A stretch of 38,294 nt of DNA, taken from Chromera velia (Eukaryota > Sar > Chromeraceae). A program made the position numbers and the translations under genes. Of the stretch, positions 1 through 38,294 are shown piece after piece. The notes beneath the pieces are model-generated. The model made no database searches, was not told the DNA's origin, and was given only the letters and a program-made list of their open reading frames with translations. Every line of letters begins with the position of its first letter. Position 1 is the first letter of the stretch. The stretch is from contig JAHBMJ010003326.1 of NCBI GenBank assembly GCA_018398765.1, positions 1 to 38,294 on the forward strand, written 5' to 3'.

Positions 1-159
1 ATTGCGTACACCTTTCCGTTTCCTGCGATCTTTTGTTGGCCCATTGTTTTCCTGTCTCAGTACCCTTCCATTTTCCCTGTTCTTCTTCCCTTCCGTTCGT
101 TTTCACTTCATTTTCCGTTTCTCATTCTGGACAATGGCCGCCTTGTTGTTGACCCCCAG

Positions 160-859
160 AACTCATGTGGGAAGGTTCGTGTGGCCTCTTCTTGCCTGTA
201 AATGATGCAGACGGAGTCCTGCACATTTTTTGGTTTGACGGTAATCAGAAAAACAGATTCAAGCAGGAGCTGGGGGGGGATTACAGGGGGGCCCAGGCTA
301 AGGCGTGCAACGAGAGACACGCTTTCCAATGTGACCTTGTGAACGAAGGTGTGTCTGTCATCCAGTACAAGTTCAAACCTGAGACCCCATGGCACGATCA
401 CTTCTGTGCGCTCTTCTTGGAGTGTGCTTTTCTCCACCCGTCTGACTGTGATTCTCTCATGGTCATGTGCAAGGGAGAGAGAAGCAGGCAGGCGACGGAA
501 CCCGACGCGACTGACGGCATGTTCACAGGACTGAGGTTTGCCCTGAACCAGCTGAGCAGGGCGAAGAAGGACGGGTGGTACAAACCGATCTACTACGTGG
601 GAGAGGATTGGTCGGACCTCACGTCCCACGCCCTGGAACTGTTGACAGGCAAAGGAGATCCGATCCAATTGCTCGCGGACGGGGGTGCGAGACTGCTCAG
701 GTGAGTGACGGTTGAGTGAGTGAGCGAGTGAGTGGGATGGTAACAGAGCGAACAGAGAGGTCAGTTCCTGAGAGAAAAACAAAGCAAGTGAGCGAGAAAG
801 TAATTGAGTGAGATTGAGAGTGAGAGTGTGCCTGTGCCGAGTAATTGAGTGAGAGTGTG

Positions 860-893
<34 letters not shown>

Positions 894-1778
894 CCTCCCC
901 CCCTCCCCCTGTGTGTGTGTTCCTGTGCGTGTGTGCGTACGCACGGGTGGGAGAGTGAGTGTGTAAGGCGGTCGGTCAGCAGGTGGATGGGTGTGCATGT
1001 GAGATTCTAGTTTTTGGGGGGAAGGGAGCTTTCTGAAATGTCGAACGCAAAGACGACCAGAAAATAACAGAAAAGCGCGATAGTCAAGTCATAAGGAATC
1101 GTCGCAATGAAAGGACGTCTGGAAGCGCTGACGGGTAGCAATGGCAGTGGCATGGATTCTTCTTAGTCCTTCCTCATATGCTCTTTTCCCTGATTCGCCT
1201 TGCAATGCATACATGCATAAATTATTTGCTTGCAGTGCCGACGATGACCTTCCCTGGAAGTTCACCGAGGAGTGGACGGAAGAAGACAAAGAGGCGGTGA
1301 TCAAAGCGACCAGAGGTGCGAGAGGTCTCCATCCGGGCAGCCAGGCAAAGTTCATGAAACTGCTGAGCCAGTCATGGGCCTCCCAGCCCTACTTCTCCAT
1401 CACCCTCTCGAGGGGTGCGTCGAGCCCCCTCCTCCTCAGCACCCATGTTTGTGCTGGCCATTCCAGGAAGCAACCAGAAGGGGTAGTGGGGTTTGCTCCT
1501 CCTCCGGCGGGGGGGGGGAAGAAGAGTAAGACGGGGGGCAAGAAGGGCCAGGGCGGGACTGCGCAAGACAGCAGCTTCGAGACTCCCCAGAAGCTCCGTC
1601 AGTTTGAGCTCGGCCCCTGGAGTGACTACCTGAGCGTGGTGGTCTCGACGATGAGTGCGGAGGAAACGTTTGCACTCGCAATGGAGACCCGAGTCAGCCT
1701 TTGTTTTCTTTGCTTCTTTCCCTTTTCTTTCGTTGTGTGTATGAGTGCGTGTGTGTGTGTGTGTGTTTGTGAGTGCGC

Positions 1779-1813
<35 letters not shown>

Positions 1814-3480
1814 TGTGAGTGTGTGTGTGTGTGAGTGTGTGTGTGTGTGTGTGTGTATGTGTGTGAGTGAGTGAGTGGGTGGGTGTGTTGGAATGCCACC
1901 TGTCTTCGTCGTTCGTTTCTTGTTTCTCCGATTCTTCATCTGTATGTTGCTCCTTTCGTCTGTCTCTTCGTCTGTTTGTCTGGTTCTTCTTTTGCTCCGA
2001 CTCCACATGAGCGTCGGGGGCAGTGAATCTCTTTCTCGAATCTTCCTCTCCGCATTCGTGCACTTGTCTTTCTTCGCTCTTTCTTTCCACTTCACTTTTC
2101 TTCCTCTGCCTCTTTCGCCCACCGTTCAGTTCTAATCAGCGAAACCAAGTCCTCCTTACGCTGATCGAGCCATGGGTCGATTGATCGATCCGTAGTACTG
2201 CCACCGAGGGAGGATGTTCGTCTATGAATTTGTGTTTGTGAATTCAACAAGTGAATTATGACTGCATGAAGGAAGGAAGAAAGAGAGATGCATGCACATA
2301 TACTCCGCATGCATGCAGGCCCTGAGGGAGGAGTTGACGTTGAGTGACGTTGAGGAAATCCGCAGAAAGAGCCTCGAAGAGTTGCTCCGCAGAACCGGGT
2401 CCGCCGATGCCTTCGCGACTCTGTCGGACGTTCAGCCACACGTCCAAACAGTTGGCGTCTGCAGGTACTGCATCATGCGCTGGGCGGGGGGGCCCTGGGT
2501 GGTGGTGGGGCGTTTCGGGGACCCGGCAACCTACCTTGTGGCCACGGTTCAGAGCAAACGGCTGTCCTGGGTCACCGACACCATGATCGACTTGATGGGT
2601 GTCGGGGAGACTTTTTCGGATATTGACAGTGACTTTGAGGAGATGGAAGAGGAGGAGGAGGAAGAAGAGGGAGGAATCGCAGGAGGGGGAAACCGTGGCA
2701 TGAGAATCGGCGTGGGTGGGCCAGTGGAGAAAAGGGAAAGGGGATCGGTCAGCGGGGGGGGAAGTGAGAAGAGAGGGAGGTGGGGACAGAGGGCAGAAAG
2801 TGAGGACTCAGGAAGCGAATCAAGGGCGACAGAGGTTTGCCTCCAAGTCAACCGAGAAGGAACTGTCAGGGGTGCACAGGGGGGCGCTAGCACTCCAGGG
2901 GTTGAGACCCCAGCGACGCCTCAGTCTGTAGTCCATCTCGAGCCCCAGTCGCCTCCTGCTTCACTCATTCACCACCCCACGATGGGCGCCTCCCCTTCTG
3001 CTGACCTCAGCGGAGGTGACGGTGCCACGGAGGTTGGAGTAGGAGGCCGTGAGGGAGGGGGAGATGGAGAGGGAAAAGGGGAGGAGGGGGGAGGAGAAAG
3101 AGGGGGTGTGTCTCCTCCCGCAGCGGACGGTGAGGTTGAAGACTGGCAGACTGTCGCGGGAGAGTGAGTGAAGTAATGAGAACGAAATCGGAAAGGGGAA
3201 AAAGAAGGGAAAGGGGGTCAGAGGAGACAGAAAAGGGAACCTTATGCGACGTTCAGGTTCTGTCGATGCACTATTTTGCTGTCTGCAGCTCAGAAAGCGC
3301 GCGTAGAGAGAATGACTGTGTGTCTCTTCTTCAAGAAGAGGCGAATGCCGACGAGCGCGTGATGGTGATCGGTAACCGTCCCGAGCTCGGAATGTGGGAG
3401 GCAGTCGGAGGTGTGGTGCCGGAGCCTGACGTGTCATCGTTCTTCTTTGAGAAGGAAGGGAAACTTAAGGAAAGAAAAGG
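160..3480 (+). CDS. Protein of unknown function with acidic region and CBM20-like motif (5' and 3' ends unresolved)
   Basis: Four exons can be joined in phase: 160-700, 1236-1692, 2319-3163 and one starting at 3289. Boundaries are CAG acceptors at 157-159, 1233-1235, 2316-2318 and 3286-3288, GTGAGT donors at 701 and 3164, and a GTCAGC donor at 1693. The first exon lacks a start, so the gene begins left of the window. The first two exons encode a soluble, mixed-composition region I do not recognise. Exon 3 has WVVVGRFGDP, then a Glu-rich run and a long Gly/Ser/Pro-rich linker. Exon 4 contains VMVIGNRPELGMWE, which matches the signature of CBM20 starch-binding domains (V-x-G-N-x-P-E-L-G-x-W). 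The rest of that domain is not found, so the 3' end is open and the end coordinate is nominal. Starch or glycan association is inferred from this motif alone. Confidence 0.5.
861..950. repeat. (CT)n/(GT)n microsatellite in intron
   Basis: A run of about fifteen CT dinucleotides is followed by C-rich and GT/GC-rich tracts within the first intron of the left-edge gene. It explains the Arg/Glu and Ser/Leu repeat frames on the two strands, which are not genes. Confidence 0.9.
1745..1870. repeat. (GT)n microsatellite in intron
   Basis: About 120 bases of nearly uninterrupted GT/GTGA repeats lie in the second intron of the left-edge gene. Minus-strand Thr-His reading frames here are artefacts of the repeat. 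Confidence 0.9.
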
Positions 3481-3654
3481 GATCTGGGGTTTTGCTCTTA
3501 GGGGTTGGAAAGTGACCGTCTGTGGTAGTCCTTGCTTTCGTACCTTCCGACTTCAAAAAGTTTCGAAATTATTCATGTCATTTGATGCAGCGGTCTGTCA
3601 CTCTTCTCGTCCCTCTGTCCTATTCACACACAGTCATACACCGACAGACACACA

Positions 3655-3690
<36 letters not shown>

Positions 3691-3698
3691 CTCGCACA

Positions 3699-3738
<40 letters not shown>

Positions 3739-5411
3739 GACACACGACGTCACCAGAACAGACGCAGTCAAAGCGCAAGCACACGCCAACAAGAGCGTGC
3801 AACTTCATTGGCATACAGCAGACAGAGGGTTTGGTTGGGGGGCGGGTTTGAACCGAAGTTGTTTTTCACGCTCATACTCCGTGAACAATGATTGCTGAGT
3901 CCGTCTCTTTCTTTCTCTGCCTGGTGGCCTGTCAGTATTCATTCAACTTCAATTTCGCTTTGTCATCTGACAATGTGTATGCTTGTGCTCGATCGAGTAC
4001 CTGAAGGGCAGCAGTGAATAGAAATACGAAAGTGGCAGTTTAAGAACGTGAAGAGAAGTAACGGGAGGAGTGACGGACCCTTTGTATGTGTAGAAGGATC
4101 AAAGAACTGATTTATTTAACTTGGGGCACCTGTGTTTCAAGACGGGAGTGGATGCCCTGCCCACCCACCTGCGCGACTGGTGAGCAGGCAGGCCGGTAAT
4201 GAAACCACGGAAGGTACTGCTCAGTGACACGAAGCTGTACCTGCATGTGCTAGGGCACACTTTTTGCGTGCCAGCGTACTGCTTGAGGTTCGCAACGTAG
4301 ATTTGCGGAGTGCAGTACAAGAGGCTGGGGTGGGAAATGGGCGCGTGGTGGTAAAAGGCCGGGGTGCGGGGGCAGACGTTGTGTGTCTCGACAGAAAACG
4401 GTTGCATGAATTGTCTGTGTGTATTGCGCCATGGTGTGCTCTGTTGACAAGAGAGAACCGACGCCCGTTGACCCGTTCCAAGCGGTTCGGGATCGGTTTA
4501 AACAGAAATAGAAGTTTCAGTAGAGGGGAGGCACTTCCTTGAAGCCGGTACTTCCAAAATGTTCCAAAAGTGGTGTGCACATAAATGGGCAGAAACAGCT
4601 GACATCTGTCAAAAACTTGTGGGAGGCTTCATTTGAAACTAACATTGCAATACCATCTTCATTATCTAGGATATGCTGGCTGGAAGAAAGCAAGGAAGAA
4701 AGTTCAAGAAACTACAATCACACTGTAAGTATTATGCCGGAAGGCCACGTTGGAGGCTGGAGGCTTATATAATGAGATTCTGTGGTTTTATTCAACTTAA
4801 ATAAAAGACACTGGCAATACTAAACACACTAGTATTAAAGCATTAATTATCTAGTATAAGTAAGCATTAATTATCTCTGCTGTTTGTGGGGGCGACCTCT
4901 ATAAGACAAAACGGCGAAAGTGCTCTAGGACACCAGTAAATCACTTATCACTCATCATTTATGTAGCACAGCTAGAAATTTAGTAGAAAATTATATCTAC
5001 AACTATAGAGGTTTTAAACAACTTAAAGTTTATTAAAATTTTAACCATTTTTTCTAGTATTTTTTAAACTTATGATGGATTTATATGTTCAGATTTGTAT
5101 ATATATGTGTAGAAGTCCATAGGATTATGATCTGGGCTAAACCCCCGCGGTCCACTCCGAAGGCCGGGTACTAGACCGGGTAGGCGTACACCGAAAATCT
5201 AATATTGATACTTATGTACTGTACTAGATAGTATAATGAAACATTGTCAAAAAATATTGTATTAAAAAAAATTACGGAAAAAAAATATTTACAGAAAATT
5301 AACCTAGCAAATCAACGCTCTAGAGAAAACTTGGGAACTCGGAAAAACTTGAGAAGATGGCGGCCTAAATCTATAATTTATCAGACACATGCATCAGACC
5401 CATACGAAATG
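3481..5411. other. Intergenic region, turning AT-rich after 4580
   Basis: No intact gene is seen. Between 4120 and 4480 one plus frame reads like degraded protein, for example VLLSDTKLYLHVLGH, but has several stops and no recognised domain. From about 4580 the DNA is AT-rich with short polyA/T runs and roughly ten CTAG sites in under 700 bases (4660-5330). A short GC-richer patch lies at 5140-5195. It may contain transposon remnants, but none can be named. Confidence 0.6.
3645..3742. repeat. Compound (CA)n(GA)n(CT)n(CA)n microsatellite
   Basis: CA, GA, CT and again CA tracts follow one another. The GA and CT tracts are complementary and could pair as a hairpin. The tract lies just downstream of the CBM20-like exon, where no coding continuation is visible. 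Confidence 0.9.
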
Positions 5412-8400
5412 CTACCGTGTTGTCATTGCAGGCCCGGCTCGTCTCTTGCAGGGGCCTCTAAGGAGAGATGACCTCAGCGTTGCAAAGCGGTCGGCTGCTG
5501 TCTGCAGAACAGGTGCGCAGGCTGCGTGAAATGCCCTTCCTTCTCGACTCACGATCAGTAGGTCTCTGTTCATTTGATGCTCTTGCAAAGATGCCTCTGC
5601 TTCTCTCGAGCTTTCGTCCGCAAGTGTTGCTGCGGATGGCGGGGGGGCAGCACTCAGCAAACCCGAGCAGGCGGCACACATGATTTGGTGCGTTTTGTCG
5701 ACAGTGCACAAGGCTCTCGACTTTCGCTTCTTCAAACCTTCAAACTTCCCGAAACTCTCCCCTCTGGCAATCTTTTCTGCCCCCTGAAAGAGGGATCTCT
5801 CACTCTCAAAATCACGAAGAATCGAGAGTACTGAATTCTCAAAAACAGACCACTCACACTGACCGTATTTGCTCAGCAGCCCCTGAACAGCTAAGGGCAG
5901 CGACTGATGCAAAAAGGGTCCCATGCCTTCTTCAAGGACCACCCCGACAAGAGACCCTAGCAAACGATTCAGACACGTCACCTTTCCTCCCTCTCCACCC
6001 GTTTTTTGAAGTGAGCCAGAGAGAAGAGAGGGGGGCGCCACTAGATCAGAAAGGAAGCCGAACCACAAATCTTCCATCTGGCTCTGCGGAAAGACTCGAC
6101 GGTTTCGACTGCACAGAGCTGCCGCCTGTCTGATCACCCTCAGACAAAGGCAGTACTCCTCCACGCCCTCTAGGTCAGAAGGAGACGGCACATACGTGCG
6201 CGAAGGCAAGGAGGAAGACGGCGCAGACGGGAGCGAAGAATCTGCGTTCTCACTCACTGAGGGGTGAAGCACCGCTTGCTCCCTCTGCATACGCCCAAGC
6301 AGGCGCGACAAAGGAGAATCTCCTTCTCCATCATGACTACCGACCACGCAGGAGAAAACTGCTTCCCTCAGTCTCCCCAACCCATCCACAAACGCCCCCT
6401 TCAACAATTCTGCAGCCCCATCCAAGTCCCGACTCCTTTCTAGAAGACATACGGCAGGTGCTAGAGCACCTCTCTCTATACAGCTGCGGAGACAGGCATC
6501 TACGGGGAGTCTCTCAAAGTGATCGGTCAAGAAGCGGACACATTGCTCCTCTGCTTTTTGTGCCTGCTCCTGCCCTTTTCCCTCCTCCTCCTCCCCCCCT
6601 GCACCGAAACCCTCGCTGAGAAGCAAAACGTATAACTGGCAACAATGCTCGTAAAACCCTCCCGATTCGGGTCCCGTTCCCAGAAATTCCATCGCACGTT
6701 TCTGTGCTTTCGGGTCAGGAACGTCTATCAGACACGAAAGGAAACGCATCTGCAGTCGGGGGTGAGCATCAAGAGCAGCAACAACCTCTTGGGCACCTGA
6801 CTGTGCCACCCCTGACACCGTCTCTTCTCCCAGCTCAGTGCTGCTTTTGGCATGTGACGTCAGGGGTGATTCAAATATACTGCAGATCACATCACACGCT
6901 CGCTGACAACCTGTGCGTACCAACAAAGGCACTACTGAAAGAACTGCCCTAGAAACACCCCGGGCGTCTTCCCAGCACGGCAACTCCACATTCCCCCCCT
7001 GAGCACCCCTGTCAGATCCCCCAACACTCCACCCAACCCAAGGGAGGCTAGATCGGAGCCTTTTCCCTTCCTCCATCAACGCCTTTTTTTTTCTCTGCAA
7101 CACCGCTTCGTTCTTTACGGGGACTTCTTGGTGCAACAGGCTCGCTGCACTGACAACCCATGTTAGGATGTCAAAGAGGGGGGCATGCAGGGAGGGCACA
7201 GCAGCTAGAGTCTCAAGAAACTCTACCCACTCACCCCGCATCCAGAACAGCCAAGCTGCAGGGCCCGGAAGGCCCTTTTCACGACAGGAAAAGGCAAGAC
7301 TCTTACCCGTATCACCCCTGACAGTCAAACGGCTTGAATCTGACGAATTCAAACCGTCAGATGCCAGTTGTGCCTCCAGTCTGATCAAGTGCAACAGCAA
7401 CGTCTCTGCCTCCTTCGCCTCTCGGAGGCCCGTGCCTTCCCGCACTACAAGACCGTCTCTTCTCTCTGTGTCAAGTTTTTCCTTCTCTTCAACAAGGGCA
7501 GTCAAAACTCCTAGAAGGGACACAGAGACAGGGAGAGACAACCCGATGACAACACGAACTCGAGCAATCAAAAGGTGAAACTCATGCTCGCAAGCGGAGG
7601 CAGTGCGGCGACACCAGTCTACTCCCCCCCCTCTCCTCCTCGTAACACAGCCATCAGACATGGAACCGGAGCCAGAATACAGGTCCACACCGTTTGTGCC
7701 CTCCCCTAGATTCCCCTGCCTCTTCTCGTACTCATCTTCCAGCCCCACAGCCACCTCTCGGAGGGCGTGACAGCAACGGAGCACTGCCTCTTCCAGATGC
7801 CTTAGCACCTGCCGAAGAGAGATCGGCCGCTCTTGGCCCAGACTGCCAAGCACGAGTGCGTCATCTTCGTCCTCCTCCCCCCCTTCCTTCTCGTTCCCAT
7901 CAAGAGACGGAGGTCCTGACAAAATTGCCCTCGAATGATCACACAGGAAAGAAGACGATAAAACACGAAAAAGAAGAAAGGGAGACAGCTGAACAAGAGC
8001 CAAAAACACTGGGGGGGCTGAACCGATGGCCACCGCTGCTCCTCTCATGCTCTGTGAATCTTCTAACCCCATCCCACCCACCCCTTTTGCCCTACTGCTC
8101 CCGCTGCTGTGTGTGGAAGGCAGGCGGCAGAGCATGTTCAAGACAGAGGGCAGAACAGAAGAGGGTGTGACGACAGGGCACGGGGAAGCCCGGCCAAGAG
8201 GGAACTGCTGACCCTCGCAGCACATCTGCAGAAAGAAGAAAAGGCGGCGAACCAGAACGGACTTGCATCCTGGAGCTGGCTCTTGCACCTCCTCCCCCCC
8301 GCCCCCCAGCACTGAGCCTGGTGAGCCGTTCTTTCTGTACGGCACAAGAAGGAGTAAACGACCGGAAGGGGGGGAGGGAGCAGATGCGGCGACGAGCATG

Positions 8401-9961
8401 TCAGCCAGGGGACCTTCGAAGTCTCTCAGAATGGTTGTGTGCAGATAAGCAAGTGCGGAGTGCAGCCTGCTTTGCCTGCACTGTCGAGTTGCCTTGTCTA
8501 AATCAACCCCTGTCGGATCACACCTGGCGATCAGACGCTGCAGGCGCAGAGACAGGAGAGCCCTTGCGGCACGAAGGACAACAGTTTGGTTGTCCTCCTG
8601 CCCGGGGCCCCGCGCACTCAGACCCCCAGGCCCTAACAACCAGGTGGCACTTGCCAAAAGGCGCACCGTGTCAGGTGCGGTCTTGCTGAGTTGCGTGGCT
8701 TCGGAGACGGCATCGCGCCAAAGGGGCGATGTCGCCTCGGGTGCTGATGGCCCATTGACACTGTCCGCCTGCCTGCCCTCAGAGGGCACTAAAGCAGGAG
8801 ACAGAGACATACATTTCTCAGGTTGCACTGCTCGTGCAAATTCATCAAGCACCTCTGAGAGAGCTTCTGAATCGACTGACTCTCCCGGTTTGACTGTGCG
8901 CATTTGTTTTTCAAGCAAACAAAGGAGAATACCCAAACCCTCCCTCTCCCCCCGACCCTGAATTCGAACCGAACGAGCGGAATCTAAAGAACCACGAAAA
9001 ACCAATTCTTGCAACCCTGCAGCAATACCCATCTCCACAACCACTGCACAAATCGTCTTCCACTTCTCGGCTTCAACTTCTTTTTCTTCCATTGCCCCGG
9101 TCAACATTCCCCGACATACCATTTCAGCCATGCGCCCCACGGCAACCCGCCGCTGTGTCATTTGGACAGAAACATCCAAGAGAGGAGGTACAAGACCCTT
9201 CAAAAGGGCCAGACAAATCGCGAGGCACCAATGCCATGGATCAGGTGGGGGTTTTCCTTTTCCTTCTCCCCCAGTCACCCCTGAAGTCCCCCCCAAGAAT
9301 TCCGACAAAACGTCCCACCATCCACGCACATGGAGGGTGGATGCGCCGTGCAACCCCACCAGCACTAGGCGGGGCGGTGCCGAGTCTGTCGGATCACCCC
9401 CGTCAGCTTCCACTTTGGGTTGTTTCTGCCGTCTCACTGGCAACTGTGCCAGGGGTGCAGTTGCAACTGTGGAGTGATAAGAGAGCGGTGGGGGGGTCAC
9501 CCCTGCGTCTGCCCCCGGGGGCGGTGGCAGGTTTCGGAAAAGCATCGAGGAAAGCTCTACCTCTTGTTTCCACACTAACCCAATCTGCCATAAAGAACTG
9601 TCCTGTTCTACTCCGTCTAACTCCTCCCCCCTTCTGCTTCTGTGTTGGGCCTTCGTGTCTGTCAATTTGGGTTCACACGGGTGAACTTGGAGGACAGAGA
9701 GGACTCCGGTCGACGAGAGAACGCAGAAGAGACTGCCTCCCAGACTGTGCAGGGCCTGCAAGTAGACACAACACAACACAGGTACAAAGAGAGACACAAG
9801 AGGGCTTCTAAATGACGGGAGAGAAAAAACAAGAAAGCAACTAAAAATGCCAAAACACCTCTGCGACGGGACACAAACGCTCTGGTGTTCGACCCAATCT
9901 CCCTAACCTCTTTGTTTGTTTTCTTTCTTTCTTTCCTTCCTTCCTTCGTTCGTTCTTTCTT

Positions 9962-9998
<37 letters not shown>

Positions 9999-12545
9999 CT
10001 CCCTTTCTTTCTTTTTCTCTTTCTTTTTCTCTTTCTTCCTTCCTCACTTACTCCCTTTGCTCCTTCCTCTTTTGTTCCTCTCACTTTCCCCCCACTATGC
10101 GTAACTGTGGCATGGGCATGGTGAACCCAGTGGTCGCCTGCGAGAGGACCCGCTTTTCCTTCCCTGCCTTTCAATACTTTGAGAGTCAGTCATTCCGGCA
10201 GCTGTGCAACGCCAATGTCATTCTGCATGTGTCTGCAGGTCATTACGTCTTCAAAGCCATTTCCGTTCTCTCAATCCCAAAGTGACATAATGGCTAGATA
10301 TCTGACTGCCTGGGTGTTGGTACTCACCAGCACAGCATCCCCCAGGCTTTCCCTCCTGAGGACTTGACCCTCGAGTCCCACCCTCACTGAGAGGAGACCT
10401 GACTCCCCTCCTGCTCCTCCTCCTGCATTTGCGAGCTGCTGTCTGCCTTCAGGGTCGCGAGCAGAGGAAGTAGATGATCCAGATTTTCCCCTTCCACGCG
10501 GTTTTACAGCTAACAGCACAAGAGTGTGACCGTTCGCAACCTGCAAACGATCGAGAGGTGCCGATCGATTGATCGAGGAAGGAAACACACTGTGGATGAG
10601 CGACAGACACCGAGCAAAGGAAGGAAAAAAGGGGGGGGGATTCCAGTCATTCGATATCACTTGCTCGACGTTCTTCGGTACAGGTGCGCAGGTTTTATCC
10701 CCTATTGACTTGCTTGAGAGACGGAAAGAAGCGGGGGAAAGGGACAACAGGAGACCTCAGAAGAGAAAACGAGAAGACACGAGAGAATCATTGATGGCGA
10801 TCCGGCACAATCTTGCAAAAGCCGTTCAAAGAGGAATGAGAGAAAGCTGCTTGTGATGAAAGAGGAGAGACACTCAAAGGAAGACTCACCGACCAACTCA
10901 CCGCAAGAAGAGGTGCCATTGAGAGAGCACTCTGCTGGCCAGGGAAAGGTCTCAGCCACGCACAGCAAGAGGAGAACTTCCCCTTGTTTGCTTCCGATTC
11001 CCCTCTCCCGCCTTCTCTGTCAAAGATCCGATCAGTGTCAGGCAGAGGGGATCCCCCTGCCGTCTGTTGACCTGAGGGAAAGGACGACACTGAAGAGAAA
11101 TCTAGACGGTAGAGAGGGGCGACTGTAGGGTGAAGGGAAAGGACGAGGACCGTCGAGGAACACGCAAGGGCAACAACCGATGCGTGGTCGACAGATTCTT
11201 CCTCTGCTGCTGCTGTCTGATGAGAACTCGCAGATGAGGACGAAGAGATTGGTTGGTGCTGCTGCACAGTGTGGGAGCCTCCACTCCCCCCCGAGGGAGT
11301 TGGAGAGGAGCTGGAACTGGAGGGAGACACGCGGGGAAGTGGTACAATGCTGACCACTGCTTCGAGCGTGCGGGTTTTCCCTTTTTTGTCTTGTTGCGAT
11401 GGGTCACCACCCCCCTCCCCAATGAGCAGCTGGCGCTCACAGGCAGTCGCCATGAAGCGTTTCGAAAAAGTCAGCATCTGCACATTGCCAGCGGCATCGG
11501 CAGATAAGGCAGTCTGTCTCCCTCCCCTGAGAAAGGACAGAGCACTGACAAGATACGTGGTGGAGGGGCGGGGGGAGGATGCGGGTGTGAGGGAAGTTGA
11601 CGCTGCGGTTTGCCCTCCCGTTCCCGGCCCGCCTGTCTGTAGGGGCGGGCCGTGTATCTCCAGAGATCCCCAAAGACACCGGGCAGTCCACTGACCCTCC
11701 TCTCCCTTTTCTGCATCTCCTGTTTGAACCTCCCAGAGCAACAAAGCCCCTCCCCGCATTCCCACCAACAGACCGAAAAGAGGCACACCGGCACTGCCTG
11801 TCTGTACTCCTCCTAGAGACGAAGCCACGTTCGTCGCCATACTTGCGGCAACAGAAGCCATCAAGCCCATACCCCTGCTAGCCACGTTCGAAAACCCAGC
11901 CACTGCACCGCTGCCCTTTCCTGAAGCCTGCCCTGCTTGTGAATTATTCAAGCTCTGCGCCCCTGTCTGCCCGCCCCCCCCACCGCCCTCTCTGCTCAAG
12001 GCCAACGCAGTCACGGGGCCGACGGAGGACGAGGGCACCGCTGCCAGAGCAGTGGAATCACTTGGAACGTCAATCGCTAGCCGCAGACGCATACGGGAAT
12101 CGTAAAGCATGCACGCGCCTCTCGATGTCCCGACCACAGTGACCCTCCCGTCAAGAGAGCAAGTGACCACAGAGGGCAAACCCTTTGAACCCCTTCCAGG
12201 CCTTCCCCCCCCTTCCGCATGGATGCCGCTTAAAGGGAGACTGCGGACCTTTACAATAGAGCTACTCCCAAGACATGGGCCATCTGCACGGCTGAGGAGC
12301 CTTCTTTCTCTACTCTCCTCCCTTTCTTCCTGAGTTGCCAATCCCTCGCCCCTCAGGAGGGCACTCAGAGGAGACGGCGTCTCTTCAATTGTCGGCAGCG
12401 GCTCCCTCCCAATTGCCAACTCATGTGCCTCAAAAGAGGCACACCAGCCAAAGGGAGACGAGGCAAACGAGTCCGCATCACTCTTACCCAGGCCGTAAAG
12501 CCTGTCTGCTACCGAGCACTCAGTCTCCTTTTCTACTCCGGACAT
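5412..12545 (-). CDS. VPS8: VPS8-like CORVET subunit (beta-propeller, alpha-solenoid, degenerate RING)
   Basis: Three phase-0 exons on the minus strand, 12545-10890, 10540-10328 and 9755-5412, join into about 2070 residues with a TAG stop. Donors are GTGAGT (10889 and 10327) and acceptors are TTGCAG and CTTGCAG. Residues about 110-620 are propeller-like: SLDGRVTVVGTSRGACMLYDS, ALSADAAGNVQMLTFSKRF, then VLVLSLHPTVAPLYRLDF and LLAVSWS. The order and wording match VPS8 (in the human protein, a conserved CSDSGGSVFELTF-type block precedes a KILVI-LKPSLKVW-type block). Exon 3 encodes a long helical solenoid, and near the C-terminus CAACSGLL and HAACAPVL look like a reduced RING (C-x2-C, H-x2-C). 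VPS8 proteins tether early endosomes through Rab5 in the CORVET complex. The protein is longer than animal VPS8 because of Gly/Ser/Glu-rich insertions. The ATG at 12545 is the first in the open frame; an upstream exon is possible. Confidence 0.75.
9915..10045. repeat. (CTTT)n/(CT)n microsatellite in VPS8 intron
   Basis: CTTT, CTTC and CT repeats fill part of the intron between VPS8 exons 2 and 3 (9756-10327). On the minus strand they read as Lys/Arg/Glu-rich frames that are not genes. Confidence 0.85.
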
Positions 12546-13107
12546 TGGAAAGCCGCACAGTGTTCTTTGAAGCACTAAAATTCTAAGGAGGCACCCCGAA
12601 ACTGCAAAGTGTCAAGGCCCATTCCTTTCGACGAAGTGAGCCACTCACGTATTCTCTGGACCCATCTTTCCCTTTTCTTCAGCTGCTAACTGACAGATGA
12701 GAAGTGGAGATATATATATCAGATCGTGAAAGGATCATGCACCCCAAAAATCTGGCCTTCGGATTCAGAATTTTGGATCGGGGCCGCGCCCCCAGAAAAA
12801 AACCCTCAAAAAGGCCACAGCAATCACAGCCGTCTCCTTCATTGCTTTCTTGAATCTTGTTCCACTTCTTGTCAGGTTCTTGATGCAATGATTGGAATGT
12901 GGACCAAAATTATGCTCGAGAGCAAGTGCGCGGTCAGCAGTGACAAGCAATTCGGATCTCTGAAAACGTCTACGAACCTTGCAGTACGCGCATTGGCCGA
13001 CTTGTTGCTACCATTCCAAGGTCGTATTCCCTGAGGAGTGTTGTTCTGGAGACCTTCGCTCGGCTTTTGATATTTTGCTCTGGGATTTTCCTTCACGCCT
13101 GCTCTCC
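12546..13107. promoter_or_regulatory. Shared intergenic region between divergent VPS8 and pantothenate kinase genes
   Basis: About 560 bases separate the two divergent start codons, so this interval probably holds both promoters and 5' UTRs. An ATATATATAT tract lies at about 12711-12720. A donor-like ATAC|GTGAGT (minus, near 12652) and acceptor-like TTTGCAG (minus, near 12612) suggest a short 5' UTR intron for VPS8, because the joined frame stops before the VPS8 ATG. No RNA gene or other coding region is seen. Confidence 0.45.
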
Positions 13108-15760
13108 ATGTCGGAAAGTGAGGCAGATAAGAAGGAGCCTCCTGGAAAAGCTCTGTGTGCTCTGGACATCGGAGGGACCCTCGCGAAGTTGGTCTGTCTG
13201 GTGAAGGAGGAAGAAGTCAGCGAGTGCGAGGGAGACGAGAGCACACCGAGGGAGGGGGGGCCCTTGACAACAGAATGCAATGGAGGTAAGGAGGACGAAC
13301 GGCTCCTGCCGAAGCAGCCGTTCAAACCTCTTTTATGTCTTCAATTGCCGGATGTTTCACTATGGTCTGATGGCTGAGTGTGTGGCTCGTTCAATTTAGC
13401 TCGGTTCACCAGTGAAGTACTGAATGCCGCGTTCTCCAGCCAAGAGCCTTTTAGGGAAGAAGCAAGTGAGCAGCAACAGTCTGAATTCTCCCAATGTTCC
13501 GCGCTTCTGAAAGAGGAGAGAAAACACGTGGGAGAGATAACACAAACATAAGAAAAATGCAGTCGGTCGAATGAAACAAGATATGGGCACCCTACAAAAA
13601 CAGCAGATACATAGATAGAAAGTGTCAGACAGTCAAGTCGGGCAGGGGGGTGGGGAGAAAGACGCAAAGGAACGGGCAGCCACGAAATGAATTTCTGCTG
13701 CACCTTTCCCGCCTTTTTTTTTCATGCACGTGTGCTTCCGTGAAAGAGTGCTCTTCATTTTTTCCTCAACCCGTGCGTGCAGAAACTTTTCGGTTAAAGT
13801 TTCGACACTTCTTTACCGCCCGGGTGGAGGAGCTTATCGACTTCCTCAAAAGTAAGTGAAGCGACCAGTCGACCTGACTTTCCTTCACACACGAATGCTG
13901 GACATTGGAGGGAATCCCCCGAAGGAAGGCTTATAGAGGAATGCCCTTCCCGACAGAGAGGAAAGGATGCCGGGGCAGAGCTGGTGGAGTTTCTTCAACT
14001 GACTCTGTGAAAGATTGAAAAGAAGACAAGACAATTTGAATGAAGCAAAGAAATGGCGAGAGCTTCTTGAAATGAACAAACTGACGAGGCAAATGAGGGG
14101 TTCGGATCTGTGCGGTCAGACAGTGAGTTTCTCAAACGAGAACATAACGGCCACCTTGCATGTGATTATTTTCTTCCCGATTGACCTGTGTGATTTCTCA
14201 TTTCACCACGATCATGAATGGCTCTGTACTCCATTTGATGGTTGGTCAGGCCGTGAGCTCGTCAAACCCGGACAGCAACTTCCAGTCACAGGGGGAGGGG
14301 CTTACAAGTTTGAGGAGCTTTTTGCTGAAAGGTTCAAGTGCACTGTGGCGAAAAGAGATGAAATGTCCTCTGTCATTTCTGGTCTTGACTTCCTCCTCGG
14401 ACAGAAGGGGGTCGCATACAAGTACGATCCGAATAAAGAGCAGAAAGTAAATGTCGAGCTGGTCAGTCAGTCAGTCAGTGAGTGAGTGAGTGAGTGACTG
14501 ACTGACTGAGTCCGTCGGCTAGCTCGCTGGTCAATCTTCTTTTCAGTCAGTCCTCCATCCTCCTTTTGTCCGAGCTGCCTGACAGTGCTGATTTGTTCGT
14601 TCGAATCAGATCCCGGCAGACTCTCTCTGCTTGCTTTGGCTTCTGGATCGGGGGTCGTGTGCCGTTGGTTGGCGCTTCTTTTTCTGCCTGTTTCGTTTTC
14701 TTTTGTTCATCACAGTCACATTCGTTCTCATTCTCTCTTGTCTGCCTGCTCATCCATGCCCTTCTCCCTTCTCTCCCCGCAGAGCAGAGACATTTACCCC
14801 TTCCTCGTGGTCAACGTTGGCTCTGGGGTATCTGTTCTTCGGGTGGGTGGGGGGGTGGGCAGTGGGGGCATGCGAGCTGCAGGTAGTCCTGCATGCAGTA
14901 AGCTGGCTGGCTGTTTGGGGGTCTTTATACCGACCACACATGTATGAATACCAGAGCAAACTTAGTGAGGGCTTTGCCTGCTTCCATAGAGTGCGTGGGA
15001 AGGGAGGGTTACCTGCAGGGATCGTGGAAGAAGGAGTGGATCCCTTCACTTTTTGCTTCTCTTCTTGTGTTTCTTGAGGAGAGGTGCAAAATTTTGGCCA
15101 ACAAGCGGGAGGAAGGGATTAGGGGGACGCACAAATGCGAATTCTTCTTTGGGTTCTCCTATTATCTCTGTCTTCATCAAAGTCTCCATGCGCCAAGCAA
15201 GCAAGAGGGACTCTGTCTGACCACTCGATGCACAAACTCTCACTGACCTTTTTTCGTTTTGTGCGCAGGTGAACGGGCCGAAGGACTTCGTCCGAGTGAC
15301 CGGGACCTGTATCGGGGGAGGCACAGTCCTCGGGCTCTCGCACATTCTCTTCGGGGCGGAGTCGTTTGATGAAGTCAGGCAGGCAGGGGGTCGTAAAACA
15401 GGGGGATGGGAGTACATGGGCTGGTTTACTTGGGACATTCTGGTTTGGATGCAAGTGTAAATCTTCATTGTCCTCTTTCTCTTTCTCTCTCTGTCTGCCT
15501 GTCTGCCTGTCTGCCTGTGGGTCGAAGAGAAAAAAGAAAAGAAGATGTCACACATTCAATATTTTCTTTTCTTTTTCTCGTAAATGTTGTTCGCTCCTCA
15601 CTGAGTTTGCGTGCAAGGCTTATGTACTTCTTGTTCCCCACAATCTTTCGTGGTACTTCTGCGTTGTGGCGATCAGGTCGTCCGCCTGTCAGAAAAGGGC
15701 ACGACAGAGCTCGACTTGACGGTTCGGGATCTTTTGGGGGATTCCGGTTAGTTTCATTGA

Positions 15761-15795
<35 letters not shown>

Positions 15796-17760
15796 CCTGT
15801 CTTTCTGCCTTGCCTTTTCGCTTCCTCTTTTCGTGTGTGTGTGTCTGTGTGTCTGTGTGCCGCGCAAACGGCTGACTGCACGTCACTGTTTTTGTTTGAT
15901 TGCTCTCCTGGAAGGTGTGTGTGTAGGGACAGTTTCGAATTGACTGACTCACTGACGAATGGCAGAACATGAATCTTCCTTTGAAAGATGATCCAAAAGG
16001 GTTGCTCCTCCAAAAGAGAAGAAGCTCGTTTGTCCAGAGTGAAGAAGCAATGGACAAGGACTAAGCAGCAATTGAAGAAAGAAAACCCCTGAGAAAGGAA
16101 AGAGAAAGGACAGGGACAACGGAAGGAAGAAGGCGGGCGACTGGTTGATTCTCTTATTTCTCGGTCAACTTCCCAACTACCTCCGAGCACCGCGAAAGTG
16201 TCCACATTTCAATGTTTTCATACGTGGTCCCTACTTTCATCTCCGCAGCTGGCAGCGGGACTCTGCCGGCCAACAAGACCGCCAGCAGGTTGGCTTACTC
16301 CCTCATTCTAGCCCCCTCTTTCTGTCCTTTGCTCGCTCTCTGTTCTCGTCTTTTCATCTTATGCTCCTCGCGTTGACTTCTTGTTGTTTACGCGTCAAAT
16401 GAAAGAAGGTTATGATCATTCGTAGTTGTCTGCCGTTTTGTACTACTGCAAGGTTGCATCTGCCCTGTCTTTCCCTGTAAAAGCTTTGCCTTGTGTGACT
16501 TTTTTTACGTACATTCACTTTGCGCCTGAAGTGAAAAGGGGAAAAGATAGTGTAGAGCTTGAATAGCTGTTCATGCTCCCTTCGCTGACGTATCGTGCTG
16601 TCGCCTCTTCCCTTTTGTGTCCCGTCCTGTGTCTCCGGAATTCTTGCCGCTCATACACAATTACCGCCGCTTTACCGCCTTGTGCCTCTATTCTCTGTAA
16701 CCCGGCTGGCAAGTCTGTTGCTGCTCTCCTTCTGCTTCCTTCCATGCACTCTTGAAGCTTCGGGCGTGTGTACATGAAAGGAGTGTCGAAAACTTGTGAG
16801 GAGCTGCGGCGATCGATCAAGTCAGTCAGTCAGTGAGTCAGTCAGTCAGGCATTAGACTCTTCGCTCATTAGTCAGTTTTCCTGATTTTCTCCTGTAGGC
16901 ATTCCTTTTCTTCCTGTTGGCCATTTTGACTTCGGAGGGTTGCGCATGAGGGGGAGTCGAGTCCTCCAAGTGGCATGGCGTCTGCATACGCGCTTGTCAG
17001 TGACTTTCCGATCTTCCCTCGGTCTTCCAGCCGCTTTACTATTGTACTCAGGGGGAATTGATCAGTCTTTTGTGTGCGTGAGGAGCTCCAGATTTGTGGT
17101 TTCTCTTCTGTCTTCTCTTTCAGGAGAGAAGACTTAGCTCGGTCTCTGATCCACATGGTTAGCTTCAACCTCGGGTACATTGCCTACCTGGTGGCAAGGA
17201 TCCAGAACGTGCACAGGTGAGTACGGAAAGAAGAGGGAAGGAAGTCTTTACATTCAAGCAGGGGAGGTGATCATGTTGAGGGCGTGTCAGTCGGGAGGCG
17301 TTTCGGGTCTGTGTGATTGAGATTCCTGAAGATCTTTGTGTGCCGTGATTGTCTTTCCATTGAGAGAATGAATAGAGGCCCTCCCAGATATGTGTGTGTG
17401 TGTGTGTGTGTGTGTGTTTGTGTGCCTGTCCCATCCATTCATCCGCCCGAGAGGAAGGAAGGACCCTTCAAAAGGCCTGTCTTTTGCGCCTCTCTTCGGC
17501 CGTTCTGTTGGTCTTTCCCTTCGCGCAGGGCTGTATTTGCCGGTAATTGCAAACAACAAAACTGACGCATAACTTGCTTGCAGAGTTTTCTTTGCCGGCA
17601 AGTATCTGAACAACCACGAGCCCACCATTGCCTCCATCACCAGAGGCATGCGATTCTACCAGGAGCACTACCACGGACTGGGAGATGAAGACCTGGATGA
17701 CTCTGTCGCGCATGTGACGGTCAGGCTGTCAGACGGTCTGTGCGCGTGATCGAGAGAAAA

Positions 17761-17796
<36 letters not shown>

Positions 17797-19537
17797 AAGA
17801 AAGAAAGAAAGAGGCCCGCTGACCCGTCTTTGTGGACCATAATCGCTTTTGTCGTTCACAAGTCTCTTTATTCTACTTTTCGTTTTTCCTCGGCAGGCCG
17901 GTAAGGTCCAGGGGGGGCAGGGGGGACATCATGTATGGTTGCGCCTTACTTTTCCTCTCTTTACCCTACTGAAACACCCGAAGAGAGGCAACAAAAAAAG
18001 GTGCCCACATCTTCTCTCTGAATACGCAGCGCCGGGGCCCCCGGACTCCGGAGGAGGCGCGTGGACGGGCCATGGGGGAGGCCGGAGGGGGGGGGTCTTC
18101 CCTCTCTGGGCGGGTGGGTGCGAGGGGGTTTGCAGTGGCGCAGGTTGGGGGAGGAGACCGATCCTCGGTTGCAGGGGGANNNNNNNNNNNNNNNNNNNNN
18201 NNNNNNNNNNNNNNNNNNNNNNNNNNNNNNNNNNNNNNNNNNNNNNNNNNNNNNNNNNNNNNNNNNNNNNNNNNNNNNNNNNNNNNNNNNNNNNGGGGGG
18301 GGGGATTTTTCGGGTCGAGCATGTCACCGAATACAGGCCCCTCTCTTCCCTTTCCCTCTGCATTGCATAGAGATAGAAGAGGGGGGAGAGGAGGACGAAG
18401 GCGAGGGGGGGGCAAGAGACGGCCTCCCCTCCCTCACGGGGGGTCGGTACAGGAGCATGACCTTCTTCGAAGGTCAACAGCAGTACAGACAGGAGGCCCT
18501 TCTCTCGTGCCTCATTCTTCTCTCCCTGTGGGAACTGAGGAGGGTCAGTTTGATAAGAGGGACCGGGCGTTGACGAGCAGCTTTGCGGCACGTGATTTGG
18601 ACTCGGATGGCATTGTCCACTCTTTGGAGAGAAGTAATTTGTCTGAGGGGGGGNNNGGGGGGGGGGGATGAGGAGAGGGGTGATGATGAGGAAGACGATT
18701 ATTGGGACGAGGATGAGGACATTTTGATTGAGGAGGGCGAAGAAGAGGCAGGAGAGGAGGAGGGGCAAGGACAGAGAAGCCAGGTTGAATCTCAGAACGT
18801 GTCTCAAGGAGATCAGTCAGGGTCTCGAGGGTCTGCCTCCCCCCCTCAGCCTCTTCAGATAGAAAGTGAAAAGGGAGGGGGGGACTCAGGAAAAACTAGA
18901 GAGAGTCAGGCAGGTGAGAGTACCGGCAGTGCTCCAAGAAAAGAGCCTAGGTTCCAAACTAGCCCAGCATCGTTGGTCTCACCGCGGGGGGCGGGACAGA
19001 CACCAGCCGGAAAGCCATCGCGAAAACCGATTGAAGTCAGTACTGCAGCACGAAGAAAGCGGAGACTTTACTCGGAAAGCCGCCGAAAATTTTTTTTTCC
19101 CACCATGTATTCAAAGTCTGAGAAGCCTTTCCTCTTTTGCTTTCTCTTCTGCTACCCCTGTCTCTCTTCTCCACCGAGCGAGAATGAGGAGTGCGAGAGA
19201 GAGACACAGTGCCTGCTCCTGTGTGCCTCTGTGTGTGCGCGCGCGTGTGTGTGTTTGTGTGTGCTTGCGTGCGTGCGTGCGACTGGGTGTGGTGAGCATT
19301 TGCGCAAGCTATTTGTCTTTCGGAATTGTCTGGGATGTTCCTGGCCTTCGTGGGTCCATCGGTTTTTTTTCTTCCCTGCCTCTCTGCGGGCACGCCTGAC
19401 ATGGTGGTGCGATCTCCCTTCCAACCCTGTCCGTGTTGCATGTTTGTCTTTGTTTGTTCATGCAGGTTCTGTTTGTGAAACACGATGGATATCTGGGGGC
19501 TCTCGGGGCTCTAGTGCTCTCAGAAGATGCGTCGTAA
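13108..19537 (+). CDS. PANK: Pantothenate kinase, eukaryotic (type II) family
   Basis: First enzyme of coenzyme A synthesis: ATP-dependent phosphorylation of pantothenate. Exons read in phase: 13108-13285, 13783-13851, 14250-14446, 14783-14842, 15269-15373, 15677-15746, 16249-16288, 17124-17216, 17584-17719, an unresolved insert, then 19466-19537 ending in TAA. Family motifs appear in order: ALDIGGTLAKLV (phosphate-binding loop), VTGGGAYKFEELF, KRDEM (its Glu fits the catalytic base of animal PanK), YPFLVVNVGSGVSVL, GTCIGGGTVLGLSHIL, SFDE, LPANKTAS, EDLARSLIHMVSFNLGYIAYL, and C-terminal HDGYLGALGAL. The order is uninterrupted, so the protein looks active. Between exon 9 and the last exon lies a region with an assembly gap and acidic low-complexity frames; how much of it is coding cannot be told. 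The ATG is the first in the frame just upstream of the conserved ALDIGGT. Confidence 0.9.
14462..14512. repeat. Self-complementary (TCAG)n...(TGAC)n microsatellite
   Basis: Four TCAG units, several TGAG units and three TGAC units follow one another just after the donor of a pantothenate kinase intron. The outer arms are reverse complements of about 12 bases and could fold in pre-mRNA. A similar TCAG tract lies at 16821-16850 in a later intron. Confidence 0.7.
15762..15795. repeat. (CT)n microsatellite in intron
   Basis: About sixteen CT units lie in the pantothenate kinase intron following the exon at 15677-15746. Confidence 0.9.
17390..17420. repeat. (GT)n microsatellite in intron
   Basis: A pure GT tract in the pantothenate kinase intron 17217-17583. 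Confidence 0.9.
17764..17812. repeat. (GA)n(GAAA)n microsatellite in intron
   Basis: GA units followed by GAAA units, just after the end of the pantothenate kinase exon at 17719. Confidence 0.9.
18180..18294. other. Assembly gap (115 N), with a second 3-N gap at 18654-18656
   Basis: Both gaps are flanked by long G runs, so they probably mark sequence that failed to assemble because of G-rich tracts. They sit in the insert between the last two recognisable pantothenate kinase exons. Any frame read across them is unreliable. Confidence 0.98.
18370..19060 (+). other. Acidic low-complexity insert within the pantothenate kinase gene
   Basis: After the gap, plus-strand frames are rich in Glu/Asp/Gly (about 18660-18770: DEERGDDEEDDYWDEDED and similar), then Ser/Gln/Pro-rich up to about 19030. 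They are open and biased like a disordered protein insert. Exon limits and phase cannot be fixed because of the N gaps, so it may be a coding insert between the RGMRFYQEHYHGL and HDGYLGALGAL segments, or intron. Confidence 0.4.
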
Positions 19538-21011
19538 GATATGGTGAGATACCAAGAAACAGATGTGTCAGTGCTGAAATTCTTTTCATTGGTTCAATTA
19601 ACGATCTTTTGTATTCGAACTTCAGCATAATCTGTCTTTGAGAAAGTCAGATGTGTCCTGGTATTCGAACTGTAATATACATTTCAGACGAAGTCTCAGA
19701 TGAAAAGTAATAGTGCAATCAACTTATCTAAAATCCACTAAACTCCATTTTTCTGGAAGGTTATTTGATTTTCGCCGCAAATTTGCTAATTAAAAGGAGG
19801 TAAGAGCTTAAATTAAGTGTGCCTATATATGTATCTTTATAACTACCTAGAACACATACTTAATTTAAGCTTCTACATCTTTTTAAAGTGTGACTCTCTT
19901 AGTGCCAGTGACTCCCCTGGCCCCTCCCCTTTCTGCTGCGTATACGTGAAAAATAAATTTTCAACTAGATTTTCAAAGGTACAAAATTTGTATGGTGGAA
20001 TCTACAATATGAGCTGAAACTATTTCAGTCGATTCCACAATAAATTCGACACACATACCCTAAATTCTATGATTGATAAAATTTTAGTATGAATTTTACA
20101 TTAATTAATTTCCTAGGTAATTTTCACTAATTTAGCAGGGAATTTAAGTTAGTTTGTAGCTGCAAACCGATCTCTGGCAGTAGAACGTGGAGATCGATTC
20201 CCAAAAAATAAAATTTACCATAAAATCCTATTGTGTACGATTACTAGGACCGTAACTAGGTATAGTTACTACTAGGGTATACTCCGTCATAAATGCATGC
20301 ACAGCATGCACAATTGATAAATCATTGACTAGATCATTGAATCGACATTGATAATTAATAATACCCAAAATACGTTGTAACGAATAATTTAATTAATTTA
20401 AACTCTAGTTTACACTTTATTGACAACACATTCAAGTTTAATACATATCTTATAACTATATTACAGAAGTTATGTATATAGCTAGGAAGTTACATGAACA
20501 ATATTATACACATCGAGTCAATTTGATTGGCGCCATGCTAGCCTATGCACGAGCTAGTGCACAAGAGAGTGATTTTAAATGAAAGCAATGGTTCATTCTA
20601 TTAAATATATTTTAAAAATTAGTTCTTGTTTGTAAAATGGTAAATCATCTATATATACAGCCTTCCGCAATGCAGGGAGATCCTGCTTAGATTTGATGAC
20701 TGTTCCTAGGACTGTTCAAGACTTTTCCTGACTTCTGAGGGAGAACATGTGCACAAAGACATCGATCCCCCCAGATTCCCCCTGTAGCGGTCCTCCCACG
20801 CCTCGACAGTGCACCAAAATCATTTTCCTCCCATGAGCTGCCCCCCTTGCTATCTTCATGCCTCTTCAGATCTGGATCCCCATGTTGAAGATCTACTACA
20901 CCCCTTGAATAGATCACCCATGTAGTCTGACTGATCGAGCCGTTAATTAAAGGCATACGCATGCTGTAGAAACAGACATACAAAGAGAAAAGAAACGAAC
21001 CCCGAGAAGCT
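19538..21011. other. AT-rich island without genes
   Basis: Composition changes sharply a few bases after the pantothenate kinase stop. The stretch is AT-rich with many TAATTAAT-like and CTAG-containing words and no reading frame that resembles a protein. A short frame at 20687-20983 (minus) lies downstream of the decayed membrane protein gene and is probably its 3' flank. No tRNA-like T-arm or rRNA block was convincing. Confidence 0.6.
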
Positions 21012-22511
21012 TTAGGGCGCCTCCTGAGGGACTCTCTCCTCCAAGCCCTCGCGAGACGCTGTCGACACTGCAGCTACAGGTCCATATTCGAACATACCAA
21101 TCGTGGCTCCAGTGTCGCTCAGTGCTTGAACACCTCCACCCCCATCCAAACTGTGTCTATTCATGCGCTCAACCTCCTCGTCCTTCTTATCATCGATGAA
21201 CAGGGTCATAAAGCAGCACACCAGGAGGAGGAGACACTGACTGAGGAACGTGAGTGCACACCCCCACAGAACGTCCCAGAGGAAGATAAGAGCGTCCACA
21301 GGCTGGGAAAACCAGAACCAAGACACGGTCCAGCCCATGAAAAGCCCACCGAGACCGACATAGAGGAACGAGAGGGCAAACAGGGATGCCACCTGAATGC
21401 GTCGGTCTGTGATCTCATCAATCACAAAAGTGTGACGGGCCCAAGCTTCTTCCTCCTCACACGGAGTAGGATAAGCACTAGTGCCGAAGCTGCACTTCAC
21501 ATCATAAGTCTAGACCATCTAATCAAGCAAACCGATTGCCGCGCAACTGGCGACAGGGGTCAGTACAGCAAGGATGGAGAGCACCAGAAAGGTGCCGAAC
21601 CTCGATGCCATCCAGACAAAAATACTCAGATGGGGGTCGTTCAGAGAGTCAGTGCTGTTGTGAGGAGCGGCATTGTCCTGAAGACTGAAGAACTTCAACC
21701 GACAAGCCGACCAGATGAAGCAGATGATAATGAGAGTCGGCAGAACGCAGATCCAGTGGAAACAGCAATACATCTGCAGTCCCACAATGAGACCGTACCC
21801 AGGTTGGATCATCGCAAGCTCCGAGACTGTCAATCCATTGTCGGAGGCAAAACAAGACAGGTCCGATGTTAGGCAGTTGTCGGTTGCCATTTCAAGAAGA
21901 AGGTTCGTGTGAGCAATGTCGTCAATCCGCGAGGCAAGGGCTGTGTTGTCAGCACTCTGCATCAGAAAGGCGATAGCACAGGGGCAACCTTCCTGCAGGT
22001 AGAGAAGGAATACACAAACACAGGCAGCGTCTCAACAGATAAAGAAGAGCTGTTTTGCGGAAAGATACACCCGTCTACGCATAAGACAGTTCCACGAGGG
22101 GATTCGCGAAAGGACCTGCTGACTTTTTTTATATCAGGACGAAAGAGCAGGGCCATCAATATGTGCTTTTCATTATATGAAACAGAAAAAGAGATATGGG
22201 GGAGAGTTCAGAGGATTGCCGATCTTGTCAATGAAGATGGGATTTCTCTTCTGTGTTTTTGTGTTCTTCGAGAAGACTCCTTGGGCTGCGTAGATCTCCA
22301 GCTGTTGTATCATTTTCTTTCTTCTGTCGATCTGTTTGGGGGAAAGGCCTGTCTGTTCACACAAAGTCCTCAGCTTTTCCGTCATATACTCAAGATGTAT
22401 GCGGATCCGGAGAATCTCCTCATCTCTCTAGGTGGGCGTCCGACCAAATTTCTCCACAAAGGACACGTCTCCAATAACAGGGTTGATCGTGTCACCGTGA
22501 AGCAGTGACAT
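21012..22511 (-). pseudogene. Decayed gene: bacterial-like uncharacterised domain fused to four membrane helices
   Basis: From ATG at 22511 the minus strand reads DVSFVEKFGRTPT, a TAG (22428-22430), then DEEILRIRIHLEYM, TGLSPKQIDRRKKM, GVFSKNT and FIDKIG. A GC-AG intron, about 22219-21989, leads in phase to CPCAIAFLMQSADN, IDDIAH and GLTVSELAMIQPGYG. The motif series FIDxxG, CA[VI], GLTxxELAxIQPGY recalls a conserved bacterial protein of unknown function; this is from memory. Two hydrophobic segments follow. Two more TAGs (21519-21521, 21510-21512) interrupt the same frame, which continues with two further hydrophobic helices to TAA at 21012. Every internal stop is TAG, no frameshift is needed, and homology-like signal continues after each stop. 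I favour a recently decayed gene; short unrecognised introns are the alternative. Role unknown, membrane location inferred. Confidence 0.5.
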
Positions 22512-23637
22512 CTCAAAATAGAAACACACTTGATTCCGTATAAGCGAAGTCTACGTTTACAAACTCTTCAATGATGTTTCAGCAGTCGGTTGAGTTTTTT
22601 AAGGGCCGAATGAGTCAGCACAGACAGCCACCTCTGTACGCAGCTGATGAAACTCAGGTACCGAAGAGTACTTTTCTCACACAATGTTGCTCGAATGTGA
22701 GTCAATTGAGCCACCACCCTGCACAGTAAATTTTTGGTGACAACAACTGAAAGGCTCAAGTTGGATCTATAACTATTTGAAGAGAGAGAGTTCGCCCATG
22801 TTCGCCCTGGCCAGTCCCATCAACGATCATCAACGACATATCAACGTCACGTTGCGATGCGCAATGATGCGCATGGGCATAATTGGGCAATATTGGGTAT
22901 ATGCTGCCTGTGCAATCCTGTGCACGTACTGCGATGTACTGCGCGGGTCTACAGTTAGCCCGCGGGGGTTTGTCTCCATGCATGCACGCCGGGCCCACCC
23001 GACTGGAGAGTAACGAGGGGTCGAGTTTATGCATGGGCTCGTGTTAGCTCGTATCAGGGAGGCACACTTCCCGCAGGCCCCTACAAAGTGCCAAACCCCT
23101 CTAGGCTAGTCTAGGCAAAATTCGTGGCAAATGACATTATGACAACCAGATGCGTATTATGGTCTGAGAGTTCAAAAAAAAAAAAAGTTTTTCTAAGTTT
23201 TTGAACCGTTTTTCTCTCTTTTTTTGACTTTTTTTTCCCCATACAGGCTTATAGATGGATAGACTATATATCATAGACATTATATATGGAATAATATGGA
23301 ACTAAACATATACGTCTAAGATGTATCAAAGTAAATATCACATTCGATCTACAGCTAATGGTAACTAATAAATACTAATGGAACAAGTACATGAGAATAC
23401 ATGAGAATGCTGAAGCTAGTTATGAAAGACTACATATATACACACAAATTTGAATATAAATAAACACAAAACTTTTATGTTTCAGTTGCCAGTCTAGCAG
23501 CCGACTCTAGCTGCAAGTGATGTGAATTCATATACCGCATCATGATTGATTGTGTTTAACACAACTAATACTTTAGCCGAGAATATTGTGCATGATATCT
23601 GCATAATAAATTGTCAATTTAAAATGATACAATATCT
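22512..23637. other. AT-rich intergenic island with a GC-balanced patch
   Basis: 22790-23100 is GC-balanced with palindromic words (ATGCATGCA, GCGCATG), while 23140-23637 is very AT-rich with polyA and polyT runs at 23174-23236. A 63-residue open frame at 22568-22759 (minus) lies upstream of the decayed membrane protein gene and could be a lost 5' exon, but it does not join in frame. No gene is supported. Confidence 0.55.
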
Positions 23638-26600
23638 TCAACTATCCATCTTTCGCCAATAAATCGCGTCAACAAAATCCCACACAGGGCCCTTTTTCTT
23701 TGAACCCTCATTTATCCTCGTCTTCCCCTTGCCCCCCAAAGTCACAGCGGTGAGCCACTGGATGGTTATCTGCTCATCCCAGATTCGGTCAACGCACACT
23801 CTGAAGACATCGCCCCCGTCGCTCTCTCTGGTTGGCGTTCCATCAATGGGAGAGTGGTAGTAGAACTCGATCACGTCGCCCCTCTCCAGGGTGGGGGGCG
23901 CACCTCCTGGGCCTGCGGGAAAATATGCAAAGCCCTCCCGCGGCTGTGGTGCACCGGGGGAGTTCTCAGTCAAGCCCTCTCGTGGTTTCAGTACAAGGGA
24001 GGGGGTTGAGAGGGAGGCTGAGGGTTCCCCTGGGGGAGGGGCCACACGACGGCGCTTTGAAGGCCCGTCACTTCCATTTCCCTTCCCCCCTGTCGCTTCT
24101 TTCTGTTTCTCTTCCTTTCTTGCGGCTTTGGTCTGATTTCTCTCCTCAGACTGTGAAGGGGGAGAGAAGGCCGATGCCCGTTGTTCTGCAAACGCGTCTT
24201 CTTCTATCCCCCCCTCGCCTATGGGTGGAACGAAGAGGGGCGATCCTTCAATCCGGAAAACAGTAGGGTCAGCCGCACCCTTCTCAACGTCATCTCCCTG
24301 TCGAGAGCCCCTTGGAGAAGAGAGGAAGTCTCTACGGGCCTCCTCCTGAAGTCACACGCAGACAGGCAGCCAGGCAGGCAGGTTTACAGAAAAGGTTCAG
24401 TCTAGCTGCACTCGACTCGCTGTCTGTGTCTTGCTGGAAAATACAGAAGTCTGATGGAAAATGCAGAGGTCTGGTGGAAAATGCAGAGGTCTTATGGGAA
24501 ATGCAGAGGTCTGCTGGAGAATGCAGAGGTCTGATGGAAAATGCAGAGGTCTGGTGGAAAATGTAGAGGTCTGGTGGAAAATGCAGAGGTCTGATGGGAA
24601 ATGTAGAGGTCTGGTGGAAAATGCAGAGGGCTGATGGGAAATGCAGAGGTCTGATGGGAAATGCAGAGGTCTGGTGGAAAATGCAGAGGTCTGGTGGAAA
24701 ATGCAGAGGTCTGACGGAAAATGCAGAAGTCTGGCGGAAAATGCAGAGGTCTGGTGGAAAATTCAGAGGTCTGGTGGAGAACATGGTGGAAAATGTAGAG
24801 GTCTGGTGGAAAATGCAGAGGTCTAGTGGAAAGTGCAGAGGTCTGGTGGAAAATGCAGAGGTCTGACGGAAAATGCAGAGGTCTGGCGGAAAATGCACAC
24901 GTCTGACGGAAAATGCAGAGGTCTGGTGGAGAATGCAGAGGTCTGATGGAAAATGCAGAGGTCTGGTGGAAAATGCAGAGGTCTGGTGGAAAATGCAGAG
25001 GTCTGATGGAAAATGCAGAGGTCTGACGGAAAATGCAGAGGTCTGGTGGAAAATGCAGAGGTCTGATGGAAAATGCAGAGGTCTGGTGGAGAATGCAGAG
25101 GTCTGGTGGAAAATGCAGAGGTCTGGTGGAAAATGCAGAGGTCTGGTGGAAAATGCAGAGGTCTGGTGGAAAATGCAGAGGTCTGGTGGAAAATGCACAC
25201 GTCTGGTGGAAAATGCAGAGGTCTGGTGGATAATGCAGAGGTCTGATGGAAAATGCAGAGGTCTGATGGAAATGCAGAGGTCCGACGGAAAATGCAGAGG
25301 TCTGGTGGAAAATGCAGAGGTCTGGTGCAAAATGCAGAGGTCTGGTGGAAAATGCAGAGGTCTGACGGAAAATGCAGAGGTCTGATGGAAAATGCAGAGG
25401 TCTGGTGGAAACTGCAGAGATCTGGTGGAAAATGCAGAGGTCTGACGGAAATGCAGAGGTCTGGTGGAGAGTGCACAGCCGGATATCCAACTTTGCCGAA
25501 GTTTAGATAAAGATCAGACCGATACAAGAAGACAGACTCAAAGAGGAGGGGGAAAGAGCCGGTGGGGTAAAAGCTGCAAAGAAGCAATGAGCCCTTGAAG
25601 ACCCTCTGCCTGCCTGGGAGGTGATAAGTACGCGCAGTGGAACGACTGAGAAAGGGAAGAAAAAGAAAACACACACACGACAACAACAGAAGAGAGCGAC
25701 AGAGGAGAAAAGGTTTGCGACTCACCGATGTCTCATTGACGACAGCTTCCATCGACCCTCCAACGTCCCCTCTTCGTTCCGCCCCTGTGTCCTCGTGCCC
25801 CCTTCCTCCCTTATTGGAGACCTCAGTCTCCACAGTGTGACAGTCTTCTGCCTCTATCTGCGCTTGCCCCCTCTCAGCTTCTTCAGCAGCCCCCCTCCTC
25901 GAACTGCCAGACCTCTCATAGGCGTCGCCTGTCAAGGTTAAGGACATTCCAGAGGCGTTGTCAGGACCGGGCCCTGTCTGCCCTCGCATCGTTCCCGTCA
26001 GAGACGAAGACGAAGGCGGAGCACCAGCTTTTGTACTGCCCCCCCCTCGCTTGCGGGATCCTGGTGGACCCTGTGATCCCCTTCCCTTCTCTTTGCCTTC
26101 CCTTTCCTCTTCTCGGGATGGGTCCTCCTCCAAGGGTGCACTGAGGGGATGTGCAGGCTTTGCACTTCTAGACAGGGGAAATAGTGGAGGGAATCTATCG
26201 GAGGCAAAGTTCTCCCTGTCCCTCCAGACGTCTCCCTTTCTGCAGTAGGTCAGGTAGAGGACCGGCCGAACAATGCCGCTCCGGTTCCCGAGACCCCTGT
26301 GCAACACACGGTAGTCGAACACCAAAGCGTCTCCTGAGGAGAGGGAAAACAAACGCACAGCAGCCATTTGGTTGGACCCTTTCGGACGACACAAACAAAA
26401 TGCGCACCGAACGCTCAGTGGACAAATCCCATTCAAACATTCTTGAGACCTACGCCGCATGTCCCCACCTCCTCTTCAAACAGGTGCATTGGCTTTACCC
26501 AGACAAACTCACAGTGCCTCTCTCTCTTCGGTGAAGACAAAGAAAGAGTTCAGGGGTGAGATGAAGTGAAATAAGATGAAGTAAAATATGTGGCAGGGCC

Positions 26601-29600
26601 ATGAAACGCCTTTCAGGTTAATTGCGCACACCCTCTCAGACACGCGCACGCACACGCTCACGCAGACACACAAAGAGAAAGAACAAAAACAGGTGACAGA
26701 CCTGCTTTGAGGAGTGGGGCCTCCGGACGCCCTCTCTGTCTGTTGGCGTTCTCGTCCCCCCCTCCCCAATAGTGCCACAAGTAGTGGGACCCTGCCGGCC
26801 CGAGGAAGGAAGAGGAGGCAGTAAGGAAAAATGAGCAGACAGTCAGACAGAAGACGAGTGGATGGATGTGTACATGTTAAGGACACGTGAAATGAGAGTC
26901 TTTCAGGAATTGTTCAGTCCGTTCGGTCGAAATCAAATGGCTACTCTGCACGGTGAAGTCCCACAAGAAGTCACAGAGAGGAGCGCAGAAGAAAGTTCGC
27001 TGACAGGATTTTGTGGATCGGTTCTGCTGGATAGAGAAGTGGAAAACCTTCCAAACAGTCTTTGATGCGCGAGGGAGACACAAGAATTTGTTGCGTTACG
27101 TTCTTTGCCAAAATATCGAGATTTATCTGGCTCTTTCTCACCGGGATAGAACTCGGTTGGCCCGACGTCCCTTTTGACGTTGACGAGTGGAAGGAAGACG
27201 TTGAGGGCATAGGGGGCCTCATGACGAGGTCCCCCCTTCCTCCTGTCCAGTTCCTCTGTTGCCTTCCCTTTCCCCTTCTCTTTCTCACTCGCTGCCGCCA
27301 CTTCCCCCGCCACCACCGCGTCATGGGGCCCGTCCGTGTGGAGGCCCTGGATGGCACACCCCGGCCGCGTCAGCATGCAGCCCAGGTGACAGAGCTCCAA
27401 TTCGTCCGTGTCCTGGGGGGGGGAGGAAGAAGAGGAAGAGGACGAGGGGGCAAAATCTCCGCCTGCATTGACACGAACAGGGGCGCATGCTGATTGTCGA
27501 AATCTTTTTTTTGAATCCCAACAGCAAGGGATCGAGGCAGAACCCGCATTTTTATTTTTTTGCTTTTACTTCAGCGAAAGACAGGAGATGCTTCAGGAGG
27601 AGAAAGTTGCAGAGAAGAAAAGTGACGTCCAGTTGAGAGAGTCAGCCTGAAGAGAACTGGAAAACATAAACCAGAACAGATGAATTCTTCTGACAACGGC
27701 AAAAATAGAGAGTGTAAACAAAAAAAGCAGGTGGACTGCACTTTTCATCTTTCTTTCTCTTCATCTATTGGACCCCTGAACGCCCGATGTTTCCACTCAC
27801 CCATGGCAGCACTAATTCATATGAGTGTATGAGCTGACCACTCCCCCTGCGTCGGAGAGCCTCCCTGCAGACCGACAGCCACTTTGCGGTCTTTGCATGC
27901 AGCCCCTTGTGTTTCTCTGGTTTCTGCATCAGAGCAGGGACAGAGACGTCAAACCTCAATTCCCCCCGGGTCTTGATCAGGTCAAACCCCCCTCCGTTCT
28001 CTAGTTGATTCCTCAGGGAGTCGTTGTTGTGGATGCGGGTCATGTACCTGCATTACGCCACACACACACACACACACGCACGTGCCCACTCACGCTCACA
28101 AGAATTTAGGAAAGGATCTGAACCAACCAAACAAAGCAATTCTACAATCACGCACAGGGGGTGGTGAGGAATCCAATGGGAGGATCCGCGGAGTCCTCGG
28201 AGTCTGTAGTCAAATGGAAAGGTCGGCAGGCGTGGGACCTACACACGTCGGTGTGCCCTGTCAGGTCTCTCGCGGCTTCATTTCCCTCCCTGAAACTTTC
28301 TGTCTTCTTTTCTTCCTCTTTCTCCTCTTTTCTCTTCTCTTCTCTTCTTTCTTCTGTCCTTCGTGCCGTCTCGTGCTGTTGAGATCCTCCATTTTCTTCC
28401 TCTTTGCCTACACCTGCCTCGTTTCCTATCACAGTTTTTTCTAGCCTTCTCCCCATCACATTCTTGCTTTCTTCTTTGACTCGCTTGCAGGCAGGCACAG
28501 ACTGCGGGGACGAGACGGGAGATGGCGAGTTCCGCAGAAAAGAAAGACGAGGTTGAGGAAGGAGGCAAAAGAAAGGAAAGGCTGACGAGTTGAAAGCCCC
28601 CACGACCTCATCGTAGAGGCCCTCCACGTCCTCTTGGGAGAGGCACCCCTTCAACGTCACGAACCCCCGATCCCAGAGTTCCAGACACTCACCAGACAGC
28701 CTCTCCTTCCCCCCCGCCCTCTCCACGTCCTCCCTGTGAACCTCCTCCACAGAAAGCGTCCCCAGGGCCCTCCGCACTTTCCTGCTCACACCCGCAATGT
28801 CCACACCCACAAAGTTGGACCGCACGTCGACCCCGTGATTGATCGCGAGACTCACATACCTGCAGGCACGCAGGCGGGCAGTGAGTTATGTTTTTGGACC
28901 TTGGGTCAACAAATGAAAAAGCGGTCAAGGCAATAAACCATTTTGCCCTCTCTCAAAGAACGAAATAGGAAATCGCAATGACTGCAGAGAAGTGTGGACT
29001 GAAAGAATGCATGCGAGTGCAAGGAATGGACTCGGGCGAAAATCGACCATATGTAGTACTGGGACTGCGTGCCCTTCTGAACCAAAAGGGAACAGAAAAA
29101 AAGGACAGATTTTTTTCATCGAAGTGCACAGATAATCCGAGGGCTTGCAAGTCACACATGAGCGCTTTGCCATATGTCGTTTCAGCACTTTTCTGTGCCC
29201 AGGATCGTATAATAAAAACGAGGATTCTCAACAGAAAATTGTGTGTCTGTGAGCCCAAAACAGCACTTGCCTGTGTGCCCAAAAAAGCTGGGACCCAAGA
29301 TGGGCCAGAGCGTGCGTGGGAGCAAACGCGCCATCCCCTAAGCAGGTATCCCGAAGTCTCTCGATGGTTCCCTGCCACTGCTGCAGGACCTGGCTGGAGC
29401 TGTTCTTTTCCTGGGCCGTCCCCTCCTGCTCCTTCGACGAGCCCGATGAATCAGAAATTCCAACCGAGCTGTAGGCTTTCTGTTTCACTTCGTACTCGTT
29501 TCCCTCACACCAGGAGCAGCCCCAATCTTTGCCCTTTGGAATTCCAGGCAAACCAAGACACCGAACGTGGTAAGATCGAGCACAGAAATCGCAACAGAGC

Positions 29601-29752
29601 AATTGTCCCCCTGTCCCGCAGTGAAGACAGACAACGTCGTTGTCCTCTCCCTCTTCTTCTCCGCCCTCTTCAGCTTCTCCGCCTTCCTCCAATTCCTCCT
29701 CCTGCTCCCCGACAAAGTCGACACCCGCCTCAGAGTCAAGGTGGGTCGTCAT
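23638..29752 (-). CDS. PHD finger-PhyH dioxygenase fusion with C-terminal beta-rich domain
   Basis: Seven exons join in phase on the minus strand: 29752-29271, 28859-28587, 28047-27801, 27412-27142, 26791-26702, 26333-25726, 24345-23638, giving about 892 residues and a TGA stop. Residues about 41-86 form a complete C4HC3 PHD finger (CLHC, CDFC, HVRC, CSWC) after an acidic N-terminus. Residues about 220-490 form a phytanoyl-CoA dioxygenase (PhyH) fold: GFVTLKGCLSQEDVEGL, iron ligands H359-x-D361 in GLHTDGP, TEFYPGSH, AGDALVFDYRVLHRGLGN with H466, R477 for 2-oxoglutarate, then VLYLTYCR. A disordered region, a basic KRRR stretch near residue 755 and a final domain starting GDVIEFYYHSPIDG follow. 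PHD fingers usually read histone H3 tails and PhyH enzymes hydroxylate with Fe(II) and 2-oxoglutarate, so a nuclear, chromatin-directed hydroxylase is inferred. The substrate is unknown. Confidence 0.85.
24433..25483. repeat. 20-bp tandem repeat array, about 52 copies, in the last intron of the PHD-PhyH gene
   Basis: The unit is ATGCAGAGGTCTGGTGGAAA with variants. The plus strand is purine-rich. Copies differ mainly at the two bases after CTG (GT, AT, AC, GC). One unit near 25265 is 19 bases long, and one near 24775 has a 12-base duplication. The unit has no stop in any minus frame, so three overlapping minus-strand frames of 332-545 codons arise. They are artefacts: the array lies between a GTGAGT donor (25725) and a TTCAG acceptor (24346), and the flanking exons join in phase without it. 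Confidence 0.95.
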
Positions 29753-30128
29753 TTTTTTTTTCTTCTTCCCTCACCTGCTCGAGTCAGTCTGCAGAACGCC
29801 GCACAAATATTCTGTTGGGTTAGACGGATGGATACTCACACAAGAAGTCCTCCTTGCAAGGGAGGGAGAATCGGTCGAAGAGCAAAATCAGTTGCTGACT
29901 CTCAGACACAAGTTGTGTCGCACAGCTGCTGGAAAGATTTTTCTGCCCTCTTTTCCTTGGAAGCGGTTCGCAGCTTTTTCCTTAAACAAGAGGCGTGGCG
30001 GGGAAGGAGACGGCTAGAGACGGCAAGGCTTGGGGAACTTAGTTAGTTTTGGGAAGGCTTGAAGGAGGCAGCATTGGAACGTTTCAGTTCTTCCAGCCAC
30101 CAAAGTAAGCTATGCTGACACCATATGC
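29753..30128. other. Intergenic, upstream of the PHD-PhyH gene and downstream of U6
   Basis: An A-rich tract immediately precedes the PHD-PhyH ATG on the minus strand, which argues against a splice acceptor there and for a 5' UTR. Nothing else is recognised between this and the U6 terminator. Confidence 0.5.
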
Positions 30129-30180
30129 AAAAAAATTGGTACACTTCTCGATTTGTGCGTGTCATCCTTGCGCAGGGGCC

Positions 30181-30212
<32 letters not shown>

Positions 30213-30237
30213 ACAGATGGTACCGGCGAACCGGACC
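30129..30237 (-). ncRNA. U6: U6 spliceosomal snRNA
   Basis: Read on the minus strand, 30237 starts a 5' hairpin (GGU-CCGG-UUCG-CCGG with one bulged U, then ACC). It is followed by the invariant core: AAAAUUGGAACGAUACAGAG, the ACAGAGA box that pairs with the 5' splice site, then AAGAUUAGCAUGGCCCC with the AGC triad, the intramolecular stem-loop UGCGCAAGGAUGACACGCA, and a run of seven T that serves as RNA polymerase III terminator and Lsm-binding tail. About 108 nucleotides, the usual length. No disrupting change is visible, so it looks functional. No clear TATA box is seen at the expected distance upstream. The spliceosomal role follows from the family. Confidence 0.96.
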
Positions 30238-30289
30238 AAACACTTTCGGTCTGTCTTTTTGTTCCTTGGCTCCTTTCTTGTTTGAAAGG

Positions 30290-30430
30290 TCTTCGTCAAA
30301 ACTGCCGCCGAGCGCCGAGCGCCCCGCGTCTCCCCGCGTCTCCCCGGCCGCGCGCACTCCATGCACTCCGGACGGAGTCCCGGACGCCCTTGCGCGCGGA
30401 GCCGCGAGGCCGCGCGGGCCCGGCCTCGTG
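30290..30430. other. CpG-rich GC block upstream of U6
   Basis: A block of about 140 bases, very G+C- and CpG-rich, contains tandem duplications (GCCGAGC twice, CCCCGCGTCT twice) and an imperfect inverted repeat ACTCCGGACGGAGT. It begins about 50 bases upstream of the U6 5' end. It differs in composition from everything around it; a U6 promoter element or an inserted fragment are both possible. Confidence 0.5.
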
Positions 30431-30674
30431 AGTATCTCGTGCAAAACTATTATTTAAAAACTCAAAATTAAATCGGATTTTTTCTTGAAAAATGACAGAA
30501 CTGATCGACTTTGAAGAAACTCGAGTTTCCATCCCGAAGCATGCGCATGCACGAAGACTTCGTGAAAGACTTCACTTCAATTAAGTCAACTCTTTCAATG
30601 TAGCATTGCTGCGTTGAATTGTGTTGCCCGGCTCCAACAACCCTTTTGTCATCCAAACGAGTGATCAAACACAC

Positions 30675-30681
30675 TATATAA
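30675..30681 (+). promoter_or_regulatory. TATA-like box
   Basis: TATATAA lies 64 bases before the ATG at 30745, a spacing compatible with a core promoter and a short 5' UTR for the two-exon gene that follows. Motif-based only. Confidence 0.35.
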
Positions 30682-30744
30682 CTGCTTCACTACTTTTGTG
30701 TATTTGTCAACTAGGTCCGCGCACATCACTGTCTTTCGAACATC

Positions 30745-32788
30745 ATGGCTGTTCCAGTCACAGAGTCTTCTGGAGGAGCTTTCTCTGCAGCTGCGAAAGC
30801 TCTGTCAGTGTTGTTTGTCGCTCAAAACAACACGCAAGCTTACTCGTCCCTTTCTCCACTCCGTGGCTCTGCAACCAAGAAAAGAAGCCAAATAGAGGTC
30901 CCTCTCTTGCACTTGGATCGGGTGAGTCTCCTATCATTGGCTTACTTGCAATGCATTCGAGTTGTCCGTCGATCGACGTGACCTGCAAACGTTGACTGTT
31001 GTGCGTGTGTTGTGGTGGGTGTTGCAGGGCTGGGGCGGTGACTGTGTGCCTGTCTACTGGGAGACCGAGTGGCCATTGTCGGACGAAACATCTCTTGGCA
31101 GGTGCAGGGCGCACTTCGACTTTCTATTCCCCTACAACCAGACCACGATCCCTGAAGATATTGTGAAGCAAGTCCAAGAGAGCAACAAAACAGGATATAC
31201 CTGGACTTCATTCTCAGCTCTCTTCCCCGCGAATGGTTCCTCTCTCTCAGACAGTGGTAGCCTTCTTCTCTCAGAAGCAGCAGAGCCAGAGTGGCAAGAA
31301 ATCAATACCAAGCTTGACGTGTTGATTGAGTTGGGCCTCAAGGAAGGGGAGGTTCAGCAGGTGAAGAGCCGCATGGAGCAGCTGAGAGATCAATTGAAGG
31401 ATCCCTCCAAACGGCTGGCAGCAGGAAATGCAGTTCTGGGAGGACTGACCGGAACAATCGATGCCATCAAGTCAGGCAAGCCTGCAAACATCATCAGCTC
31501 CGTACTCGGAACAGCGGCCGCTGTCGCGGGGGTTGCCTCTGCCGTCCCTGGTGCTGCTGCCGTTTCTCTTGCTCTTGGGTTCTTCAGCGCCATCGCGGGT
31601 CTCTTTGGGGGCGGTGCAGGATCATCAGGCCCGCCTCCGCTAACACGAGAGGATATTGCTGATGTGGTACAGGAGGAGTTGTGGAAGAACAGTCTGAAGG
31701 AGAGGGGGAATGATATGATTGCATACGCAAAGCAGTTGCTCGGCTTTGCTCAGGTTGCCACGAACTATGCAATGGAGGCAAAGGAGAAGGGTGTAGTGTC
31801 TAAGGAGACGTGTAGGACATTCCGTGACCTTGCGTACGACTCTTGGGGTCCCACAGTGCAACACTCTGCCCCGATGCTGACAGGATTCTACACAGATCTG
31901 GAGAGCCGCCTGAAGGAGCTCTCGAACCTGAAAGAGTCAGAGCGAATGTGCAAGAACACATGCGACTTGATGATTTCTCCTTACCATAAGTGGAAAGAAG
32001 CCAAGGGCCACAAAGTGGACTTCTCCTATTCCAAATCTTGGGGGTACTGGCCTGATAGCGACTCGATGTGTGTGGAGGTTGGAAAAAGCATCTCACGCAA
32101 CAAGGAATGCAAGAAGAGGATTCAGAGACGCGACCAGTGCCACAAAGACTTCGAGACCTCAGCATCGAATTGGAACCCCCTGAGAGTCCAGCTGCAGGGG
32201 GCACTTGCACTCTCTCAGGCTGAGCTGCTGATGTACATCGCGATTCGAGATTTCTTTGCGAGTGCGAAGGTGAAGAGCTGGGGTGTGTTTGAGAAGTCCT
32301 GCGCGGAGGAGCAGAAGCTGAATGTGGAGATGTTCCTCCAGTCCCTGGGGAGTCAGATGGATGACCACATCTGGAAGCTGATGACTTGGTCTCCTGAGAG
32401 AGCCGGGAAGTGGGCGCAGGGAGGAAAGGAGTACGACTGTCAAGCCGAAAACGACGACTGGCTCGAGACAGTAGGGGGGGAAAACGGTGGATACTCCAAT
32501 GTGTATGAAGGAGAGTCACGGTACAAGAAGCTGAAGAACGCCCCATGCGTGACATCAGAGTATTGCACAAACTGGTATGCACCTACCTTGCCTCCGAAGT
32601 GGTGTCTGTCGGGACCGAAGGGCAGCTGGTTTGGAGGCACCAACGATATGTTCAAGTGCGATGAAGGGAATGAGACGCCCGGATATCGGCTGGACTGGGA
32701 GTGGACTGGGGGGGTCTGGAAGTATTCAGAAATTGAGGGGCCTGAGATGCCCACGGGATTCAGCATGTTTGACACAATGCTCTTCTGA
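30745..32788 (+). CDS. Uncharacterised 645-residue protein with pore-former-like hydrophobic helical segment
   Basis: Two exons, 30745-30921 and 31028-32788, join in phase 0 (donor GTGAGT, acceptor GTTGCAG) with a TGA stop. No signal peptide is evident. Residues about 147-190 are charged and coiled-coil-like (INTKLDVLIELGLKEGEVQQ). Residues 213-255 are a long Ala/Gly/Val-rich hydrophobic stretch ending ALGFFSAIAGLFGGG, then a helical segment (REDIADVVQEELWKNSLKER). A buried hydrophobic helical segment between amphipathic helices is typical of helical pore-forming domains such as the N-terminal domain of Cry-type proteins; the resemblance is faint. The C-terminal half has many Cys (CKNTC, ECKKR, QCHKDF) and Trp, with no named domain. 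Function is unknown; membrane insertion is only an inference. Confidence 0.75.
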
Positions 32789-32944
32789 GTGCATGATCGA
32801 TGCGTGGTGTGGGGTTCCTTTGGACTGGATGTTTGATTTGCATGACTCAGGGGGAGGAGGGGCAGCGGCTCTATTCGTTCAATCAGGTTGCGGTTCCGTT
32901 ATTGTTTTAGTTCTCTTTGTCACGCTGTAATTCTTGTCTTCATC

Positions 32945-33085
32945 ATTCCTTCCTTGCATCTCTCCTTCCCTCCTCCCTCCCTCCCATCTCCCTCCCTCCC
33001 TCCCTCTCTCCCTCCCAGGACCTTGAAGGGTCCCTTCCTTCCTTTCTTCGTTCCTTCCTTCCTTCCTTCCTTCCTTCCTCCGCCT
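32945..33085. repeat. (CCTT)n/(CCCT)n pyrimidine-rich microsatellite
   Basis: CCTCC/CCCT and TTCC repeats make a polypyrimidine tract about 160 bases downstream of the stop of the 30745-32788 gene. Minus-strand Gly/Arg/Glu-rich frames here are repeat artefacts. Confidence 0.9.
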
Positions 33086-33329
33086 TTCTTTTCTCCACCT
33101 CCGCGACACACCGCCTCTCTTTCTCCCATGTGTGATTGAATTTCGTGCAGAGAGAGCGTCTTTTCCCACTTGTTTGAATGTTCGGGAAAGAGCTTCACAA
33201 AGAACTTTTCCTGGCTGTTTAGATGAGCATTTCGGGATCTGTAAATCAAAACTTCCGTGTCTATGCCCTCGAATTTCTTAGGATGCTGTTGACATTTCCT
33301 GAAGACGTCTGTTCTTCCCAAAATTCCTT

Positions 33330-34370
33330 CTGGTGATGGACACGGCGGATCGAATTGTTAGACTTTCTTTATCCAACAAAAAATGGGGATGAAGAGAAAC
33401 TGGCTGGTATCACAGTGGTGTGTTGCCGACGGCTTTGTTTGATCCATTGTTTAACTCATCGTCCAAATTATGGACCAAATAATCGTTGCCGGTATTTATG
33501 AAATCAAGAGTGAAATCAAATCATTCAGTAATCTGATGTATAATACTGAAACGTACTAGTCTGTATTACTAGATATTTAACAGATTGCATTGTGTCATAA
33601 TAATGACATGATTTATTAGTCTTCAGCTTTAGTATAATATGTTATATCCAGCTATGTTTCTAGCTACGTTTGCTACTAGGTTTGCTAGTTAGCACGGTCG
33701 TCTTCTGCAGTATATAATGGCCAGGCTGCATCTTGATTCGTTAAGCAAAACCCTTTAAAATAGGCTTTAATGCTAGCTTTAATGTAGTTATAAATGTAGC
33801 CTTCATCTCTGGCGTCACCTTTTACTAGACCTAGCTTCTAAGTTTAAATCAGACATAATCAGACATTGTTGCATACAGGCTAACAGCCTAGGAATACAGA
33901 CTTATAGAGGATAGGGATGTACCGGCTAAGTACAAAGTCTAAAGACTGTCAGATCAGGCTAAGGGGGGGGAATACGGGAGAAAGAGGTTTCAACCAGTGT
34001 GGATCGATCAGAATTAATGTAGACAGAAACAAATATTCTGCCGTTCAGGGTTCAACCAGCCGTGGCCCCCACCTGCACATGGGAGTACGAGGTATCTGGC
34101 CGGGGCATGCCGGAACCACTGTGTAGGACGCATCACAGCGGCACACAACAGACAAAATCAAATATTTAGATAATAAGTCTATCAAAGTAAATCAAACTAT
34201 ATACATGTTTGGGTCTATAAATGTTTTTTCCCCCTACTAATATAAATAATTGTCAACGGTCAAAACATTTCTCTTTTTAGGTCGTCTCAAGAAGTGGATA
34301 TAACAAGCATACGACGGACCAAAGCATATGACAGACTAAAGCAACACAGAGCTGATCGAAGCTTTTAGCT
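33330..34370. other. AT-rich island without genes
   Basis: AT-rich DNA with many CTAG words (for example 33555-33840) and no protein-like frame. A GC-richer patch at about 34050-34135 carries a short inverted repeat (GGCCGGGGCATGCCGG) and may be a transposon remnant. Confidence 0.55.
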
Positions 34371-34375
34371 TCATG

Positions 34376-34530
34376 GAGTTCACATTCACTCCTTCTGCAC
34401 TTCTCGTTGTGCAGATCGTATTCATAGACTACGTATTCACTCCTTCTGTAGTAGTCTTTGTAGAGTTCACATTTGCCCCCTGTACAGTTATCTTTGTAGA
34501 GTTCATATTCACATTACTACTTGCTGCATG
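34376..34530. repeat. Degenerate 36-bp tandem repeat, about four copies
   Basis: Units start GAGTTCACATTCACTCCTTC or a variant and recur every 36 bases, with 15 extra bases after the first copy. Because 36 is divisible by three, the plus strand reads as a 12-residue repeat (EFTFTPSALLVV, DYVFTPSVVVFV, EFTFAPCTVIFV) from an ATG at 34373. No other support for a gene exists, so it is listed as a repeat. Confidence 0.65.
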
Positions 34531-34589
34531 TCAGAGAGCTTCAGACGGAGAAACAGTTAAGCTAAGGTGTATGCGCGTCCATTCTGTTT

Positions 34590-34800
34590 TTCGCCGCGGG
34601 GGGGCGATGGAGCCGACGCCGCAACCGGCCCCAGTGTTTTTAGAGCAGCCTTAGTGAGCACCGCGGCTGTGCTGTGGTGCCTGCCCAAGCTTTCCGCGGT
34701 GCTAGCGCCGTGGTTCTAGCCTACTTCTGACCGTTTGCCGCCCCGCAGTGACAACCGTACCTCTCAGGGTGCAAGTCCAGGCCCGGCAGTAGACCGCGGG
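34590..34800. repeat. GC-rich patch with perfect 10-bp inverted repeat
   Basis: AGCACCGCGG at 34657-34666 is repeated in reverse complement at 34694-34703, with a 27-base loop. Further CCGCGG sites lie close by. The patch is sharply GC-rich inside an AT-rich island and resembles the patch at 35770-35925. Confidence 0.65.
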
Positions 34801-35265
34801 ATGGCCCGAAATATAAATCCCATCCTATTTTATAAAAGCTGGTTAAGGCGTTTTGAGGACAAAATGACTATTAAGTCAGGTAATAAAAAGAAAAACTGTA
34901 CATACATCATCAACTAGATCATCAATTGAACTATTATTCAATATTAGATTCAATAACCCTCAATATATTTAAATGAGTAGTAATAAAAATGAATCAAACT
35001 ATATTAAAATGATTATTCATGAATGTACACACCATGAAACATTGTTTGGCATTGTCAAATATAATATTAATTAATCAAACCACAGATCTGACAGAGAAAA
35101 GAAGGAAAAGGCGGGGAGTATTAGAAGCACAAAGTCTTCTCTCCTTGGGACTTGGAGATGCCTCAACCCATTTAACCCCCCCCCCTTATCATCTCTCAGC
35201 TACGTTTGACATATGTCTGTATACAAAGTAAATGTGCGATTGATATGCGATTGATATGTGATTGA

Positions 35266-35613
35266 TTATCGTTTTCTGAAGTCGCAGTCACTTTCATGAT
35301 CATCGGAATCCAGATCCGAGGTGCATTGATGAAGGAAAGCTGCATAGTTGGGGACTCGCCCTTATATGCGAGTCTGTCCCCTTGTCTGTACACCACTCCT
35401 CACCCCCCCTCTAACCAACAATCGGACCTCCTTTGCCACCGCAATGACAGAGGAGAATATAGATCTCTCCGACATATCTGTACCCACTTTGTCCTCTTGC
35501 TTCTTCTCAAGATGAGGGTCCGCAAGAGGCTCCCCCCCTTCCTTCTTTTCAATACCACCGCCTTCATTTTCTTCAAAATCCCCCTCGCTACCTGAAAAGT
35601 CGGACTCCGACAT
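35266..35613 (-). pseudogene. Acidic reading frame with one in-frame TAA (gene fragment)
   Basis: From ATG at 35613 the minus strand reads an acidic, disordered protein (ESDFSGSEGDFEENEGG, then LEKKQEDKVGTDMSERS). A TAA at 35362-35364 interrupts, and the same frame continues with another acidic block (TSDLDSDDHESDCDF) to TAA at 35266-35268. The similar acidic composition on both sides suggests one coding unit broken by a single stop. The acidic start is reminiscent of DNA transposase N-termini, but nothing catalytic is seen. Identity unknown. Confidence 0.3.
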
Positions 35614-35764
35614 CTCGTCTGACTCATCATATAGATGAATGTTCCTTTAACAGGTTAAGCCCGCTGCTCTCAGTTGATCGCTTGACAAGAATCTGTACAG
35701 CTCTTTGGGCTAAGAGCTATCAGAGCAACACTTGGCGGACTCGATCTCGATCCACGATCCATTT

Positions 35765-35930
35765 TTTTTTTCGATACCGCCGCGGAGAGAAAAAGGCGAC
35801 GGTCCCACCGCTCCGCGGTGGACCCACCGCGGAAACTTGCTCGACCGGCACTGCACCGCTCCGCGGCACGTTGTGGTCCTCCCCTTCTCCTCCAAGTTTT
35901 TTTTCCGCAGCGCGCCGCGGTGTCTAGAAA
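35765..35930. repeat. Cluster of CCGCGG palindromes able to form hairpins
   Basis: CACCGCTCCGCGGTG (35806-35820) has 6-bp arms around TCC. TCCGCGGTGG (35812-35821) and CCACCGCGGA (35824-35833) form perfect 10-bp arms with a 2-base loop. More CCGCGG sites follow to 35918. The cluster is bordered by T runs (35762-35771 and about 35897-35904). It resembles subterminal repeats of a small transposon. Confidence 0.65.
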
Positions 35931-36110
35931 CGCTGACCAGCCCGCGCCTAGGGGGCTGCACTGTGGGTATACCTAAGCTTCACCCCTAACTTTTCTTACA
36001 TCCTTTTACACTATATATTATATCCCAGATGAAACACATTCTAGAGTGTTATGTTGGGCTATTCTTAAGCTCTAATTCAACTTCAGTCTTGAGAAATGTC
36101 AGTCCAAAGT

Positions 36111-36716
36111 CGTGTCGCCAGGTTCTGTTGGGCTTGTTGCCTGTTGGGCTCTGTTGGGCCTTTCATTAGCTGCATAACAGGTTATGAAGCCCAACAGTGC
36201 CCAACAGAGCCCAACAAGGTCCTTTCCCTTCTTTACAAGCTTGTCTTACACGCCAGGTCCACGTATCAAAGCATATGAATACAACAGACACCATTCAAGA
36301 CATTCACTGCTGCACATTGGTGCAGTATAAGCCTGAAACTCTTCGTAAAACGTTCACAATATATCAAAGAAAATTGAGATAAACCTGCACACACAATATT
36401 ACTCAGAGAGGGGACTGTTTAAAAGAAAATGGATATGGGTTGAGAGGGAAGAGGCGGCTGGTGCTGCTGCTTCTGGGTCCTCTCTGGCGACCTGGGCTGA
36501 CTGCTAGAACACCAACAGTGTTTTATATTGTTTTAGTATTCTTCCAGATCATTCTCATCATCATGATTGTGCATGTTATGCATATTGGGAGTGTTTGTTG
36601 GGCTGTTAGGCCGTGTTGGGCTTTCTTGTTGGGCATGTTGGGCGCCCAACAGCTTCCCAGCAAGGTGAAGCCCAACAGTACAACAAGCCCAACAGCCCAA
36701 CAAAACCTGGCGACAC
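36111..36716. mobile_element. Foldback (MITE-like) element with GTTGGGC repeats
   Basis: The ends GTGTCGCCAGGTT (36112-36124) and AACCTGGCGACAC (36704-36716) are perfect inverted repeats and continue with variation. AAAGT occurs directly outside both ends (36106-36110, 36717-36721), as expected of a 5-bp target duplication. Each end also forms its own hairpin: TGTTGGGC words in the left arm (36125-36160) face GCCCAACA words (36188-36215), and likewise at 36594-36705. The interior (about 36220-36590) has no transposase, so any movement would depend on an enzyme encoded elsewhere. Confidence 0.75.
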
Positions 36717-36721
36717 AAAGT

Positions 36722-37390
36722 TTTTCATAAAAATGAATGCATGTTTCTAGCCCAATATAAAAACTAATGTTACTGTTATGTTTTTTGTAATTTATAGTTT
36801 TTGGTTTTTTATGAAACTTCTTGCATAACATTCCTAGATTTTTGTCTGTTTTTCTTTAAAGTCAGGGATCATGATCTACCTATATGTAGAGTGCGGCCCC
36901 CTAGGGCCCACGCGCGTGCATGCATGCAGCAGAAGAATAGCACTTCGAAGATTGACATTCAGAGGCAACAGTCTGAAAGTTTGTAACACAATTAGTTGCT
37001 AGCTAGCTATATGCCAGCTCTTCATATATTCTTCGGTGTAATATGGCCAGTGGGAAGTTGATTCGCTGGTCTTTAATGTGATCGGTTTGGACCACTACGG
37101 ATTAATTGTGGCCTTGATCGGAGAGCTTCAATGGAAACCTAGCTAGACTTTTGTTTCCACGAAGAGCTTCCAAGAGTTCTTCAAGCATCACGTCAGTAAA
37201 GCAGAAGTACCCCAAGTAAACAGATCAGTGCAGAATCTAGCTGAGAACAGTCCAGGACAACCTAAAGAATGGAGGACTTACAAACCGAGACATCCTCTAC
37301 CTCTCCTCAGGTTGCCCTCTTGACTAAATTGTTTTCTATCATCGCAACATCGGGCTATCTTGGTAACAAGTTCTTCTAGAAGATCACTTC
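36722..37390. other. AT-rich intergenic region
   Basis: AT-rich with CTAG words and one GC patch holding palindromic words (CCCCCTAGGGCCC, GCATGCATGC) at about 36895-36930. No gene is seen. Confidence 0.5.
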
Positions 37391-37391
37391 G

Positions 37392-38294
37392 TTGTCCCAC
37401 TTTCTAAAAGCGTTGCGCAAAGATGTGGGGATACTCAAGTGGTCTTGCCATTGCCACACTACGAAGGGAAGGGAGGAGGTCTGTGTGATCGGCACCTCTG
37501 CAGTGAAAAAAAATGATGTAGAACAACTTCAAACCCTCTGCTCATCCACCAAACTGAAGGCCCACTGGCGCCTTCCGACAGACAAGAAGGGGGAGGCGCT
37601 TCCCGCTGAAATGACATTAATTCAAATAGTAGCATGACTGGGCTTATTTCGGTGTTTGCGGCTTCTCCTTTCCCTTCATCCTCTTCTCCCCTCCACAGAC
37701 AACCTTTTCACTTCCCCTTCCGCTTGAAGATGCTGTTCTGCTCCATTCCATGAACATTTTCCTAGAGGGAAAACAGGTGGACTCAAACGGAATAAGTGAA
37801 GGGTTCCCATGGCTTTTCCACTCCCTTCAGCAAGGTCGGCTCAAAGAGGCCGCACTTCTGCTGACACATGGGGCACGGGTTGATGTTTAGAATTATAAAG
37901 GTGAGGAGGGAACGAAGAACTGGCGAAGTCTTACAAACAACGTTGGGTTGTTCAGCCACCCGCCTCTGCACGAAGTCGCAAACCTGCTGCACAATTTGCC
38001 CGAAGCCATACCGAAAGACCTCATTAGGCTCGTGGTGGAGCCTCAGGGGGGGAAAGTCAGAGGGTGCCTAGACTGGAAGGGGTATGGTGGTGGTTCCTTT
38101 TTTATGAAGCGTGGCACAGCTTTGATTGTCAGTGCCCACAACATCTCTAAAAACACCGCTCTTTCTCCCTGGCGCCTCTTTTTTGTCAGGTAACTAGTGG
38201 AAGCGGGGGCCGATGTGAGAGCGACAGATGAGAAAGAGCTATTGGCTTTGCACCTTCTTTCTATGAATAAATCGGCGGGCCCAAGGGATTCCTC
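37392..38294 (+). pseudogene. Ankyrin-repeat-like gene fragment with in-frame stops, running off the right edge
   Basis: An open stretch at 37392-37637 includes AVKKNDVEQLQTLC. After a likely acceptor (CTCCACAG, 37692-37699) one frame reads LFHSLQQGRLKEAALLLTHG, ARVDV, a TAG at 37888-37890, NYKG, then HEVANLLHNLPEAIPKDLIR, GTALIVSAHN, FFVR, a TAA at 38191-38193, and LVEAGADVRATDEKELLALH to the window end. AALLLTHGARVDVxNxKG and LVEAGADVRATDEKE are ankyrin-repeat wording, and in such repeats a Gln is common at the TAG position. Frame and similarity continue past both stops, so this is probably a decayed gene; an unrecognised intron could hide one of them. Ankyrin repeats mediate protein-protein contacts; no partner can be named. 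Confidence 0.45.

Follow-up and report, generated by a model that had tools for sequence, protein, structure and literature searches.

The window that we analyzed, a stretch of 38,294 nucleotides from Chromera velia, carries on its minus strand a gene that very probably encodes a fusion of a PHD finger to an oxygenase domain of the PhyH family, judging from the joins between its exons and from what they encode. The anatomy of the predicted protein is most naturally read as that of a chromatin-directed 2-oxoglutarate/Fe(II) oxygenase, a reading to which we would give an even chance. The gene runs from position 29752 to position 23638, and its seven exons (Table 1) join in phase, as had been claimed, into one frame of 2,679 nucleotides. 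This length is divisible by three and encodes 892 residues and a stop codon, without an internal stop. The order of the protein is an acidic amino terminus, a C4HC3 PHD finger, the PhyH domain, a KRRR stretch and a C-terminal segment.

Table 1. Exons of the PHD-PhyH gene and the two introns of note, in window positions
Feature	Position	Strand	Content
Exon 1	29271..29752	-	Start codon, acidic N-terminus, PHD finger residues 42-82 (~29507-29629)
Intron 1	28860..29270	-	GC-AG, phase 2; connects the PHD exon with the PhyH exons
Exon 2	28587..28859	-	Linker and N-terminal part of the PhyH domain
Exon 3	27801..28047	-	PhyH domain, variable region
Exon 4	27142..27412	-	H359-x-D361 iron ligands, charged low-complexity insert, YALNVFLPL core strand
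Exon 5	26702..26791	-	SH of the PGSH turn and next loop, PhyH core; within the Pfam PhyH match
Exon 6	25726..26333	-	Distal H466, 2-oxoglutarate R477, then low-complexity linker
Intron 6	24346..25725	-	Carries a 20-bp minisatellite
Exon 7	23638..24345	-	Linker with KRRR, C-terminal segment, stop codon

The start codon of exon 1 is preceded by an in-frame stop at 29773. Introns 2 to 6 are of the GT-AG type, and intron 1 is the sole GC-AG intron. The exons are richer in G+C (0.55-0.63) than the introns (0.46-0.51), and the gene contains no N bases, the N runs of the window (18180-18294 and 18654-18656) lying outside it. Exon 3 has no clear match of its own to the profile of bacterial PhyH relatives described below; its coding frame is open, and the remaining two frames hold 3 and 7 stops. 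Most of intron 6 is taken up by the minisatellite, in which the 20-bp unit is repeated about 52 times (24435-25468). The repeat has few stops, and long open reading frames consequently cross it on both strands; these should not be called genes. Retention of intron 6 would lead, in the frame of exon 6, to a stop at about 24825.

The connection of the PHD finger with the PhyH domain depends on intron 1, and the GC donor of this intron, which belongs to the rarer kind of splice donor, had gone unmentioned in the original prediction. The locus could also be read as two adjacent genes, in which a one-exon PHD protein would end at 29230 and a PhyH gene would begin with a first exon that has been overlooked. 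Exon 1 does have a start codon of its own and is open until the stop at 29230, and the join does require a GC-AG intron. However, the donor (CAG/GCAAGT) has the full consensus, scoring 9 of 9 when C is accepted in place of T at +2. Among the GT and GC sites between 29500 and the stop at 29230 it ranks best and has the required phase, whereas the second-best site, with a score of 7, does not have that phase. The acceptor, which requires phase 2, has the most pyrimidines (10/15) of the 15 AG sites that would keep exon 2 open. Exon 2 also has no start of its own: read backward, its frame meets a stop at 28888 before any ATG. A script search of intron 1 for other phase-2 first exons gave a single one, which would code for three residues. 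We consider two separate genes improbable, and treat the seven exons as one gene in what follows.

The catalytic domain was assigned from profile matches. The Pfam search that had been proposed as a check matched PhyH (PF05721) to residues 400-478 of the whole protein at 40.9 bits (E 3.7e-10), above the cut-off of 22 bits, and the excised domain scored 44.9 bits; the match covers only positions 123-212 of the 213 positions of the profile, which is to say its second half. The residues said to be kept by the domain are all in place. The H-x-D motif is H359-x-D361, the distal histidine is H466 and the arginine for 2-oxoglutarate is R477, and each of the four is identical in all 17 aligned rows (the query and 16 bacterial relatives). 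A profile built from these 16 relatives, out of 21 open reading frames listed, gave 86.0 bits for the spliced protein. Five were left out of the profile: L022, which scored 12.9 bits and could be one gene with L025, and four weak matches from the genome itself (L003, L004, L005 and L008). With the same profile, the best three of the 322 six-frame open reading frames of the window (at least 60 residues each) were those that contain exons 6, 4 and 2, at 28.8, 26.3 and 8.4 bits; the best 12 matches included none of 200 shuffled copies. The score of the spliced protein exceeds the sum of these three, in support of the joins within exons 2-6. The evidence for PhyH character is weaker in exons 2-3 than in exons 4-6, the N-terminal match in the spliced protein reaching 2.8 bits.

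The bacterial relatives are remote, with 28-32% identity over the domain and 36-40% over a shortened core. The scans for relatives covered bacteria, archaea, viruses, phages and plasmids. A scan of bacterial and archaeal genomes with a query of 294 residues returned no relative, and a second one with 88 residues returned one bacterial PhyH protein. No relative came from the viral scan or the phage search. In the plasmid search 18 records had a PhyH match, with identities of about 32-35%, and a bacterial survey of 398 genomes of one phylum gave matches in 10. The protein had two matches in NCBIfam, both far below their cut-offs, and none in PHROGs.

The PHD finger in exon 1 is complete with respect to its zinc ligands. 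As had been claimed, all eight residues of a C4HC3 finger were found (C42, C45, C54, C57, H62, C65, C79 and C82), with a spacing that we judged against the alignments of the PDB matches; C53 and H44 are taken as non-ligands. The Pfam search, proposed for this domain too, had a divided outcome. At the level of the exon, PHD (PF00628) scored 28.3 bits, above its cut-off of 24, but in the whole protein it scored 22.1 bits (E 1.5e-4), below it. The PHD-1st_NSD family matched the whole protein at E 1.3e-5, also below its own cut-off. The best PDB sequence matches of the finger were NSD2, CHD4, ZMYND8 (protein kinase C-binding protein 1), NSD3, AIRE and PHF21A. In AIRE and BHC80 the aspartate that reads H3 sits two residues before the first cysteine. 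This position is V40 in the present finger, which lacks the aspartate, and D39, one step further out, aligns with an aspartate of ZMYND8. In readers of trimethyl-lysine a tryptophan sits two residues before the histidine, a position occupied by S60 here, and the tryptophan of the aromatic cage is lacking as well. The aspartate is described as the means by which AIRE and BHC80 read unmodified H3K4, and the tryptophan as needed by readers of H3K4me3 (PMC3214078, partial text); BHC80/PHF21A, AIRE and CHD4 are given as readers of unmodified H3K4 (PMC3471955, partial text). From its residues, the finger possibly prefers unmodified H3. For a chromatin-directed oxygenase, S60 counts in favor, whereas V40 and the low whole-protein score for PHD count against it. 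Two other PHD exons in the genome (L016 and L017) are 31-32% identical to this finger.

Conservation at these sites also bears on whether the gene is alive. Low-complexity inserts occur within the PhyH domain (exon 4) and beyond it, and a minisatellite of 52 copies has settled in intron 6, as might be expected of a decayed or inactive gene. Against decay, the 892 codons run without a stop or frameshift, the four catalytic residues and the eight zinc ligands of the PHD finger are kept, and exons 2-5 have a third-position G+C of 0.68-0.79, but exons 1, 6 and 7 reach just 0.57-0.61. We regard decay as very improbable.

What the PhyH domain acts on is the point on which the readings of an intact fusion part. 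At the head of the PDB sequences matched by the domain stood kanamycin B dioxygenase (KanJ), DhiD and verruculogen synthase (FtmOx1). KanJ and FtmOx1 are members of the PhyH family, and these closest solved relatives are, by their names, small-molecule oxygenases, which counts against a role on chromatin. They favor a reading in which the fusion is real and the substrate of the PhyH domain is a small molecule or a free nucleoside, the PHD finger serving only for protein interaction or for retention in the nucleus. PHYHD1 fits the same reading, being described as an enzyme of nucleus and cytoplasm that demethylates free 2'-O-methyl nucleosides and not RNA (PMC12709175, partial text). The earlier statement that members of the PhyH family also work on modified bases was not borne out in the literature consulted, since PHYHD1, the nearest published case, removes the ribose methyl of free nucleosides. 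However, PHYHD1 is absent from the 21 PDB sequences that the domain matched at E values up to 10, and a free-nucleoside substrate is thus not specifically suggested. The best PDB matches of the PHD finger, on the other hand, are chromatin proteins, which speaks for a role on chromatin and against an enzyme of small molecules. We hold the small-molecule reading to be a serious possibility, at clearly less than an even chance, and continue with the chromatin-directed oxygenase.

The remainder of the protein adds a feature that could be relevant to its location. The KRRR stretch, as had been claimed, is present, at residues 754-757, and from reading by eye it is a possible nuclear signal. For the last 93 residues no Pfam family was found, and their PDB matches had E values of 0.83 or worse. 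The genome gave no convincing further copy of the C-terminal segment, the best other match (E 0.93) having three stops inside it. Models of the segment had mean pLDDT values of 42.8 and 47.6, too low for a fold to be named, and a fold search with them gave nothing at E 0.001 or better. We considered a beta-barrel reader domain for this segment and do not claim it.

We then consider the rest of the genome (178 Mb in 4,040 contigs). With the full protein as query, no second copy of the gene was found in the 178 Mb; nine matches among the best candidates were the seven exons of the gene itself and two further PHD exons. A survey for proteins with both domains had been proposed, and within this genome it gave no further case. 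At exon level there were 11 PHD and 19 PhyH matches, and no contig with a PhyH match had a PHD match as well. Domains that are split between exons escape such a search, and the split PhyH exons of the present gene were themselves not among the 19 matches, so a second split fusion could have been missed. JmjC had 10 matches among those listed, which indicates that JmjC oxygenases are present in this genome too; none of the 10 is on this contig or on the contigs with PHD matches. In the literature searched, including the available text of PMC3475032 and PMC3765361, we found no description of a PHD-PhyH pairing, and InterPro may still hold one.

Other features of the window and of the assembly were recorded. 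A U6 snRNA gene (30130-30237, minus strand, 108.9 bits) lies on the same strand as the PHD-PhyH gene, about 380 bases upstream of its start codon. A VPS8-like gene (5412-12611, minus strand) has Pfam matches to the Vps8 central TPR region and the Vps8 beta-propeller in two open reading frames. A Pfam match to Fumble (pantothenate kinase) at 14003-14485 on the plus strand probably represents a single exon from a larger gene, and an open frame of 620 residues (30926-32788, plus strand) has no Pfam family at E 0.01. In the assembly, alveolin-type (IMCp) matches numbered 11, with a profile that also matched Caulobacter vibrioides among 14 controls, and light-harvesting (Chloroa_b-bind) matches numbered 58, with a profile that matched the control Synechococcus elongatus too. 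The IMCp matches are suggestive of an alveolate, and together with the light-harvesting matches, the introns and the size of the genome they make a photosynthetic alveolate likely. The plastid family Photo_RC (psbA) was not found in the assembly.

Taken as a chromatin-directed oxygenase, the protein would work as follows. One gene would give a nuclear 2-oxoglutarate/Fe(II) oxygenase of 892 residues, whose entry into the nucleus the KRRR stretch may assist. The PHD finger would dock on the N-terminal tail of H3, with unmodified lysine 4 a likelier target than the trimethylated form. Docking would concentrate the PhyH domain on chromatin, where it could hydroxylate or oxidatively demethylate a nearby substrate, be it a histone, another protein or a nucleic-acid component. 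Of the original prediction, the fusion is upheld by the in-phase exons, the intact catalytic residues and the zinc ligands kept by the PHD finger. The further proposal that a PHD-PhyH pairing directs hydroxylation to chromatin is plausible from the anatomy of the protein. More tentatively, and with the chances leaning against it, a protist lineage may have joined a PHD reader to a PhyH enzyme and so obtained a chromatin oxygenase outside the JmjC, TET/JBP and AlkB families, perhaps with a new modification as its product. If the protein does act at chromatin, the list of chromatin-modifying oxygenase families would grow, and the protein would offer a direct test of whether a reader domain can redirect a family known chiefly for small molecules. 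As a candidate it is well delimited, with one gene, defined exons and four residues that can be mutated.

Three groups of known proteins invite comparison. With the PhyH family (PHYH, PHYHD1, EctD, PtlH, KanJ and FtmOx1) the protein shares the Pfam match and the facial triad with its arginine. With PHD readers of the CHD4, AIRE, PHF21A and ZMYND8 type it shares the C4HC3 ligands, these proteins being among the top PDB matches of the finger, but here the partner domain is an oxygenase. KDM7/PHF8, PHF2 and KDM5 likewise unite a PHD finger with a 2-oxoglutarate/Fe(II) oxygenase in the same protein; of these, PHF8 and PHF2 are given as JmjC proteins (PMC3765361, partial text), and PHD1 of KDM5B is described as reading unmodified H3K4 (PMC4225485, partial text). 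The catalytic domain of KDM7/PHF8, PHF2 and KDM5 is JmjC, whereas here it is PhyH. A Pfam scan of the protein found no JmjC domain, which places it outside the PHD-JmjC family in spite of the similar way of working. The design would operate as the PHD-JmjC demethylases do, with another catalytic family, and we rate the protein as a reader-plus-oxygenase of known design in which what differs is the replacement of JmjC by PhyH.
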